Shown in pieces: positions 1 through 64,000 of a stretch of DNA of 64,000 bases. This DNA comes from Halorubrum persicum (lineage in GTDB: Archaea > Halobacteriota > Halobacteria > Halobacteriales > Haloferacaceae), in NCBI RefSeq assembly GCF_002727125.1, contig NZ_NHOA01000104.1, positions 1 to 64,000 on the forward strand, written 5' to 3'. The notes beneath the pieces were generated by a model, which searched no databases, was not told the origin of the DNA, and saw nothing but the letters and a program-made list of their open reading frames with translations. Every line of letters starts with the position of its first letter. Position 1 is the stretch's first letter. The position numbers were made by a program, and so were the translations under genes.

Positions 1-388
1 CGCCGCGCTCGGCGCGGGCGACGGGATCACGGCGCTCCGCGCGCTCGCCGGGCCGGGTCACGTCATCTACTCCGCGTTCGCGGGGTACTACCTCGGGCTC
101 GCGAAGTTCAACCCCGAGAACCGCGGCCCGATCATCGTGAAGGGCCTCGTCATCGCCGCCGTGATCCACGCGCTGTACAACTCGCTGGTCGGACCGGTCA
201 CGACCGTGGTCTCGGTGGTGACCGGGCTCCCGCGGGTCGCCGCGCTGTTCGTCTTCGTCATCCTGTTCCAAGGCGCCTTCGGGTACGTTCTCGTCCGGAA
301 GCTCCGGCGGTATCGAGACGCGTACCTCGAAACGCGCGACGCGGTCGACCCGGCCGTCGAACCCGAACTGACCGAGTTCGAGGACTGA
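1..388 (+). CDS. PrsW-family intramembrane protease, C-terminal part
   Basis: The frame is already open at the left edge and ends at 388, so only about 128 C-terminal residues are visible. They contain the motif GHVIYSAFAGYYLGLAK, then a membrane helix carrying HALYN, a second hydrophobic helix and a short charged tail. In the PrsW family the histidines of these two helices belong to the membrane-embedded metal site used for regulated intramembrane proteolysis. The catalytic EE motif would lie outside the window. Assignment rests on these two helices only; another CPBP-like membrane protease is the main alternative. Confidence 0.7.
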   Translation, partial: AALGAGDGITALRALAGPGHVIYSAFAGYYLGLAKFNPENRGPIIVKGLVIAAVIHALYNSLVGPVTTVVSVVTGLPRVAALFVFVILFQGAFGYVLVRKLRRYRDAYLETRDAVDPAVEPELTEFED

Positions 389-426
389 CGGGGGTGTCGT
401 CGGGCCGGCTCTCTCGGGCCGGCGGC

Positions 427-1407
427 TTATTCCGGCGGCGAGTCGACGCGGGACCGGTCGCCCGTCCCGCCGGTGAGCGCGCTCGCGAGCGCGCCCTTCA
501 CCACCACCTCGTCGCCGAGTTCGGTGAGCCGCACTTCGGGGACGTTGATGAACACCATGTCGGCGAGCTTCTCGCGGATCGGGTCGAGCACGCGCTCGGG
601 GTTGTTGAGCGCGACCGCGCCGCCGACGCTCACCACGAGCGGGGCGTACGCGTGAATCACGTTGGCGACTCCCATGGCGTTCCAGTGGGCGACCTGATCG
701 ATCACGTGGTCGGCGAAGATGTCCTCGCCGGCCGCCTCGAACACGTCGACCGCGGAGAAGTCGGGGTCCTCGATCGGCAGCGAGGTCTCGATCGGATCCT
801 CCTCGTGGAGCTCGCGGGCGTACTTCGGGATGTTGTTGCCCGAGCAGTACCCCTCCCAGTGGCCGTCGAGACCGCAGCCGCAGGTCATGAACCCGTTCGG
901 GTCGACGGTCATGTGGCCGACCTCTCCGGCGTTGCCGTCCCATCCCGAGAGCACGTTGCCGTCGACGGCGACGCCGGCGCCGATCCCGGAGGAGATGGTG
1001 AGGTACACCATGTCGTCGGGGTTGCGCTCGGAGTGGAACCGCTCGCCGATGACGCCGGCGATGGTGTCGTTGTGGAGGTGGACCTCGTCGGTTTCCAACA
1101 GCTGCGAGACGGGTCCGACGAGGGGTATCCGCTCGATGGTGTCCGGGAGGTTCGCCGGGCCCTGCACGACCCCGGCGGCCAGATCCAGGGGCCCGATCGA
1201 GCCGATCCCGGCCGCGACGGCCGCGGTCGGGTCGATGCCGGCGTCCTCGCACGCGCCGCGGATCACGCCGAGGACGGCCTCGGTGACCGCGATCCCGTTC
1301 GGCCCGCGCGGGGTCCCTCGCGAATCGGATCCGAGGATCGTCGCGGTCTCGTCGCCGACGACCGCCCGGACGTTGGTCGCTCCGAGGTCGGCGCCCACGT
1401 AGTACAT
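427..1407 (-). CDS. ROK-family sugar kinase (probable glucokinase)
   Basis: A 326-residue ROK protein. The N-terminal phosphate-binding motif DLGATNVRAV follows the start directly. GIGSIGPLD and HNDTIAGVIGE form the sugar/catalytic region, and GNAGEVGHMTVDP leads into the zinc-binding signature CGCGLDGHWEGYCSG. The ATG at 1407 is preferred over an upstream in-frame ATG because it sits right before the conserved core and a box reading CTTAAGTG (1431-1438, minus strand) lies 24-31 bases upstream. ROK kinases phosphorylate glucose or related hexoses and some are repressors, but no helix-turn-helix is present here, so a kinase is favoured. The nearby GH31 glycosidase could supply its substrate. 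Confidence 0.88.
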   Translation of the reverse strand: MYYVGADLGATNVRAVVGDETATILGSDSRGTPRGPNGIAVTEAVLGVIRGACEDAGIDPTAAVAAGIGSIGPLDLAAGVVQGPANLPDTIERIPLVGPVSQLLETDEVHLHNDTIAGVIGERFHSERNPDDMVYLTISSGIGAGVAVDGNVLSGWDGNAGEVGHMTVDPNGFMTCGCGLDGHWEGYCSGNNIPKYARELHEEDPIETSLPIEDPDFSAVDVFEAAGEDIFADHVIDQVAHWNAMGVANVIHAYAPLVVSVGGAVALNNPERVLDPIREKLADMVFINVPEVRLTELGDEVVVKGALASALTGGTGDRSRVDSPPE

Positions 1408-1543
1408 CGGATAAACCCGCGAACCGGTATCACTTAAGCGGGACGCTTCGGGGGGAGACGCGCCGGCGCGCACCGCTCTCGGGATCGCGCGCGTCGGCCT
1501 CCCGAATTCCGGAATTTCGGCCGTAACGACGCTGATACCCCGA

Positions 1544-1999
1544 TTACGACGCCGAGCGCACGAACGTCACCGGGCAGGGCGACGAGAGCAGGACCTCCTG
1601 CGCCACGCTCCCGAAGACGGCCTTCCCGGTCGGCGACCGGCGGCGTCCGCCGACGAGGACGCGGTCGGCCCCGACCGCGGACGCCGCCTCGACGACCTCG
1701 TCGGCGTGGTCGCCGACGGCGCCGCGGATCGAGTGCGACACGCCGGCCTCGGTGAGCGCCTTCGAGAGCGTCCGCGTGGTCGTGTGTCGCTCGGCGACGG
1801 CGTCCGGGGTCGACCCCTCGCTCGCCTCGTCGACGCCCAGCCGCGACCTGACCTCCTCGAACTCCTCGTCGGCGAACACGTGGGTCAACACGATCTCCGC
1901 GCCCGCGGGCTCGGCCACGGCGATGGCCTCCTCCGCGAGCCGTTCTGTCCGCGCTTCGTCTTCTGTCCCGACCGCTAGCATGACCGTCTCGATGCTCAT
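1544..1999 (-). CDS. Universal stress protein (UspA fold)
   Basis: A single-domain Usp protein of 151 residues. It begins with the usual strand MSIETVMLAVGTEDEA and has an ADEVVEAA helix. It ends with the nucleotide-binding pattern G-x2-G-x9-GS, seen as VGGRRRSPTGKAVFGS followed by CPVTFVR. This is the ATP-binding class of the family; such proteins are usually soluble dimers tied to stress or starvation. A box reading ATTTAAGCC on the minus strand (2021-2029) lies 22-30 bases before the start. Haloarchaea have many paralogues, so a specific role cannot be assigned. Confidence 0.9.
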   Translation of the reverse strand: MSIETVMLAVGTEDEARTERLAEEAIAVAEPAGAEIVLTHVFADEEFEEVRSRLGVDEASEGSTPDAVAERHTTTRTLSKALTEAGVSHSIRGAVGDHADEVVEAASAVGADRVLVGGRRRSPTGKAVFGSVAQEVLLSSPCPVTFVRSAS

Positions 2000-2195
2000 A
2001 CTTCACCTTCGCCCCCTGACGGCTTAAATGATCCGAATAATTAACTCGATTCTGAATAAACTTTACACCGATCGATCCTGACGTTATCCGCCCTGCGTCG
2101 GACGCGTTCAGTCATCGCGGTCTCGAATCCGCGACTCCGGCCGTCGTCGACGGCCGAGAACCGCGAGAACTCGTCCGCGTCGCTTCGACGGACCG

Positions 2196-4553
2196 TCAGA
2201 CGGCGGCGCGAGCGACTCCGGTCTCCGGGTCGAACGTCCACTCCTGCCTCTCCGGCTCGCCGTCGACGCGCTCGTACGCCGTGCCGTCGACGCTGAGGAC
2301 GGACGGCGGCTCCGCGAGTCGGGCGACGCGCACCTCCGTCACCGAACACCCCCCGGGGGTCTCGACGCGGACCGCGCCCGTGTCCGGCTCCCGGACCGCG
2401 GTGATCGTCCCGCTTTCCCCCTCGGTGCGACCGTGGTACTCGAAGGCGACCGTTTCCGGCTCGCCGTCCGGGTCCGATTCGAACTCCACGCGGAGCCGAA
2501 GCGTCCACGGGCCCTCCCCCACGTGCTGGCTCGCTTCGCGGGTCGGCACGATGCTTCCCGCCCGAACGAACAGCGGCACCGTATCGAGCGGCACGTCGCG
2601 GTCGAGGACCTGGCTCCCCACGTATCGCTCCCCGGTCCAGTAGTCGACCCACTCGCCGTCCGGGAGGTAGATCTCGCGCCGGCCGTCGTCGGACAGCACC
2701 GGCGCGATCATGAGCTCCTCGCCCACGTAGTGTTGGGTGTCGATCGCCCGCGCGGCCGGGTCGCCCTGATGCTCCAACACGAGCGGACGCATGACCGGGA
2801 GCCCCTCGCGGCTCGCCCGCTCTCCGTACGCACAGAGATACGGTAACAGGCGGTACCGCTCCTCCGCGTGCTCGCGGACGATCCGCTCGGCCCGCTCACC
2901 GAACTCCCACGGCTCCCGGGGCGTCGTCCCGTGGAACCGCGCGTGGCTGTTTCCGAGGAGCGCCCACTGCGCCCAGCGGACGTACAGCTCGGTCGAGGGC
3001 GTGCCCCGGAATCCGCCGATGTCGGCCGCCCAGAACGGGAACCCCGACAGCGCGAGGCTGAGCCCTCCCCGCAGGCTCGCGGCCATCGACTCGAAGGTGG
3101 TGTTCGGATCGCCGCCCCAGTGGATCGGGAACACCTGATCGCCCGTCCACGCGGCGCGGACCCACAGCGTCGGCTCCGTCCCGGCCGATCGCATCGCGTC
3201 TCGCACCGTCCGCTGGTACGCTCGGGGGTACCGGTTCCGCATCGCCGCGCCCGTCCGCCCGTTGGCCAGCACCGCGTCCCGCGGCAGGTACTCCCCGAAA
3301 TCGAGCTTGAAGGCGTCCACCCCGAGCTCGGTGAGCTGTCGGTGTCGCTCGGCCCACCACTCCCGCGCGTCCGGGTCGGTGAAGTCGACGATCGCCCCCC
3401 TGTTGTCCGCGCTCAGCCGCGACAGGACGTACGGCGATCCCGACCCGTCCTCGACGAAGTACCCCTTCCGCGCGAACTCCTCGAACAGCGGCGAGTCGAC
3501 CTGGACGTAGGGGAACTCCCACAGCGAGACCCTGAACCCGTCCGCCGCGAGTCCGTCGATCATCGCCGCCGGCTCCGGGAACGCGTCCGTGTCCCACCGC
3601 AGGTCGCACATGTCGTCGAGCGACATCCACGCGGGGTCGATATGCAACACGTCGCAGGGAATCGACCGCTCGCGGAGCCGCGCCGCGACGGACTCCACCT
3701 CCTCGCGGGACTCGTAGCTCAGCCGCGACATCCACACGCCGAACGTCCACGGTTCGGGGCGATTCGGTCGCCCCGTCATCGCGGTGTAGCGGCGGAGGAT
3801 CGACTTGAACTCCGGACCGTGAACGAACACGAACCGGAGATCGTCATCGTCGACGCGTATCCCGTTCGTCACCGACGACGACGCTCCAACGTCGAAGCGC
3901 GTCCGGTGAACGGTGTCGACGAGGAGGCCGTACCCCCGCGTCGAGACGAACCACGGGACGTTCTTGTACGCGCGCTCGGTCTCCGCCCCGTTCGGCTGCG
4001 TGATCCACGACTCGATTTCGCGGCCGCGCTTGTCGAACTCGGTGAACTTCTCGCCGAACCCGTAGATCCGTTCGTCCGGGCGCAGCGCGAACGCGGTTCG
4101 GGTGGTGTCGACCCGGAGGGGCCACCCGTTCACGACCTCCTCGTCGAACCCGAGCGGTCGGCTCCGCACCGCCCCCTTCGCGTTCCGGTCGGACCGCTGC
4201 TCGCTCAGCAGCGTTCTGCCGTCCGCGTCGGACACGTCGAACGCCCACTCGTCGGTCCCGATCCGGAGGGTCAACGCCGACGTCTCGACGAGAAGGGTCC
4301 CCTCGGCCTCGGTGACCGAAAGCGACACCGGCTCGCGGATCGCTTCCGGCGCGTACGTCCGGGGGCCCTCCGCGGCCGGGGCTTCGGGGTTCGTCCGCAG
4401 CTCGAACCGAAATATCCCCGGCGCGTGGAACCGGATCGACACCGGGACGGTCCGCGTCACGTCTCGCTCGTCGGCCTCCACCGCACACGAGAGCGTCACC
4501 GTCCGATCGCTCACGTCGTAGGAGTCGACGGCGGACACGACGATCGCTGACAT
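2196..4553 (-). CDS. Glycoside hydrolase family 31 (alpha-glucosidase or alpha-xylosidase)
   Basis: A 785-residue GH31 enzyme. The N-terminal beta-sandwich (about 1-265) contains YGFGEKF. The barrel begins near WTFGVWMSRLSY. The nucleophile is Asp418 in the motif AFKLDFGEYLP, and the probable acid/base is Asp482 in FPIHWGGD. GFPFWAADIGGF and the RLLPYLCAYGERAS helix follow, then C-terminal beta domains. The KLDFGE form resembles the YicI/XylS alpha-xylosidase branch more than maltase-type sequences, so alpha-xylosidase is a serious alternative to alpha-glucosidase. No signal peptide is seen, so the enzyme is probably cytoplasmic. The ATG at 4553 is chosen because CATACAAAAG (4579-4588, minus strand) lies about 26-35 bases upstream. 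Confidence 0.88.
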   Translation of the reverse strand: MSAIVVSAVDSYDVSDRTVTLSCAVEADERDVTRTVPVSIRFHAPGIFRFELRTNPEAPAAEGPRTYAPEAIREPVSLSVTEAEGTLLVETSALTLRIGTDEWAFDVSDADGRTLLSEQRSDRNAKGAVRSRPLGFDEEVVNGWPLRVDTTRTAFALRPDERIYGFGEKFTEFDKRGREIESWITQPNGAETERAYKNVPWFVSTRGYGLLVDTVHRTRFDVGASSSVTNGIRVDDDDLRFVFVHGPEFKSILRRYTAMTGRPNRPEPWTFGVWMSRLSYESREEVESVAARLRERSIPCDVLHIDPAWMSLDDMCDLRWDTDAFPEPAAMIDGLAADGFRVSLWEFPYVQVDSPLFEEFARKGYFVEDGSGSPYVLSRLSADNRGAIVDFTDPDAREWWAERHRQLTELGVDAFKLDFGEYLPRDAVLANGRTGAAMRNRYPRAYQRTVRDAMRSAGTEPTLWVRAAWTGDQVFPIHWGGDPNTTFESMAASLRGGLSLALSGFPFWAADIGGFRGTPSTELYVRWAQWALLGNSHARFHGTTPREPWEFGERAERIVREHAEERYRLLPYLCAYGERASREGLPVMRPLVLEHQGDPAARAIDTQHYVGEELMIAPVLSDDGRREIYLPDGEWVDYWTGERYVGSQVLDRDVPLDTVPLFVRAGSIVPTREASQHVGEGPWTLRLRVEFESDPDGEPETVAFEYHGRTEGESGTITAVREPDTGAVRVETPGGCSVTEVRVARLAEPPSVLSVDGTAYERVDGEPERQEWTFDPETGVARAAV

Positions 4554-4631
4554 GTGTCGCGGTTCACCCCCCACCGACTTTTGTATGCCGGTCCGATCGG
4601 TCTCGGACCGGCCCGGTGAGCAGTTGAGCGC

Positions 4632-6536
4632 CTATCGGTGGATCCGCCGCGTGAAGGCGAAGACGAAGAGCGCGATCAGGAACGCGCCGATGAACCCCTG
4701 AATCGCCGAGAGCGCCTCGACGAACAGGGTGGCGCTGTCCGGCGCGCCGAGGACGAAGGCGACGAACGACTGGAGCGAGAACACGAACGCCTCGGTCACG
4801 GTGTACTCCGTTTGGAGGGGGTCGGCGGCCCAGTACGTGGCGCCGAACGCGGCCACGACGGCGAACGAGGAGAGCACGACGAGGTACGGTCGCTCACCGT
4901 ACCCCGTCGTCGTGGCGAGCAGCGCCGACCGCCCCCACCGCGTCGCCGCCGCGATCCGACCGATCGGGCCGGCGCCCCGGGTAAGCGCCTCGTGCCGGTG
5001 CTCGTACCGGTGCGCACACATCTCCCGGTAGAAGAGCGACCCCGCGCTGGCGTTGTCGCCCGCGTCGTCCGCCCCGCTCTTCGCGTACGCGTACGTCGCC
5101 TGCAGCGAGTCGTGGTCGAACTCGCGGCCGTGTCGGGGACACGCCGGGTCGTCGACGATGAACCGCCCGTCGTGTTCCGATCCGTCGCCGCAGTAGCAGG
5201 GGAGCGACATGGGGTCGACGCTGAACCGGTGGATCCGATGGTTGGCGCCGTCGAGGTCGAGCGCGTCGTCGTCGGTGAAGTCGAACCCGTCGTACTCCGT
5301 TCGGTGGAACCTGACTTGGTCGATCACCGTCGTGTCCGAGCCGCTCTCGAACCGCACGTTTCCGAGGGTCGTTCGGTGCGCGTCGTATATCACCGACCCC
5401 TCATCGCTGGGAGGCTGATCCAGCGTCCCCGTCTCGACTGTCGATCTCGCCAGATCGACGTACGCGACGCTCCCGTCGGTGTCGGGGTTCTGAAGCCGCA
5501 AGCGACCGATCTCCCCCTCGCGGACGCGAATCTCGCGACCGAACGCGATATCGTTACACGACAGTCGCCCGGTGATCACCGCCATATCCGCGGTTACGCG
5601 GCCGGCGGTCGGTTCCAGCCACCGACCGTCGGCGTCCGGGGGACTGTCGGCGAGGTTCGCGTCGTCGAGTTCGACGTCCCCGCGGCACACCAGCCGATCG
5701 AGGCTGAGGCGCCCGCCGATGTACGACCGTTTGAAGTCGATCAAGTCGACGCACTCGCACGCCTGCAGCCTCACGTCTCGCCGGAACCGCGCGTCGTCGA
5801 ACATGACGATGTCGCGGAAGTCGGCCGTGAGAAACGAGACGTGATCGCAGAACCGCGCGTCGCCGAAGCTCGTCGGATGGTCGAACTCGGCGTCTCGGAA
5901 CAGCGCGGGGCGCCGGAACGTCGTCCCGTCGAACCGGACGATGTCGGCGAAGTCGGCGTGCGTGAAATCGATCCCGAACGGGATCTGTTCGAGGGCGGGA
6001 TCGAGCACCTCACGGCCCGGAGACTCCGGCGGCGCGGCCCCGGAATCGAACACGGCGCCCGAGAAGTCGATCGGCTGTCTGAACTCCGTGCGGCGACACG
6101 AGACCGCGCCGATCGACGCGTGACGGAGATCGATCGTCGATCTGCTCTCCCCGCCGACGACCTGTGACTCGAAATCGAGAGGGTCGAGCTTCGCCCCGAC
6201 GAACTGAAGCCGTCGCCGCCGCTGCTCGGGGTCGGTCGCCTCGTTCGCCGCTTCGATTCGACGGATCAGCAGCGTCGAGACGGGCTCCGCGTCGGGCCCC
6301 CGCTCTCCGGGGTCGCGGTGAAACGCGCAGTAGTCGGCGTCTCCCTCGGCGTCGTGGGGGCAGCGCCAGGCTCCGTCTCGAACGCCGGGCGTCGACGCGT
6401 CGATCCCCCAGTTCGGCGTCTCGTCGAGCCGCGGAAACGACTCGCGGTAGTCGGGGACCGGGAGGACGTAGCTACACGTGCCCTCCCGTCGGTCCGCGTT
6501 CGGCCCTGTGGTGTCAGGAACAGTCCCTCGCGTCAC
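4632..6536 (-). CDS. Pentapeptide-repeat-like protein with C-terminal membrane pore-like domain
   Basis: A 634-residue protein starting at a GTG. Near the N-terminus is a Cys/His cluster (WRCPHDAEGDADYCAFH). Residues about 110-420 hold degenerate pentapeptide-like repeats such as FRRPALFRDAEFDHPTSFGD, which should fold as a right-handed beta-helix. A second Cys cluster (CYCGD...CPRHG) follows, then a helix YREMCAHRYEHRHEA. The last about 100 residues have a hydrophobic helix (YLVVLSSFAVVAAFGATYW), a re-entrant-like segment (FSLQSFVAFVLG) and a final helix (FIGAFLIALFVFAFTRRI) that resembles two-helix ion channels. The canonical potassium filter TVGYG is absent. The exact start is uncertain because there is no upstream ATG. 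Function is unknown; membrane location is likely. Confidence 0.7.
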   Translation of the reverse strand: MTRGTVPDTTGPNADRREGTCSYVLPVPDYRESFPRLDETPNWGIDASTPGVRDGAWRCPHDAEGDADYCAFHRDPGERGPDAEPVSTLLIRRIEAANEATDPEQRRRRLQFVGAKLDPLDFESQVVGGESRSTIDLRHASIGAVSCRRTEFRQPIDFSGAVFDSGAAPPESPGREVLDPALEQIPFGIDFTHADFADIVRFDGTTFRRPALFRDAEFDHPTSFGDARFCDHVSFLTADFRDIVMFDDARFRRDVRLQACECVDLIDFKRSYIGGRLSLDRLVCRGDVELDDANLADSPPDADGRWLEPTAGRVTADMAVITGRLSCNDIAFGREIRVREGEIGRLRLQNPDTDGSVAYVDLARSTVETGTLDQPPSDEGSVIYDAHRTTLGNVRFESGSDTTVIDQVRFHRTEYDGFDFTDDDALDLDGANHRIHRFSVDPMSLPCYCGDGSEHDGRFIVDDPACPRHGREFDHDSLQATYAYAKSGADDAGDNASAGSLFYREMCAHRYEHRHEALTRGAGPIGRIAAATRWGRSALLATTTGYGERPYLVVLSSFAVVAAFGATYWAADPLQTEYTVTEAFVFSLQSFVAFVLGAPDSATLFVEALSAIQGFIGAFLIALFVFAFTRRIHR

Positions 6537-6627
6537 GGCTCGCTACCTCGCCGGAGACCACTAAACTGTTTGCAACCTCGCAGTTCCTCGGCGGCGACTG
6601 CCGACCGCTCGGCGGCGCGCGAACCGT

Positions 6628-7011
6628 TCAGTAGTCGGGGGCGTCGTCTTCGACTTCGCGCTTCAGCGAGTCGCGGCGCGACTTCGCGTCGCGGCCGGTC
6701 GCCTCCAGCAGGAAATCGTTTTTCGCGTCGACCGCGTCGGCGGCGGCGTCGGCGTTCCCCTCGGCGATCACGTCCTCGGCGGGGCGCTCCTCGAAGTGCA
6801 CCGCGAGCTTGTCCTTCTTGCTTCCGTACTCGGCCGCGCCGGCCACGACGCGGTCGAACACGGGGTTGTCGGGGTCCTCGACGACGTACAGCTCGTGGCC
6901 CTGCCACTCCTCGGTGTCGGTGATGTCGCCGAAGTACTCCTCGACGGAGCCTTTCAGGTCGGGCATGCGGTCGTCCAGATGCTCGCCGCGTCGCATCTTG
7001 TACTCCTTCAT
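6628..7011 (-). CDS. Haloarchaeal conserved protein (DUF5611-like)
   Basis: A 127-residue acidic, soluble protein starting MKEYKMRRGEHLDDRMPDL. I recall this N-terminus as typical of the DUF5611 family. The body contains HELYVVEDPDNPVFDRVVAG and a charged C-terminal helix. An in-frame GTG exists at 7053, but the ATG at 7011 coincides with the conserved beginning of the family. No catalytic motif is visible and no biochemical role is known to me. It lies downstream of, and in the same direction as, the two-zinc-ribbon gene, with a 125-base gap. Confidence 0.7.
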   Translation of the reverse strand: MKEYKMRRGEHLDDRMPDLKGSVEEYFGDITDTEEWQGHELYVVEDPDNPVFDRVVAGAAEYGSKKDKLAVHFEERPAEDVIAEGNADAAADAVDAKNDFLLEATGRDAKSRRDSLKREVEDDAPDY

Positions 7012-7136
7012 GCCGCGTTCGTTCGACAGGGGGCCGTAAACCAGTTTCGTCACGGGGTCTTCGTCCGGTTCACCGGCGGATAGCGATCTCCGGGCGAGCG
7101 AACGCCCGGGGAGGAGCGCCCGCGACGGGTCCGGGC

Positions 7137-8294
7137 TCAGATCGGTCGCTCGTCGACGTACCCGCGCTTGCACTCGGGACAGATGTCGCCCGCGCGCATG
7201 GAGTTGCCGTCGGCGGCGCGGGTCATCTCGCACTCGGGGCAGTAGTACTCCGTCGTCACATCCGAGGTCGATGTCTCGAGCTCGGGGCTCTCGCCGCGGG
7301 TGATCCCGGCGCCCTCGTCGACCGTCCCGGCGGTTCCGGTCGGGGCGTCGGCCTCGCCCGCCGCCTGCGCCGGCGCCTCGACGTACTCCGCGTCCTCGTC
7401 GTCGGTCGGCGCGTCGGCGGCCTCGGGCGTGAGCCCGCCGCCGAACTCCACGTCGCCGGCGTCGCCGTCGCCGACCTCGGCGCTGAACCCCTCGTCCTCG
7501 CCGCCGTGTTCGGGCCACGGCGTCGGCTCTCCCTCGCCCTCGCCAGACTCGTCCACGTCGGGCCAGGCGCCGCGCTCGCGGTCGTCCGCGGCGTCGTCCT
7601 CCTCGTCGAGGATCACGCCGTCGTCGGTCTCCGCGTGCTCCTCGTCGGCGGGCGCTTCCGTCGCCTCGGCCTCGGGGTAGGCCGCGTACTCGCCCTCGTC
7701 GCGTTCGAGACTGTCGCCCGCGCCCGCGGCTCCGTCCGCGGGACCGTCGTCGATCAGCTCTGCGCCGTCGCCCTCGTCGGCGGCGTCCGTCTCCCCGTCC
7801 GCGCCCGCCGCCGGCGCGCGCTCCTCGCTCGCCGCTCCCGGCTCAGGCTCCGCACCTCCGGCGTCGACCGCCCCGCGTTCTGCGAGGCCGTCGTCGGCCG
7901 GTTCGGGCCCGTCATCGATGATCACGGCGTCGTCGCCGGCGTCGTCGTCGTCGACGCCGACCGCGGCCGCGGTCCCCGCGTCGGGCCCGACCTCGACGCC
8001 GCCGGTGCCGCCCTTGACGCCGCCGGTGTCGCCCCCACTGACCCCGGTGCCGGCCGATCCGGATTCCGGGCCGGCGTCGGGGTCCGTCCGCTCGTCGCCC
8101 GCGGCGGTGGCCTCGTCGGTCAGCTGCTCCATCGTCGTGACCTCGGTGTTCTCGCTGACCACCTGCGTCTCGCCGCAGCGAGCGCAGGTCTTTACCTCGG
8201 TGACGGTAGTGACGACCTCGTTCCCGTCCTCCTCGCGCTCGCGCCGTAGTTCGGGCTCGTCGAAATCGTGCCCGAGCAGACACCTGAGTCCCAT
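7137..8294 (-). CDS. Acidic low-complexity protein with a zinc ribbon at each end
   Basis: A 385-residue protein. The N-terminus MGLRCLLGHDFDEPE leads to one half of a zinc knuckle (CARCGETQVV). The C-terminus has a full CPEC-x16-CPEC ribbon (YYCPECEM ... DICPECKRGY). The roughly 260 residues between are almost only Asp, Glu, Gly and Ala and look disordered. A run reading TTTTTTACCC (8317-8326, minus strand) lies 23-32 bases upstream and fits a promoter for the ATG at 8294. I think related haloarchaeal proteins exist as an unnamed family (possibly DUF7093), but I do not know a function. The ribbons suggest nucleic-acid or protein contacts; that is inference. Confidence 0.75.
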   Translation of the reverse strand: MGLRCLLGHDFDEPELRREREEDGNEVVTTVTEVKTCARCGETQVVSENTEVTTMEQLTDEATAAGDERTDPDAGPESGSAGTGVSGGDTGGVKGGTGGVEVGPDAGTAAAVGVDDDDAGDDAVIIDDGPEPADDGLAERGAVDAGGAEPEPGAASEERAPAAGADGETDAADEGDGAELIDDGPADGAAGAGDSLERDEGEYAAYPEAEATEAPADEEHAETDDGVILDEEDDAADDRERGAWPDVDESGEGEGEPTPWPEHGGEDEGFSAEVGDGDAGDVEFGGGLTPEAADAPTDDEDAEYVEAPAQAAGEADAPTGTAGTVDEGAGITRGESPELETSTSDVTTEYYCPECEMTRAADGNSMRAGDICPECKRGYVDERPI

Positions 8295-8457
8295 TACGCT
8301 TCACCTGCGGTTCCGAGGGTAAAAAACGCCCCGTCCGGCGTCGGACGCCCGGCAGACGCGATCCGAGCCGGGTCGGGCCGATCCGGTCGCGCTCTCCGAA
8401 TCGGCTTGCCGTCCCCGACGATTCTTTGTGGCTCGCTCACCAACCACTCGATCGTCT

Positions 8458-8772
8458 ATGCCGACCGTATCCTACCAAGGCGAGGAGATCGAGTGCGAGA
8501 AGGGGGCGATCCTCCGCGACGTGTTGCGGGAGGCGGGCCTCTCGGTGTACAACGGCCGGTCCGAACAGCTCAACTGCCGCGGGATGGGGTCGTGTGGCAC
8601 CTGCGCCGTCCAAGTCGACGGCGAGGTCAGCGACCCCGGCAAGAAGGAGGCGGCCCGTCTGTGGGCCCCGCCGCACCACCCGAGCCACGACGTCCGCCTC
8701 GCGTGTCAGGTCCGCGTCGAGGGGGACGTCGAAGTGACGAAGGGCCGCGGGTTCTTCGGTCAGCACATCTGA
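8458..8772 (+). CDS. 2Fe-2S ferredoxin
   Basis: A 104-residue plant/halobacterial-type ferredoxin. The cluster ligands are in CRGMGSCGTCAV, with the fourth cysteine in RLACQV. The protein starts MPTVSYQGEEIECEKGAIL, the usual beta-grasp opening. It is shorter than the classic 128-residue halobacterial ferredoxin and lacks that protein's acidic N-terminal insertion. The ATG at 8458 is chosen over an upstream in-frame start because the beta-grasp begins there. It is divergent from the zinc-ribbon gene. The electron partner is not evident from the neighbours. Confidence 0.9.
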   Translation: MPTVSYQGEEIECEKGAILRDVLREAGLSVYNGRSEQLNCRGMGSCGTCAVQVDGEVSDPGKKEAARLWAPPHHPSHDVRLACQVRVEGDVEVTKGRGFFGQHI

Positions 8773-8994
8773 CTCGGTCGTCGTCGCCGCATTCGCCGGC
8801 GCCGTGTTCGGAGCCTCCGCTCCGCTGCGACGCCGTCGCTCGTCGCCGGCCGGACCGACGACGGCGGCAGCGGCGCTCAGTGTCGTAATAAGAACCCGCG
8901 TCGGACGTGAATCCGGGGGCGGGCAGAAGTCTCGTTGTCGCGTGTCAGAGTCGCGTTCGGCGTCAGCCGGACCGACCCACCGTATCGGATCGGC

Positions 8995-9189
8995 TTACTG
9001 CCGAACGACGTTGGACGCGCGCGGCCCCTTGGGCGAGGACTCGATGTCGAACTCGAGCTCCTGGCCCTCTTCGAGGTCCGGCCCTTCGACGTCTTCCATG
9101 TGGAAGAACACGTCGTCGTCAGCGTCGTCAGTCTCAATAAATCCGTAGCCGCCAGTGTCGTTGAAGAAATCAACCTTTCCGGTCGCCAT
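8995..9189 (-). CDS. cspA: Cold-shock-domain protein
   Basis: A 64-residue single cold-shock domain. RNP1 is in FNDTGGYGFIETDD and RNP2 in DVFFHMEDV; the protein ends PRASNVVRQ. It should fold as an OB barrel that binds single-stranded RNA or DNA and melts RNA secondary structure. The surface is acidic, as expected for a halophile. A box reading CTTATCC (minus strand, about 9216-9222) lies about 30 bases upstream. About 220 bases of non-coding DNA lie on its 3' side towards the ferredoxin. Confidence 0.93.
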   Translation of the reverse strand: MATGKVDFFNDTGGYGFIETDDADDDVFFHMEDVEGPDLEEGQELEFDIESSPKGPRASNVVRQ

Positions 9190-9469
9190 TGCATTCTAAC
9201 GAACGCCCCCTCTGGGGATAAGGATTGCGAGTGTACGGTTACCACGTGTCTCGCCGGACAAACGTCTGCAGAACAGTCGAGGATCGAGACGATCGGTGAC
9301 CGCACACGCGGTCTCCGGGCGAGACCCCGACCGATCCGACAGTTCAGCGACGAAAACGCTCCGAAGCGACGATTCGCCGATGCGATCGCCGCGGGGGACA
9401 CCCGCGGCCGCTGCGCCGCTTCGGGTGGCGCCCCGACGCTTATGCCCGCCCGAGCCGAACCGAGTCCGC

Positions 9470-9985
9470 GTGTTCCGCCCCCTCCGCGAAAACGGCCCGG
9501 CGCTGCTCGTGCCGGCGGCGTGGACCGTCGCCGCCGCGGCGGTGCTCGGCGTCGTCTCGACCCACGCGCTGTTCGTCGCGCACCTCGTCATGAGCGCCCT
9601 CCTCGTCGGGTTCGTCGCCGCCTCCTGGCGGGATATGGCGGCGGGCGTGCTCCGGACGTGGAAGCTCGTGATTCTCGCGGGGACGCCCGTCACGCTCGCG
9701 GGCGTCGCGGGGTTTCTCGCGCTGGGCCGGTCCCTCGGCGTCCCGCCGGACGCTCTGCTCGCGCTCTCGCTGTACGGCTGGGCGCTCCTCCCGGCGGCCG
9801 GGTTCGTCTCTACCCGGAACCGCGTCGAGACGGGCGCGTGGATCTACGACGTCGGCGCGGTCTGCTGTGTCACTGGGGCGGTCGGCGTCGCGTTGGCGCC
9901 CGGCGCAACGTGGACCGCGGTCGCGCTCGGCGTCGTCGGCGCCGGGCAGACGGCCGGCATCCTCGACGCGACGTTCCGGTACTGA
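9470..9985 (+). CDS. Conserved membrane protein of unknown function
   Basis: A 171-residue protein with about five hydrophobic segments: VPAAWTVAAAAVLGVVS, LFVAHLVMSALLVGFVA, LVILAGTPVTLAGVAGFLA, a segment around YGWALLPAAGFV, and a C-terminal pair. The GTG at 9470 is the likely start because GCTTATGC (9438-9445) lies 25-32 bases upstream and the hydrophobic core begins 13 residues later; the frame stays open further upstream but looks non-coding. No recognised motif. About 280 bases separating it from cspA hold nothing I recognise beyond the two promoters. Confidence 0.6.
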   Translation: MFRPLRENGPALLVPAAWTVAAAAVLGVVSTHALFVAHLVMSALLVGFVAASWRDMAAGVLRTWKLVILAGTPVTLAGVAGFLALGRSLGVPPDALLALSLYGWALLPAAGFVSTRNRVETGAWIYDVGAVCCVTGAVGVALAPGATWTAVALGVVGAGQTAGILDATFRY

Positions 9986-10056
9986 GCGCTCCCGACCGAA
10001 GTCGCGTGGAGTGTAACCATCCCACAGTATCTCCCGCTGGGGCCCGTACGCCACGT

Positions 10057-10356
10057 ATGGTCGATCCGCAATCTCTCTACGTCGCGGCCACGGGCGCGCT
10101 GTTGCTCGTCGCGTTGGGGATCGGCGTCCACGTTCTCCGGAACATCGTGGGCGACGCGCGCGAGATCCGCCGGAGACGCCGATCCGGTGAACTGGAGCGG
10201 AACGGCGAGGAGGCGGCCGATCGGGCGTCCCGCCATTCGGAAGGAGTCGTCGGGGACGACGCTCCCTCGGTGCGGTGTCCGCGATGCGGAGCCGCAAACG
10301 ACGCCGCGTTCGACTACTGTCGCCGCTGCGCGTCGCCGCTCCGCCCCGGCGCGTGA
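10057..10356 (+). CDS. Small membrane-anchored zinc-ribbon protein
   Basis: A 99-residue protein with one N-terminal membrane helix (VAATGALLLVALGIGVHVL), a basic stretch (REIRRRRRSG), an acidic linker and a C-terminal zinc ribbon CPRCGAANDAAFDYCRRC. The layout (membrane anchor, basic patch, cytoplasmic ribbon) is common in small haloarchaeal proteins of unknown role. Its last 43 bases overlap the end of the convergent DoxX-like gene. The ATG follows a short gap after the preceding membrane-protein gene, and the two could be cotranscribed. Confidence 0.75.
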   Translation: MVDPQSLYVAATGALLLVALGIGVHVLRNIVGDAREIRRRRRSGELERNGEEAADRASRHSEGVVGDDAPSVRCPRCGAANDAAFDYCRRCASPLRPGA

Positions 10357-10814
10357 TCGTCGCCGTCTGCGGGCTCGGGCCGCGTGTACCACCACGCCCA
10401 CAGCAGCAACGCGCCCTGCAGCGGGAGCCGCGCCCACGCCGCCGCGCGGGCGACGCCCGAGAGGCGGTCGGGAACGAGATCGGCCGCCACGCCGTCGGTC
10501 GCCATGTACACGTTCGCGGGGAAGACGGCGCCGAGCAGCGCCATGAGCCCCCACGCCGACCCGCGTCGCGTCCGGTCGCACGCGACCCCCAGCCCCAGCC
10601 CGATCTCCGCGATCCCCGAGAGGTACACGAGGGCGCGCGGTCGCGGGAGTCCGGGCGGGACGACCCGCGCGAACGCCCTCGGCGCGAGGAAGTGCGTGAT
10701 CCCCGCGACCACGTACGCCGCGCTCATCACGTAGCGGAGCGGGCGCTTCCGGTCCGCGAGCGCTCCGCCGTCGGAGTCATCGACGCCGTCGAAGTCGCTT
10801 CCGTCGTCGCTCAT
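10314..10814 (-). CDS. DoxX-like membrane protein
   Basis: A 166-residue protein with about four membrane segments: RYVMSAAYVVAGITHFLAP, ALVYLSGIAEIGLGLGVA, GLMALLGAVFPANVYMA and LPLQGALLLWAWWY. The GITHFLAP and LSGIAEIGLGL motifs are those of DoxX/DoxD-like proteins. The acidic N-terminus MSDDGSDFDGVDDSD precedes the first helix. Family members have been linked to quinone or sulfur redox chemistry, but no neighbour supports a specific reaction here. The 3' end overlaps the convergent zinc-ribbon gene by 43 bases. Confidence 0.8.
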   Translation of the reverse strand: MSDDGSDFDGVDDSDGGALADRKRPLRYVMSAAYVVAGITHFLAPRAFARVVPPGLPRPRALVYLSGIAEIGLGLGVACDRTRRGSAWGLMALLGAVFPANVYMATDGVAADLVPDRLSGVARAAAWARLPLQGALLLWAWWYTRPEPADGDDHAPGRSGDAQRRQ

Positions 10815-11178
10815 CCGCGTCAGTAGCGACGGCGGCGTAATGAGCGTTCCTCCCGCTCGGAATTCGAACGCCGGAAAACGTCGCTGCGCTCGCGGGGACG
10901 GGGTTCGGCTCGATCTCCAGCCGAGTGCTCCGCAAGGTCCGATCGCCCCCGGTGTCGATCGACGAGCGCACCTCGGCGCCGGTGGCGTCGGCGTCCTGCT
11001 GAGTGCCAATCGTGGCGGTCACGTCGCGACACGTCTGGCCGCACTCGGTGATGCTCTCGATGGCGAACGCGAGCGACGGGTGGGGCGCGGCTGTCGGAAC
11101 TCGCCCGCACGCCGTCTGTCGTTCCCGATTCACCCCACCCGACAGTTTATTTTCACTCGGTGAGTCGTGTACCTCAAT
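10815..11178. other. Intergenic region holding a tRNA-Phe-like fragment and the DUF502 promoter
   Basis: No gene is supported in these 364 bases. Two elements stand out. The segment 10908-10930 matches the anticodon arm of tRNA-Phe (12319-12341) at 21 of 23 positions in the same orientation. A TTTATTTT box at 11146-11153 lies 26-33 bases before the DUF502 start. The rest is GC-rich and I see nothing in it. Confidence 0.6.
10908..10930 (-). repeat. Degenerate tRNA-Phe anticodon-arm fragment
   Basis: It matches the intact tRNA-Phe at 12319-12341 in 21 of 23 bases, in the same orientation. The two differences change the anticodon loop CTGAAGA to CTGGAGA and one stem base. No acceptor stem or D arm is found beside it, so it is not a functional tRNA. 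It is one of several tRNA-Phe pieces around the DUF502 gene. Confidence 0.55.
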
Positions 11179-12030
11179 ATGGCTGGTTCGGACGACGACC
11201 CTCAATCCCGCTCTTTGGTCATCGGGACCTTCACCGCGATGTACGACCACTTCTGGAACGTCCTCTTCACCGGCATCGCCATCATCATCCCGGTGGTCAT
11301 CACGCTCTACATCGCGCAGATGGCGGTCAGCCTCATCAGGCAAGCACTCGACCCGTTCATCTCGGTGTTGCGCTACTTCAACCTCATCCGGCCCTTCGAG
11401 CGCGTCGAGCTCTTCGGCCTCCTCATCGAACTGAACCTCTTCTCGTTCGTCATCGAGTTCCTCACCGAACTCATCGCCCTGCTCATCCTCTTCGGCATCG
11501 TCATGGTCGTCGGCGCGGTCGGCCACAATCGGTACGGCGAACAGATCATCGACTTCATCGATCTCACTATCGCCTCCATCCCCGGGGTCGGCACCGTCTA
11601 CAAGAGCTTTCGCCGCATGGGCGACGTGATGCTCGACAACGAGGCCGAGAACTTTCAGGACATCAAGCTCGTTGAGTGCCTCGGCGAGGAGATGTACGTG
11701 CTCGGCTTCGAGACAAGCGCCGCCCCCACCAGCGTCGAAACCTCCGCCGACCACGAAGAGATGATGACGCTGTTCGTTCCCATGGCCCCCAACCCCGTCA
11801 CCGGCGGCTTCCTCACGTACGTCCCCCGCGACCGAGTCTTCGACATCGACATGAGCATCGAAGACGGCGTCAGAAGCATCCTCACCAGCGGCGTCGCCAC
11901 CGGGAAAGGAGCCGCCGCCAAAGACCCGCTCTCCATGGACGACATCCAGAACGTCGCCAGCGTCGACCAACTACAGAACGCCTTCGGCTTCACACCCGAC
12001 GAGCGCGAGAGCGACGAGTCCGACGAGTAA
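11179..12030 (+). CDS. DUF502 family membrane protein
   Basis: A 283-residue protein. Two long hydrophobic segments (VLFTGIAIIIPVVITLYIAQM and ELIALLILFGIVMVVGAV) are followed by a conserved block including IPGVGTVYKSFRRMGD and FVPMAPNPVTGGFLTYVPRD. This is the DUF502 (PF04367) pattern, and it ends in an acidic tail. The ATG at 11179 is preferred to the GTG at 11167 because TTTATTTT (11146-11153) gives a nearly leaderless transcript. Some bacterial members are linked to envelope integrity, but the archaeal role is unknown. The gene lies between tRNA-Phe fragments on both sides. Confidence 0.87.
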   Translation: MAGSDDDPQSRSLVIGTFTAMYDHFWNVLFTGIAIIIPVVITLYIAQMAVSLIRQALDPFISVLRYFNLIRPFERVELFGLLIELNLFSFVIEFLTELIALLILFGIVMVVGAVGHNRYGEQIIDFIDLTIASIPGVGTVYKSFRRMGDVMLDNEAENFQDIKLVECLGEEMYVLGFETSAAPTSVETSADHEEMMTLFVPMAPNPVTGGFLTYVPRDRVFDIDMSIEDGVRSILTSGVATGKGAAAKDPLSMDDIQNVASVDQLQNAFGFTPDERESDESDE

Positions 12031-12114
12031 CACCGCGGGTCGCGTTCGCGGCACGCGAAGAGCGCTGTGGTCTCGCCGGCCCAGGCCGACTGAACCGGCC
12101 GTGCGCAGTATCTC

Positions 12115-12130
12115 GCTCGATCTTCAGTCG
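12115..12130 (-). repeat. tRNA-Phe anticodon-arm fragment, 16-base perfect copy
   Basis: Sixteen bases identical to 12319-12334 of the intact tRNA-Phe, in the same orientation. The match stops abruptly on both sides. It lies 33 bases from a second fragment that copies the tRNA 3' end. Confidence 0.55.
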
Positions 12131-12162
12131 CCACTCGTCGTGTCGGTGTGCGGAAACAAGAG

Positions 12163-12183
12163 TGCCGCCACCCCGATTTGAAC
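12163..12183 (-). repeat. Copy of the tRNA-Phe 3' end (possible attachment-site scar)
   Basis: These 21 bases copy the T loop, the 3' half of the T stem, the acceptor 3' strand and the discriminator base of tRNA-Phe (12290-12310) with one mismatch (T for A). The copy lies downstream of the intact tRNA and in the same orientation. That is the geometry left when an element integrates into the 3' end of a tRNA gene. No integrase gene is nearby. Confidence 0.6.
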
Positions 12184-12289
12184 TCGCCGAGACACTCGCC
12201 CTCGCTCCGCTCGGGCTCGCGACTCGTCTGCTCAAATCGGTCCGGCGTCGTTTCTTCACCCGCTCGCTGTCGCTCGCGGGTTCGGAATA

Positions 12290-12363
12290 TGCCGCCTCCC
12301 CGATTTGAACGGGGGACAGCTCGATCTTCAGTCGAGTGCTCTCCCAATCTGAGCTAAGGCGGC
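12290..12363 (-). tRNA. tRNA-Phe (GAA)
   Basis: The full cloverleaf can be drawn. The acceptor GCCGCCT pairs with AGGCGGC. The D arm is GCTCAGATTGGGAGAGC. The anticodon stem CTCGA/TCGAG encloses CTGAAGA (anticodon GAA). The variable loop is CTGTC and the T arm CCCCG-TTCAAAT-CGGGG. The discriminator is A; CCA is not encoded. No intron. Upstream on the minus strand a CGAAA element and CCTTTTG lie about 30 bases before the 5' end, a good archaeal promoter. Confidence 0.97.
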
Positions 12364-12532
12364 TCGCACTCGGACCAACGCCGATTCGAGACAAAAGGAT
12401 TTCGAAAGGCGGCGACCGGATCGGCGAGTCGCAGCGCCGCCGCCGGCGACGCGATGTCGGCCCCCCGTATCGCCCGAGACCGCTCTCGAAACTCGCTGAA
12501 CGGCCCAGGAGCGACGGACAGGGACCTGCCAG

Positions 12533-12561
12533 ATGGGAGCGTCCGGAGTCGAACCCGGGTC
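12533..12561 (-). repeat. Degenerate tRNA 3'-half related to tRNA-Pro
   Basis: It matches the T arm and acceptor end of the tRNA-Pro gene (12654-12682) at 24 of 29 bases, in the same orientation. The mismatches break the T stem, and no matching 5' half is found, so this is a remnant and not a gene. It could derive from another tRNA with a similar T arm. Confidence 0.5.
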
Positions 12562-12601
12562 GTTCCGCCCGCGCTGCTCGCGGCGTTACTCGCAGCGGCA
12601 G

Positions 12602-12613
12602 AGTGGGACCGCC
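12602..12613 (-). repeat. Short copy of the tRNA-Pro acceptor end
   Basis: The 12 bases are identical to 12653-12664, which cover the 3' acceptor strand, the discriminator and two flanking bases of tRNA-Pro. The sequence after each copy is also loosely similar (GC-rich, with a CGAGTA-type core). Together with 12533-12561 it suggests repeated breakage or integration at this tRNA 3' end. Confidence 0.4.
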
Positions 12614-12654
12614 GCACGGCCGCGGCGCTCGCGAGAGTACTCACGCCGCGAAAG

Positions 12655-12725
12655 TGGGACCGCCCGGATTCGAACCGGGGTCACGGGCACCCAAGGCCCG
12701 GAGTATACCACTAACCCACGGTCCC
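12655..12725 (-). tRNA. tRNA-Pro (UGG)
   Basis: The cloverleaf is complete. The acceptor GGGACCG pairs with CGGTCCC. The D arm is GGTTAGTGGTATACTC. The anticodon stem CGGGC/GCCCG encloses CTTGGGT (anticodon TGG). The T arm is CCCGG-TTCGAAT-CCGGG and the discriminator is A. No intron and no encoded CCA. A CGAAA element followed by CTTTACC about 30 bases upstream on the minus strand forms the promoter, in the same arrangement as for tRNA-Phe. Confidence 0.96.
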
Positions 12726-12836
12726 GTACTCACGTATACCCGCATGGGCCGGTAAAGCGTTTCGTTGCGCGGGCGAGCAGCGTTCGGTCGCGCCACGCTC
12801 TCGCCCGGTCGGCTCTCGCCCTCGACGATCCGCTGT

Positions 12837-14891
12837 CTACTCCTCGTTATCGCGCAGTTCGAGGTCGGCGACGATCTGGTAGGGGTCCGTCCCCTTCCGG
12901 ATCGCATCGAGCATGAAGAACGCCTCGTCGGGCGCGAGGAAGTGCCTCGTGATCCCGCGACCGAGCGGCGTCGGCTCGAAGCCGTCGATGAACTCCCACT
13001 CCAGCAGCTTCCCGATCGCGTGTTTCGTCGGCACCTCGCCGATCATCCGGTCGTTGAGTCGCTTGGCCTTCTTGCCCGCGACGACGACGTTCGCCAGCGT
13101 CTCCTCGACCGCGGCGGTCTCGTCGTAGTGGGTCGCCACGTCCTCCATCTCGCCTTTGAGCAGCGTGAACGCGACCTCGTCTTCGGTGCGATCCATGGAG
13201 TTGTGGTAGACGCCGTCGGGCTCGACGAGGAGGTAGACGCGACCGCGATCGTGGTAGTCCGGCCGCCCGGCCCGACCGAGCATCTGGGAGAACTCCTGTA
13301 CCGAGAGCCACTCGATCCCCATCGCCAGCGAGTCGAAGATCACCTGCGAGGCGGGGAAGTCGACCCCGGCGGCCAGCGCCGCGGTGGTGACGACCGCCGA
13401 GAGGTCCTGATTCCCGAACTGGCGTTCGACCTTCTTCCGGCGCTTGTAGTCGAGCCCGGCGTGGTACGGCGCGGAGTCGTACCGGAGCTTCCGGCTGATC
13501 TCGTGGCAGCGCCGCCGGGAGTTGGTGAAGATGATCGTCTGTCCGCGGTACCCCTTCGAGGATTTCGTGTCGAACTCCCGCTTGACGAGCTTGTCGGCGA
13601 TGTCGGCCTTCTCGCGGCTGTCCGCGAAGGTGACGTGGCGCTCGATGGGGACGGGGCGCTCCTCGTACTCGATGAGCGTCGCCCGGAGCTTCTCGGCGAG
13701 CCACTCGGGGTTCCCGACCGTCGCGGAGAGGTAGACGAACTGGGTGCCGTCGTACCCCGAACGCGTCTTCACCCGCTCCTCGCTGTAGTGTTTCAGCCGC
13801 GAGATGAGCCCGTCGAGCCGGTGGCCGCGCTCGCCCTCCTTCAGGGTGTGGACCTCGTCGATGACGACGGTGCCCACGTCGCCGAGGTCCTTCCCGGTCC
13901 GGAGCGCGTGGTCGATCCCCTCGTAGGTGCCGACGATCACGTCGGCGTTCGGGTCGAAGCGGTTGCCGTCGTCGTTCACCCGCGAGGAGCCGACGCGGAT
14001 CGAGACGTTCAGCAGGTCGCCGTAGCGGTCCTCGAAGTCCTCGTGCTTCTGGTTGGCGAGCGCGACGAGCGGGACCAGAAAGAGGAGCTTTCCGTCCCCC
14101 TTCAGCGCTCGGTCGATCCCGGTCAGCTCGCCGACGAGGGTCTTCCCCGTCGCGGTCGCGCTCACGACGAGCTGGTCGTTCCCCTCCAGGAGCCCGTTCC
14201 GCACGGAGAGGCTCTGGACCGGCAGCAGCTCCTCGAAGCGTCCCTGTAGATGTGCGGAGAGGTCCGGGTGCAGGTCCAGATCCTCGGTCCGGACCGGCGA
14301 GATGTCGTCGACGTTGGCGGAGACCTCGTCGTACTTGGTGAGGTCGGGGTCGAGCCCGCCCTGCAGGAGGTTGACGATCCGGTCTAAGTCGCCCGACTCG
14401 TACAACAGCTCTTCGAGGCGCTCCTCGGCGGCGCCCGTGAACTCGCCTTTGTACGACAGCTCCCGCTCTAACTCCCGGCGGGCGCAGTCCCGGCAGATCA
14501 GCTCGCCGTTGTGCTCGATCGCGCCCTCGCTCGTGATGGGGCCGTACCGACCGTCGCTCGCGCAGCGCCGGCAGGTCCGGACCGCCGTCGCCTCCAGCTG
14601 GTAGCCGTCGAGCATCTCCTTCAGTCGCGCCCGGTTCTCGGGGGAGGTCTGTTCGGAGATCCGAATGCGGCCGGCCGCGCGGGCGAGATCGACGAACTCG
14701 TCGGGCTGACGGGGGTGGTCCTCGCCGTCGCGAATCACGCGGAACTTGCCCGGTCGCGGGCCCGCGGAGGTCTCTTTGAGCTCGAGGCGCCCGCGGAGCA
14801 CGCGGTTGCCGTCGCGGTTCGCGACGACGGTGTAGTCGCTCCGCGCCTCGTGGAGGAACAGCGTCTCGACCTGGGCCAACTGCTGTGACAC
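12837..14891 (-). CDS. Ski2-like DEAD/DEAH helicase with N-terminal zinc-binding domain
   Basis: A 684-residue superfamily 2 helicase. The N-terminal domain (1-190) has a probable zinc site (Cys107, Cys110, Cys133, Cys136 in CRRC...CRDC). Motif I is SATATGKT (244-251), motif II DEVH, motif III SAT, and motif VI QMLGRAGRP. The C-terminal region resembles the winged-helix part of Hel308-like proteins. The long N-terminal domain is the one I associate with haloarchaeal DUF5814 proteins. It probably unwinds DNA or RNA during repair or RNA turnover. The exact substrate cannot be read from the sequence. It stands alone between tRNA-Pro and rpl10e. Confidence 0.88.
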   Translation of the reverse strand: MSQQLAQVETLFLHEARSDYTVVANRDGNRVLRGRLELKETSAGPRPGKFRVIRDGEDHPRQPDEFVDLARAAGRIRISEQTSPENRARLKEMLDGYQLEATAVRTCRRCASDGRYGPITSEGAIEHNGELICRDCARRELERELSYKGEFTGAAEERLEELLYESGDLDRIVNLLQGGLDPDLTKYDEVSANVDDISPVRTEDLDLHPDLSAHLQGRFEELLPVQSLSVRNGLLEGNDQLVVSATATGKTLVGELTGIDRALKGDGKLLFLVPLVALANQKHEDFEDRYGDLLNVSIRVGSSRVNDDGNRFDPNADVIVGTYEGIDHALRTGKDLGDVGTVVIDEVHTLKEGERGHRLDGLISRLKHYSEERVKTRSGYDGTQFVYLSATVGNPEWLAEKLRATLIEYEERPVPIERHVTFADSREKADIADKLVKREFDTKSSKGYRGQTIIFTNSRRRCHEISRKLRYDSAPYHAGLDYKRRKKVERQFGNQDLSAVVTTAALAAGVDFPASQVIFDSLAMGIEWLSVQEFSQMLGRAGRPDYHDRGRVYLLVEPDGVYHNSMDRTEDEVAFTLLKGEMEDVATHYDETAAVEETLANVVVAGKKAKRLNDRMIGEVPTKHAIGKLLEWEFIDGFEPTPLGRGITRHFLAPDEAFFMLDAIRKGTDPYQIVADLELRDNEE

Positions 14892-15032
14892 TGCGAACTT
14901 GTACGCGAGCGAGGTATTTCAGGTGTTCGGCTCGGGGACCGGCGCGGGTGTCGCGTTCGCGGCGCCGCGGCTACGTCACGCGATCGCACAGAGAAAAACC
15001 CGCCTCGAACGGACGGGGCGCGTCGGCGGTCG

Positions 15033-15563
15033 TTACGAGACGAGCAGCTTCTCGCCGCGCTCGACGGTGATCCGGCACGGCGGCGAGAGCTTGTTGTACG
15101 CGCGGCGGAACGCCTCCTTCACGACGGACGCCTGCTCGACGTCGCAGTAGGCGGTGAAGACGATGTCGTCCTTGTTGAGCCGCGCGGCGGTCCCGACCGG
15201 CTTGCCGAACGCCTGCCGCATCCCGTCGGAGACGCGGTCCGCACCGGCGCCGGTCGCCTGCTTGTTCTCCCGGATGACCTGGTGGGGGAACTTGCGGAGG
15301 GTCATCTTGTAGTTGCCCTCGCCGAGCTCCTTGATGAGGTGACGGTTCGCCGAGAGGCGCGCGCTCTCGAGCGAGCCGTGTCGGATCTGGAGTTCCTCCT
15401 CGACGCGGAGGCTGATCTGGACGGGGTAGTCGTCCGGCTCCGCGGAGAGGTCGCCCATGTTGTGCTGGGCGATCTTCGAGCCCGGAATGCCCGTGATGTA
15501 TTCGCGGCGGGTGTACGACGGCTTGTCGATCGTCCGATACATAGAGGCGGGTTTGTCAGACAT
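15033..15563 (-). CDS. rpl10e: 50S ribosomal protein L10e (uL16 family)
   Basis: A 176-residue protein, the normal length for archaeal L10e. It starts [20 protein letters not shown] and contains [18 protein letters not shown] and [15 protein letters not shown], the conserved loop that lies near the tRNA sites of the large subunit. The ATG at 15563 is the only one compatible with family length. It lies just downstream of nucS, separated by 91 bases; a box reading GGCTTTATC (minus strand, about 15596) may be its own promoter. Confidence 0.96.
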
Positions 15564-15654
15564 GGCTACTTGTCCGATGTAGCCGGTGCTGCGGCGATAA
15601 AGCCTTCGATACCACGGCGTCGTCGTCGGCTCCGCCCCGCTCAGCGCCGCCGGC

Positions 15655-16425
15655 TCACGTCTCGGGCGTCGGGTCGAGCGCGACGTGGCCGAACCCGCGC
15701 TCCGCGAGTCGCTCGGCGGCCCGATCGGTGATCGAGGGCGCGACGAGGACGCCCCGAACGGCGGTGGCGGCCGCTTCCGTCTCTTCGCCTTCTCCTCCTT
15801 TTCCTTCTCCTTCCACCCCAAGCTCTTCCCGGAGCGCCCGCACGTACCGGGCGAGCTGCCCGACCGCGTCCGGGCCCACCCGCCGGCGTTTCAGCTCGAT
15901 GACGACCGGGGTTCCGTCCGCGTCGACGCCGAAGATGTCCATCGGACCGGCGCTCGACGGGCGCTCGGTCTCGCGGGGTTCGAACCCCGGCTCGACGAGC
16001 TCGGGGCGCTCCAGGATCCGGGTTCTGAGGTCCTCCTCGCTCCCGTGGAGGGTGAGGTCTCGGCCGCCGGTGACGGCCATCGCGGAGAGCTGGTGCACGT
16101 CGGAAAAGCGGACGGTCAGGGTTTCGTCGGGGCTGGTTCGCGTCGAGCGCACCCGGAGCCGCCCCTCGCGGACCGCGGCGCGGTGCTCCGACCCCGGCGG
16201 CTGCCAGTTGACGGGCTGGCGCCCCTCGTCGGTGTGGACGAGGGCGGCGCCGTCGGGCTTCAACACGAGCAGGCGGTCGCCCGCGCCGAGGTCGGAGGCG
16301 GCGCGGCCCTCGTAGCTGACGGTGCAGCGGCCGAACACGCTGACGAGGTCGCCGCGCTCGAAGGCGTCCTCGAGCTCCCAGAGGGCCTCGCGGTGGCTCG
16401 GGTCGTGGACGCTCGTGACTGTCAC
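15655..16425 (-). CDS. nucS: Mismatch endonuclease NucS/EndoMS
   Basis: A 256-residue protein. The N-terminal DNA-binding half contains [10 protein letters not shown] and VNWQPPGS. The C-terminal RecB-like nuclease domain has [19 protein letters not shown] plus KRRR, which includes the catalytic D-(E)xK residues, and then [14 protein letters not shown]. NucS cleaves both strands at mismatches and replaces MutS/MutL in many archaea. A glycine/glutamate-rich insertion ([12 protein letters not shown]) sits in the nuclease domain. The GTG at 16425 is chosen because CTTTTTCAG (minus strand, 16448-16456) lies 23-31 bases upstream and the length fits the family. Confidence 0.92.
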
Positions 16426-16483
16426 TGCCGTCAGTAGTCGGCCGCGGCTGAAAAAGGGCGCGCGCTCGCCCCGCGGTCTCCTC

Positions 16484-16648
16484 TCACTCCGCGCTGCTCC
16501 CGCCATCGCGGCGCGACACCGCGATGCCGGCGACGAAGAGGACGACCCCGAGCGCGAAGGCGCCGATGCGGAGCGTCGTGTCCGAAACGAGGATCCCGGC
16601 AACGATCGAGACGCCGAATCCGGCGTGTAACACCGCAGTCAGGTTCAT
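16484..16648 (-). CDS. Small two-helix membrane protein
   Basis: A 54-residue protein, MNLTAVLHAGFGVSIVAGIL followed by a second hydrophobic helix (IGAFALGVVLFVAGIAVS) and a short charged tail. The composition and codon bias match neighbouring genes, and it fills the gap before nucS in the same direction, 58 bases upstream of the nucS start. No family recognised. It may be a real small gene or a chance frame; the clean helix-turn-helix hydrophobic pattern favours a gene. Confidence 0.55.
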   Translation of the reverse strand: MNLTAVLHAGFGVSIVAGILVSDTTLRIGAFALGVVLFVAGIAVSRRDGGSSAE

Positions 16649-16770
16649 GCGACTGGTTCGGTCGCGTCGCACAAAAGCCGCCCGGCCCGTCGCGTTCGGC
16701 GGATCGACCCCCTCGAAACCCCGGTCGGTTCCCGCGCTCCCGGCTCTTCAGCCCCCGCGCTCCCGGCTGT

Positions 16771-18060
16771 TCAGGTCCCGTGCTCCCAGCTGTCCATGTA
16801 CTCGCGCTGCTCGTCGCTGAGGTGGTCGTACTCGACGCCCTCGGCGGCGAGTTTGATGTCCGCCACCTCGCGGTCGAGTTCGTCGGGCACGTCGTGGACC
16901 CCGGCCTCGTAGCGCTCGCCGTGCTCCGCGAGCTCGCGGACGACGACCGCCTGCACGCCGAAGCTCTGGTCCATCACCTCGACCGGGTGGCCCAGCGCGA
17001 TCGGCGCGGCGAGGTTGACGAGCCGCCCCTCGGCGATCACGTTCAGCACCCGACCGTCGTCCAGCTCGAACCCCTCGACGCCGTCGCGGACCTCGTAGCG
17101 GTCGACGGCGAGGTCGTCGAGGTCGTCGAGGTTCACTTCCACGTCGAAGTGGCCGGCGTTCGCGAGGAGGACGCCGTCCTGCATCTCCTCGAAGTGCTCG
17201 CGGGTGATCACGTCGCGGTTACCGGTCGTCGTGATGAACACGTCGCCCGTCTTCGCGGCCTCCCGCATCGGGAGGACCTCGTACCCCTCCATGTGCGCTT
17301 CGAGCGCCTTCCGGGGGTCGACCTCGCAGACGATGACGTTCGCGTTCTGGCCGGCGGCCTTCTTCGCGACGCCCTTGCCGCACTGGCCGTAGCCGCCGAC
17401 GACGACGTTCTTGCCGGCCCACGAGAGGTTGGTCGTCATCGCGATGGTCGCGAGCGACGACTCGCCGGTGCCGTGGACGTTGTCGAACAGCTGCTTCATC
17501 GGCGTGTCGTTCACGGCGAAGACGGGGTAGTGCAACTCGCCGTCGGCGTCCATCGCGCGCAGGCGGTCGACGCCGGTGGTCGTCTCCTCGGCGCCGCCGA
17601 CGATGGAGTCGATCAGCTCTGGGTACTCCTCGTGGACGAGCTTCACCATGTCCATCCCGTCGTCGACGGTGATGGTGGGCTCGTGGGCGATGCAGGCGTG
17701 CATCGCGTCGTAGTACGCCTCGTCGTCGACGCCGCGGACCGCGTAGGAGGTGATCGACTCGTGGGCGTCGAGCGCGGCCGACACGTCGTCGTGCGTCGAG
17801 AGGGGGTTACAGCCGGTGATCGCGACCTCGGCGCCGCCGTCGGCCAAGAGTTCGACGAGGTTCGCCGTCTTCGCCTCGACGTGCATCGCCATCGCGATCG
17901 TCTCGCCCTCGAGCGGCTGCTCGTCGACGAACTCGTCGCGGAGGGCGTTCAGAATCGGCATATGTTGGAGCGCCCAGTCCATCTTCCGGCGGCCCTCCTC
18001 GCGGGCCGTCTCGGGGTCCGAGAGGTGCTGTGACACCGGCGAGTACGCGGTTTCGCTCAT
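16771..18060 (-). CDS. ahcY: Adenosylhomocysteinase
   Basis: A 429-residue enzyme that hydrolyses S-adenosylhomocysteine to adenosine and homocysteine, using bound NAD. The NAD-binding motif is VVGGYGQCGKGVAKKAAG. Substrate and catalytic regions include AITGCNPLSTHDDVSAAL, MDMVKLVHEEYPEL and FDNVHGTGESSLATI. The end is DHLSDEQREYMDSWEHGT, slightly shorter than the bacterial form and typical of archaea. The ATG at 18060 is chosen over the GTG at 18078, with GGGTTTAG (minus strand, 18085-18092) 25-32 bases upstream. It is a member of the methyl cycle, as is the deaminase at 20283. Confidence 0.96.
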   Translation of the reverse strand: MSETAYSPVSQHLSDPETAREEGRRKMDWALQHMPILNALRDEFVDEQPLEGETIAMAMHVEAKTANLVELLADGGAEVAITGCNPLSTHDDVSAALDAHESITSYAVRGVDDEAYYDAMHACIAHEPTITVDDGMDMVKLVHEEYPELIDSIVGGAEETTTGVDRLRAMDADGELHYPVFAVNDTPMKQLFDNVHGTGESSLATIAMTTNLSWAGKNVVVGGYGQCGKGVAKKAAGQNANVIVCEVDPRKALEAHMEGYEVLPMREAAKTGDVFITTTGNRDVITREHFEEMQDGVLLANAGHFDVEVNLDDLDDLAVDRYEVRDGVEGFELDDGRVLNVIAEGRLVNLAAPIALGHPVEVMDQSFGVQAVVVRELAEHGERYEAGVHDVPDELDREVADIKLAAEGVEYDHLSDEQREYMDSWEHGT

Positions 18061-18167
18061 ATCACTCGGTTCGCTCACGGCGCACTAAACCCTGCCGACA
18101 CCGGGCGCGACCGGAAAAAGAACCGTCAGCGACTCGACGACCGAACCGGCGCGCGACGCGCCGTCAG

Positions 18168-19340
18168 TTACTGCGGGGCGTTCCCGTTACCCGGGCCGTT
18201 CCCGTTACCCGGGCCGTTCCCGGCGTCGTCGTCTTCACCTTCATCTTCCTCGTCCGCATCCTCCTCGTCTTCCTCCGCGTCGTCGCTGTCGTCTTCCTCT
18301 GCGTCGTCGCTGTCGTCTTCCTCCGCGTCGTCGCTGTCGTCTTCCTCCGCGTCGTCGTCGTCACCGTTCGGACCGGCGTGGCTCGGCGGTCCCTGCTCGT
18401 CGTCGCCCTCCGCGTCGTCGTCCTCATCTGCGTCGTCGCCGTCCTCACCGTTCGGGCCCGCGTGGTCCGGCGGACCCTGCTCGCCGCCGTTCCCGTTGCC
18501 CTGACCGGCGTGGTCGGGCGCGTTCCCGGGACTGTCGCTCGCGTTGCCGGCGTCGCTCCCGTTACCCGCGTCGTCCGGGCCGCCCGGGCTCCCGGCGTGG
18601 TCCGGAGCGTTCCCCGGGTTGTTCTCCGTCACGAAGTCCGAGACGGCGTCACCGATGCCGCCCTCGCGGTCCTGCAGGTCCTCGACGAACTCCTGGACGA
18701 CCTGGCCGAAGGGCTGTTCCTCGGTCTCGCCGCCCTCGGCGACCAGATCGACCGTCGCCGAGACGGACTCGTTCTCGTACTCGGCCGTCACGTCGACCGT
18801 GACGTTCTCTTCGGCGGCGGGGAGGCCGACGGTTCCGTTCGCGTCGGTTTCGTACTCGCCCCCGCCGGCGTAGGTGACGTTCTGTCCGTTGGCGGTCGTG
18901 ACGTTCACCGAGGCGTTCTCGACCGCCGCGTCGTCGTCGGTCACCGTGACGACCGGCTCGCCGTCGGCGTCCGACACGTCGAGTTCGAGCCCGTCGGGCG
19001 CCTCGAGATCGGCCGTCGTCGAGGCGGTCTGGTTCCCGGCGGTGACGGTCATCTCAACCGTCACGTCCTCCTCCGGAGCGGGAAGGCCGACGGTGCCGTT
19101 CGCGTCGGTCTCGTACTCGCCCGTCCCCGCGTACGACTCGTTCGCGGGGTCCGCGACGCTCACGTTGACCGTGGCGTTCTCGACCGCGGTGTCATTCTCG
19201 GTCACCGTGACCGTCGGTTCCCCGTCCGCGTCGTCGACGGTCACGCCGAGGTCGCCCTCGGCGGCCGCGACGCCGGTCATCGCGCCGAGCGCGACGACCG
19301 CGATCAGCAGCAGGCCAATCGTGCGTTCTCTCATGTGCAT
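18168..19340 (-). CDS. Secreted acidic protein with two Ig-like repeats and PDHAG-rich tail
   Basis: A 390-residue protein. A signal peptide (RTIGLLLIAVVALGAMTGVAAA) is followed by two similar domains of about 85 residues. Each has the pattern DADGEPxVTVTxxDxAVENA, then YAGxGEYETDANGTVGLP. A linker (EEQPFGQVVQEFVEDLQDREG) leads to a low-complexity half with four copies of a P-(D/S)HAG motif, Gly-Asn runs and an acidic block of DDAEEDDS repeats. The ATG at 19340 sits 25-30 bases after TTTTTATA (minus strand, about 19365-19372). The beta-sandwich-like repeats and Asn-x-Thr/Ser sites suggest an exported, perhaps N-glycosylated surface protein. No anchor is seen. Function unknown. Confidence 0.78.
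   Translation of the reverse strand: MHMRERTIGLLLIAVVALGAMTGVAAAEGDLGVTVDDADGEPTVTVTENDTAVENATVNVSVADPANESYAGTGEYETDANGTVGLPAPEEDVTVEMTVTAGNQTASTTADLEAPDGLELDVSDADGEPVVTVTDDDAAVENASVNVTTANGQNVTYAGGGEYETDANGTVGLPAAEENVTVDVTAEYENESVSATVDLVAEGGETEEQPFGQVVQEFVEDLQDREGGIGDAVSDFVTENNPGNAPDHAGSPGGPDDAGNGSDAGNASDSPGNAPDHAGQGNGNGGEQGPPDHAGPNGEDGDDADEDDDAEGDDEQGPPSHAGPNGDDDDAEEDDSDDAEEDDSDDAEEDDSDDAEEDEEDADEEDEGEDDDAGNGPGNGNGPGNGNAPQ
18268..18357. repeat. 24-bp tandem repeat, 3.75 copies
   Basis: Three full units (18268-18291, 18292-18315, 18316-18339) and one partial unit (18340-18357). The units differ at only one base (unit 2). The repeat encodes the acidic DDAEEDDS blocks of the secreted protein. 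It should be prone to gain and loss of units by slippage. Confidence 0.9.
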
Positions 19341-19386
19341 CCGGCCCGTGACACCGTTACCGTATAAAAAGGGAACTCCGTTAAGT

Positions 19387-19398
19387 CGGTTTAAACCG
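19387..19398. promoter_or_regulatory. Perfect 12-bp palindrome upstream of the secreted-protein promoter
   Basis: CGGTTTAAACCG is a perfect palindrome located 47-58 bases before the start codon of the secreted acidic protein and just upstream of its TATA-like box. It is flanked by two further TTAA-containing arms (CGTTAA at about 19379-19384 and TTAACG at 19412-19417). This is a plausible operator for a dimeric regulator; no regulator is known. Confidence 0.4.
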
Positions 19399-19562
19399 GA
19401 TTTCACTCGGGTTAACGGGCTTCTCCGGCCAGTTTCGGGAATACGGGTCGAAACGCGGTTCGCACCAACCGATCGGGGAGCTGTTCCCCCCGTCTCGCCC
19501 CTCGGACGCGGCTCGGACGTGCGGCCGGCCCCCGCGCTCCGATCGTCGCGCCCCGGCACCCC

Positions 19563-20201
19563 TCACGGGGCTCGGCCCTCGTCCAGCGCGAGCCGCAGGC
19601 CGAACCCGACCAGGACGCTGCCGCTCGCGTATCGGACGGCGCGTCGACCGACCGCCGACTCCAGCAGCAGGTGCCGCGCGCGGTCGGCGAACAGCGCCAC
19701 GCCGGCGAGATACAGGAGACTGAGACCCGCGTACACCGCACCGAGGACGGACAGCTGGAGGGAGGCGTCCGCGCCCGCCGGGACGAACTGCGGGAAGAAC
19801 GCGAGCACGAACACGGCCACCTGCGGATTGGTGACGTTGATCGTGACGGCCCGCCGATACGACTCGACGAGCGACCGGTCCCCGGCCCCGGCCGACCCGT
19901 CGAGATCGAACGTCTCGTCGTCCCTGAGTAGCCGTACGCCGAGGTACACCAGGTAGGCGGCGCCGACGTACTTCACGACGAGGTACGCCTCGGCCGTCGT
20001 GCGCAGGAGCGCGGAGAGGCCGAGGACCGCGGCGCCCGCGTGCACCAACACGCCGGTCGCGGTGCCGACCGCCGCGGCGACCCCGGCCGCTCGGCCGTCG
20101 CTGAGACTCTGGGTCACCGTGTATATCGAGTCCGGGCCGGGCGAGACGATGACCGCCGCGACCGCCGGAACGAACGCGAGCACGACGGGCAGATCGATCA
20201 C
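19563..20201 (-). CDS. LysE/RhtB-family exporter
   Basis: A 212-residue membrane protein with about six hydrophobic segments. The family motif IVSPGPDSIYTVTQSLSDGR follows the first helix. KYVGAAYLVYLGVRLLRDDE and VNVTNPQVAVFVLAFFPQF-like sequence (here INVTNPQVAVFVLAFFPQFV) complete the match. Members export amino acids or homoserine-type compounds. A box reading GTTTTAATC (20222-20230, minus strand) gives a nearly leaderless start at 20201. The substrate is unknown; the neighbours do not indicate one. Confidence 0.9.
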   Translation of the reverse strand: MIDLPVVLAFVPAVAAVIVSPGPDSIYTVTQSLSDGRAAGVAAAVGTATGVLVHAGAAVLGLSALLRTTAEAYLVVKYVGAAYLVYLGVRLLRDDETFDLDGSAGAGDRSLVESYRRAVTINVTNPQVAVFVLAFFPQFVPAGADASLQLSVLGAVYAGLSLLYLAGVALFADRARHLLLESAVGRRAVRYASGSVLVGFGLRLALDEGRAP

Positions 20202-20282
20202 GACCGGCCCGTCGCCCGGGCGCCGATTAAAACCCCCCGACGCTCCGGATACTTGCTCCGCGACCGCGGCGTCGCCCGGTCC

Positions 20283-21638
20283 TCACGCGGCGTCGCCGAC
20301 CCGGTCGACGAGGTCGCTCGCGGCCGCCGCCGCCCGCTCCTGAACGGCGTCGGCGTCGAGCGTGAGGACCTCGCGATCCCGCATCAGGACCGTCCCGTCG
20401 CAGACGGTGTGGCGCACGTCGCTCCCCCGAGTCGCGTACGCGAGGTGCGAGACGGGGTCGTGCACCGGCGTGAGATGCGGGGCGTCGAGGTCGACGACGG
20501 CGAGGTCGGCGGCGGCGCCCGGCTCGATCCGACCGCCGGGGAGCCCGAGGGCCTCGGAACCCCCGGCGGTCGCCATCTCCACGACCGCCTCGGCGGGGAC
20601 CGCGGCGGCGTCGTCCGCGGCGAGCTTCCCGAGCATCGCGGCGTCGCGCATCTCGTCGAACACGTCGAGGTCGTTGTTCGAGGCCGCCCCGTCGGTGCCG
20701 AGCGCGACCGTCACGCCCGCCTCGCGGAGGCGTTGGACCGGCGCCATCCCGCTCGCGAGCTTCATGTTCGAGGCCGGGCAGTGGACGATCGCGGTCCCGG
20801 CGTCGGCGAGCCGGTCGATCTCCGACGCGTCGAGGTGGACGCCGTGCGCGAAGAAGTCGTCCGGACCGAGCGCGTCGATCGCGGCGGCGTACGCGATCGG
20901 CCGCTCACCCCGCTCGTCGACGATCGGGTCGACCTCGTCGGTCGTCTCGTTCGCGTGGAGATGGATCGGGACCCCCGACTCGCGGGCCGCCGCGACGCCC
21001 TCGCGGAGGAACTCCTCGCCGACCGTGGTCAGCGAGTGCGGCATGAACGCGGTCCGGATCCGACCGTCCGCGGCGCCGTCGAGCTCCGTCGCGATCGCTA
21101 AGCTCTCCTCGATGTCGGCGCGAGCGTCCGCGTCGTCCTTCCCGACCGTGACCACGCCGTGACCGAGCCGGGCGCGAAGCCCCGCGCGATCGACCACGTC
21201 CGCGACGCGGTCCATCGCGAAGTACATGTCCGCGAACGCGGTCGTCCCCGACCGGATCATCTCCAGTGCGCCGAGCTCGGCGCCGGCCTCGACGTCGTCC
21301 GGCGTGAGCTCGGCCTCGGCCGGCCAGATGTCCTCGCGCAGCCACGGGTCGAGCGGCTTGTCGTCGGCGTACCCGCGGAGGAGCGTCATCGCGACGTGGG
21401 TGTGTGCGTTGACGAGCCCCGGGATCACGAGCGATCCGTCGGCGTCGAGCACCTCGTCCGCGTCGGGACGCTCGTCGGCGGAGGTCCCCGCCTCCCCGTC
21501 ACCTTCGGTCCGGCCGGCCGCGGTGTCGTCGCCCACCGCGACGATCGTCCCGGCGTCGCGGTCGACCAGCACGTCCGACTCGGTCACGTGACCGTCGGGA
21601 CGGAGCACCTGTCCGCCCGCCACGCGAAGCGTGTTCAT
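20283..21638 (-). CDS. mtaD: Amidohydrolase, probable MTA/SAH/5'-deoxyadenosine deaminase
   Basis: A 451-residue member of the amidohydrolase superfamily. Metal ligands are in NAHTHVAMTLLRGYADD; further motifs are HANET (metal), the GVHLD region and the glycine-rich LGTDGAASNNDLDVFDEMR. This set is that of the MtaD/SsnA group, which deaminates the adenine ring of S-adenosylhomocysteine, methylthioadenosine or 5'-deoxyadenosine. An acidic insertion of about 20 residues near position 45 is a halophile feature. With ahcY 2 kb away it fits recycling of S-adenosylmethionine products. Which nucleoside is preferred cannot be told. Confidence 0.85.
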   Translation of the reverse strand: MNTLRVAGGQVLRPDGHVTESDVLVDRDAGTIVAVGDDTAAGRTEGDGEAGTSADERPDADEVLDADGSLVIPGLVNAHTHVAMTLLRGYADDKPLDPWLREDIWPAEAELTPDDVEAGAELGALEMIRSGTTAFADMYFAMDRVADVVDRAGLRARLGHGVVTVGKDDADARADIEESLAIATELDGAADGRIRTAFMPHSLTTVGEEFLREGVAAARESGVPIHLHANETTDEVDPIVDERGERPIAYAAAIDALGPDDFFAHGVHLDASEIDRLADAGTAIVHCPASNMKLASGMAPVQRLREAGVTVALGTDGAASNNDLDVFDEMRDAAMLGKLAADDAAAVPAEAVVEMATAGGSEALGLPGGRIEPGAAADLAVVDLDAPHLTPVHDPVSHLAYATRGSDVRHTVCDGTVLMRDREVLTLDADAVQERAAAAASDLVDRVGDAA

Positions 21639-21748
21639 GCCCCCGCTTCCGCCCGGCGGACCTAACGCCTTCCGTTCGGCGGTGCCGGGGTCGTCCCCGT
21701 CGTCCCCGCCTCCGAACGTTCTTTCCCGGTCGCCGCCTGAGTCCGTCC

Positions 21749-22135
21749 ATGACAACCGATGCCCAGCGGGCGTGTTTCGAGGCCGGGATCAAGTTCGGCT
21801 CGCTGTACCACCAGTTCGCGGGGACGCCCGTCAGCCCGGCGAGCACGCGCAGCCTGGAGGCGGCGATGGCCGAGGCGATCGAGAATCAGCCGTTCTGCGA
21901 CGCGGTGACCGTCGATATCCACGACGATCGGGTCGCGGAGGCGATCGACCACGAGAACGGGTACACCGAGCTGACCGGTTCGCTGATGGACGTCGAGATG
22001 CGGATCGCTTACGAGGGTGTGACCGTCCGCACCCGGATGGCGATGCGGGACGGCTACCCGCTGATGGAGCTGGTCGCGGTCGACGATCCAACGGGCGACC
22101 CCGACGAGGGAGACGAGGTCAACGTGGACAGTTGA
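21749..22135 (+). CDS. mptD: Archaeal dihydroneopterin aldolase (MptD type)
   Basis: A 128-residue protein matching PF04038. It contains FEAGIKFGSLYHQFAGTPVS, a central EAIENQPFCDAV, and MRIAYEGVTVRTRMAMRDGYP. The MptD enzyme converts dihydroneopterin to 6-hydroxymethyl-dihydropterin and glycolaldehyde, a step of archaeal pterin biosynthesis. The conserved Glu and Tyr/His residues of the first motif are present. It is divergent from the deaminase gene. The acidic C-terminal tail (DDPTGDPDEGDEVNVDS) is a halophile addition. Confidence 0.88.
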   Translation: MTTDAQRACFEAGIKFGSLYHQFAGTPVSPASTRSLEAAMAEAIENQPFCDAVTVDIHDDRVAEAIDHENGYTELTGSLMDVEMRIAYEGVTVRTRMAMRDGYPLMELVAVDDPTGDPDEGDEVNVDS

Positions 22136-22225
22136 TACGTCTGTTCACTCGAACCCCCCCTTCCTCCGATGACTATAGAAAACTTTGAGGAAGATTTTAG
22201 TACAACCTACCAAAAGCGGTGTAAT

Positions 22226-24103
22226 ATGCCCGATCCAAAAAGTGGGGAGGCAGTTGAGAGCACGAAGCGACGACGGCTACTCGGCCTCCTCGGCGGCGGG
22301 GCGGCGGTAAGCCTCGCCGGCTGTTCCGATCAGGAGCCCTCCGACGGTGGCGACGGAAGCGACGGGAGTGACGGCAGCGACGGTATGGACGGCGACGACG
22401 GCGAAGATGGCGAGGACGAGCCCCAGCGCACCAACGCCGACAAGGCGCAGGCCGCTTGGGAGCGCGCCGTCGCCAACCCCCTCCCGGAAGACGAAGAACT
22501 CCGAAAAGAGGCGTACATCGAGATGGAGGAGGCGGTCCGCGACGACGCCGCGGTCATCCCGCTGTTCCACTCCTTCACCGAGCGGTTCTGGTACGACTAC
22601 GTCGATGTCCCGGTGAGCGGTGCGCTGGGCGCCCACTGGCAGCAGTACAACACGACGACCGTCGAGGGACAGAGCGAGCTCAACCTGGTCAACGACACCT
22701 TCGACGAGCTCGACCCCATCATGTCCACCGACACGGCGTCGTCGCGGGTCATCACGCAGCTCTACGAGAACCTGACGGCGTTCCCCAACGGCGTCCCGGT
22801 GATCGAGAACCAGCTCATGTCGGAGTACGAGGTCTCCGAGGACGGCACCACGTGGACGTTCACCCTCCGCGACGACGTCCAGTTCCACGACGGGAGCCAG
22901 ATGACGGCGCAGGACGTGAAATACTCCTGGCGCCGCACCGTCGAGTCGGAGAACTCCGAGCGCGCGAGCTTCACCCTCAATCAGCCCGTCGGACTCGGTA
23001 TCGACGCCGAGACGGACGACGACGGGAACGTCGTCGCCGACTCGCTGGCGATCGAGGTCATCGACGACCGAACCATCGAGATCCAGCTCGTCGGTCCGAA
23101 CCCCGACGTGCTCGACGTCATCGCGTACTCCAGCTTCTCCGTGATCCCGCAGGGGTACGTCGGCGACATCGAGGGGTACGACGGCGAGGTCACTCACCAG
23201 GAGTTCTCGACCGAGGTCGCTAACGGGACCGGACCGTTCGAACTCGACGCGTTCAACGTCGACGAGGACGTCACCGTCGTCCGCAACGACGACTACTACG
23301 GCGAGGTCGCCAGCGTCGACGCCGTCAACTGGGAGATCATCGAGGACAGCCAGGCGGCGTGGACCTACGCGCTCGAACAGAACGCCGACATCTTCAGCGT
23401 GCCGACGTTCGCGTACGAGGCCGACGCCATCGACGCCGAGGCCGACGACCGCGGTCGACAGGTCGGGACGTACGGTCCGGCGGGCGAACTGAACGAGGAG
23501 GTCAACTACGTCGGCGTCTCGGAGATCAGCACGTACTACTTCGCGTTCAACGTCTCGAACACGCAGCGCGCGGCCCGGCAGGCGATCGCGTACGTGATGA
23601 ACAAAGATCAGATCGTGCAGGAAGTGTTCGCCGGCCGCGGCACCCCGGCCTACAGCTTCCTCCCCCCCGCGATCTGGCCCACCGGGAACGACGGGTACAA
23701 CCAGTTCCTCGACGCGTACCCGTACAGCCTCGGCGAGAGCGACATCGAGGGCGCCCGATCGGTCCTCGACGAAGCCGGCATCACGACCGACGACCCGGTC
23801 GATATGACGCTCACCACGTACGAGAGTCAGGTGTTCCAGACGGCGGGCGAGCTCGTCCGCGACCTGATCTCCGGGACCGGAGTCAACCTGTCGCTCGAGT
23901 CGTCGCAGTTCTCGACCCTGCAGAGCCGCGGTGAGGACGGTGACCTCGAGATGTACAGTCTCGGGTGGATCTGGAGCTGGCCGGCGGTTCCGTACGGCAT
24001 GTTCCAGCTCGAACCGCTCAACACCGACACCTCGTCGATGCCCGGCGAGACCAACGGATTCTACCTCGACTGGCAGACCCGGCTCGAGGAAGAGGCCGAG
24101 TAG
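22226..24103 (+). CDS. dppA: ABC transporter substrate-binding lipoprotein, apparently circularly permuted
   Basis: A 625-residue peptide/nickel-type binding protein. The N-terminus has twin arginines (KRRRLLG) and a lipobox LAGC (Cys33), then a Gly/Ser/Asp linker. The normal core runs from about residue 151 (ELNLVNDTFDELDPIM) through FTLRDDVQFHDGSQMTAQDV to the C-terminal FYLDWQTRL, where the protein stops. The piece that normally forms the C-terminus of this family (LRKEAYIEMEEAVRDDAAVI, IPLFHSFTERF) is instead at residues 69-148, before the core. A TTTTAGTA box (22196-22203) supports the ATG at 22226. It is the first gene of the transporter operon and should be membrane-anchored by lipid. 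Confidence 0.9.
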   Translation: MPDPKSGEAVESTKRRRLLGLLGGGAAVSLAGCSDQEPSDGGDGSDGSDGSDGMDGDDGEDGEDEPQRTNADKAQAAWERAVANPLPEDEELRKEAYIEMEEAVRDDAAVIPLFHSFTERFWYDYVDVPVSGALGAHWQQYNTTTVEGQSELNLVNDTFDELDPIMSTDTASSRVITQLYENLTAFPNGVPVIENQLMSEYEVSEDGTTWTFTLRDDVQFHDGSQMTAQDVKYSWRRTVESENSERASFTLNQPVGLGIDAETDDDGNVVADSLAIEVIDDRTIEIQLVGPNPDVLDVIAYSSFSVIPQGYVGDIEGYDGEVTHQEFSTEVANGTGPFELDAFNVDEDVTVVRNDDYYGEVASVDAVNWEIIEDSQAAWTYALEQNADIFSVPTFAYEADAIDAEADDRGRQVGTYGPAGELNEEVNYVGVSEISTYYFAFNVSNTQRAARQAIAYVMNKDQIVQEVFAGRGTPAYSFLPPAIWPTGNDGYNQFLDAYPYSLGESDIEGARSVLDEAGITTDDPVDMTLTTYESQVFQTAGELVRDLISGTGVNLSLESSQFSTLQSRGEDGDLEMYSLGWIWSWPAVPYGMFQLEPLNTDTSSMPGETNGFYLDWQTRLEEEAE

Positions 24104-24208
24104 AGGCTCTCGCCCTCCGATTATCGAAGCATTTAGCTATCGCACGAGACACCCTCCAATATTGAGTCGATCCATGCCCACCACGACCCCAAGAGACCGT
24201 AAGACGCC

Positions 24209-25279
24209 ATGAGCCGCTGGGAATACTTCATTAAGCGGCTACTGCTCACCGTCCCGGTGTTGTTCTCCGTGTTGACCTTCCTGTTCATCATGCTCCGGAC
24301 GGGACCGATCGATCCGGTCGCCGCACGCCTCGGCCCCCAAGCGGGCGCGGCGGACAGACAGCAGCTCCGGGAGCGGCTGGGCCTCAACGACCCGCTGTGG
24401 GAGCAGTACGTCGACTTCATCACGGACTTCATCACGTTCAACTTCGGCCAGTCGTGGGTTGTGCAGGCCGAGCGGGACATCCTCGACATCGCCGTCGGCG
24501 CCGCACCGGCGACGCTCTGGCTGGGGTTTTGGGCGATCCTGCTGCCGCTGTTCATCGGGATCCCTCTCGGCTTCTACGCCGGACTCAACCCTAACACGTT
24601 CGGCGACTATGCGGCCTCCCTCGGCGGCATCATCTGGCAGGCGCTGCCGAACTTCTGGCTGTGCGTGATCGCGCTGGCGGTGCTTCGGCGCACCCGCGAG
24701 GGCGGCGAGCTGCTCGGCATCAACTGGTACACCCTCGGCCCGGACTTCGCGGCCCGCGACATCAGCATCACCGGGACCCCGGCACTCGAGTGGTTCTCGA
24801 CGACCGACGTGCTGATGCTCCCGATGCCGTACGTGAGCGACTGGACGGCGCTGGCGATCGACATCAAGCTCATCCTGCCGCCGGCGCTCATCCTCGGGTC
24901 GGCGTCGATGGCGGCCGAGCTGCGCATCGGTCGGACCGCGATGCTGGAGACGGTCAACTCGAAGTTCGTCGAGACCGCGAAGGCGAAGGGGCTCCCCAGC
25001 CGCGTGATCGTCTGGAAGCACATCTTCCGCAACGCCATGATCCCGCTGCTGCCGGTGATCACGAGCGAAGCGTTCCTGCTCATCGGCGGCTCCGTGATCG
25101 TCGAACAGATCTTCAACATCAACGGGCTCGGGCGGATCTTCTTCCAGTCGCTGACGCAGGGTGACCTGCCGATGGCCGGGGCCCTGCTGTTCCTCTTCAC
25201 GCTGATCATCTTGGGGCTCAACATCCTCCAAGACTTCCTGTACACCGTTATCGATCCCCGCGTGGGGTACGACCAATGA
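24209..25279 (+). CDS. dppB: Peptide-type ABC transporter permease (DppB-like)
   Basis: A 356-residue permease. It starts WEYFIKRLLLTVPVLFSVLTF and RERLGLNDPLWEQYVDFI, the standard DppB/OppB opening. There are about six membrane segments and an EAA-type coupling loop (ETAKAKGLPSRVIVWKHIFR). It ends LYTVIDPRVGYDQ. It forms the channel with the product of the next gene, whose ATG overlaps its stop (ATGA at 25276-25279). Length is slightly above the usual 310-340 because of a loop near residues 160-215. Confidence 0.93.
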   Translation: MSRWEYFIKRLLLTVPVLFSVLTFLFIMLRTGPIDPVAARLGPQAGAADRQQLRERLGLNDPLWEQYVDFITDFITFNFGQSWVVQAERDILDIAVGAAPATLWLGFWAILLPLFIGIPLGFYAGLNPNTFGDYAASLGGIIWQALPNFWLCVIALAVLRRTREGGELLGINWYTLGPDFAARDISITGTPALEWFSTTDVLMLPMPYVSDWTALAIDIKLILPPALILGSASMAAELRIGRTAMLETVNSKFVETAKAKGLPSRVIVWKHIFRNAMIPLLPVITSEAFLLIGGSVIVEQIFNINGLGRIFFQSLTQGDLPMAGALLFLFTLIILGLNILQDFLYTVIDPRVGYDQ

Positions 25280-27018
25280 GCACGAGACAGAGCGATTCCA
25301 CGGACGGATTCGAGGAACCGGACGACGACAAGCTGTTCCGCGACCGCGTCCGGGAGAATCCCCGACCGGCGGCGGTCTGGCTCGCCGGACTCGCGCTCCT
25401 GCTCCTGCTCGAAATCGGTCGCGTGTTCGCCGGCGTCGGTCAGGCGTTCGGGATCGTCGGGTTCACGGTCGAGCTCTTCGCGAGCATCCCGGCCTCGGTC
25501 GGCGACAACGTGGCCGGAACGCTCGGCGGCGCGGCCGGGTTCGTCGCGACCGCGCTCACGGCCGTGCTGATCGCCTTCGCGATCACGGTCCCCGTCTCCG
25601 GGAGCGTCCCCGACGCCGCCGTCGACATTCTCGGGCTCGACCTCTCGCGCCGGGGGCGCCGCTGGGCGAAGCGCGCCGAACTGACGTTCGTCCTCGTCGC
25701 CGTCGCCGGGCTCATCGCGTACACGCCGGTCGGCGGCGCGTTCTCCGCGCTGATCGGTGCGATCACCGGCGGCGTCGACGCGCTCGCCTCGGCGCTCCCG
25801 TCGATCACGAGCCGAGACCTGATCGCGAACACCGGCCACCGACTGCCGGACGGCGGCTGGGAAGGGACGTTCCTCGGCCTCTCGCCCGCCGCCGCGTGGG
25901 CGATCCGGACCGGGCTCGTGTTCGCGTACGCCACCGCGTTCCTCGTCTGGTTGTGGCGGGGGTTCAACGTCTACCGGACGCACTACCGGCTCGCCGACTG
26001 GACGCCCCGGGACGACACGGTCCGGCGCTTCCGGCACAACTACTGGGGGCTGTTCGGCTTCGTGATCGTCTTCCTGTTCGTCGTGCTGGCCCTGTGGGCG
26101 CCGGCGGTGAGCCCGGTCGAGGCCCAGCACAACATCTACGAGCCCAACGCTCACGAGTTCCAATACCTCGACGAGAACGGCGAGGTCACCTCCACGACGC
26201 ACGTGTTTGCGAACCTCCAGAGCCGCTCCGACGGCCAGAACACGATCGGACCGATGAGCTACGACGGCTACGGGCGGTGGGCACCGCTCGGGACGACGAA
26301 CAGGGGCCAAGACATGATGACGCACCTCTCGTACGGCGCCCGGACCTCGCTCGTCATCGGGGTCACGGCGATCGGGCTCGGGGCGCTCATCGCGGTCGTC
26401 CTCTCGCTCCTGTCGTCGTACTACAAGGGGATCACCGACATCGCGACGGTGATGGCGAGCGACACCATTCAGGCGGTCCCGGCGCTGCTGCTCATCATGC
26501 TCGTCTCCGTCGTCTTCCAAGAGGCGAACCACCCGATCGCCCAACCGCTCGACGGCGGACTGCTGTTGGCGCTGATCTTCGCGTTCGCCTACTGGCCCGG
26601 AATGTGGCGCGCGATACGCGGCCCCTCGCTGCAGGTGTCCGAACAGGAGTGGGTCGACGCCGCGAAGAGCTACGGACAGACCCCCCTACAAACGATGCGC
26701 AAACACATGGCACCCTACATCGCCGGCTACATCCTGATCTACGGATCGCTTCTGATCGGCGGCGTGATCATCTCGACCGCCGCGCTGACGTTCCTCGGAC
26801 TCGGGATCAACCCGCCGACCCCCGAGTGGGGACGGCTCATCAACGGCGGACAGTCGTACATCTCGACCAGCTCCTGGCACGTCGCGACCATCCCCGGAAT
26901 CGCGATCGTCTTGGTCGTTATCGCGTTCAACGCGCTCGGTGACGCGATCCGCGACGCGATCGATCCGGAGGCCGACGTGGACGAGAGCGAGGCCGCCACC
27001 GCCGGAGGTGGTGCGTGA
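25276..27018 (+). CDS. dppC: Peptide-type ABC transporter permease (DppC-like) with extra N-terminal membrane domain
   Basis: A 580-residue protein, about twice the usual length. The normal DppC part begins near residue 250 (RRFRHNYWGLFGFVIVF) and includes GTTNRGQDMMTHLSYGARTS and an EAA loop (WVDAAKSYGQTPLQTMRKHM). The first about 245 residues form an additional domain with about four membrane helices (for example AAVWLAGLALLLLLEIG, ALTAVLIAFAITVPV, LTFVLVAVAGLIAYTPV). I do not know this extra domain. The start overlaps dppB, and the stop overlaps dppD by one base (TGATG). All starts in the operon are coupled, so the long form is genuine in frame. Confidence 0.9.
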   Translation: MSTRQSDSTDGFEEPDDDKLFRDRVRENPRPAAVWLAGLALLLLLEIGRVFAGVGQAFGIVGFTVELFASIPASVGDNVAGTLGGAAGFVATALTAVLIAFAITVPVSGSVPDAAVDILGLDLSRRGRRWAKRAELTFVLVAVAGLIAYTPVGGAFSALIGAITGGVDALASALPSITSRDLIANTGHRLPDGGWEGTFLGLSPAAAWAIRTGLVFAYATAFLVWLWRGFNVYRTHYRLADWTPRDDTVRRFRHNYWGLFGFVIVFLFVVLALWAPAVSPVEAQHNIYEPNAHEFQYLDENGEVTSTTHVFANLQSRSDGQNTIGPMSYDGYGRWAPLGTTNRGQDMMTHLSYGARTSLVIGVTAIGLGALIAVVLSLLSSYYKGITDIATVMASDTIQAVPALLLIMLVSVVFQEANHPIAQPLDGGLLLALIFAFAYWPGMWRAIRGPSLQVSEQEWVDAAKSYGQTPLQTMRKHMAPYIAGYILIYGSLLIGGVIISTAALTFLGLGINPPTPEWGRLINGGQSYISTSSWHVATIPGIAIVLVVIAFNALGDAIRDAIDPEADVDESEAATAGGGA

Positions 27019-28379
27019 TGGCCGTCGAAGAGGAGTCCGCGTCCGGGGCTGCGGCGGCAGACGAGGCCCGGAGCGACGACCCGCTCATCGACGTTCGGAA
27101 CCTCCAGACCGCGTTCTTCACCGACAAGGAGACGATCCGCGCCGTCGACGGGGTCGACTTCCAGATCGACTCGGGCCAGACGGTCGGCATCGTCGGCGAG
27201 AGCGGGAGCGGGAAAAGCGTCACGGCCCGCTCGCTGATGGGACTGATCGAGTCGCCGGGGCGCGTGCTCCGCGGGAGCAGCGTCCGCTACCGCGATCTCG
27301 ACGCGGTCCGCGAGTTCGCCGAGCTGTTCTCGAAGCGGACGGTCGCGGTCGAGGAGTTGGCCGCGCGGTACGACCCCACGGAGGTGTTCGGGGCGACCGA
27401 CGCCACCCCGGCGGAGTTCGGCCACGACGACCCCGCCGATGTCCCCGTGGTCGACGTGGCCGCGGCCGGCTACACCGACGAGGTCGGGATCACGGACGGC
27501 GACGAGTGCGTCTTCGTGCTCGACGGCGACGTCGACTCTCCCGCGTCGATCCGCGACGGGTTCGTCGAGATCACCCGCCTCTCCGGCGAGGCCCAGCGCA
27601 AGATGCGCGGCGGCCGGATCGCGATGGTGTTTCAGGACCCGCTGACCAGCCTCAACCCCGTCTACACGGTCGGGAATCAGATCGAGGAGGCGCTGGAACT
27701 CCACCAGGGGCTCTCCGGGAAGGAGGCCACGCAGGAGGCCGCGGAGCTGCTCGAGGCGGTCGGGATCCCGGACGCCCGCCGGCGGGTCAACGAGTACCCG
27801 CACCAGTTCTCCGGCGGGATGCGCCAGCGCGCCGTCATCGCGATGGCGCTCGCGTGCGAGCCCGACATGCTGATCTGCGACGAGCCGACCACCGCGCTCG
27901 ACGTCACGATCCAGGCGCAGATCCTGGACCTGATCGCGGAGATCCAGGAGTCGCGGGACGTGGCGGTGATGTTCATCACCCACGACATGGGCGTGATCGC
28001 CGACGTTTCCGACCGGGTCAACGTGATGTACGCCGGCGAGGTCGTCGAGTCGGCCGACGTGGGACCGCTGTTCGCGGACCCGAAACACCCGTACACCAAC
28101 GGGCTCCTCGACTCGATCCCGGGCGGGCAGGTCGGCGACAAGCTGTCGACGATCGACGGCAGCGTCCCGACGCCGAACGAGCCGGCGACGCACTGCCGGT
28201 TCGCCCCCCGGTGTCCGAAGGCGTTCGACGAGTGCGAGTCGGTTCATCCGGTTCCAACGCCCGTCGACGAGGAGACGGACGACCACACGGCCGCGTGCCT
28301 GCTGTACCCGGACGACGTTTCGACCGAGGAGGCCGTCGAGCGACATCAGGAGCAGGACCGCCGAGGTGACCGACAATGA
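27018..28379 (+). CDS. dppD: Peptide-type ABC transporter ATPase (DppD-like) with insertion before the Q-loop
   Basis: A 453-residue ATPase. The Walker A motif is GESGSGKS (60-67), the Q-loop MVFQDPLTSLNP, the signature FSGGMRQR, Walker B LICDEPT and the H-loop MFITHDMG. A C-terminal oligopeptide-transporter domain has paired cysteines (CRFAPRCP...C). Between Walker A and the Q-loop there are about 80 residues more than normal (about 94-180), acidic and without cysteine pairs. The ATG at 27018 is chosen rather than the GTG one codon upstream; either would be coupled to dppC. Confidence 0.93.
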   Translation: MAVEEESASGAAAADEARSDDPLIDVRNLQTAFFTDKETIRAVDGVDFQIDSGQTVGIVGESGSGKSVTARSLMGLIESPGRVLRGSSVRYRDLDAVREFAELFSKRTVAVEELAARYDPTEVFGATDATPAEFGHDDPADVPVVDVAAAGYTDEVGITDGDECVFVLDGDVDSPASIRDGFVEITRLSGEAQRKMRGGRIAMVFQDPLTSLNPVYTVGNQIEEALELHQGLSGKEATQEAAELLEAVGIPDARRRVNEYPHQFSGGMRQRAVIAMALACEPDMLICDEPTTALDVTIQAQILDLIAEIQESRDVAVMFITHDMGVIADVSDRVNVMYAGEVVESADVGPLFADPKHPYTNGLLDSIPGGQVGDKLSTIDGSVPTPNEPATHCRFAPRCPKAFDECESVHPVPTPVDEETDDHTAACLLYPDDVSTEEAVERHQEQDRRGDRQ

Positions 28380-29740
28380 GCCAGAACACAGCTTCGACGA
28401 CGCCGGACGACCGGGCTGAGACCCCGTCCGACACGATGGTGAAGGTACGGGACCTGAAGACGTACTACGACAGCGGCAGTCTGTTGGAGGACCGTCCCGT
28501 CAAGGCGGTCGACGGCGTCAGTTTCGACATCCGGCGGGGGGAGACGCTCGGGCTCGTCGGCGAGTCCGGCTGCGGGAAGACCACCCTCGGTCGGACGCTC
28601 ATCCAGCTCGAAGAGGCGACCGACGGCGAGGTCCTGTTCGACGGCACCGACATCACCTCGCTGCGCGGCGACCAGCTCTACGAGTGGCGACAGAACGCGC
28701 AGATGGTGTTTCAGGACCCCGACTCCAGCCTGAACGACCGGATGACGATCGGCGAGATCATCCGGGAACCGCTCGACGTTCACGACTGGAAGACGCCGGC
28801 CGACCGCCGGAAGCGCGTCAAATCCCTGCTGGACGAGGTCGGCCTCTCGCCCGAGCACTACTACCGGTACCCGCACCAGTTCTCGGGCGGGCAGCGCCAG
28901 CGGATCGGCATCGCGCGGACGCTCGCGTTGAACCCCGAGTTCATCGTGCTCGACGAGCCGGTGAGCGCGCTCGACGTCTCGGTGCAGGCCGAGATCATCA
29001 ACCTGCTCGAAGAGCTTCAAGACGAGTTCGACCTGACGTACCTGTTCATCGCCCACGACCTCTCCGTCGTCCGGCACATCTGTGACCGGGTCGCGGTGAT
29101 GTACCTCGGCAACATCATGGAGATCGGTCCGACCGAGGAGCTGTTCACCGACCCGGCGAACCCGTACACCCACGCGCTCCTCTCGGCGATCCCGAAGCCG
29201 GACCCCACCGCGAGCCGCGACCGGATCACGCTCCACGGGACGCCGCCGAACCCGCGGTACCCGCCGACGGGCTGTCCGTTCAGCACGCGGTGTCCGGTCC
29301 GCATCCGCCCCGACAAACACGAGGACCTCGACGACGAGGTCTGGGAGGGGATCAACGGGTTCCGCGAGATCATCCGCGAGCGCATGCGCGCCGACCGCTC
29401 GATCCGCGAGCGAGTCCGCGAGCGCTTCGGCTTGGAGACTCGCTTCGCTACGATCGACGAGACGTACGACGAGCTGTTCGGCGACACCGCGGTGCCGGAC
29501 GAGGTCGAGCGGGTCCTCACCGACGTCGCCGAGGCCGCCGGCAACCACGAGGAACAGGCGGCGCTCGACCGACTCAACGCCGAGTTCGGAAGCGTCTGTG
29601 ACGGCGTCGCCCCCGAGGGCGGGGCCGACCCCGTCGAGCCCGAGTACTACGAAGTGAGCGACAGCGGTCGCTTGAGCTACTGTCACCGCCACGATGCCGA
29701 GCACCGAGAGACGGAGACCGTGCTCGACGACCGCAGCTAA
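28376..29740 (+). CDS. dppF: Peptide-type ABC transporter ATPase (DppF-like) with inserted C-terminal domain
   Basis: A 454-residue ATPase. It has Walker [10 protein letters not shown]-loop [15 protein letters not shown], signature [15 protein letters not shown], Walker [14 protein letters not shown] and H-loop FIAHDLS. The oligopeptide-transporter C-terminal domain starts [11 protein letters not shown] but is then interrupted by about 120 residues, mostly charged helix ([20 protein letters not shown]), before the last cysteines (SVCDG and LSYCHRHD). The start overlaps dppD (ATGA). It powers import together with DppD. Confidence 0.93.
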
Positions 29741-29743
29741 CCC

Positions 29744-30148
29744 ATGGGCGTTCCTCGCCGGTTCCGGACGCGCGCCCGCGCCCTGGCCGACGCGTTCGCG
29801 TACGCCCTCGTGGTGGCCGTCGTCGTGCTGCTCGGCTCGGTCGCGCTCGGGCTCGCGACCGGCGGGGGATTCGTTCGGGGGAAGCTGTTGGCGTTCGTGG
29901 CCGGCTGGCTTCTCGTCGGCTACGCCACGGTGCGGCTGTGGCCCTCCTCGGTCGACGACCTCGACCGCCCGTCGATGAGCGCGCGCGGCACGCGCCTCGA
30001 GGGTCTCGTTCGAGCGCTCCCGCCGATCCGGTGGATCCGGCTCCCGGCGCCGCCGGAGCGGGTCCGCGTCGCCGGAAAGGTGCTCCTCGCCGGCGTCGCG
30101 ACGCTCGGGGGCTCGCTGCTGATGGAGACGGCGCTCGGCGTCGCCTGA
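29744..30148 (+). CDS. Small membrane protein at the end of the transporter operon
   Basis: A 134-residue protein with three hydrophobic segments (FAYALVVAVVVLLGSVALGL, LLAFVAGWLLVGYATVRLW, VLLAGVATLGGSLLMETAL). It starts four bases after the dppF stop, so it is probably cotranscribed. No motif recognised; it resembles small haloarchaeal membrane proteins that I know only as unnamed families. A link to transporter assembly is possible but rests on position alone. Confidence 0.7.
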   Translation: MGVPRRFRTRARALADAFAYALVVAVVVLLGSVALGLATGGGFVRGKLLAFVAGWLLVGYATVRLWPSSVDDLDRPSMSARGTRLEGLVRALPPIRWIRLPAPPERVRVAGKVLLAGVATLGGSLLMETALGVA

Positions 30149-30197
30149 GCGGGCTCGAAAAGAGTTATCTTTCTCCCCCGACCAGTCGCACACAGCA

Positions 30198-30764
30198 ATG
30201 GACCCCGAGGAGGACGCCTTCGTCCGTCAGCGCCAGCGGTTCGGCGAGGAGCACATCACCGCGTGGGAGCAGACGCTCGAGGAGACCGATATGCTCGCCG
30301 AGGACCGCCGGGACGATGGGTGGGAGACGACCGTCGTCATGGTCCCCCATACCGACACGGTCAGCCGGGACATGAAGGACCACGACCGGTTCGGCCTGAT
30401 GCACGTCGTTCCGAACAACTACGCCGACGCGTTCGTCGAGGCGTACGACGAGGAGGCGTACACCGAGTACCTCGTGTACGGGGACGCCATCGACGGGGTG
30501 ATGTACGTCGCCATCGAGCTCATCGATCCGGACGCGAAACGATCGATCTTCGTGCCGTGCAAGTACGACATGACGACGGCGGACGGAATGACGCAGTCCG
30601 CCGTCGACGAGGGCGCGCTGTACAGCCACTTCAACACCATCTCCGGAGAGACCCTCGGGCGATTCCGGTACGAGGAGTTCCGCCCCCTCGTCGCGCCCCC
30701 GGACAAGGACAGCGCCACCACCGTCGCCACCGTCGACGAGCCGACCGGCAACGGCGGCGCCTGA
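30198..30764 (+). CDS. Haloarchaeal conserved protein of unknown function
   Basis: A 188-residue soluble, acidic protein. Its core has several alternating hydrophobic strands (WETTVVMVPHTDT, RFGLMHVVPNN, TEYLVYGDAIDGVMYVAIEL, RSIFVPCKYDM), which suggests an alpha/beta or beta-rich domain. I know of similar haloarchaeal sequences only as an unnamed family (possibly DUF7529). A GTTATCTT box (30164-30171) 27-34 bases upstream gives it its own promoter. It converges with the GTPase gene, with only three bases between the stops. Confidence 0.72.
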   Translation: MDPEEDAFVRQRQRFGEEHITAWEQTLEETDMLAEDRRDDGWETTVVMVPHTDTVSRDMKDHDRFGLMHVVPNNYADAFVEAYDEEAYTEYLVYGDAIDGVMYVAIELIDPDAKRSIFVPCKYDMTTADGMTQSAVDEGALYSHFNTISGETLGRFRYEEFRPLVAPPDKDSATTVATVDEPTGNGGA

Positions 30765-30767
30765 GCC

Positions 30768-32417
30768 TCACTCCGCGGAGTCGTCAGTTCCGGTCTCGCC
30801 GATCGACCGGACGGTTCCGACGCCCTTGCTCGACCCCTCTCGGAAGACGAACCGCTGACCCTCCTCGATCAGGTACGGGCGGAACTTGAATCGGACCGTC
30901 GTCCGCCCGGTGTCTCCGGGGAGGAGCCGCCCGCCCTCGGGAGCGAAGACGGCCGCCTCCGACACCGTCTCGACGTGGACGACCGGCTCGTACCCCTCCT
31001 GTATCCGCGTCGGATGGTTCAGGACCATCACCTCGGCCTCGAACTCGCGGACCGGCTCGGGGTCGCTTCCGCGGGGCACCAGGGCCATCCCCCGCTCGAT
31101 CTCCGACTCGTCGACCCCCTTCAACGCGATCCCGACGATCCGGCCGGCGGTCGCCTTATCGACGCGGTGGTAATGCATCTCGATCGAGCGCACCTCCACC
31201 TCGCGCAGGGAGCCGTCGGCCATCGGTCCCAAGAGGAGCTCGTCGCCGGCCTCCACGGTGCCGGAGTTGACCGTTCCGGACGCGACCGCGCCGACGCCCG
31301 TCACCTTGTAGCTCCGATCGACGTACATCCGGAACTCCTCGCGCTCCGGCGTCGCCCGCTTCGGGAGCGTCTCGAACAGCCGGTCGAGCGTCCCGATCCC
31401 CGCCTTCGTCACGGCGCTCGTCCGGAGCAGCGGAACGACGCCGTCGCCCACCTCTGCGACCGCCGCGTCGATCCCGTGTCGGTCGACGAGGAGGGGCGTC
31501 TGTCCGGCGTCCCGCAGCATCGACTCGGTCTCGCGCTCGACTTCGGCGAGCCGCTCGTCGCTCACGGCGTCCGCCTTCGTGATCGCGACGATCGTCGGGA
31601 GCTCCGTCGCCAGGAGGATCCCCAGGTGCTCGCGGGTCGTCGTCGTCGGCCCGTCGTCGGCGGCGACGACGAGGAGCCCGTAGTCGAGCTTCTGGCCGAC
31701 GAGTCCGCGGATCGTCGTCCGGAGCCACGGCTCGTGGCCGACGGTGTCGACGAATGAGACCAGCCGGTCCGCCTCTTCGACGATCCGGGCGCGGTCGGAC
31801 TTGCGGTGCGGGTTGTCCATCCGGACCGGCTCGTCGCCGCCGTCGTCGAAGCCGTAGACGGCGTACGACAGGTCGGCGGAGAGCCCCCGCTCGACCTCGT
31901 GCGGCTGGACGTCGAGGAAGCCGCGCGTGCCGCCCTGCCCGTCGTCGGCGTGGCCGGTGACGAGGGTCCCCACGAGCGTCGACTTCCCGTGATCGACGTG
32001 GCCGGCCGTGCCGATCACGAGGTGGTCGTCGTCCATCTCGAACATCCCCCCGTCGCGGAGGGTGGCGAGGCCGACGAGCCCCTCCGCGCTCCCGTTGCCG
32101 TCGGATCCGGCGCTCCACGTCTCCACGTCGGCGATGTGGGCGTCCGCCTCGTCGGCCAACAGCGAGAGCACGTCCATCGTCTCGGAGAAGGCGTCGGGGG
32201 AGATCCCGGCCAACCCGCCGTCGTCGGTGACGCCGAGGACGTAGGTGGCCTCGCCGTCGCCGGAGAGCACGCGATGGCGGAGCTGGGCCACGAGCGACTC
32301 CATTCGGCCCTCGGCTAAGTGGACCTCCCGAGTCAGGCGCTCCTTGAACTCGATCTCGCCGCCGTCCCGTTCGCCGCGCTCGATGGCCCGCCGGAGGGCG
32401 GACCGGTCAGCGCTCAT
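30768..32417 (-). CDS. GTPBP1-like translational GTPase
   Basis: A 549-residue GTPase. An N-terminal domain (about 1-130) precedes the G domain. G1 is GTAGHVDHGKST; G3 is in FVDTVGHEPWL; G4 is TKAD. Two EF-Tu-like beta-barrel domains follow (MYVDRSYKVTGVGAVASGTV and VMVLNHPTRIQEGYEPVVH). The N-terminal domain plus this G domain is the layout of archaeal GTPBP1-type proteins, which are related to EF-1A and SelB and linked to mRNA or ribosome quality control in eukaryotes. The archaeal role is not settled. It is divergent from the regulator at 32590. Confidence 0.88.
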   Translation of the reverse strand: MSADRSALRRAIERGERDGGEIEFKERLTREVHLAEGRMESLVAQLRHRVLSGDGEATYVLGVTDDGGLAGISPDAFSETMDVLSLLADEADAHIADVETWSAGSDGNGSAEGLVGLATLRDGGMFEMDDDHLVIGTAGHVDHGKSTLVGTLVTGHADDGQGGTRGFLDVQPHEVERGLSADLSYAVYGFDDGGDEPVRMDNPHRKSDRARIVEEADRLVSFVDTVGHEPWLRTTIRGLVGQKLDYGLLVVAADDGPTTTTREHLGILLATELPTIVAITKADAVSDERLAEVERETESMLRDAGQTPLLVDRHGIDAAVAEVGDGVVPLLRTSAVTKAGIGTLDRLFETLPKRATPEREEFRMYVDRSYKVTGVGAVASGTVNSGTVEAGDELLLGPMADGSLREVEVRSIEMHYHRVDKATAGRIVGIALKGVDESEIERGMALVPRGSDPEPVREFEAEVMVLNHPTRIQEGYEPVVHVETVSEAAVFAPEGGRLLPGDTGRTTVRFKFRPYLIEEGQRFVFREGSSKGVGTVRSIGETGTDDSAE

Positions 32418-32589
32418 GTCCGTTCGTAGGCGATAGCCGGGCTTAACGGTTTTCGTGCTATGCGCCCCCACGCCACATGACTGGTTCCGAGCGGTCGAGA
32501 GCCGCAGGGAGCCGCGGGGAGCCGTCGCCGCTCCCCAGATCGACGACCCTCGGCGCACCTTTTAAGAGACCGCCCGAAGCAACGGGCGT

Positions 32590-33438
32590 ATGGACACATC
32601 GGTCCCCAGCGTCGCCGAACGGCGCGTTCACGTCGCCCCGCTCGGCCACGAGCGCGACCGGATCGTCGAGCCTCTCCGCCGTCACGGCGCGGACGCGGTG
32701 TACCTGCTCGCGGACGCCCCCGACCGCGAGGCCCCTCGCGGTGACGTCGACTTCGAGGCGGCCGGGGCCGCGGACCCGGAAGACACCCGGGTCGACCTCG
32801 ACCGGCTCACCGACTACCAGCGCGACGCGTGGGCCGCGGCCGCCGAGTTCGCGTCGGTCCGCGCGCTCCCCGTCGAACTCGCCGACGTGTACGACGTGCT
32901 CGGCGTGACGACGACGGTCGCCGCCCGCCACGGCGCCGGCGAGGACGAGGGGGACCGGCTGTTCGCCAACGTCTCGACCGGTCCCCGGGGCGCCGCGGTC
33001 GGCGTCGCGATGGCGTGTATGATCGTCGGCGCGCGGCCCTACAGCGTCGAGCCAGAGCGCCACCGCCACGACGTGCGCGAGGAGCCGCTCACCGAGGGCG
33101 TCGAGCGCACCGTCGATCTCCCCTTGTACCCGATGGACGCGCCGACGACCGATCAGGTCGCGGTGCTCGGTCGACTCCTCGACCGCGCCGACGCCAACGT
33201 GACAACCGACAAGTGGAACCTGATCGAGTGGGCCCGCGAGCGCGACCTCTCCTTCCTCCGCGAGGCGGGCGCGAGCCGGACGGCGAAGTACCGCGCCCTG
33301 GAGACGCGCGTGCTCTCGCCGCTCCGCGACCGCGGCTACGTCGAGCTGGAGGACGTGGGTCGGTCGGACTCGGTCCGGCTCACGGAGACCGGCCGCCGCG
33401 TCTTCTTCGCCTTCCAGCACAAGCTCGGCGAGGCGTGA
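32590..33438 (+). CDS. CARF-like domain transcriptional regulator (HFX_2341/DUF6293 type)
   Basis: A 282-residue protein. The N-terminal half has a Rossmann-like pattern: RRVHVAPLGHERDRIVEPL, ADAVYLLAD, and a glycine-rich segment FANVSTGPRGAAVGVAMACM. This is the layout of CARF-like ligand-binding domains of the Csa3 type. The C-terminal half is a winged helix (AKYRALETRVLSPLRDRGYV, VRLTETGRRVF). I recall this as the HFX_2341 family of haloarchaeal regulators. TTTTAAGA (32560-32567) is the promoter box. No CRISPR array or cas gene is in the window, so a link to CRISPR is not supported here. Confidence 0.82.
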   Translation: MDTSVPSVAERRVHVAPLGHERDRIVEPLRRHGADAVYLLADAPDREAPRGDVDFEAAGAADPEDTRVDLDRLTDYQRDAWAAAAEFASVRALPVELADVYDVLGVTTTVAARHGAGEDEGDRLFANVSTGPRGAAVGVAMACMIVGARPYSVEPERHRHDVREEPLTEGVERTVDLPLYPMDAPTTDQVAVLGRLLDRADANVTTDKWNLIEWARERDLSFLREAGASRTAKYRALETRVLSPLRDRGYVELEDVGRSDSVRLTETGRRVFFAFQHKLGEA

Positions 33439-33895
33439 GCGCGGTGCGCACGCAGCGGACCGTCCGACTCGAGCGGATTGTACGCTTGGTCCGGACTATA
33501 CATGCCTAACGTAGAAACAAGAACCGCCCCTCGATTCAGACGCGTGACGCCCTCCGGGCGGCCGCGGTGCCCTCCGCCTTCCGCCCTCCCTCTCGCCCGC
33601 TGCGGCCGCCGGCCGTCGTCGCCTCCCTCTCGGCGACGGCCGGTCCCCTCGGCTTCCCCGCTGACGCCGCCGCGGCCGCCCCGCGGACCGTCACGAAACG
33701 ACGGCCCCGCCGTCGCTTTTTCGGCTTCCCCCGGGGACCTCTCGACCGCCGGAGCCGCCGCTGTCGTCTCCCGTCTCGACCGACACAGAAGGGAGGTCGT
33801 TCCGTGACGTTCGCGTCGGCGCCGTCGTCTCGCTCGTCGTCTCGCTCGTCAGCCGCCGATTCCGGTCGGAGCGGGCGCCCCGCGTCTCCCTCGAC
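33439..33895. other. 457-base intergenic region without a supported gene
   Basis: Several frames are open here, but their predicted proteins are rich in Arg, Pro and Ser and look like chance frames. The first 60 bases include a TATA-like ACTATACATG (33494-33503), which could start a short transcript. Near 33826-33850 a GTCGTCTCGCTC unit is repeated twice. I see no RNA gene and no remnant of a known gene. It separates the convergent regulator and tfb genes. Confidence 0.5.
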
Positions 33896-34921
33896 TCACT
33901 CCTCGGTCAGGTCGACGTAGGTGCGGCGAACGGTCACGGGAGTCACGTCGGCCACGTCGGCGGCCTCCTGCTGGGTGCACTCCGCGTCCAGCTCGCGGGC
34001 CGCGGTGTACAGACAGGCGGCGGCGACGCCGACCGGGTTGCGCCCGTTCGCGATCCCCTCCGCGACGGCGCGCTCCGCCAGCTCGCCCGCCCGGCGCTCC
34101 ACGTCGGCGTCGCAGTCGAGGTCGCTCGCGAACCGCGGCAGGTACTCGGCGGGGCCGGTCGGCGCGATCGGGAGCCCGAGCTCGCGGTTCATCGCGTCGA
34201 AGGCCGCCCGATGCTCGGCCTCCGTCGCCTTCGCTTCGGCGCAGATCTCCTCGACCGTGCGGGCCACGTCGGCGGTGCGGCAGGCGACGTACAGGCAGGC
34301 GGCCGCGAACCCCTCGAGCGACCGGCCGCGGAGCAGGCTCTCGGACTGCGCGGAGTCGAACAGCGTGCAGGCGGCGTCGCGAACGCTGTCGGGCAGCTCC
34401 AGGGCGCCGGTCAGCCGGCGGATCTCCGTGTAGGCGTACACCTTGTTGCGGTCGCGCTTCGTCGAGATCTGCGCCCGGTTGTGCTGGGTCCGCATCCGGG
34501 CGAGCCGCCGCCGCTTGCGCCCCTTGACCTTCGTCGACCGACCGATCTCCGTCGAGAGCCCGCGATCGTGGCGCGAGCGCGTCAGCGGAGCGCCGGTTCG
34601 CTTGGGGTTCGTGTCGTCGTCGTCGAACGACCGCCACTCGGGACCGTGGTCGATCCGGTCGGACTCGACGACGAGCCCGCAGTCGGTACAGACCCGCTCC
34701 GCGGCGTCGGCGCGCGTCCGACCGCCGCACTCGGGACACATCTCGCGAGCGGCGGTCTCGTCGCCGTCGGTGGTCTCGTCGCGGGCCGTCGCGGCGCGGT
34801 CGGCGGGTTCGTCCCGATCGACGGATTCGCCGCGGGTCGTCGTCGCGGCGCGGTCCGCGGTCGCGGTGTCGTCGGTCTCGGTGCGGGGCGAGCGGGTCCG
34901 GGTAGAGCGTGCCTCACTCAT
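33896..34921 (-). CDS. tfb: Transcription initiation factor TFB
   Basis: A 341-residue TFIIB homologue. After a low-complexity N-terminal arm of about 60 residues comes a zinc ribbon (MCPECGGRTR...CTDCGLV), the B-finger/linker region (GPEWRSFDDDDTNPKRTGAP) and two cyclin folds (EGFAAACLYVACRT and VGVAAACLYTAARE), ending in a helix-turn-helix (ADVTPVTVRRTYVDL). It recruits RNA polymerase to TBP-bound promoters. Haloarchaea have several TFBs. The ATG at 34921 is 29-36 bases after TTTAAGTA (34950-34957, minus strand). The long arm before the zinc ribbon is unusual for TFB. Confidence 0.94.
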   Translation of the reverse strand: MSEARSTRTRSPRTETDDTATADRAATTTRGESVDRDEPADRAATARDETTDGDETAAREMCPECGGRTRADAAERVCTDCGLVVESDRIDHGPEWRSFDDDDTNPKRTGAPLTRSRHDRGLSTEIGRSTKVKGRKRRRLARMRTQHNRAQISTKRDRNKVYAYTEIRRLTGALELPDSVRDAACTLFDSAQSESLLRGRSLEGFAAACLYVACRTADVARTVEEICAEAKATEAEHRAAFDAMNRELGLPIAPTGPAEYLPRFASDLDCDADVERRAGELAERAVAEGIANGRNPVGVAAACLYTAARELDAECTQQEAADVADVTPVTVRRTYVDLTEE

Positions 34922-35084
34922 CACACATCGAACTCGGGCCCGATGCCTTACTTAAACCCGGGAGAATTCGGGGCGGATCGACCGGAACGGCGCGCTCGAA
35001 CCGACCGGTAACCGTTCGGTGTTTTCCGAACCTATCCCGCCGCAGTACGGTGGTTTTAACCGCCCGTGCGAGGCATGGCTTCGC

Positions 35085-35612
35085 ATGACGCTGTCGGAGA
35101 TCGCGGACGGCCTCGAAGTGACCGCGAGCCAGCGCGACCGGGGCGTCGCCGTCGCGGACGACACGGAGACCCCGCTCTCCGATCGGCTCGCGGCGCACGC
35201 GGACGACCTCCCGTGCACGCCGGAGGCGACGGCGACGCTCGTCGACGCCTTCACCGCCGGGCGGAGCGTCGGCGACGCGGCCCGCGAGGCCGGCGTGTCG
35301 CCGATGACGGGCGCGAAGGCCCTCCACCGCTGCGGCGTCGAGGGCGTCTGTCCGCTCGCGCCGACTCGCCGAGACGTGGTCCGGGACTGGCTCGACGGCC
35401 GGATCGCGCGCAGCGAGGCGGTCGCGCTCGCCGGCGGCGACGAGGCGGACTTCGCGCTGGCGACGTACGTGGAGACGCACGACCCGCTGTCCGCAGTCGC
35501 CGAGGCGGTCGACGCCCACATCGCCGGCTCCGCCCCGCTCGGCGCCGGTTCCGCCGGAAGCGATGGCGACGCGCTAGGCGGGGCGCTCGGGTCGCCCGAC
35601 GGACTCCGCTGA
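35085..35612 (+). CDS. Haloarchaeal helix-turn-helix-like protein
   Basis: A 175-residue protein. The central part reads as a helix-turn-helix (TAGRSVGDAAREAGVSPMTG, followed by AKALHRCGVEGVCPL). The second half is acidic and helical (RRDVVRDWLDGRIARSEAVA, ATYVETHDPLSAVAEAVDAH). I recall similar haloarchaeal proteins without a name. A GGTTTTAAC box (35052-35060) 25-33 bases upstream supports the ATG at 35085. It is divergent from tfb and convergent with the ParA-like gene. A role in gene regulation is inference. Confidence 0.7.
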   Translation: MTLSEIADGLEVTASQRDRGVAVADDTETPLSDRLAAHADDLPCTPEATATLVDAFTAGRSVGDAAREAGVSPMTGAKALHRCGVEGVCPLAPTRRDVVRDWLDGRIARSEAVALAGGDEADFALATYVETHDPLSAVAEAVDAHIAGSAPLGAGSAGSDGDALGGALGSPDGLR

Positions 35613-35633
35613 GCGCCGGGCGTCCGCTCGCGA

Positions 35634-36431
35634 TCAGGGTGCCAGCCGATCGACCAGCCCCGGCTCCGCGAACTCGATCCCGACCGTCGCGTCGAAGGCG
35701 GCTTCGAACGCGTCCGCGACGGCGCGCGCGTACGCCCCGTCTCCGATCGACGCCGTCGGCGCGTCCGCGACCGCGGACGCGGTCGGCGGGAGGTGAACGT
35801 CTGCGTCGGCCTCGTCTCCACCTTCCGCGCTCTCCCCGTCGCCGTCCCGCACCACCGCGATCGACCGGTTTACCCCGGCGCCCACGTCGGCGACCCGACC
35901 GCGGAGCCGCTGGAGGGCGTCGCGGCCGTGGGTCGTCGCCGGGAACACCGCGGCCGTCCGGTCCGCGGCGGTCACTCCCGCGACCGCCTCGTTGGAGCCG
36001 ACGGGCGCGACGTCGACGATCACGGCGTCGTAGCTCGTCGCGGCCTCGTCGATCCGCCGCTCTAGCTTTCGGGCCGCCTCCGCGGTCTTCGCTCTCGCGA
36101 CGCGCTCGAATGGCGCGCGGGCCGGGATCGCGTCGGCGCGCCCCGGGAGATCCGGGGCGTCGGTTTCGGCTCTTTCGGCGTCTCCGCCGCCCCCGACGAT
36201 CGGGTACGTCGCCGCCGACAGCGACGCCCCGGTCTCGTCGGTGACGAGCGTCGTGAGGTCCGTTCCGATCCGCCCCGACACGTACTCCGAGAGCCCCTGC
36301 GTCGTGAACGCGGCGTCGACCACGGCCACGTCGCGGCCGTCGCGAGCGCCCAGCGCGGCCAGCTCGACGGCGGTTCGCGTCGTCCCCGCGCCGCCGGTCG
36401 CCCCGACGAGCGCGAGCGTTTTGGTGCGCAT
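35634..36431 (-). CDS. ParA/MinD-like protein lacking the Walker A lysines
   Basis: A 265-residue protein with the ParA/MinD fold. The N-terminal loop reads LVGATGGAGTTRTAVELAAL where active members have KGGxGKTT, so both the signature lysine and the phosphate-binding lysine are threonine. The second motif (DVAVVDAAFTTQGLSEYVSG) and the Walker B-like strand (YDAVIVDVAPVGSNEAVAG) are preserved. It probably does not hydrolyse ATP in the usual way and could be a regulatory or scaffold relative. An unusual acidic insertion is present near residues 75-95. It converges with the helix-turn-helix-like gene. Confidence 0.8.
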   Translation of the reverse strand: MRTKTLALVGATGGAGTTRTAVELAALGARDGRDVAVVDAAFTTQGLSEYVSGRIGTDLTTLVTDETGASLSAATYPIVGGGGDAERAETDAPDLPGRADAIPARAPFERVARAKTAEAARKLERRIDEAATSYDAVIVDVAPVGSNEAVAGVTAADRTAAVFPATTHGRDALQRLRGRVADVGAGVNRSIAVVRDGDGESAEGGDEADADVHLPPTASAVADAPTASIGDGAYARAVADAFEAAFDATVGIEFAEPGLVDRLAP

Positions 36432-36526
36432 GGCTCCGCTCGCCGAGGTCGATTGTTAAGGGCCGCGGATCGCCGCGCCGCGCCGCCGCAACGAATATAT
36501 CACGGATGTTTGTATGATACCGACGC

Positions 36527-37744
36527 ATGGTCGCTCTCGCAGACGGGAAGTGGCGCGCGCTCGTGCTCGTCGGCGTCGCGGAGCTGTTCGCGATGACGCT
36601 CTGGTTCAGCGGGACGGCCGTCGGGCCGGAGCTGGCCGCGGCGTGGGGGCTCTCCGCCGCCGAGACCGCCTGGCTAACCAACGCGGTCCAGCTCGGTTTC
36701 GTCGCGGGCGCCCTCGCCTCGGCGTCGCTGACGGTCGCCGACGTCGTTCCGCCGCGGTACCTGTTCGCCGGGTCCGCGATGCTCGGCGCGGCGGGGACGG
36801 CGGCGATCGCGGCGGTCGTCACCAGCGGGCTGCCGGCGATCGTCTTGCGCTTCCTCACGGGCGTCGCGCTCGCGGGCGTCTACCCGACGGGCATGAAAAT
36901 GATGGCGTCGTGGTTCGACGCCGGCCGAGGGCTGGCCATCGGCGTCCTGGTCGGTGCGCTGACGGTTGGGTCGGCCTCGCCGCACCTCATTCGAGCGGTC
37001 GGCGGGATCGGCCGGCCGGACACGGTCTTGTACGGGACGGCCGCGCTGGCGGCGCTCGGCGGCGTTCTCGTTCTCGCGTACGAGGACGGCCCGCACCAGC
37101 CGGAGACGGCGCCGTTCGATCCGGGCGCGGTCCGCCGGATCGTCACCGACCGCGGCGTCGTCCTCGCGAACGTCGGCTACTTCGGCCACATGTGGGAGCT
37201 GTACGCGGTCTGGACGTGGGTGCCCGTCTACCTCGCCGCGAGCTTCGAGGTCGGCGGCGTGGCCGAGGCCGACAGCCGCGCCGCGCTGCTTGCGTTCGCG
37301 ACCATCGCGATCGGCGGCGTCGGCGCGTGGCTGGCGGGGTCCGCGGCCGACCGCTGGGGCCGGTCCGCCGTCACCAGCCTGTCGATGGTCGTCTCGGGGA
37401 GCGCCTGTCTGGTCGCGGGCGTCGTCTTCGGCTCGTCGCCCCTCGTCGTCGTCCCGTTCGTCCTCGTTTGGGGCTTCTTCATCGTGGCCGACTCCGCGCA
37501 GTTCTCCGCCGCCGTCTCGGAACTCGCCGACGAGAGCTACGTCGGCTCCGCGCTGACGCTCCAGACCGCCGTCGGCTTCCTTATCACTATCGCCTCGATC
37601 CAACTGGTCCCCGTCGTGCGGGACGCCGCCGGCTGGCAGTGGGCGTTCGCCCCGCTCGTCCTCGGGCCGCTCGTGGGCACCGGGGCGATGCTGTGGCTCC
37701 GCACGCTCCCGGAGGCCGACCGGCTGGCGGGCGGGCAGGGCTGA
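36527..37744 (+). CDS. Major facilitator superfamily transporter
   Basis: A 405-residue membrane protein with 12 hydrophobic segments. The first loop region contains TAWLTNAVQLGFVAGALASA, and the loop between helices 4 and 5 has RFLTGVALAGVYPTGMKMMA, common in MFS carriers of the CynX/OxlT type. The central loop is short. AATATATC (36494-36501) lies 26-33 bases before the ATG. Substrate unknown; the neighbours give no hint. Confidence 0.9.
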   Translation: MVALADGKWRALVLVGVAELFAMTLWFSGTAVGPELAAAWGLSAAETAWLTNAVQLGFVAGALASASLTVADVVPPRYLFAGSAMLGAAGTAAIAAVVTSGLPAIVLRFLTGVALAGVYPTGMKMMASWFDAGRGLAIGVLVGALTVGSASPHLIRAVGGIGRPDTVLYGTAALAALGGVLVLAYEDGPHQPETAPFDPGAVRRIVTDRGVVLANVGYFGHMWELYAVWTWVPVYLAASFEVGGVAEADSRAALLAFATIAIGGVGAWLAGSAADRWGRSAVTSLSMVVSGSACLVAGVVFGSSPLVVVPFVLVWGFFIVADSAQFSAAVSELADESYVGSALTLQTAVGFLITIASIQLVPVVRDAAGWQWAFAPLVLGPLVGTGAMLWLRTLPEADRLAGGQG

Positions 37745-37792
37745 CGGGTCTTCACCCCTCTCCGTCCACGAGCGACCGCTCGGACCGGCCGT

Positions 37793-38224
37793 TCAGCCGT
37801 CTATCGCGGCGGCCACGGTCTTGCCGACCTCGTCCAGCTCGTCGTCTGAGAGGTCCGGTCGCTCGCCGCCGACGGCGTGGAGGGGCGCGCCGCCGTCCCC
37901 CTCGAACCGGGGAATGATGTGGGCGTGGACGTGGGGGACCTCCTGTCCGGCCGCCTCGCCGTCGTTGATCCCGACGTTGGCGCCGTCGGCGTCGACCGCG
38001 GCCTGCACCCGCGGGGTGAGCTCGGTCACCGCCGCGAACAGCTCGCTCGCGAGCTCGCTCGCGAGGTCGCCGACGTGTTGCGCGTGGGACTTCGGGATCA
38101 CGAGCGTGTGGCCGCGAGCGAGCGGGTTGGCGTCGAGAAACGCCAGCACGTCGCCGGTCTCGTAGACGGTTCGAGCCGGGATGTCGCCGTCGACGATCGA
38201 ACAGAAGATGCAGTCTGCGGACAT
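37793..38224 (-). CDS. HIT-family nucleotide-binding protein
   Basis: A 143-residue histidine-triad protein. The triad is HVHAHII. The N-terminal CIFCSIVDGDIPARTVYETG includes the C-x2-C pair seen in HinT-like members, and RGHTLVIPKSHAQHVGDL is typical. Such proteins hydrolyse nucleoside phosphoramidates or dinucleotides. The ATG at 38224 is the start, since upstream in-frame sequence is not conserved in type. It is 73 bases downstream of the rnz start region and in the opposite sense order (rnz ends at 38298), so it may be read through from rnz. Confidence 0.92.
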   Translation of the reverse strand: MSADCIFCSIVDGDIPARTVYETGDVLAFLDANPLARGHTLVIPKSHAQHVGDLASELASELFAAVTELTPRVQAAVDADGANVGINDGEAAGQEVPHVHAHIIPRFEGDGGAPLHAVGGERPDLSDDELDEVGKTVAAAIDG

Positions 38225-38297
38225 ACGCGTGGAGTCGTCGCGGCGACCCATCAAGGTTTCCCGGGGGCGGTCGCTCCGCGTCCCGCTTCGACCGGTC

Positions 38298-39230
38298 CTA
38301 CTCGTCCGCGTCGGGGAACGGCACCTCGATCAGGTCGCCGTCGTCGGGGAGGAGGCACTCTCCGCTGAACGCCTCCCGCGCCTCGCGGCGGATCGGCGAG
38401 GCGTCCGCGGCGTACCGCGAGGAGATGTGGACCAGTGCGAGCCGCTTCGCGTCGGCGCGCTCCGCGATCGACCCCGCCTCTCGACCGGTCGAGTGCGCGG
38501 TGTCGCGGGCGCGGTCCGCCATGGCGTCGGAGAAGGTGGCGTCGTGGACGAGCAGGTCGGCGTCCGCCGCGACCGCGGCGGTCTCCTCCCGCGGACGGGT
38601 GTCGGCGGTGTAGACGAACTTTCGACCGGGCCGCGGCGGTCCCACCACCTGATCGGGCTCGACGACCGAGCCGTCCTCGGCCTCGACCGACTCGCCGGCG
38701 TGAAGCCGCCCGAACTTCGGGCCGACGGGGACCCCGAGCTCCTCGGCCCTCGGGCGATCGAACCGGCCGGGGCGGTCGTCTTCCTCCAGGACGTACCCCT
38801 GTGATTTGGTCCGGTGGGCCGTCTCGAACGCCCGGACCTCGTAGCCGTCGGCGTCGAGCGCGACCTCGCCGGGTGCGACCTCGTCGATCTGGATCCGGAA
38901 CGCGGGGTCGTGGCCGACCGCGTGGACGAGGTCGTGGAGGTCGCCGGCGGTTCCCGGCGGGCAGTGGATCGTCAGGGGGGCCGCCCGGTCGTTGAAGCCG
39001 AGCGTCTGGACCAACCCCGGGATCCCGAGGACGTGATCGCCGTGGAGATGCGAGACGAACAGGTGGTCGATCCCGAACCCGGTTCCGTGCTGCATCATGC
39101 CGCGCTGGGTGCCCTCTCCGCAGTCGAACAGCAGGCGGTCGCCCTCGCGGTTGACGAACAGTGCGCTCGGCGCGCGCTCGGTGGTGGGGACGGCGCCGCC
39201 CGTCCCGAGGAAGGTGACGCGAAGGGACAT
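38298..39230 (-). CDS. rnz: Ribonuclease Z (tRNA 3' endonuclease)
   Basis: A 310-residue beta-lactamase-fold enzyme. It starts MSLRVTFLGTGGAVPTTERA. The metal motif is SHLHGDHVLGIPGL, and further conserved parts are FDCGEGTQRGMM, AFETAHRTKSQGYVLEE, VYTADTRPR, LLVHDATFSD, and the HISSRY end. It cuts the 3' trailer from pre-tRNAs, which is needed here because neither tRNA in the window encodes CCA. The length is that of the short tRNase Z form. GGTTTACAAAT (minus strand, 39250-39260) is a likely promoter. Confidence 0.96.
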   Translation of the reverse strand: MSLRVTFLGTGGAVPTTERAPSALFVNREGDRLLFDCGEGTQRGMMQHGTGFGIDHLFVSHLHGDHVLGIPGLVQTLGFNDRAAPLTIHCPPGTAGDLHDLVHAVGHDPAFRIQIDEVAPGEVALDADGYEVRAFETAHRTKSQGYVLEEDDRPGRFDRPRAEELGVPVGPKFGRLHAGESVEAEDGSVVEPDQVVGPPRPGRKFVYTADTRPREETAAVAADADLLVHDATFSDAMADRARDTAHSTGREAGSIAERADAKRLALVHISSRYAADASPIRREAREAFSGECLLPDDGDLIEVPFPDADE

Positions 39231-39304
39231 ACACGGGTATCGGAGCGGCATTTGTAAACCGGTATCGATGACGGCGCCGCCGCGGCTGGCGGCGACACCG
39301 ACAT

Positions 39305-39649
39305 GTGTCCGCCGTCCCGAACGGGACCGTGCACGACTCGATCGCTGCGCTGGTCGGACAGGAGGGGTGGCGCGCCGAGGGCGACGCGGCCCGCGTTCAC
39401 TACGACGGCGGGGGAGACCGGTACGCGGTGGAGTTCTACGCCGACGCCGAGCGCGTCCTCTACTGGACGGTCCCGCCCGTGGAACCGGACGCGGCCGCCG
39501 ACGCCGCCGACTCGATCGACCCCGCCGCGAGCGCCGCCACGGCCGCTCCCGTTCCCCGTGAGCAGATCCCGGACCCCCTCCGGCGGCGCATCCGCGAGGA
39601 CCTCGACGCCGCCGGCGTCGACCCCGATCTGGAGCGCCGCGAGATCTGA
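39305..39649 (+). CDS. Small haloarchaeal protein of unknown function
   Basis: A 114-residue protein starting at a GTG. The sequence MSAVPNGTVHDSIAALVGQE is followed by beta-like segments (WRAEGDAARVHYDGGGDRYA, VEFYADAERVLYWTVPPVEP) and a helical, acidic C-terminus (RRRIREDLDAAGVDPDLERR). No motif or family recognised with confidence. A second in-frame GTG (39329) is an alternative start. It is divergent from rnz with a 74-base gap. Confidence 0.65.
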   Translation: MSAVPNGTVHDSIAALVGQEGWRAEGDAARVHYDGGGDRYAVEFYADAERVLYWTVPPVEPDAAADAADSIDPAASAATAAPVPREQIPDPLRRRIREDLDAAGVDPDLERREI

Positions 39650-39803
39650 TCTCGCGTTCGGTCTCGGCTCCCGTCTCGCTCCGTCTCCCCGCTCCGCGCT
39701 GATCCGCCGATCGCCCGTTTCGGCGGCCATTACCGGAGATTTCCGCCGATGTATCTCGCTTCGAAGGAAACGTATTTGCGGCGCGATACGATAGGAAACG
39801 GTA

Positions 39804-41750
39804 ATGAGTAGTGCCGAGTGGGAGGAAGACGACCCCTTCGAGGAACAGCGGGACAAGATCGAGAACCCGATGAAACGGCTGTTCCTCGCGTACGGTCGCG
39901 ACTACCTCCCGCAGGTGACCGTCGGCATCTTCGCCAGCGTCTTCGCGCGACTCCTCGACCTCCTTCCGCCGCTGATGCTCGGGATCGCCATCGACGCCGT
40001 GTTCTACGAGGACGCCGTCTTCAGCGAGCAGATCCCGCTCGTCGTCCTCCCGGACGTGTGGCTCCCGACCGGACAGGAGGCGCAGTTCTGGTTCACCATC
40101 GCCGTCATCGGCGGCGCGTTCGGGACCGGGGCCGCGTTCCACTGGGTCCGCAACTGGGGGTTCAACGCCTTCGCGCAGAACATCCAGCACGACGTTCGGA
40201 CCGACACCTACGACAAGATGCAGCGGCTCAACATGGAGTTCTTCTCCGACAAGCAGACGGGGGAGATGATGTCGATCCTCTCGAACGACGTGAACCGCCT
40301 CGAACGGTTCTTAAACGACGGGATGAACTCGCTGTTCCGCCTCTCCGTGATGGTCGTCGGCATCGGCGTCCTCCTCTTCTGGATCAACTGGCAGCTCGCG
40401 CTGGTCGCGCTCCTCCCGGTCCCCATCATCGGCGGGTTCACCTACCTGTTCATCAGGATCATTCAGCCGAAGTACGCCGAGGTGCGCTCGTCGGTCGGGA
40501 CGATGAACTCCCGGCTCGAGAACAACCTCGGCGGCATCCAGGTGATCAAGTCGTCGAACACGGAGCCGTACGAGTCCGACCGCGTCGACGACGTGTCGAT
40601 GGACTACTTCGACGCCAACTGGGACGCGATCACGACCCGGATCAAGTTCTTCCCCGCGCTCCGCGTGCTCGCCGGCATCGGCTTCGTGCTCACGTTCGTG
40701 ATCGGCGGTCTCTGGGTGTTTCAGGAGACGCCGCCGGGGCCGTTCACCGGCGACCTCTCGGTCGGGATGTTCGTCGTGTTCATCCTCTACACCCAGCGGT
40801 TCATCTGGCCGATGGCGCAGTTCGGGCAGATCATCAACATGTACCAGCGCGCCCGCGCCTCGTCCGCGCGGATCTTCGGGCTGATGGACGAGCCGTCGCG
40901 GCTCGCCGAGGACCCGGACGCCGAGGACCTGACCGTCGACGACGGCGACGTGGTCTACGACGGCGTCAGCTTCGGGTACGACGACGAGACCATCGTCTCC
41001 GACATCGACTTCGCGGTCGACGGCGGCGACACGCTCGCGCTCGTGGGGCCGACCGGCGCCGGGAAGTCCACCGTGCTCAAGCTGCTGCTCCGGATGTACG
41101 ACGTCGACGAGGGCTCCATTCGGATCGACGGGCAGGACGTGCGCGACGTGACGCTCAAGTCGCTCCGTCGGTCGATCGGGTACGTCGGGCAGTCGTCGTA
41201 CCTGTTCTACGGGACCGTCCGCGAGAACATCACGTACGGCACCTTCGAGGCGAGCGACGAGGAGGTCCGCGAGGCCGCGAAGGCGGCCGAGGCCCACGAG
41301 TTCATCGAGAACCTCCCGGACGGCTACGACACGATGGTCGGCGAACGCGGCGTGAAGCTCTCCGGCGGTCAGCGCCAGCGCGTCACCATCGCGCGAGCCG
41401 TCCTGAAGGACCCCGACGTCCTCATCCTCGACGAGGCGACCTCGGACGTGGACACCGAGACTGAGATGCTGATCCAGCGATCGCTCGACCGGCTCACGGC
41501 CGACCGAACCACGTTCGCCATCGCGCACCGGCTCTCGACGATCAAGGACGCCGACACCATCCTCGTGTTGGAGGGCGGTGAGATCGTCGAGCGCGGCAGC
41601 CACGACGAGCTGTTGGACAACGACGGGCTGTACGCGCACCTCTGGGGGGTGCAGGCCGGCGAGATCGACGAGCTCCCCCAGGAGTTCATCGACCGCGCGC
41701 AGGAGCGCACCGCGCGTCTGGTCGAGGACGCCGAGAGCGACGACGACTGA
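39804..41750 (+). CDS. ABC exporter, fused membrane and ATPase domains
   Basis: A 648-residue half-transporter of the MsbA/MdlB type. The membrane domain (about 30-350) has six segments with QHDVRTDTYDKMQRLNMEFF and QTGEMMSILSNDVNRLERFL. The ATPase domain has Walker A LVGPTGAGKST, Q-loop YVGQSSYLF, signature LSGGQRQRVTIARAV, Walker B LILDEATSDVD and H-loop IAHRLSTI. It ends in an acidic tail. It should act as a homodimer exporting lipids, drugs or peptides. It is monocistronic with a CGTATTTGCG box 24-33 bases upstream. Confidence 0.94.
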   Translation: MSSAEWEEDDPFEEQRDKIENPMKRLFLAYGRDYLPQVTVGIFASVFARLLDLLPPLMLGIAIDAVFYEDAVFSEQIPLVVLPDVWLPTGQEAQFWFTIAVIGGAFGTGAAFHWVRNWGFNAFAQNIQHDVRTDTYDKMQRLNMEFFSDKQTGEMMSILSNDVNRLERFLNDGMNSLFRLSVMVVGIGVLLFWINWQLALVALLPVPIIGGFTYLFIRIIQPKYAEVRSSVGTMNSRLENNLGGIQVIKSSNTEPYESDRVDDVSMDYFDANWDAITTRIKFFPALRVLAGIGFVLTFVIGGLWVFQETPPGPFTGDLSVGMFVVFILYTQRFIWPMAQFGQIINMYQRARASSARIFGLMDEPSRLAEDPDAEDLTVDDGDVVYDGVSFGYDDETIVSDIDFAVDGGDTLALVGPTGAGKSTVLKLLLRMYDVDEGSIRIDGQDVRDVTLKSLRRSIGYVGQSSYLFYGTVRENITYGTFEASDEEVREAAKAAEAHEFIENLPDGYDTMVGERGVKLSGGQRQRVTIARAVLKDPDVLILDEATSDVDTETEMLIQRSLDRLTADRTTFAIAHRLSTIKDADTILVLEGGEIVERGSHDELLDNDGLYAHLWGVQAGEIDELPQEFIDRAQERTARLVEDAESDDD

Positions 41751-41780
41751 GGTCGCGGCTCCTCACCCGCCCACCGATTC

Positions 41781-42122
41781 TCACTCCGACAGCCGGCTCC
41801 AGTCGCCGGCGCGATCGATCTCGGGATCGTCGCGCTCGTCGCGCTCCGCCGGGTCGCCGTGATATCCGATCACCGCCTCGTCGTCGAGCCCACTGAGGAT
41901 CGCGTCTCGGACCTCCCACGGCTCGGCGAACGTCGTCGCGTCGCACGACTGGAGCGCCGCCTCCAGCCGCCGCTCGCCCGCCGCGGTCGCCAGCTCGAAC
42001 CCCCCGTACTGCTCGATCAGTTCACCGGTCGTCACCGGGTACCGGTGTTCGCGGAGCGCTCGTTTCAACGGCCCGAACGTCACCCCGTACGCCCGCGCTT
42101 GGTCTTCGTTGTCGTTGCTCAT
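41781..42122 (-). CDS. DUF5789-like small protein
   Basis: A 113-residue acidic protein starting MSNDNEDQARAYGVTFGPLK. The core (RALREHRYPVTTGELIEQYG, then GFELATAAGERRLEAALQ) is what I recall of the haloarchaeal DUF5789 family, which resembles the small DUF2795 fold. The rest is charged. GAATTAATCC (42142-42151, minus strand) lies 20-29 bases upstream. It converges with the ABC exporter gene. No known function. Confidence 0.75.
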   Translation of the reverse strand: MSNDNEDQARAYGVTFGPLKRALREHRYPVTTGELIEQYGGFELATAAGERRLEAALQSCDATTFAEPWEVRDAILSGLDDEAVIGYHGDPAERDERDDPEIDRAGDWSRLSE

Positions 42123-42215
42123 GGTTCGTCCATCATCCCCCGTCGGATTAATTCTCCCGCCCGAACGCGCCACACCGTGGTCGACCGAGCCGTTGGGCCC
42201 GCCTCACGGCCCGAC

Positions 42216-42257
42216 GCGGACCGTCGCCTGTACGGCGCGGACCGTCGCCTATACGGC
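42216..42257. repeat. 21-bp tandem duplication carrying a TATA-like element
   Basis: Two adjacent 21-base copies (42216-42236 and 42237-42257) that differ at one base (TGTACGG versus TATACGG). The second copy contributes a TATA-like CTATACGG at 42249-42256, 23-30 bases before the creatininase-family start codon. The change from TGTACGG to TATACGG may have created the promoter. Confidence 0.75.
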
Positions 42258-42278
42258 GCGTCCCGTCGAGGGGACGGT

Positions 42279-43094
42279 ATGCGACTCGCTGACGCCACAT
42301 GGACCGACGTGCGCGACGCCGACGTCGACGTCGCGTTCGTCCCCGTCGGCAGCACCGAACAGCACGGCCCTCACGCGCCGCTCGGCACCGACACGCTCGA
42401 CGCGGTCGCGGTCGCGGAGGCTGGCGCGGCGGCCTACGAGTCGGCGGGAGCCGCATCGGCGGCAGTCGGATCGACAGCAGACAGAGCGGCGGCGGCCGAA
42501 TCGCCGACCGAGGGCAAGCGAGAGCGCGGCGACGCCGTCGTCACCCCGGCGATCCCCGTCGGCGTCGCCGAGGAGCACCGCGCGTTCGACGGGACGATGT
42601 GGGTCTCTCCGGACACGTTCCGAGCCTACGTCCGCGAGGCGGCCGAGTCGCTCCCGGGCCACGGCGTCAACCGGGTGGTGTTCGTCAACGGACACGGCGG
42701 CAACGTGGAGGCGCTCGCGGAGGTCGCCCGCCGGTTCTCGCGCGACGACGCCCACGCGGGATACGCCGTGTCCTTCACCTGGTTCGAGGCGGTCGGCGAG
42801 CACGCGAGCGACATGGGACACGCCGGTCCCTTAGAGACCGCCCTGTTGCGCGCGACGCACCCGGAACTCGTCCGCGAGGACCGGGTCGGGGCCGCCCGCG
42901 AGGGGGCGACCGACCGCTGGGGCGAGTGGGTTTCGGGGGTGAACCTCGCGCACGACGCCGACGAGTTCACCGACAACGGGGTGGTGGGCGACCCCGCCGC
43001 GGGCGACGCCGAGCGCGGCGAGGCCCTTCTCGACCTCGCGAGCGACGCGCTCGGGGAGCTGGCGGCCGCCGTCGTCGATCGAGAGCCCCGGTAA
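42279..43094 (+). CDS. Creatininase-family amidohydrolase (candidate ArfB)
   Basis: A 271-residue enzyme. Metal-binding motifs are FVPVGSTEQHGPHAPLGTDT, FVNGHGGNVEALAEVAR and DMGHAGPLETALL. The family includes creatininase, MftE peptidase and archaeal ArfB, which removes a formyl group in the riboflavin/F420 pathway. In archaea without creatinine metabolism ArfB is the likeliest role, but I cannot confirm it. A hydrophilic insertion (about 50-80) separates the first two motifs. It ends 11 bases before the convergent DUF5790-like gene. Confidence 0.85.
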   Translation: MRLADATWTDVRDADVDVAFVPVGSTEQHGPHAPLGTDTLDAVAVAEAGAAAYESAGAASAAVGSTADRAAAAESPTEGKRERGDAVVTPAIPVGVAEEHRAFDGTMWVSPDTFRAYVREAAESLPGHGVNRVVFVNGHGGNVEALAEVARRFSRDDAHAGYAVSFTWFEAVGEHASDMGHAGPLETALLRATHPELVREDRVGAAREGATDRWGEWVSGVNLAHDADEFTDNGVVGDPAAGDAERGEALLDLASDALGELAAAVVDREPR

Positions 43095-43105
43095 CTGCGC
43101 GGTCG

Positions 43106-43525
43106 CTACTCTTCGTCCTCCTCGCCTTCACCCGTCGTCGCCGCGTCCTGCAGCGCGCCGCGGATGGCGGGGACGGTGCCGGTGAGCGATCCCACCTCCT
43201 CGGCGGCGGCCTCGATGTCGCCGACGAGCGACTCCAGCTCCTCGATTTCCGCCTTCAGATCCTCGGCGTCCTCGAAGGCGTCGGCGCGCTCGCCCAGCAC
43301 GTACGCCTTCTTCGCCGAGCGGACGCTGTCGACCGCGTCGCCGACGTCAAGCGACGACTTCAGCCCGTTGAGGACGCCGAGCACGTTGTCCGCGTCCGTC
43401 TCCCACACCGCGTCGGCGCCGGGGAGCTCCGCGCGGGCGGCCTGCAGGTGCTCTCGGACCTCGGCACGGGTTTCCTCAGCGGCCTCGCCGAACAGATCGT
43501 CGTCGTCGAACGTGGACTGGCTCAT
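43106..43525 (-). CDS. DUF5790-like coiled acidic protein
   Basis: A 139-residue, very acidic, almost wholly helical protein. It starts MSQSTFDDDDLFGEAAEETR and contains NVLGVLNGLKSSLDVGDAVD, then a coiled-coil-like stretch (DLKAEIEELESLVGDIEAAA). This corresponds to what I remember as DUF5790 in haloarchaea. GTTTTTAAA (minus strand, 43550-43558) lies 25-33 bases upstream. No enzyme motif; a structural or regulatory role is likely. Confidence 0.75.
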   Translation of the reverse strand: MSQSTFDDDDLFGEAAEETRAEVREHLQAARAELPGADAVWETDADNVLGVLNGLKSSLDVGDAVDSVRSAKKAYVLGERADAFEDAEDLKAEIEELESLVGDIEAAAEEVGSLTGTVPAIRGALQDAATTGEGEEDEE

Positions 43526-43664
43526 ACCCGACTCGTCGTGCCGACGCCCTTTAAAAACGTGCCCGAAAGCGAAAGTGAAACCCGACCCGAGGCGGCGGCT
43601 GCGGTCCGGTTCGGTGCGAGCGGCCGTTCAGTTCCACTCGGGCCGGGGCCGGAGTCGCGCCCGA

Positions 43665-43832
43665 TCACAGCCGGAGGACGAGTTCCAGCGCGAACAGCCC
43701 GACCAGCAGGCCGAGCACGCCGGCCAGCAGCGCCAGCGTCCGGAGCCACCGCCACACTCGCTCGGTCCTCGGCGTCGCGGCCAGCAACCCGGGCCCTCCG
43801 GAGGGAGCGCTTTTGGGGTCGCCGTCGGTCAC
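43665..43832 (-). CDS. Small single-helix membrane protein
   Basis: A 55-residue protein starting at a GTG. A polar N-terminus (TDGDPKSAPSGGP) precedes one strong membrane helix (TLALLAGVLGLLVGLFALEL). A box reading CTTTACGT (minus strand, about 43857-43864) lies 25-32 bases upstream, as expected for a leaderless haloarchaeal gene. The rest of this same frame upstream is not credible as coding. Function unknown. Confidence 0.5.
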   Translation of the reverse strand: MTDGDPKSAPSGGPGLLAATPRTERVWRWLRTLALLAGVLGLLVGLFALELVLRL

Positions 43833-43954
43833 GGTCAAGCGAACGTCGGGACACCACGTAAAGCCGACTATGAGGGCCGTATAGCGACTCATACGCGGAC
43901 ATAGCGATATATATCGCCGAGTCGGCGCCGGCTCACCCCGGCCTCGCAACGAGG

Positions 43955-44761
43955 TTACACCTGATTCCACGGCGCCTCCTCGAAGTCGACGATCCGCTCC
44001 TCGCGGTCGATCGCGTCGATCCGAGCGATCTCGCCGTCGGTCAGTTCGACTTCGCGGGCCGCCCAGTTGGCCTCGACGTGATCGGCGTTCGCGGCCTTCG
44101 GGATCGGAGCCACGCGGTCCTTCGAGAGCAGCCACGCGAGACTCACCTGCGCCGGGCTCGCGCCGTGAGCGGCCGCGATCTCTTGGAGGACGCCCACGTC
44201 GGCGACGCGGTTGCGCGCGATCGGCGAGTAGGCGACGAGCCAGTGGCCGTGCTCGGCCGCTCGCTCCCGCAACGTCTCCTGGCGGAGCAGCGGGTGACAC
44301 TCGACCTGATGCGCGAACACGTCGTGTTCGAGCCGGTCTATCGCCTCGTCGAGCTGTTCGGGCCGGAAGTTCGAGAGCCCGATCCGGTCGACGACCCCCT
44401 CGTCGACGAGGTCGTCGAGCGCGGGCAGCGTCTCCTCGGGATCGTAGGTGTTGATCGGCCAGTGGACGTACAGCAGATCGATCGAGTCGACGCCGAGCCG
44501 GTCGCGGCTCACCCGCGCGGTCGCGGTCGCATCGTCGTACGAGAGGTTGTCCGTCGAGAGCTTCGTCGCGACGAACAGATCGTCGCGGTCGATGTCGGTG
44601 TCGTCGATTCCCGCTGACACCGACGCCTCGTTGTCGTACCCCTGCGCCGTGTCGATGTGGCGGTACCCCGTCTCGATCGCGTGGGCGACGCCGGAAACGC
44701 ACTCCTCGCCGTCGGCCAGCTTGTACGTCCCGTACCCGAGCCTGTCGAAGGCGTTCCCCAT
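43955..44761 (-). CDS. Aldo/keto reductase
   Basis: A 268-residue NADPH-dependent oxidoreductase. The catalytic tetrad is visible: Asp and Tyr in HIDTAQGYDNE, Lys in FVATKLS, His in LLYVHWPI. GLSNFRPEQLDEAI and a C-terminal PIPKAANADHVEAN (cofactor binding) complete the TIM-barrel pattern. The physiological substrate cannot be told; members reduce aldehydes and keto sugars. It is divergent from the phototaxis operon across 200 bases. Confidence 0.92.
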   Translation of the reverse strand: MGNAFDRLGYGTYKLADGEECVSGVAHAIETGYRHIDTAQGYDNEASVSAGIDDTDIDRDDLFVATKLSTDNLSYDDATATARVSRDRLGVDSIDLLYVHWPINTYDPEETLPALDDLVDEGVVDRIGLSNFRPEQLDEAIDRLEHDVFAHQVECHPLLRQETLRERAAEHGHWLVAYSPIARNRVADVGVLQEIAAAHGASPAQVSLAWLLSKDRVAPIPKAANADHVEANWAAREVELTDGEIARIDAIDREERIVDFEEAPWNQV

Positions 44762-44904
44762 GTTCTCTCACTCGGTCGCCGCCGGCCTCAACGTACCGGT
44801 CGCGGGCGCGATACCGTCTCGCAGGAGGAGTGTCCGGGTTCCCGGTGAGGCGCGCTCCCCGATTCCTCGCCACCGACAGACACGGCCGCGGGCTTCGTTA
44901 TCAT

Positions 44905-44933
44905 GCATAATATTCGGGTAGCAGTTATTATGC
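44905..44933. promoter_or_regulatory. Inverted repeat overlapping the phototaxis promoter
   Basis: The arms GCATAATA (44905-44912) and TATTATGC (44926-44933) are perfect inverted copies separated by 13 bases. The right arm coincides with the TATA-like TTATTATG, 29-37 bases before the htrII start codon. A dimeric regulator bound here would block or position the transcription machinery. This region is also strikingly AT-rich for the window. Confidence 0.5.
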
Positions 44934-44961
44934 CGATACGATCCCTGCAATCCAGTACACT

Positions 44962-46653
44962 ATGCAAGAGGGATCGTCCTCCGGCATCCGGTCGAGTTAC
45001 GGCGCGAAGCTCGCGCTGTCGCTGATCGGGGTCATGGGGGTCTCAGTTTCATACGGCGTCATCGTGTACCTCCGTGCGGAGGAGGCCGGGGCCGCGGGCA
45101 CAGAGGTGCGCTCCGGGCTCATCGGAATGACGCTGTTGACGGTGATCGGGCTCGCGCTCATCGGCGTCACCGTCGGATCGAACACGGTCATCTCCCTGCG
45201 GCAGCTCACGGCCAAGGCCGAGCGGATGGCCGAGGGGGACCTCGACGTGCGGCTGGAGACGGGGCGAACCGACGAGATTGGGCGGCTGTTCCGGGCGTTC
45301 GACGCCATGCGAACGTCGCTTCGGTCCGAGATCGACGACGCCGAGGAGGCCCGTGAGGAGGCCGAACGGGCCCGGTGCGAAGCGACCGAACGCGCCGAGA
45401 CGGTCGAGCGCAAGGCGACCGAGTACGAGTCGGCGATGCGCTCGCTCGCCGACGGCGACCTGACCCAGCGCGTCGACCCCGACAGCGACAACGAGGCGAT
45501 GGCTCGGGTCGGCGCCGCGTTCAACGAGATGGCCGACGAGCTGGAGGGGACGGTCGCGTCCGTCGCGACCGTCGCCGAGGACACCGCCGACGTGGCCGGC
45601 ACCGTCGACGACCGCACGGAGAACCTGCGGACGACGACCGGGACCGTGAGCGAGGCGGTCGAGGAGATCGCCGAGGGCGCGCGCACCCAGCGCGACGACC
45701 TGCAGGCGGCGACCGACGAGGCCGAGAACCTCGCGTCGTCGGCCGAGGAGGTCGCGTCCACCGTCACCGACGTGGCGGAGTCGGCCGAACACGCCGCGGC
45801 GGTCGGCGAGGAGGGTCGCGAGGCCGCCGAGGAGGCGCTCGCGGAGATGGACGCGGTCGAGGAGACGACCGCCGAGACGACCGCGGAGGTCGAGGCGCTC
45901 GCCGCGGAGGTCGAGGAGATCGGCGAGGTGGTCGACACCATCTCGGAGATCGCCGAGCAGACGAACCTCCTCGCGCTGAACGCCTCCATCGAGGCGGCCC
46001 GCTCCGGCGCCGACGGCGCCGGCTTCGCGGTCGTCGCCGAGGAAGTGAAGGCGCTGGCGGAGGAGACGCAGGAGTCCGCGAGCGAGATCGAAGCCCGGAT
46101 CCACTCCGTCCAGGAGCGCGCGGAGACGGGCGCCGACGCGATGGCGCGGACCGAACAGCGGATCTCCGCCGGCGTCGACACTGTCGAGACGACTATCGAC
46201 GCGCTCGAGCGCCTCGCGGAGGCCTCCGAGCGGACCGACACGAGCATGACCGAGATCACCCGAGCGACCGAGACGCAGGCCGAATCCGTCGACGCGGTGG
46301 TCGGCCACGTCGAGGACGTCTCCGCGATCAGCGCACAGACCGCGAGCGCGGCCGGCGACGTGACCGGCGCGGTCGACGAACAGGAACGGACCCTCGGCGC
46401 GGTCGAAAACGCGGCGGGGTCGCTTTCGGACCGCGCGATCGCGCTGCGCGACGCGGTCGACGACTTCGAGTTCGCGGCGGGCGCCGGCCTCGATGCCGCC
46501 GCGGGCGTCGACGGTGACGCCGGCACCGCCACCACCGCGGTCTCCGACGGGGGGACCGACGGCGGGGCCGCGGACGGCTCCTTCGACTTCCCGCACGAGG
46601 ACGGGTCTGACGACCGTCCCGATGGAGGAGCGAACGGTGAGGGGGTGAACTGA
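44962..46653 (+). CDS. htrII: Sensory rhodopsin II transducer (methyl-accepting)
   Basis: A 563-residue transducer. Two membrane helices (about 17-37 and 53-73) are joined by a very short outer loop of about 15 residues, so no ligand domain exists. Two HAMP domains follow (for example [20 protein letters not shown] and [20 protein letters not shown]), then methylation helices and the signalling tip [20 protein letters not shown]. The same order and the phrase DGDLDV-LET are found in the Natronomonas HtrII. The tail is disordered and acidic. The stop is one base before the sopII ATG, so the two are translated together. It relays light signals to CheA/CheW, which are not in this window. Confidence 0.94.
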
Positions 46654-46654
46654 G

Positions 46655-47428
46655 ATGCTCGTCGACACCGCCGTCTGGGCGTGGATCGGCGTGCTCGCGA
46701 TGGGGGCCGGCACGATTCCCCCGCTGTGGGCGTGGTTCTCGCGGTCCTCGGAGAGCGACGAGTCGCACGCCGTCTACTACGCCACCCTCGCCGGGGTCAC
46801 CGGCATCGCGGCGCTCGCGTACCTCCTGATGGCGCTCGATCTCGGCACGCTGTCGACGGCTGCCGGGGAGATCGACCTCGTCCGGTACGTCGACTGGCTG
46901 CTGACGACGCCGCTCCTCCTCCTCTACCTCGGGCTGCTCGCTCGCCCGTCGCGCACCGTGCTCGCCGGGCTGATCGGGGTCGACGTGGTGATCATCGCCG
47001 GCGGTATCGTCGCCAGCGCCACCACCGGCACGCTCTCGTGGGCCGCCTTCGGCGTCGCCGGGGTCGCGTATCTCGGGCTCGTCTACGGACTGCTCGTCTC
47101 GCTCCCGCGGTCGGCCTCGGCCGAGGGTGACCGCGTGCGCGCCGTCTTCGGCACGCTCCGGAACATCACGGTGGTGCTGTGGACGCTGTACCCGGTCGTG
47201 TGGCTGCTCGCCCCCACCGGGCTGGGCCTGATGACGCCGGCGACGGAGATGCTCGTGTTCGTGTATCTCGACATCGTCTCGAAGGTCGGCTTCGTCGTCG
47301 TCGCGGTCGCGGGCGCCGACGCGCTCGACCGGATCACCGCCGACCGCGGGCTCGGCGTCGGCTCCGACAGCGTCCACGTCGACGCCGGCACCGACGACGA
47401 ACGCACGACCGTGCTCGGCGACGACTGA
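46655..47428 (+). CDS. sopII: Sensory rhodopsin II (blue-light phototaxis receptor)
   Basis: A 257-residue seven-helix rhodopsin. Helix C reads VRYVDWLLTTPLLLLYLGLL: Arg77 and the counterion Asp80 are present, while the proton-donor position of pumps is Tyr91, as expected for a sensor. Helix F has ITVVLWTLYPVVWLL with Tyr179, which is important for signalling. Helix G is FVYLDIVSKVGF with retinal lysine Lys210 and Asp206. Ser209 stands where the well-studied Natronomonas protein has the signalling threonine; both carry a hydroxyl. The C-terminal tail is acidic. It pairs with HtrII for a repellent response. Confidence 0.94.
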   Translation: MLVDTAVWAWIGVLAMGAGTIPPLWAWFSRSSESDESHAVYYATLAGVTGIAALAYLLMALDLGTLSTAAGEIDLVRYVDWLLTTPLLLLYLGLLARPSRTVLAGLIGVDVVIIAGGIVASATTGTLSWAAFGVAGVAYLGLVYGLLVSLPRSASAEGDRVRAVFGTLRNITVVLWTLYPVVWLLAPTGLGLMTPATEMLVFVYLDIVSKVGFVVVAVAGADALDRITADRGLGVGSDSVHVDAGTDDERTTVLGDD

Positions 47429-47487
47429 GCCGGCTTTCTTCTCTCTCCGCTTTTCGCCGCTCCGGTTTTTGCCGCTCCGCTTTTCCG

Positions 47488-48546
47488 CTACTCCTCGTCC
47501 GCGACCAGGTCCTCGTACCGCGCCCCGGTCTGTTTCAGCGTCTCCGTCGAGTAGAGCCGCTCGTGCGAAAACGGGAGGTGGTCGGCCGCCAGTTCGTCGA
47601 TCTTCGCGTCGACCGCCTCGGCCTCGCGGCCGTGTATCATGGTGAACAGGTTGTACTCCCAGCCCTGCTCGGTCCGGCGCGGCCGGTGGTAACACAGCGT
47701 GACGTACGGGAGGCTCCCGACCGCTTCCCCGCGATCGTCGAGCTCGTCGTCCGGCACGTCCCAGACGACCATGCAGTTGTTCGTGAACCCGGTGACGACG
47801 TGGTTGACGATACAGCCGATCCGCTTGATACAGCCGTCCGCGAGCAGGCGATCGACCGCCGCGAGCACGTCGTCGATCGGGGCGTCGATCTCGGCCGCCA
47901 CGTCGGCGTACGGGGTCGCCGACAGCGGGAACCCGTCTTGGATCGCCAGGAGGAGGTCGGCGTCGAGCGGGGCGAGGTCGCCGCGGGCGTTCTCGGAGAT
48001 GCGCGTGGCGGAGACCGCGGTTTCTTCGAGCGATTCTCGTGCAAATCGATCGCCGTTCACCACCGGGAACTCCAGGTCGATGTAGTAGTCCGTGAGCATC
48101 GGCAGGTTCAGGACCTCGCAGCCGGTTCGCTCCTCGATCTCGGCGAGGATCGCGTCCCGGGTCTCCCGCGAGCCCGCGGTGACGACGAACCACTGGTTCC
48201 ACTCGTGGTCGCGGCGGTAGTTGTGGTTCACCTGTCGATACCCGTTGATCACCTCGGCGACCTCGTCGAAGCGGTCCTCCGGCGCGCGCACCGCGGCGAG
48301 CGTCGAGGAGCCGATGACCGGGGGGTTGAGCACGGCGCCGAACCGTCGGAACACGCCGCGCTCCCGGAGACCGCGGACGCGATCGAGGACCTCGTCGGCG
48401 TCGAGGGCGACGCCCGTCTCGGCCGCGATCTCGCTGGCAACTCGCTCGAAGGGGCGCGGCTCGACGGGGAAGCCGCTCTGGTACTCGTCGATGAGGGCCG
48501 CGTCGACCGCGTCGATGTCGGCCCGCCAGTCGGCGTCCAGACTCAT
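47488..48546 (-). CDS. ahbAB: Siroheme decarboxylase, AhbA-AhbB fusion
   Basis: A 352-residue protein made of two AsnC/Lrp-like halves. Each has a winged helix followed by a ferredoxin-like domain (RGLRERGVFRRFGAVLNPPV and DRLLADGCIKRIGCIVNHVV). The pattern NYRRDHEWNQWFVVTA and CYHRPRRTEQGWEYNLFTMI is that of siroheme decarboxylase, with the heme-propionate-binding His/Arg/Tyr residues. AhbA and AhbB convert siroheme to didecarboxysiroheme in the alternative heme pathway of archaea; here they are fused. It faces sopII tail to tail. Confidence 0.88.
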   Translation of the reverse strand: MSLDADWRADIDAVDAALIDEYQSGFPVEPRPFERVASEIAAETGVALDADEVLDRVRGLRERGVFRRFGAVLNPPVIGSSTLAAVRAPEDRFDEVAEVINGYRQVNHNYRRDHEWNQWFVVTAGSRETRDAILAEIEERTGCEVLNLPMLTDYYIDLEFPVVNGDRFARESLEETAVSATRISENARGDLAPLDADLLLAIQDGFPLSATPYADVAAEIDAPIDDVLAAVDRLLADGCIKRIGCIVNHVVTGFTNNCMVVWDVPDDELDDRGEAVGSLPYVTLCYHRPRRTEQGWEYNLFTMIHGREAEAVDAKIDELAADHLPFSHERLYSTETLKQTGARYEDLVADEE

Positions 48547-48715
48547 TACGTCGAATTGGGGTCGCGCCTACGTACGGGTTTCGGAGGCGGTTCGGTGTGG
48601 TGGGGCGGTCCGCGGGCTCGGTGTGGCGGGATGGTCCGAGCCGACTCGGCCGAGCCGAACCGTCGGAGCCGATCGGTCGTCAGCGGGGGCCGGGGGCCGG
48701 TCGCCGGCAGGGGTG

Positions 48716-48874
48716 TCAGTCGTCAGCGGCGGCCGCACCAGGCGTCGGTGCGAACGCCCGGGCGCTCTCCTCGAGCTGTTCCGTCGAGCAGCCGCCGACG
48801 GTCGCGGCCTGTTCGAGAGTCAGTGTGCGGGAGCGATACAGTGTGAGTGCGGTGGCCACGGATTTGGACGTCAT
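48716..48874 (-). CDS. 52-residue helix-turn-helix-like protein (DUF7317-like)
   Basis: A short gene not obvious in a long-frame scan. The protein is MTSKSVATALTLYRSRTLTL, then EQAATVGGCSTEQLEESARA and a small Ala/Asp tail. The first 40 residues look like a helix-turn-helix, and I recall close relatives in haloarchaea as a small unnamed family (DUF7317). A TTATATG box (48905-48911, minus strand) lies 31-37 bases before the ATG, and a palindrome sits between box and start. It probably binds DNA, and may control itself. Confidence 0.75.
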   Translation of the reverse strand: MTSKSVATALTLYRSRTLTLEQAATVGGCSTEQLEESARAFAPTPGAAAADD

Positions 48875-48877
48875 CGG

Positions 48878-48889
48878 GAACAACTGTTC
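48878..48889. promoter_or_regulatory. GAACA-N2-TGTTC operator candidate
   Basis: A dyad with perfect half-sites GAACA and TGTTC lies 4-15 bases upstream of the small helix-turn-helix gene, between its TATA-like box and its start codon. Binding there would hinder transcription start. It may be the site of that gene's own product. Confidence 0.45.
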
Positions 48890-49206
48890 ACTAGATGGAC
48901 GTACATATAACTCTAGCGCCTTTCAGAGGTTATAATGGAACCTTTTGCTGACAAAACTGTTCTTATCTACCCTTCTCTGCTTAGAAACCCAACGATCGTC
49001 TCCTTATTGTGTGTGGTGGTGTACCACGGACTCGGTGCGAGCCGGCCGACTCACCGCACCTCGCCGCTCGCGCGCACCGGAAGCGGGGCGGGGGCTCGGT
49101 CCTCGGGCGGTTCACTCTCCGCCCCGGCTGACGCGTCGATCCTTCCCCTTCCCAGCGTTCGGGAGGGGAGCGGGGGACTTTTCGTTCGAGGTCCCCAACG
49201 ACGCGT
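48890..49206. other. AT-rich intergenic region without a supported gene
   Basis: The part from about 48895 to 49020 is much richer in A and T than its surroundings and includes TATA-like GTTATAATGG (48929-48938) and GTTCTTATC (48959-48967). A 106-residue frame starting at 48935 exists but switches to Arg/Pro/Ser-rich sequence and is not credible. A short RNA could be transcribed to the right from here; I see no clear structure. The last 180 bases are GC-rich leader of the TrpD-like gene. Confidence 0.45.
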
Positions 49207-50304
49207 ATGGCTCAGGCGACCCAGGAGTTCGGCGACTGGCCCCTCAAACGGCTGATGACCGAGGTCTGCGGCTCCGGCCACAAATCGGCCGACGACCTCA
49301 CGCGCGCGCAGGCGACCGAGGCGTTCGAGCGCATCCTCGCGGACGAGCCCGACCCGACGACGCTCGGGGCGTTCTGGCTCGCGAACCGCTGGAAGCGGAA
49401 CACGCCCGAGGAGCTGGGCGCGTACGTCGACGTGATGTGCGATCGCGTCGAGTACGCCGAACCCGACGCCGACCCCGTCGACTGCGGAGCGAACTACGAC
49501 GGGAAGGGGCGCTCGGCGATCCTCGGCGTCGCGGCGGGCGTCGTCGCGGCCGCCGCGGGCACCCCGGTCGTCGTCCACTCCGGCGACCGAGTCCCCACGC
49601 AGAAACAGGACGCGTACAAGCACGTCCTCGACGAGCTCGGCGTCCACACCGAGCTGACGCCCTCCGACTCGGCCGACATGGTCGACGAGACGGGCTTCGG
49701 CTTCTACTACCAGCCGGCGTTCAACCCCGCCATCGACGACCTGTTCGACCGGCGCGACCAGATGGGCGTCCGGACGTTCGTCAACACGATCGAGACGCTG
49801 GCGAACCCGGCCGGGGCGTCGGTCCACCTCGGCTCCTTCTACCACCTCGCGTTCGCGAAGAAGGTCGTCGACACGTTCGTGGAAAGCGAGTTCCACGACC
49901 TCGACCGCGTCCTGATGTTCCAAGGGATGGAGGGGTACGACGACGTGCGCCCCGGCTACACCAAGGTCGCCGAGTGGGACGCGGGCGGCTCCGACGCCGA
50001 CGAGGCCGGCAGCGACGGCGCGTCCTTCGACGACTTCGAGATCGAGACCGCGGAGTACGGGATGGACCTCGAAGAGGAGGACCTCGCGGTCGACGACGTC
50101 GCGGCCGAATCCGCCGCGATCACCGAGGCGGTGCTCACCGGCGAGCGCGACGGCGCCTTCGCCGACGCGGTCGCGGTCAACGCCGCGCTCCGGATCTACG
50201 CCCGCGAGGACGCCGACTCGATCGAGGAGGGCCTCGACGCCGCCCGCGCGGTCATCGACGACGGATCCGCGCACGACGTGCTCGAAGCGCTCCGCGACTT
50301 CTGA
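49207..50304 (+). CDS. TrpD-like glycosyl/phosphoribosyltransferase (TrpD2/YbiB type)
   Basis: A 365-residue protein of the anthranilate phosphoribosyltransferase fold. The N-terminal helical domain (RAQATEAFERILADEPDPTT) is followed by the glycine-rich region (GRSAILGVAAGVVAAAAGTP, VVVHSGDRVPTQKQDAYKHV). The classic TrpD motif GTGGD is not present. GASVHLGSFYHLAFAKKVVD and FQGMEGYDDVRPGY are more like the TrpD2/YbiB group, which binds nucleic acid and is not known to make tryptophan. An acidic insertion lies near 260-290. No other trp gene is nearby, so a tryptophan role is doubtful. Confidence 0.75.
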   Translation: MAQATQEFGDWPLKRLMTEVCGSGHKSADDLTRAQATEAFERILADEPDPTTLGAFWLANRWKRNTPEELGAYVDVMCDRVEYAEPDADPVDCGANYDGKGRSAILGVAAGVVAAAAGTPVVVHSGDRVPTQKQDAYKHVLDELGVHTELTPSDSADMVDETGFGFYYQPAFNPAIDDLFDRRDQMGVRTFVNTIETLANPAGASVHLGSFYHLAFAKKVVDTFVESEFHDLDRVLMFQGMEGYDDVRPGYTKVAEWDAGGSDADEAGSDGASFDDFEIETAEYGMDLEEEDLAVDDVAAESAAITEAVLTGERDGAFADAVAVNAALRIYAREDADSIEEGLDAARAVIDDGSAHDVLEALRDF

Positions 50305-50490
50305 CCGCGGCCGACGCCCGGCCCCGTCGGCGTTCGTTCGCTGGGCGGTCGCTTTCGCTGCCTCTTAATCTTTTCACGCCCCGGATCGGCGGATCTGGGT
50401 CGAATTTGGGAGAGAATTCGGAAAGCCGTCTTGAGGGCGGAGCACCAAGTGAGTGTGTACCGAACATGACCCACGATACCGCATCCCACC

Positions 50491-50640
50491 ATGCCGACGT
50501 GTGAGCACTGTGACGCGCACGTCTCCGAACGATTCGCCCGGGTGTTCTCGGACGCTCGCGGCCGGATACACGCGTGTCCGAACTGCTCGGCGAACGCCGG
50601 AATCGCGGAGGTCGCGAAAGAACGTGCGCAAAACGTCTGA
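50491..50640 (+). CDS. 49-residue zinc-ribbon protein (DUF7563-like)
   Basis: A very short gene. The protein starts MPTCEHCDAHVSERFARVFS and continues through HACPNCSANAGIAEVAKE. The two C-x2-C pairs 23 residues apart form a zinc ribbon. I recall near-identical haloarchaeal sequences as a small unnamed family (DUF7563). It lies 186 bases after the TrpD-like gene. Small zinc ribbons are common in haloarchaea and some affect growth or motility, but the role here is unknown. Confidence 0.8.
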   Translation: MPTCEHCDAHVSERFARVFSDARGRIHACPNCSANAGIAEVAKERAQNV

Positions 50641-50718
50641 GTCCTGCTAACCGTCCCTTTTCGGCCCGCCCCGTCTCTCCGCTGCTTCGGCTTTCCGGGG
50701 TCCCCGCTCGGACGACGC

Positions 50719-51552
50719 CTAGCGCTCGGGCGCGGGCGGCATCGCGCGCTTGTGGGCGCTGCGCTCGTAGAGCTCGACCACGCGGTCGACCGCCTCCTCC
50801 GGCACGTCGAGTTCGCGGACCGTCGCCGCGCGCGAGAGCCCGCCGTCGACGTGGACCGCCAGAATCGCGTCGACGGTGTCGTAGTCGAGCCCCATCTCCT
50901 CGGCGTCGGTCTGGCCCTCCCACATCCCCGCGGTCGGCTCCTGCATCACCAGATCGCGGGGGACGCCGACGTGCGCGGCCAGCTGGCGCACCTGCTGTTT
51001 GTAGAGGTTCCCGATGGGGTTACAGTCGACCGCCTGGTCGCCGTACTTCGTGAAGTAGCCCGTCATCGCCTCCGCGCGGTTCCCCGTGCCCAACACCACC
51101 CTGTTCTCGGCGTTGGCGACGAAGTAGTTCAACACCGCCCGAGTCCGGACGTAGACGTTCCCCGCCGCCATGCGGTCGTCGGCGGCCTCGGGGAACGCGT
51201 TGAAGACGGACTCCGCGATCGGCTGGATCTCGACGATGTCGTACTCGACCCCGAGCTCGTGGGCGACGCGCTCGGCGTCGCTCATCACGTCGGGGTCGTT
51301 CACTTCGGCGGGCATCGTGATCCCGTGTAACCCGTCCTCGCCGAGCGCCTCGACGGCGAGGTAGGCGACCAGCGTCGAGTCGATCCCGCCGGAGAGCCCC
51401 AGCACGGCGCCTTCTGCGCCCGCATCGTCGACGAGATCGGCGATGAAGGCGACGATGCGCTCGCGGGCGTTCTCCAACTCTGCGTCGGAGAGGCGGAGGT
51501 CGAGCGGAGGGTCGTCCGACAGCAACACCGACTGGTCCGAGGTCCGGCTCAT
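50719..51552 (-). CDS. nadE: NAD synthetase
   Basis: A 277-residue enzyme that amidates nicotinic acid adenine dinucleotide to NAD with ATP. The P-loop is LGLSGGIDSTLVAYLAVEAL. NVYVRTRAVLNYFVANAENR and GTGNRAEAMTGYFTKYGDQA are conserved active-site segments, and PIGNLYKQQVRQLAAHVGVP follows. No glutaminase domain is present, so ammonia is used directly or glutamine comes through a partner. Length and order are normal for archaea. Confidence 0.96.
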   Translation of the reverse strand: MSRTSDQSVLLSDDPPLDLRLSDAELENARERIVAFIADLVDDAGAEGAVLGLSGGIDSTLVAYLAVEALGEDGLHGITMPAEVNDPDVMSDAERVAHELGVEYDIVEIQPIAESVFNAFPEAADDRMAAGNVYVRTRAVLNYFVANAENRVVLGTGNRAEAMTGYFTKYGDQAVDCNPIGNLYKQQVRQLAAHVGVPRDLVMQEPTAGMWEGQTDAEEMGLDYDTVDAILAVHVDGGLSRAATVRELDVPEEAVDRVVELYERSAHKRAMPPAPER

Positions 51553-51665
51553 GGGTTACGTCTGGTGCCGAGGCGACTAATACCTCCCCGTCGGCGCGGG
51601 GAACTGGACGCGCGTCGGGTTCCACGGATAGTAACCCTCCGATCGGCGCGTTCTTCGGCGGTGAA

Positions 51666-52256
51666 CTACAGGAGTCCTTCCTGCTCGGCCAACAGCAACC
51701 CCTCGAGCGTCGCGTCGTTCGTCGGCGGCTCCCGCGCGACCGCCAGCGCCTCGTCGATCGGGACCGTCCGCGGAACGAGGAACTCGTTGCTGTCGTGGTC
51801 GACGTCGACCGGCTCCAACCCCTCCGCGAACACGTAGCCGCGCGTGTGACGCAACACGCCCGTCGAACACCACACCTCTTGGAGCAGGGAGGTCGACGAC
51901 GGCGCGAAGCTGGTCTCCTCGGCGAGTTCACGCGCGGCGGCGGCGGTGTACGACTCGCCGGCCTCGACGATGCCCGCGGGCAGCTCCAGCTGGGTGTTCC
52001 GCACGGTCGGCCGGTACTGCTCGACGAACAGCACGCGGTCGTCGGCGACGGCGATCACGACCGTCGCGGGCGACAGCTCGGCCCAGTAGTACTTCTTCTC
52101 CGTCCCGTCCGGCTGCTCGACGCGGTCGTATCCGCCGACGAACCACCCCTCGTCGTACTCGACGACGACCTCCCGGACCGGCCACTCCGGCTCGCCGGGC
52201 AGCGAGTGACGCCGACCGTCGTCGAAGGCCGAGAGACCGCTGAGATCGTCGCTCAC
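51666..52256 (-). CDS. NUDIX hydrolase (ADP-ribose pyrophosphatase type)
   Basis: A 196-residue enzyme. The NUDIX box is GIVEAGESYTAAAARELAEE, followed by TSFAP. QYRPTVRNTQLELPAG precedes it and is typical of the ADP-ribose pyrophosphatase group. The GTG at 52256 overlaps the stop of the upstream gene (GTGA), so the two are translationally coupled. It probably removes ADP-ribose or similar nucleotide sugars; the neighbouring nadE would fit NAD turnover. Substrate is inference. Confidence 0.88.
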   Translation of the reverse strand: MSDDLSGLSAFDDGRRHSLPGEPEWPVREVVVEYDEGWFVGGYDRVEQPDGTEKKYYWAELSPATVVIAVADDRVLFVEQYRPTVRNTQLELPAGIVEAGESYTAAAARELAEETSFAPSSTSLLQEVWCSTGVLRHTRGYVFAEGLEPVDVDHDSNEFLVPRTVPIDEALAVAREPPTNDATLEGLLLAEQEGLL

Positions 52257-52636
52257 GGCTGTCCCACCTCCACGTAGTAGGCCTGCCCGTCGCGTCGGAC
52301 GCGGACCCCGTCGTCGACCGCCGCCTCGGGCACCTGTTGGGTAAGCGCGTCCACCTCGTCGAACGGGGTGTGGGTGAACCACTCTTTCACTCCGTACGGG
52401 CCGGTCTGGTACCCCGCGGAGCGCCCGTCCGCGCTCGCGATCGCGCTCGTGAGATACGGATACCGACGGTCGGAGACGTTGTTCACGTCGGCCGCGGTCT
52501 CGTTCGTCTCGATCGGTTCGGCGGTGAGGTAGTAGGGGTCGCCGCTCCCGAGGTAGCTCGGGAGCGCCCCCAACGCGAGCAGGGCGACGGCGATTACGGC
52601 GATGGCGATGAGGAGGTTCCGGGTGACCCGGCGCAT
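52253..52636 (-). CDS. Membrane-anchored protein coupled to the NUDIX gene
   Basis: A 127-residue protein. One N-terminal helix (NLLIAIAVIAVALLALGALP) is followed by about 95 residues that should face outside (SYLGSGDPYYLTAEPIETNE, YPYLTSAIASADGRSAGYQT). The stop overlaps the NUDIX start by one ATGA-type junction. No family recognised. The conserved-looking Tyr/Gly pattern suggests a folded domain. Function unknown. Confidence 0.75.
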   Translation of the reverse strand: MRRVTRNLLIAIAVIAVALLALGALPSYLGSGDPYYLTAEPIETNETAADVNNVSDRRYPYLTSAIASADGRSAGYQTGPYGVKEWFTHTPFDEVDALTQQVPEAAVDDGVRVRRDGQAYYVEVGQP

Positions 52637-52747
52637 GGTCGCCGTTGGCGCCGGCGGGGAATACCGGTTTCGCCCGCGGCGCCCTCGCCCCGGCACTCGC
52701 CCCCTCGGCGCCGACGCGCTTTACTCGCCCGCGCCCCTGTCTCCCCC

Positions 52748-53704
52748 ATGGAGTTCCGGTTCGAGCTGGCGCTGTGTGCCGCGCTCGAATCACCGGACCG
52801 CGTCGTCGCCCGCCAGTTCGGGGCCGGGATCGAGAACCCCGGCGGCCGGATCGTCGACGTCTGCGTGCTGACGCCCGGACCGGGGTTCGACCGGCGCGCG
52901 GCGATCACGCCCGACCGGATCCCGGAGCCCGCGATCGAGGCGCCGGTCGGTCCCGGTGAGGCGGTTCCCATCCAGCGGGCGTTCGATCTCCCGCCCGACC
53001 GCGCCGAGGCGGTCGCCGAGCGCGCGGCCGCGGTCGGCTACCTCGAACGCGAGCGCCGCGACGGGCGACCCGTCGTGCGCGCCACCGCTCGGTACCCCGA
53101 CGACTGGGTCGGCTCGCTGACCGCGATCGAGAACAAGCCGGACCTCGGTTCCCCCGGCGATCTGACGGCCCAGCTGCGGTACGACGCCGCGCTCGGACTG
53201 TTCGACGAGGTCGTGCTCGCGACCGCCTCCTACGTCACGCGCGCGCACCTCAACCGGATCCCGGAGTCGGTCGGCGTCTGGCGGTTCGACCCGGACACCG
53301 GCGAGCGCGAGGTCGTCCGAGAGCCGACCCCTCTCGACCCCGACGCGTCCGGCGTCGAGATCCGGGAGGAGCGCGCGCTCCGGACCGACGTGACGCTCGT
53401 CGACCCCGCCGCGAAGGCGCGGAAGCGCCGCCGTCTCGCCGAGCGCGCGTACGGGAAGGGGTGGCGTCCGGAGCCGCCCGCTTGCGCGCACGCGACGACG
53501 ACCGCCGACGGGCGACCGCGCTGCGAGCGGTTCGACCGCGTCGTCGATCCGGGACGCGACTGCGGCGCGGCCTGCGACGTCCGCGAGCCCGCGGATCCGC
53601 CGCGCACAGACGAGGACCGTCTCCGCGACGAGCGGACCGCGTGGGTGGCCGACCCCGCGGGCGACGGTCCCCGCCGCCAGTCCGGGCTCTCGCGGTTCCT
53701 GTGA
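52748..53704 (+). CDS. DUF5787-like haloarchaeal protein
   Basis: A 318-residue protein. It starts MEFRFELALCAALESPDRVV and has a central block SLTAIENKPDLGSPGDLTAQ, then LRYDAALGLFDEVVLATASY. The E-x-K in AIENKPD, followed by a helix and strand, resembles a PD-(D/E)xK nuclease core. The C-terminal part has four cysteines (CAHATT...CERF...CGAACD), which could bind zinc. I recall it as DUF5787. A nuclease-like role is inference; no catalytic aspartate is certain. Confidence 0.75.
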   Translation: MEFRFELALCAALESPDRVVARQFGAGIENPGGRIVDVCVLTPGPGFDRRAAITPDRIPEPAIEAPVGPGEAVPIQRAFDLPPDRAEAVAERAAAVGYLERERRDGRPVVRATARYPDDWVGSLTAIENKPDLGSPGDLTAQLRYDAALGLFDEVVLATASYVTRAHLNRIPESVGVWRFDPDTGEREVVREPTPLDPDASGVEIREERALRTDVTLVDPAAKARKRRRLAERAYGKGWRPEPPACAHATTTADGRPRCERFDRVVDPGRDCGAACDVREPADPPRTDEDRLRDERTAWVADPAGDGPRRQSGLSRFL

Positions 53705-53761
53705 GCGCCGTCGCCGGTCTGCGTGGCAACGCTTTATACGCCGACGACGGAACGTGTGCAC

Positions 53762-54169
53762 ATGGACGACATCGAAGACGTGTTCGTCGCGCGATTGATG
53801 ACGAGCGAACTCCACACGGTGACGCCGGGCACGCTGGTCGAGGACGCCGCGGCCGTGCTGCTCGACAACGACATCAGTTCGGCGCTGGTCGTCGACGAGG
53901 CGGGCGTCCTCGTCGGCATCCTCACCACGACCGACTTCGTCGACATCGTGGCGAAGAGCCAGCCGAAGGCCGAGACGACGGTCGAGCGGTACATGACCCG
54001 AGAGCCGATCACGGCGAGCGCCCAGGACTCCGTCTCGGCGGTGGCCGCGACGATGGTCGAACACGGGATCCACCACGTGCCGGTCGTCGAGGGCGACGAA
54101 CCGATCGGGATCATCACCACCTCCGACTTCGCCGCGTACGTCTCCTCGCCGGAGGCGCCGTCGCCGTAA
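53762..54169 (+). CDS. Two-CBS-domain protein
   Basis: A 135-residue protein with two CBS domains and nothing else. The first has LMTSELHTVTPGTLVEDAAA and GVLVGILTTTDFVDIV, the second YMTREPITASAQDSVSAVAA and EPIGIITTSDFAAYV. The TT-TDF and TT-SDF endings suggest binding of an adenine nucleotide. Such proteins usually sense AMP, ATP or S-adenosylmethionine. A GCTTTATACG box (53731-53740) gives its own promoter. The partner is unknown. Confidence 0.9.
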   Translation: MDDIEDVFVARLMTSELHTVTPGTLVEDAAAVLLDNDISSALVVDEAGVLVGILTTTDFVDIVAKSQPKAETTVERYMTREPITASAQDSVSAVAATMVEHGIHHVPVVEGDEPIGIITTSDFAAYVSSPEAPSP

Positions 54170-54259
54170 GGGGCCGCCGTCGTCGCACCGCGCTCGCAAC
54201 CCCCGACAAGTGCCGCCCCTTTCTGGGGGGTCATACGCGCGGATCGCGTACCGCGATCC

Positions 54260-55636
54260 ATGCCCGATCACCTGCATCTCAACCTCTTTACCATGGCTTC
54301 GGTCGAGCACGTCTCGCCCGGGTCGTGGACCTATCCCGGCGACCGGTCGCCGGAGTACACCGACCGGGAGTATTGGACCGAGGTGGCGCGCACCGCCGAG
54401 CGCGGCGGCTTCGACGCGGTATTCTTCGCCGACGTGCGCGGGATCTACGACGTGTACGGCGGCGACCGCGAGACGGCCGTCGAGAAGGCGGTCCAGACGC
54501 CCGCGAGCGACCCGCAGCTCATCGTCCCCGCGATGGCGGAGGTCACCGACGACCTCGGCTTCGCCGTGACGCGCTCGACGACGTACACACACCCCTACCA
54601 GCTCGCGCGGGAGTTCTCCACGCTCGACCACCTCACCGACGGACGCGTCGCGCTCAACGTCGTCACCTCGTACCTCCAGTCGGCCGCCGAGAACCTCGGG
54701 TTCTCGGAGCGGATGGACAAGGAGACGCGCTACGACCGCGCCGACGAGTTCCTCGACGTCTGTTACCAGCTCTGGGAGGAGTCGTGGGACGACGACGCCG
54801 TCGAGATCGACCGCGACTCCGGACGGTACACCGACCCCGAGAAGGTCTCGGCGATCGACCACGAGGGCGAGCACTTCTCCGTGCCCGGTCCGCACGGCTC
54901 CGAGCCGTCGCCGCAGCGCACGCCCGTGATCTATCAGGCGGGGTCGTCGGACCGCGGGCGGGCGTTCGCGGCCGCGAACGCGGAGGGCGTCTTCGCCAGC
55001 CAGCCCACCGAGGAGGGGATCCGCGAGTACATGGCCGACGTGAAGTCGCGCGCGGCGGACCGCGGGCGGGATCCCGAGAGCCTCCGCTTCTTCATCGGCG
55101 TCGTCCCGGTCGTCGGCGAGACGGAGGCGGCCGCCGAGGCGAAGTACGAGGCGTACACGCGTCACGTCGACGTCGAGGCGACGCTCGCGCTCCTCTCCGG
55201 CTTCCTCGACATGGACCTGTCGGCGCTCGATCCCGACCAGAAGGTGGAACACATCGAGACCGACGCGATACAGGGGACGATGAACGCGTTCACGAAGGCC
55301 CAGCCGGACCGCGAGTGGACCGTCCGCGAGGTCGCCGAGTTCTGCGGGCTCGGAACCACCTCGCCGACGATCGTCGGCACCCCGGAACAGATCGCCGACG
55401 AGTTGGAGCACTGGCACGAGGAGGTCGGCGTCCACGGCTTCAACGTGAAGGAGGTCGTTCGCCCCGACTCGTTGACCGACTTCGTCGACCTGGTCGTGCC
55501 CGAACTGCAGGAGCGCGGGCTCGTCCCCGATCCGGACGACGCGGGAGACGCGCCGCGCGGCGACGGCACCCTCCGCGAGCGGCTCCTCGGGACGGGACAG
55601 TCGCGGCTCCGAGACGACCACCCGGCGAAGCAGTGA
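54260..55636 (+). CDS. LLM-class flavin-dependent monooxygenase (NtaA/DmoA type)
   Basis: A 458-residue luciferase-like monooxygenase. It contains DHLHLNLFTMASVEHVSPG, then FDAVFFADVRGIYDVYGG, FAVTRSTTYTHPYQLAREFS and WNVVTS-type motif (here ALNVVTSYLQSAAENLGF), followed by PVIYQAGSSDRGRAFAAANA. These are the NtaA/SnaA/DszA-group features, which use reduced FMN supplied by a separate reductase. Substrates range from chelators to sulfur compounds. No reductase gene lies beside it, so the substrate is open. Confidence 0.88.
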   Translation: MPDHLHLNLFTMASVEHVSPGSWTYPGDRSPEYTDREYWTEVARTAERGGFDAVFFADVRGIYDVYGGDRETAVEKAVQTPASDPQLIVPAMAEVTDDLGFAVTRSTTYTHPYQLAREFSTLDHLTDGRVALNVVTSYLQSAAENLGFSERMDKETRYDRADEFLDVCYQLWEESWDDDAVEIDRDSGRYTDPEKVSAIDHEGEHFSVPGPHGSEPSPQRTPVIYQAGSSDRGRAFAAANAEGVFASQPTEEGIREYMADVKSRAADRGRDPESLRFFIGVVPVVGETEAAAEAKYEAYTRHVDVEATLALLSGFLDMDLSALDPDQKVEHIETDAIQGTMNAFTKAQPDREWTVREVAEFCGLGTTSPTIVGTPEQIADELEHWHEEVGVHGFNVKEVVRPDSLTDFVDLVVPELQERGLVPDPDDAGDAPRGDGTLRERLLGTGQSRLRDDHPAKQ

Positions 55637-55710
55637 CCGGGAGCGGCGTCCGTGCGGCGTCGCGGCTCTCCCGTCGGCGCCGGAGACGACAACTCTGCCG
55701 CCCCCGGCAC

Positions 55711-55740
55711 GCTTAAGTGGATTCCCCTGCTTCTCTCTGG
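55711..55740 (+). promoter_or_regulatory. Promoter of the candidate structured RNA
   Basis: GCTTAAGTGG (55711-55720) has the same CTTAAGT core as the boxes before the ROK kinase and rps12 genes. With the usual spacing of about 25 bases, transcription would start near 55741, the first base of hairpin 1. No start codon of a credible gene follows. Confidence 0.55.
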
Positions 55741-55829
55741 TGACGCTTCGCTTGGAGGGCCGAAGCGTCAGCGGGGACCTACTGAACGGCACGCCTGTGC
55801 CACCTTTTCCCGGCACGGGCGTGCCGTTC
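55741..55829 (+). ncRNA. Candidate structured non-coding RNA with two strong hairpins
   Basis: Hairpin 1 has a perfect 10-bp stem (55741-55750 with 55761-55770) and a 10-base loop. Hairpin 2 has an 18-bp stem (55784-55801 with 55812-55829) with a single U-G pair and a 10-base loop. A promoter-like box ends 21 bases upstream, and T-rich sequence (TTCCTTTGAT) follows the second hairpin. The region lies between two genes on the same strand and no credible protein frame covers it. It may be an independent small RNA, or a structured leader or attenuator for the tautomerase gene. The right strand cannot be fixed from pairing alone. Confidence 0.5.
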
Positions 55830-55949
55830 GTTCCTTTGATCACCCGAGAGCGGCCGATCTCTCCCGATCGTGCGCCTCGAGTACCGCGGTTTCGGTCGCT
55901 TCATACCCATCGCCGACACACCCAAGCGGCTCGGCGTCGACCGCCGGGT

Positions 55950-56324
55950 ATGCCGCTCTTACAGTTCTCGACGACCCTGTCGCTCTCGCCGCCCGAGCGC
56001 GAGTCGTTCGCCGCGTTCGTCACCGACCGGTACGTCGAGGAGATGGAGACGACCGCCGGACACGTCGCGGTGACGATCGATGAACTGGACCCTTCGGCGA
56101 TGGCGCTGGGTCGCGCCGTCGACGGGCCACTGTTGTTCCTCGACGCCGAGATCCGAGCGGGCCGCCCGTTCGAGTACAAGCGCGCGTTCGCGCTCGCGGT
56201 CATGGAACGCGCGGTCGCCGAGCTCGGCGTGCCGGAGCCGAACGCGAAGGTCGTGTTCACCGAGCACGCGGGGAAAGACATGATGGGGGTCGACCGGGTG
56301 GGCGGCGACTGGGCGGTCGAGTGA
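55950..56324 (+). CDS. Tautomerase/MIF-superfamily protein
   Basis: A 124-residue protein. Pro2 follows the initiator Met (MPLLQFSTTLSLSPPERESF), which would leave the catalytic N-terminal proline of the tautomerase superfamily. The rest has the two-fold beta-alpha-beta pattern of MIF-like proteins: AGHVAVTIDELDPSAM, PLLFLDAEIRAGRPFEYK and NAKVVFTEHAGKDMMG. The substrate is unknown. It lies 120 bases downstream of the structured RNA region, which might be its leader. Confidence 0.8.
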   Translation: MPLLQFSTTLSLSPPERESFAAFVTDRYVEEMETTAGHVAVTIDELDPSAMALGRAVDGPLLFLDAEIRAGRPFEYKRAFALAVMERAVAELGVPEPNAKVVFTEHAGKDMMGVDRVGGDWAVE

Positions 56325-56374
56325 CTCTCCCGAGACCGTGACCCCGGCGGCGCCCGCCGCGCTCTCTGCCCCCG

Positions 56375-56848
56375 TTAGAGTCCTTCGCCCTGATACGCCC
56401 CGTCGTAACTCCCCTCGTGGTCGGCGGCTGCAAGCACCAGCTGGGCGATCCGCGCGCCCGGCTCGATCGCGATCGCGTGCCCCACGTCGAGGCGCCCCTC
56501 GCCGACGCCCTCGTAGCCCGCGTCCCAGACCGCCGTATCGAGGGTACAGGAGTTGCGCAGCAGCGTCGACCGCGGGAGCACGAACCCGATCCGCTCGTCG
56601 GGGATCCGCACCGGCTCGCCGTACCGGACCACGTACGTCCCAGCCTCCAGCCGGTACGCGCCGCCTTCCGGTTCGAGCGCTTCGCGCTCGCCGACCCGCT
56701 TCCCGTCGCGGCGGATCGCGCCCGGCTCCGCCTGCTCGAAGACGGCGCCGACCGTCAGGTCGACCCCGTTCGGCTGTCGTTGCCCGTCGTCGAGGTCGGC
56801 GCCGCCCGCTTCGAGGGCCGCCGCGACCGTCGCTCCCGAGTCAAACAT
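56375..56848 (-). CDS. dut: Deoxyuridine triphosphatase (DCD/Dut family)
   Basis: A 157-residue protein of the dCTP deaminase/dUTPase family. PRSTLLRNSCTLDTAVWDAG carries the substrate-binding serine and the uracil-binding segment, and PGARIAQLVLAAADHEG is the following beta strand motif. I assign it as dUTPase rather than dCTP deaminase because the family member of this length in haloarchaea is usually named so; a bifunctional enzyme is possible. CCGTTTAGTC (minus strand, 56871-56880) lies 23-32 bases before the ATG. Confidence 0.85.
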   Translation of the reverse strand: MFDSGATVAAALEAGGADLDDGQRQPNGVDLTVGAVFEQAEPGAIRRDGKRVGEREALEPEGGAYRLEAGTYVVRYGEPVRIPDERIGFVLPRSTLLRNSCTLDTAVWDAGYEGVGEGRLDVGHAIAIEPGARIAQLVLAAADHEGSYDGAYQGEGL

Positions 56849-57114
56849 GTCCCATCGGATCCGCGGGCGAGACTAAACGGTGTCGTCCGCGATCAGGCCG
56901 CCGATCGGGGCAAGCGCGGGATCGCCCAATACGGCCGATTTCGGCAGATATAGGCCTTTATTAGCCTTATACACTCGTTACGCCTATTCTTTCCATGGGG
57001 AATGATATCACTCACACAATCTCGCAATAATTGCTCGATCTACCGATCTAACACGGTCGATCTTGCAAAAAACTCGCGGGTTTTATATCCACGGGAGAGC
57101 CAACTTCGGATGAT

Positions 57115-59100
57115 ATGGGAAAGACAATTACGGAGAAGATCCTCGATGACCATCTCGTCGAGGGCGAGCTGACGCCCGGCGAGGAGATCGGCATCGAGAT
57201 CGACCAGGTGCTGACGCAGGACACCACGGGGACGATGGTGTGGCTCCAGTTCGAGGCGCTCGATCTGGACGAGGTCCAGACGGAGCTCGCCGCGCAGTAC
57301 TGTGACCACCAGACGTACCAGTTCGACTTCAAGAACACCGACGACCACCGCTTCCTCCGCTCCGCGGCCGGCACGTACGGCGCGTACTTCTCGCGCCCCG
57401 GCAACGGGATCTGCCACCAGGTCCACAAGGAGAACTTCGCGGCGCCCGGCAAGACGCTGCTCGGCTCCGACTCGCACACGCCGACCCCCGGCGGGCTCGG
57501 CCAGCTCGCGATCGGCGCCGGCGGCCTCGACATCGCCGTCGCGATGGGGGGCGGCCCCTACTACGTCGAGATGCCGGAAGTCGTCAACGTTCACCTCGAG
57601 GGCGAGCTCCCCGAGTGGGCGACCGCCAAGGACATCGCGCTCCACCTGCTCGGCGAGCTGACGGTCAAGGGCGGCGTGGGCAAGATCTTCGAGTACACCG
57701 GCCCCGGCGCCGAGAACCTCACGATCCCCGAGCGGACCACGATCACGAACCTCGGCACCGAGCTCGGCGCCACCTCCTCGATCTTCGCGACCGACGAGAA
57801 GACCAAGGACTGGCTCGCGCGCCAGGACCGCGAGGAAGAGTACGTCGACCTCCAGCCCGACGAGGACGCGGAGTACGCGGAGACGATCGAGGTCGACCTG
57901 AACGATCTCGAGCCGCTCGTGGCCGCGCCGTCGATGCCCGACAACGTCGCCCCCGTCAGCGAGTACGAGGGCACCGACGTCGAGCAGGTCATCGTCGGCT
58001 CCTGTACCAACGGCGCCTACGAGGACATCCTTCCCAGCGCGAAGATGCTGAAGGGTCGCGAGGTCGCCAAGCAGACCGAGATGATCGTCGCGCCCGGCTC
58101 CAAGCAGGCCTCCGAGATGCTGGCCCGTGAGGGATGGACTGCGGAGATGATGGCGGCCGGCGTCAACTTCTCTGAGGCGACGTGTGGCGCGTGTATCGGG
58201 ATCGGCCACGTGCCCGCCTCCGACTCCGTCTCGCTGCGTACCTTCAACCGCAACTTCGAGGGTCGCTCCGGCATCGAAGACGACTCCGTCTTCCTCTGCT
58301 CGCCGGAGGTCGCCACCGCGGCGGCCATCACCGGCGAAATCGTCGACCCGCGCGACCTCGCCGACGACCTCGGCGACCTCGAGGCGCCCGGCCTGGAGAT
58401 GGGGACGAAGTACGGCCCCGGCATGGGAGAGGACGACTCCGACATCATCTCGCCCGACGAGGCCATCGACGACGGGCTCGTCAAGGGCCCGAACATCGGC
58501 GACGTGCCGCTCAAAGACGGGATCGACGTGGACGGCGGCGAGGCCCTCCTCAAGATGGAGGACAACATCACCACCGACCACATCATCCCGGCGACCGCGG
58601 ACATCCTGAAGTTCCGCTCCAACATCGAGAAGCTCTCCGAGTTCACGCTCTCGCGCGTCGACGACACGTTCGCGCAGCGCTCCCTCGACGCCGACGGCGG
58701 CGTCCTCGTGGCCGGCGAGAACTACGGGCAGGGCTCCTCGCGTGAGCACGCGGCCCTCTGTCCGATGTACCTCGGCATCGAGGCCGTCTTCGCGCAGAGC
58801 TTCGCCCGCATCCACAAGGCGAACCTGTTCAACTTCGGTATCGTCCCGCTCGCGATCGACGCGGAGACGTACGAGAAGATCGACCAGGGCGACGACATCG
58901 AAATCGTCGACGACGTGCCCGCGGGCGTCGCCTCCGGCCAGGAGGAGTTCACCGTGAGCGTCAACGGCGAGTGGGAGTTCACGGCCGACCTCGACGCCTC
59001 CGAGCGCGAGCGCGACATCCTCGGGGCCGGCGGCAAGCTCTCGTGGGTCAAACAGCAGCACGCTGACGGCGACTCCGGCGCAGCGCCGGCCGACGACTGA
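57115..59100 (+). CDS. acn: Aconitate hydratase
   Basis: A 661-residue iron-sulfur enzyme of the citric acid cycle. GNGICHQVHKENFAAPGKTL and LGSDSHTPTPGGLGQLAIGA are substrate-binding motifs. The cluster cysteines are in VIVGSCTNG and in ATCGACIGIG. The swivelling domain has GENYGQGSSREHAAL. The short linker and the archaeal-type length resemble mitochondrial-like aconitases. TTTTATATCC (57081-57090) lies 25-34 bases before the ATG, preceded by about 130 bases of AT-rich sequence. It converges with rps7. Confidence 0.95.
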   Translation: MGKTITEKILDDHLVEGELTPGEEIGIEIDQVLTQDTTGTMVWLQFEALDLDEVQTELAAQYCDHQTYQFDFKNTDDHRFLRSAAGTYGAYFSRPGNGICHQVHKENFAAPGKTLLGSDSHTPTPGGLGQLAIGAGGLDIAVAMGGGPYYVEMPEVVNVHLEGELPEWATAKDIALHLLGELTVKGGVGKIFEYTGPGAENLTIPERTTITNLGTELGATSSIFATDEKTKDWLARQDREEEYVDLQPDEDAEYAETIEVDLNDLEPLVAAPSMPDNVAPVSEYEGTDVEQVIVGSCTNGAYEDILPSAKMLKGREVAKQTEMIVAPGSKQASEMLAREGWTAEMMAAGVNFSEATCGACIGIGHVPASDSVSLRTFNRNFEGRSGIEDDSVFLCSPEVATAAAITGEIVDPRDLADDLGDLEAPGLEMGTKYGPGMGEDDSDIISPDEAIDDGLVKGPNIGDVPLKDGIDVDGGEALLKMEDNITTDHIIPATADILKFRSNIEKLSEFTLSRVDDTFAQRSLDADGGVLVAGENYGQGSSREHAALCPMYLGIEAVFAQSFARIHKANLFNFGIVPLAIDAETYEKIDQGDDIEIVDDVPAGVASGQEEFTVSVNGEWEFTADLDASERERDILGAGGKLSWVKQQHADGDSGAAPADD

Positions 59101-59148
59101 GCGCGCTGTCCCGCGGTCGACGCGCCGTTTCGGCATCTGCGTTCTCCA

Positions 59149-59156
59149 TTTTTTGC
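59149..59156 (+). terminator. T-run terminator after aconitase
   Basis: A run of six T residues (CCATTTTTTGCG), about 50 bases after the acn stop. Archaeal transcription ends at such T-runs without needing a hairpin. It faces the end of the ribosomal protein operon. Confidence 0.45.
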
Positions 59157-59328
59157 GCGCCTACACCTTCAGCAGCGGCTACGCGGATTGTGGACGTGGT
59201 CGACCTTCTCGGTCGACGGTCGCGATCGTCTCCGTGAGTGACGCTGCACGGCGCCGTCGCTCTGCGGGTCGGAGTGAAGCGGGGGAACCGCGAAAACGCG
59301 TCCCGTCGGTCCCAACGCGGAACCGGCG

Positions 59329-59982
59329 TTAGCGGGCCGCGGCGGCGACGCGTTCGCGCTCCTCCTTCTGCGAGATGGAGTAGGAGCGTTCGGGGTCGTA
59401 GTCCGCGGCCGTGATGAGCTCGTTGGCGAGCGCCTCGGCGGCGGCGGTCGTCGACTTGTACGTCGCGTTAGCGACGCCGTCGGAGATGAACAACAGCGCC
59501 TGATCGACGCGGCGCTGCGGCGCGACGTCGACCGCCTTCGGGACGGAGATCCCGCCGTACTTCAGGCGGACGGTCTCCTCGCGGGGCGCGGCGCTCTCGA
59601 CGGCCGTCACGAGGATCTGGACCGGGTTCTCCTCGGTCCGCTCGTGGATGATGTCGAAGGCGTCGCGGACGATCCGCGTCGCCTGCTGTTTCTTGCCCGT
59701 GTTCTCGTCGGTCTGCATCAGGCGGTTGATCAGCCGCTCGACCAGGGAGATCTCGGACTTCTTGAACTGCTTGGACGCGTGGCGGCCCATCGTGTGCGCG
59801 ATGGGCGTCACGGTCATGTAGCGCTTCGTCGAGGGGTCCTCGTAGGCGATCTCGGTGACGTCCCAGACGCCGAACAGCTGGGCGTTCTCGTTGGCGGCCT
59901 CGCTGGACGCGGGCGCGTCCGGATCCGGCTCGTCGGCGGCGACGTCCGCGTCGGACGGCGCCTCGGTCTCCTCCCCGCTCAT
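59329..59982 (-). CDS. rps7: 30S ribosomal protein S7
   Basis: A 217-residue archaeal S7. After an acidic N-terminal extension, the family core has [40 protein letters not shown] and [20 protein letters not shown], which organise the 3' domain of 16S rRNA. It ends [16 protein letters not shown]. The start overlaps the rps12 stop (ATGA). In many archaea elongation factor 2 follows rps7; here the next gene is acn in the opposite direction. Confidence 0.97.
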
Positions 59983-60407
59983 CTGACGGGCTTCTCCGCG
60001 TTTCCGCGAACCAGTTCGATCATGGAGACGCCGTTGACCTTCTCGACTTTGTAGTTGACGCCGGAGAGGTCGCCCATCGCGCGACCCTTCGCCCCACCGA
60101 TCCCGGCGATCGTGACCTCGTCGTGCTCGTCGATGAACGAGATGGCGCCGTCACCGGGACAGAACGCGGTGACCTGCTTCCCGTTCTTGATGAGCTGAAC
60201 GCGGACACACTTTCGGATCGCCGAGTTCGGCTGCTTTGCCTCGATCCCGACCTTCTCCAGCACGATCCCGCGGGCCTGCGGGGCGCCCTCGAGGGGGTCG
60301 GACTTCTTCTTGAGCCCGCGCTCTCGCCGAGCGTACTCGGAGTCGGACCAGCGGCGCTTCTGCCGGTCCTGTTTGAGCTTACGGGCCGCGTATTTGCCGT
60401 TCGCCAT
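59979..60407 (-). CDS. rps12: 30S ribosomal protein S12
   Basis: A 142-residue S12, the normal archaeal length. It starts [20 protein letters not shown] and contains the decoding-site loop [20 protein letters not shown] and [16 protein letters not shown] at its end. TACTTAAGC (minus strand box about 60431-60440) lies 24-33 bases before the start, so the ribosomal pair has its own promoter besides any read-through from nusA. Confidence 0.97.
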
Positions 60408-60624
60408 CGTACATCCACTTCCAAACGGAGCTACTTAAGCGTCGTCTTTCGACCCGGAGAAACGCCCTCAGATCGCTCGAACGGTACCTCTCGTCCGTTC
60501 TGAGGGTGTTTTCCGGAACGAGTCGGTCGAAAACGACGGGTGCTCTCGCCGGCTTACCGGCTCAAAAGTTGCGAGCGCCCGTCGTTTCGCCCGGACGGTA
60601 TCGATTCGAGATCGCGCCCGCGAG

Positions 60625-61434
60625 TCAGGCGCTCGTGGCCTCGCGCGCCTCCTCGACCCAATCGGGCTCCGACACCGTCGCGCCGAGGTCGCGGTAGTCG
60701 ATGTCGACGTCGACGGTCGCCTCCTGTCCGTCGTGCTCGCCGGCCCACGACTGCTCGAGCCGCGGCACCACGCCCGACTCGTACACGTGGACGCTCGCCG
60801 ACGCCGTCTCGATCGTCCCGGGAATGTTCCGCTCGCCGTCGAACGAGTCGGCGGTGAACCGGGCCGTCGGCTCCCCGCGCACCTCGCCCTCGCCGTCGCT
60901 CGTCGGGTTCCACAGGTTCAACCCCTCGTACTCCGCCTCGCCGCCCGCGGTCTCGCCTTCGACGCGGATCCCTGTCACGACCTCCATACGCATCACTTCT
61001 CCGAGGTCGTCTGCCGACCGGTCGACCGGCTGCCGACCGTACCGCGTCTCGTCGCCGGTCTGCTGGCGGACCAGCACCTCGTCGTCGGCGACGTACAGCT
61101 CCGACATGTCGGTCTCTTCGGTCTCCGTCAGCTCTTGGCGCACGTACTGGCGCCCGTTCTCGAGGTCGTACGCGGACTCGTACTCCTGCGAGGGGAGCCA
61201 CGGGCTCGGCTCCGCGTCGCCATCGTGGGCCGTCTCCGCGACCGAGAACAGCGTGGCACCCCCGGCATCGACGAGCGCTTGGACGTGGGTTTCCGAGAGA
61301 GTCATCACGTCGAGGCCGTCTTCGTCTCGCCAGTCGGCGTCGGGGAACGGGCGGTCGGATCCCCCGCCGAGACAACCGGTGATTCCGACGGCGACTCCGG
61401 TCCCGACCCCGGCGAGGAAGCGTCTCCGGTCCAT
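60625..61434 (-). CDS. Tat-exported lipoprotein (haloarchaeal, unknown function)
   Basis: A 269-residue protein. The twin-arginine start (MDRRRFLAGVGTGVAVGITG) ends with a lipobox cysteine (GITGC), so it should be exported folded and lipid-anchored. The mature part alternates acidic beta-strand-like segments (VRQELTETEETDMSELYVAD, TASASVHVYESGVVPRLEQS). No enzyme motif. I recall it loosely as one of the haloarchaeal lipoprotein families (possibly DUF7537). It sits between nusA and rps12, with a CCTTTTGCC box (minus strand, 61456-61464) for its own transcription. Confidence 0.82.
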   Translation of the reverse strand: MDRRRFLAGVGTGVAVGITGCLGGGSDRPFPDADWRDEDGLDVMTLSETHVQALVDAGGATLFSVAETAHDGDAEPSPWLPSQEYESAYDLENGRQYVRQELTETEETDMSELYVADDEVLVRQQTGDETRYGRQPVDRSADDLGEVMRMEVVTGIRVEGETAGGEAEYEGLNLWNPTSDGEGEVRGEPTARFTADSFDGERNIPGTIETASASVHVYESGVVPRLEQSWAGEHDGQEATVDVDIDYRDLGATVSEPDWVEEAREATSA

Positions 61435-61478
61435 GCCGCGACAAACGACCGCGTCGGCAAAAGGGGCGGGGTTCCGCC

Positions 61479-61898
61479 TCAGGTCAGCTGGATGTCGTCG
61501 ATGTCGAAGTGGCGCTTCGCCAGCGTCCGCGCCGTCTCGATGTTGGCGCCGTCGGCGCCGATGGCGACGCCGCGGTCCGGCTCCGGCACCTCGACGTACG
61601 CGACGCGGTCGTTCTGCTCGGAGATCGTCACGGCGTTGACCGCCGCGGGCGCGAGCGCGCTCGCAACGAACGCCTCCGGCGTGTCGGCGTCTTCCACCAG
61701 TTCGATGGATTTGCCGAGTCGGCGCTCCGTCTCCTCGACGGTCTCGCCGGCCTGCCCGATCGCAGCGGCCATCTCGCCGGCCGGCACGAGAAACACGAGC
61801 CGGTCGCCCTCCACGAGGCAGTCCTTCGGCGCCACCCCGGTCAGCTCGTCGAAGCGACCGATGTACTGCCGTGCCTCGTCGGAGAGCTCGACCCGCAT
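61479..61898 (-). CDS. nusA: NusA-like transcription factor
   Basis: A 139-residue archaeal NusA, which has only the two KH domains. It contains LVFLVPAGEMAAAIGQAGET and DRGVAIGADGANIETARTLA, both KH-type GxxG loops. It binds nascent RNA and is thought to affect pausing or termination. Its start overlaps the rpoA'' stop by one base-pair step (ATGA-like at 61898), showing coupled translation. This order rpoA''-nusA is standard in archaea. Confidence 0.95.
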   Translation of the reverse strand: MRVELSDEARQYIGRFDELTGVAPKDCLVEGDRLVFLVPAGEMAAAIGQAGETVEETERRLGKSIELVEDADTPEAFVASALAPAAVNAVTISEQNDRVAYVEVPEPDRGVAIGADGANIETARTLAKRHFDIDDIQLT

Positions 61899-63112
61899 CA
61901 GTCGTCGCCCACGACCCGCGACCCCATCCGGAGGTCGACGTCGCCGGTGCCGAGCGAGATCGGTTTCCCGGCGATGACGTTTTCGATGACCCCGTCGAGC
62001 TCGTCGTACTCGCCGTGGATCGCGGCGTCGAGCAGGTGGTTCACCGTCACCTCGAACGCCGCGCGAGCGAGCACGGAGTCCTTCGACCCCGAGATGCCGT
62101 GGCGACCGATCGACTCGATCTCGCCGTTGTTCGTCATGATGTCGGCCACGAGCATGAGGTGGCGGACGTTCACGTCGTCGAGCCCCTGCTCTTCGAGCGT
62201 GTTCTTCGTCTCGTCGATGATCGTCTCGCGGGCCGCCTCGACCCCGAGGTTGCGGTAGATCTCGTGGATGTTGTTACACGTCGTCCGCGAGGCGTCGACG
62301 CCCTCGATATCGAGGGTGTCGCCGAACGCCGACCCCTCGGTGTAGAGGACGAACTCCTCGTCGCCGTCGATCTCCTCTTTCCGGATGACGACGCGCTCGA
62401 TCTCTTCGATCCCCTTGAACACGATCTCCCGGAGCCGCTCGACGAGCTGGAGCAGTTCGCGGTAGCTCGGCTCGTTCGGTCCGAACTCCACGACGGTCCC
62501 CGACTGTCGGGTGTCGACGCCGAGCGAGTCCTCGATCGTCTCGGCGATGATCCCGGCGACCTCGGTCGGGTCAGAGTGGGTCGGCCACCGCTCGAGGAGG
62601 GTGTCGTCGTTGAGGTCGATCCGCACCAGCATGTCCGCGACGTTCGTCGACACGTCGCCGAGCGCGAGGATGCGCGTCGCCTCGATGGACCACACGACCT
62701 CGTGGGCCTTCTGGCGGTCCGTGGCGTACTCGCCCTCGAGGTGGACCGTCATCATCGGCGTGTCGGGCGTCTTCCGTGCGTCCACCAGCTCGATGAGCCG
62801 GGGGAGCCCCTGCGTGACGTCGATCTCAGCGACGCCGGCGTAGTGGAACGTGTTCATCGTCATCTGCGTCCCGGGTTCGCCGATCGACTGCGCGGAGACG
62901 GTCCCGACCGGATCGAGCGGGTCGACCCGCGTCTCGATGTACCGGTTCTCGACGCCGGTCGCGATGTCGGTGGCCTGCTCGACCGTGACCTCGCCGGTCT
63001 CCTCGGCCTTCCGGTCGATCGCCTCGTACACCTCGTCTTTGAGGCGGGCGGGCAGCTCGGTGGCCTCCACGACCGCCTCGATGTCGTCGGTGACGTGGGC
63101 GTACTCAGTCAT
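61898..63112 (-). CDS. rpoA2: DNA-directed RNA polymerase subunit A''
   Basis: A 404-residue protein, the separate C-terminal part of the largest polymerase subunit. [40 protein letters not shown] and [16 protein letters not shown] form the bridge-helix/trigger-loop neighbourhood. [20 protein letters not shown] and [19 protein letters not shown] complete the cleft. Length is normal for archaea. Its start overlaps the rpoA' stop by 8 bases. Confidence 0.97.
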
Positions 63113-64000
63113 CCGACTCCACCCCCGAGGCCTTGTTCAGGCCCGGTCCGGAATGCTCCGAGAGGTTCGTCGGCGGCGACCGCTCGCCCAGGAACCGCTC
63201 CTTCTCGTCGCTGGACTCGAACTCGGCGTCGACGACGCGGTCGACGATGTCGTCGACGTCGATGCCGTCGCCCTCGCCGGAGGAGACCTTCACCGGCGAG
63301 GTGCCGTCCTCGCCGAACTCGAACTGGACGATCCGGCCCGAGGTGTCCCGGACCGTTCCGTCGTACTGCGCCTCGAGCTCGGAGAGCGCGTTGATGAGCC
63401 GGCGCTGGAGGTAGCCGGACTTGGAGGTCCGGACCGCCGTGTCGACCAGCCCCTCGCGGCCGCCCATCGCGTGGAAGAAGAACTCCTCGGGCGTGAGCCC
63501 GCCGCGGTAGGAGTTCTCCACGAACCCGTGCGCTTCCGCGGAGAGGTCGTTCTCCTTGTAGTGGGAGAGCGTCCGGTCCTCGTAGCCGCGGTTGATCCGC
63601 TCGCCGCGAACCGCCTGTTGACCGACGGAGCCGGCCATCTGCGTGAGGTTCAGCATCGACCCACGCGCGCCGGATCGGGCCATCACGACCGCCGGGTTGT
63701 CGTCGCCGAAGTGCTGGTCGGCGATCTCACCGGCCGAGTCGCGCGCCTTCCCGAGCGTCTGCATGATCTTCATCTCCAGCGTCTCGTCGACGCCGCGGCC
63801 CGGCAGCGACTCCAGCTCGCCGGCCTCGTACGTCTCGATCAGCTCTTGGACGCGGTCGTAGGCGCTCCCGATCGCGTCGTCGACCTGCTCTTCGGCCTCC
63901 GGCGGAATCGACTCGTCGTCGATCCCGATCGAGAACCCGAAGTGCATGATCGCGCGCATCGCCAGCGACGCGATCTCGTTGATGAACACGCGCGAGCGCG
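63105..64000 (-). CDS. rpoA1: DNA-directed RNA polymerase subunit A', C-terminal part
   Basis: The frame is open to the right edge, so only about 298 C-terminal residues are seen. They include [40 protein letters not shown] and [40 protein letters not shown], the bridge-helix and funnel region of the polymerase. The catalytic NADFDGD motif lies beyond the window. It overlaps rpoA'' at its end and continues the polymerase operon. Confidence 0.97.

Follow-up and report, generated by a model that had tools for sequence, protein, structure and literature searches.

Probable circular permutation of a cluster C substrate-binding lipoprotein in Halorubrum persicum and its recurrence among haloarchaea

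Natural circular permutations of proteins are typically single, ancient events represented by few structures. Among binding proteins of ABC importers, the closest described case is Tp0684 (TpMglB-2) of Treponema pallidum and relatives, a natural circular permutation with a crystal structure that was named "cluster Bc" and whose authors raised tethering as a possible driver of the permutation (PMC4990184). The second system of reference is the DppA/OppA type (SBP_bac_5, PF00496), represented by E. coli DppABCDF (PMC12136057). The protein described here, encoded in the 64,000-nucleotide stretch of Halorubrum persicum DNA that was analysed (the window; contig NZ_NHOA01000104.1), is very probably a functional cluster C lipoprotein of the Dpp/Opp type that serves an ABC importer and has a circularly permuted gene, in which the last ~80 residues lie between the linker and the old N-terminus. 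Like TpMglB-2, it is a tethered, naturally permuted binding lipoprotein of an ABC importer. However, TpMglB-2 is a bacterial cluster B sugar-binding protein with one permuted topology, whereas the haloarchaeal family belongs to cluster C, displays two cut points and recurrent permutation, and is known from sequence. With the DppA/OppA type it shares the core sequence, the dppBCDF operon and a likely import role, but the latter has the canonical segment order and Asp408 at the position of Ser584 in the window protein, so the ligand may differ. Three canonical relatives (L092, L095 and L016, from genomes G296, G404 and G141, respectively) are 54-59% identical to the window protein over the core and belong to the same kind of operon, yet carry the moved segment at the C-terminus. 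No natural permutation in cluster C or archaeal binding proteins was found in the literature, subscription papers aside, TpMglB-2 being the sole natural case. A permuted ABC binding protein was already known in TpMglB-2; its occurrence in cluster C and in archaea appears to be new, and the surprise is its recurrence.

The window gene is an uninterrupted open frame encoding 625 residues plus a stop codon (Table 1). The protein was divided into three segments, termed Cseg, core1 and core2, each of which was located in relatives separately. The lipobox LAGC provides Cys33 and is preceded by the Tat-like motif RRR; a Tat-like signal plus lipobox was recognized in 33/36 proteins with the window's order (order A), 17/17 with a second permuted order (order B) and 40/46 canonical ones, as a sequence pattern from which lipidation is predicted. 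The linker has a median length of ~30-37 residues in canonical, A and B orders alike. Pfam SBP_bac_5 (PF00496) covers residues 193-593 only (E 2e-69; 234.9 bits against a cut-off of 32.4). As the initial annotation described, LRKEAYIEMEEAVRDDAAVI and IPLFHSFTERF both lie within residues 69-148 and the protein stops directly after FYLDWQTRLEEEAE. It had named residues 69-148 as the moved segment; the segment is right, while its start falls more exactly at about residues 69-72 (NADKAQAAWER).

Table 1. Features of the permuted lipoprotein gene and of the transporter genes behind it, in window coordinates.
Feature	Position	Strand	Basis
SBP_bac_5 (cluster C) permuted substrate-binding lipoprotein, Cseg-core1-core2	22226..24103	+	frame, Pfam, segment mapping
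Tat-like signal and lipobox, residues 1-33 (RRR...LAGC)	22226..22324	+	sequence; A, B and canonical relatives alike
Linker, acidic Gly/Ser/Asp, residues 34-68	22325..22429	+	sequence
Cseg, residues 69-148: C-terminal segment of the family, N-terminal here	22430..22669	+	segment matches, dN/dS
Fusion of the old termini (...QYNTTTVEG/QSELN...)	22652..22687	+	residue-level comparison with canonical ends
core1, residues 149-493 (N-terminal part in canonical order)	22670..23704	+	Pfam, segment mapping
core2, residues 494-625; new C-terminus FYLDWQTRLEEEAE	23705..24100	+	segment mapping, residue-level comparison
dppB-like permease	24209..25279	+	frame, homology
dppC-like permease	25276..27018	+	frame, homology
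dppD-like ATPase	27015..28379	+	frame, homology
dppF-like ATPase	28376..29740	+	frame, homology

The initial annotation predicted that homologues would carry the moved segment at the C-terminus, and this is what was observed. When residues 69-148 alone were compared with canonical haloarchaeal relatives, they matched the extreme C-terminus, mostly with E values of 1e-10 to 4e-29, and aligned over the whole segment with up to 56-59% identity. The matches include residues 776-853 of 854 in L016 (56% identity), 546-623 of 627 in L020 and 553-627 of 628 in L095. Among solved structures, the best relatives of the window protein (for example 8upi, 8are and 1dpp) bind peptides and belong to cluster C, which places it outside cluster B, the type I sugar-binding family. 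Restoring Cseg behind the core lengthened the alignments to solved structures to near the chain ends: the score with 8upi rose from 91.9 to 100 bits and the alignment, which had stopped at residue 410 of the 523-residue chain, now reached residue 487, the scores of the rotated protein rose from 57.5 to 65.5 bits with 5u4o and from 62.7 to 67.8 bits with 3tpa, and 6dqq displayed a similar extension. A profile of permuted N-terminal segments gave two matches to solved structures, both weak and given no weight here; one of them fell on the C-terminal end of 2wok (E 1). In a residue-level comparison the order A cut separates the (G)YYLDW strand from the KAQxAWERI helix, so that in the window protein the loop following the GFYLDW strand is, by this comparison, the one that holds the new ends, and the old termini are joined with hardly any added residues. 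The outgroup and the solved cluster C proteins have canonical order, as has the wider family, the window's order being shared by its orthologues rather than family-wide. Since Cseg is C-terminal in canonical relatives, rotation lengthens the structure alignments and the old ends are fused, the circular permutation proposed from the window alone is well supported at the sequence level.

Residues 69-148 might instead constitute an extra or unrelated N-terminal domain of a protein simply truncated at the C-terminus. Pfam finds no domain within these residues, and the AlphaFold models of the window protein, which are too poor to define a fold, have a mean pLDDT of 43.5 with alignment A1 (15 rows) and 46.3 with alignment A3 (14 rows, linker removed); both alignments are shallow, and values below 50 are explained by their restriction to 14-15 similar sequences. 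Such a domain is nevertheless hardly credible in view of the full-length alignment to canonical C-termini described above; in addition, none of 126 frames has Cseg at both ends and the Cseg tree tracks the core tree. Nor is it at all likely that the segment was recombined in from another paralogue, giving a chimera with no rotation. Haloarchaeal genomes hold several such genes, but the nearest relatives for Cseg alone and for the core alone are the same for the window protein, L091, L107, L016 and L095. For the permuted genes of G411 and G158 (L091 and L107), Cseg and core likewise point to one and the same set of canonical relatives as the closest. The dppBCDF tree agrees with the segment and core trees, and because all of these trees agree the segment is best regarded as rotated, not taken from a paralogue.

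Cluster C binding proteins typically have two lobes plus an additional domain. In their structures the N- and C-termini are close together at the sheet of domain I. The N-terminal part and the last ~40 residues make up lobe 1, and the central part of the chain, as far as the start of those residues, makes up lobe 2 (PMC10924461). The statement in the initial annotation that both ends lie in one lobe agrees with these structures. As the canonical ends adjoin in lobe 1, fusing the old termini would leave the folded domain and ligand binding in place. Alignment to DppA, together with the published lobe limits, places the cuts of orders A and B alike within lobe 2. The lipid anchor and the ~35-residue linker would therefore enter via a lobe 2 loop instead of lobe 1, and the permuted proteins likely retain the same fold and role with the tether shifted from lobe 1 to lobe 2. 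With a linker of ~35 residues, the position of the tether may be unimportant. Long linkers argue for near-neutrality, and recurrence at lobe 2 loops argues for structural permissiveness or selection.

The distribution of the segment orders was assessed in 392 sampled genomes of the taxonomic order (391 for order B), with counts taken from match rows and order A defined by matches running from the N-terminal part across the 148/149 joint to the protein end. Order A was present in 41/392 genomes, several of them single-contig; among the named records are Halorubrum species, Natronococcus jeotgali, Halopiger goleimassiliensis and Halapricum sp. The 126 frames comprise 54 canonical, 51 A and 21 B, some of which are duplicate records; removal of duplicates left 46, 36 and 17, respectively. 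Beyond the class, relatives were weak, core-only and confined to two genomes, and none were found in viral contigs. An assembly or annotation error in the window's genome, which the initial annotation kept as an alternative, can be excluded for practical purposes: the window assembly does consist of 158 contigs, but the identical order recurs, at 46-92% identity, in independent assemblies that include the single-contig genomes G146, G253 and G391. Cseg has a dN/dS of 0.19-0.40, compared with 0.13-0.29 for core1, which reveals purifying selection on the moved segment. A decayed gene is ruled out by this selection and by the presence of order A in 41/392 genomes.

For the trees of the binding protein, sequences were rotated to canonical order, and the branch supports given here are SH-aLRT values alone. 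Monophyly of all A proteins was rejected (AU p 0.0002). L091, the order A protein of the two-contig genome G411, groups with canonical proteins; its nearest relatives within genus g85 are canonical and 61-74% identical per segment, with 65-71% for Cseg. L107, from G158, groups with canonical proteins of G159, G160, G161 and others (66-81% per segment). Because the permuted genes in both of these genomes are most similar to canonical ones (61-81% identity per segment), order A is, on these trees, of at least three independent origins (the main clade, G411 and G158). The binding-protein, dppBCDF and combined trees all nest canonical G404 within the main A clade (support 98 in the last tree), and canonical G141 and G385 also fall there, less surely. 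Monophyly of main A was rejected both for dppBCDF on its own (AU p 0.0043) and for the full gene set once long branches had been removed (AU p 0.0047). This nesting and the rejected monophyly therefore require at least one more change, either a return or another gain. That the main clade had a single A origin, with the nested canonical genes (G404, perhaps G141 and G385) as returns, requires the fewest steps and draws on the same nesting and AU results; it is a reading that we find nearly, if not quite, as probable as its negation, since a history of gains only is possible, the clade has canonical genes immediately outside it as well, two additional A gains are already known and recombination could have restored a canonical copy.

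Order B, in which the segments follow as core2-Cseg-core1, was found in 26/391 genomes. The mature protein starts at the YPYSxGE loop and stops just before it. Order B proteins form a single clade (support 100), and on this evidence order B is of one origin. Neither this second cut point nor the recurrence of permutation was visible to the initial annotation from the window alone. One widespread family thus displays at least four independent permutations at two cut points, with closely related operons differing in order; in a recent case, relatives at ~76% identity remain canonical. Tentatively, and somewhat less probably than not, these haloarchaeal cluster C lipoproteins may be a permutation hot spot, in which one lobe 2 loop would have been cut on three or more independent occasions and another lobe 2 loop once, perhaps with returns, the tether passing from lobe 1 to lobe 2 each time as if selected. 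The family is a natural test of how freely protein chains can be re-cut, and makes the DNA origin of permutation and the effect of the tether on transport directly testable. Domain annotation, whether N- or C-terminal, and sequential aligners misread such proteins, which also offer natural templates for biosensors from permuted binding proteins.

In G158, the most recent case, the 3' segment seems to have been relocated to a position behind the signal and linker, which were kept. G158 is one fragmented metagenome assembly with the locus on a 5,116-base contig. Compared with G160, the upstream region, signal/linker, core and dppB occupy the expected places at ~78-85% identity, the stretch matching the last ~400 bases (3' end) of the canonical gene immediately follows the signal/linker in G158, and the flanks are unchanged; no Cseg remnant was seen past the G158 stop. 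The 3' segment would have been moved or copied behind the retained signal/linker and the original then lost. Permutation by duplication is the standard model (PMC3320104), and the route first proposed for the window gene was of this classical kind, a tandem duplication of the whole gene followed by loss of both ends, with a new start and stop. Neighbouring family members do exist, as in the two genes of G021:C13 (L124), but this route appears rather unlikely: the permuted genes keep signal, lipobox and linker in front, the 126 frames include no two-copy intermediate, and in G158 the 3' segment alone has been relocated, leaving no trace at the 3' end. We infer that 3' segment relocation or partial duplication fits better than whole-gene duplication. 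The G158 subfamily carries an extra insert of ~80 residues between core2 and Cseg, and the A cut falls inside it; this loop therefore tolerates both insertions and new ends. In L167-L173 the insert has a small alpha/beta, HMA-like look. At L124 (G021:C13:489500-498500), the two family members are canonical and share a strand at a distance of ~4 kb, an arrangement in which copies might recombine.

Directly downstream of the window gene, dppBCDF is intact and encodes two permeases and two ATPases, as in a Dpp-type importer. The permuted genes examined head dppBCDF operons, with G158 and some other contigs ending before dppDF. A comparison of L129 (G141:C1:66000-84000) with window positions 16771-32558 revealed flanks that are 82-92% identical and operon genes that are 54-70% identical, the dpp operon of G141 occupying the same chromosomal place as that in the window; apparently a divergent version with canonical order has taken the place of the entire operon. 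DppA uses Asp408 (residue 436 of the precursor) to pair with the amino group of the peptide (PMC12136057). The counterpart of this residue in the window protein is Ser584, within GWIWSW (residues 581-586; 23966-23983). The motif GWxWSW is present in nearly all of the window's clade, canonical sisters included, while L091, order B proteins and many canonical relatives have GWIADW/Y. Because the peptide-binding Asp is replaced by Ser584, the name "dipeptide-binding protein" is premature, and the ligand of the window clade is probably not an ordinary dipeptide. Two small genes past dppF (29744-30148 and 30198-30764) recur behind the operon in several genomes at ~33-45% identity and may be part of the transport unit.
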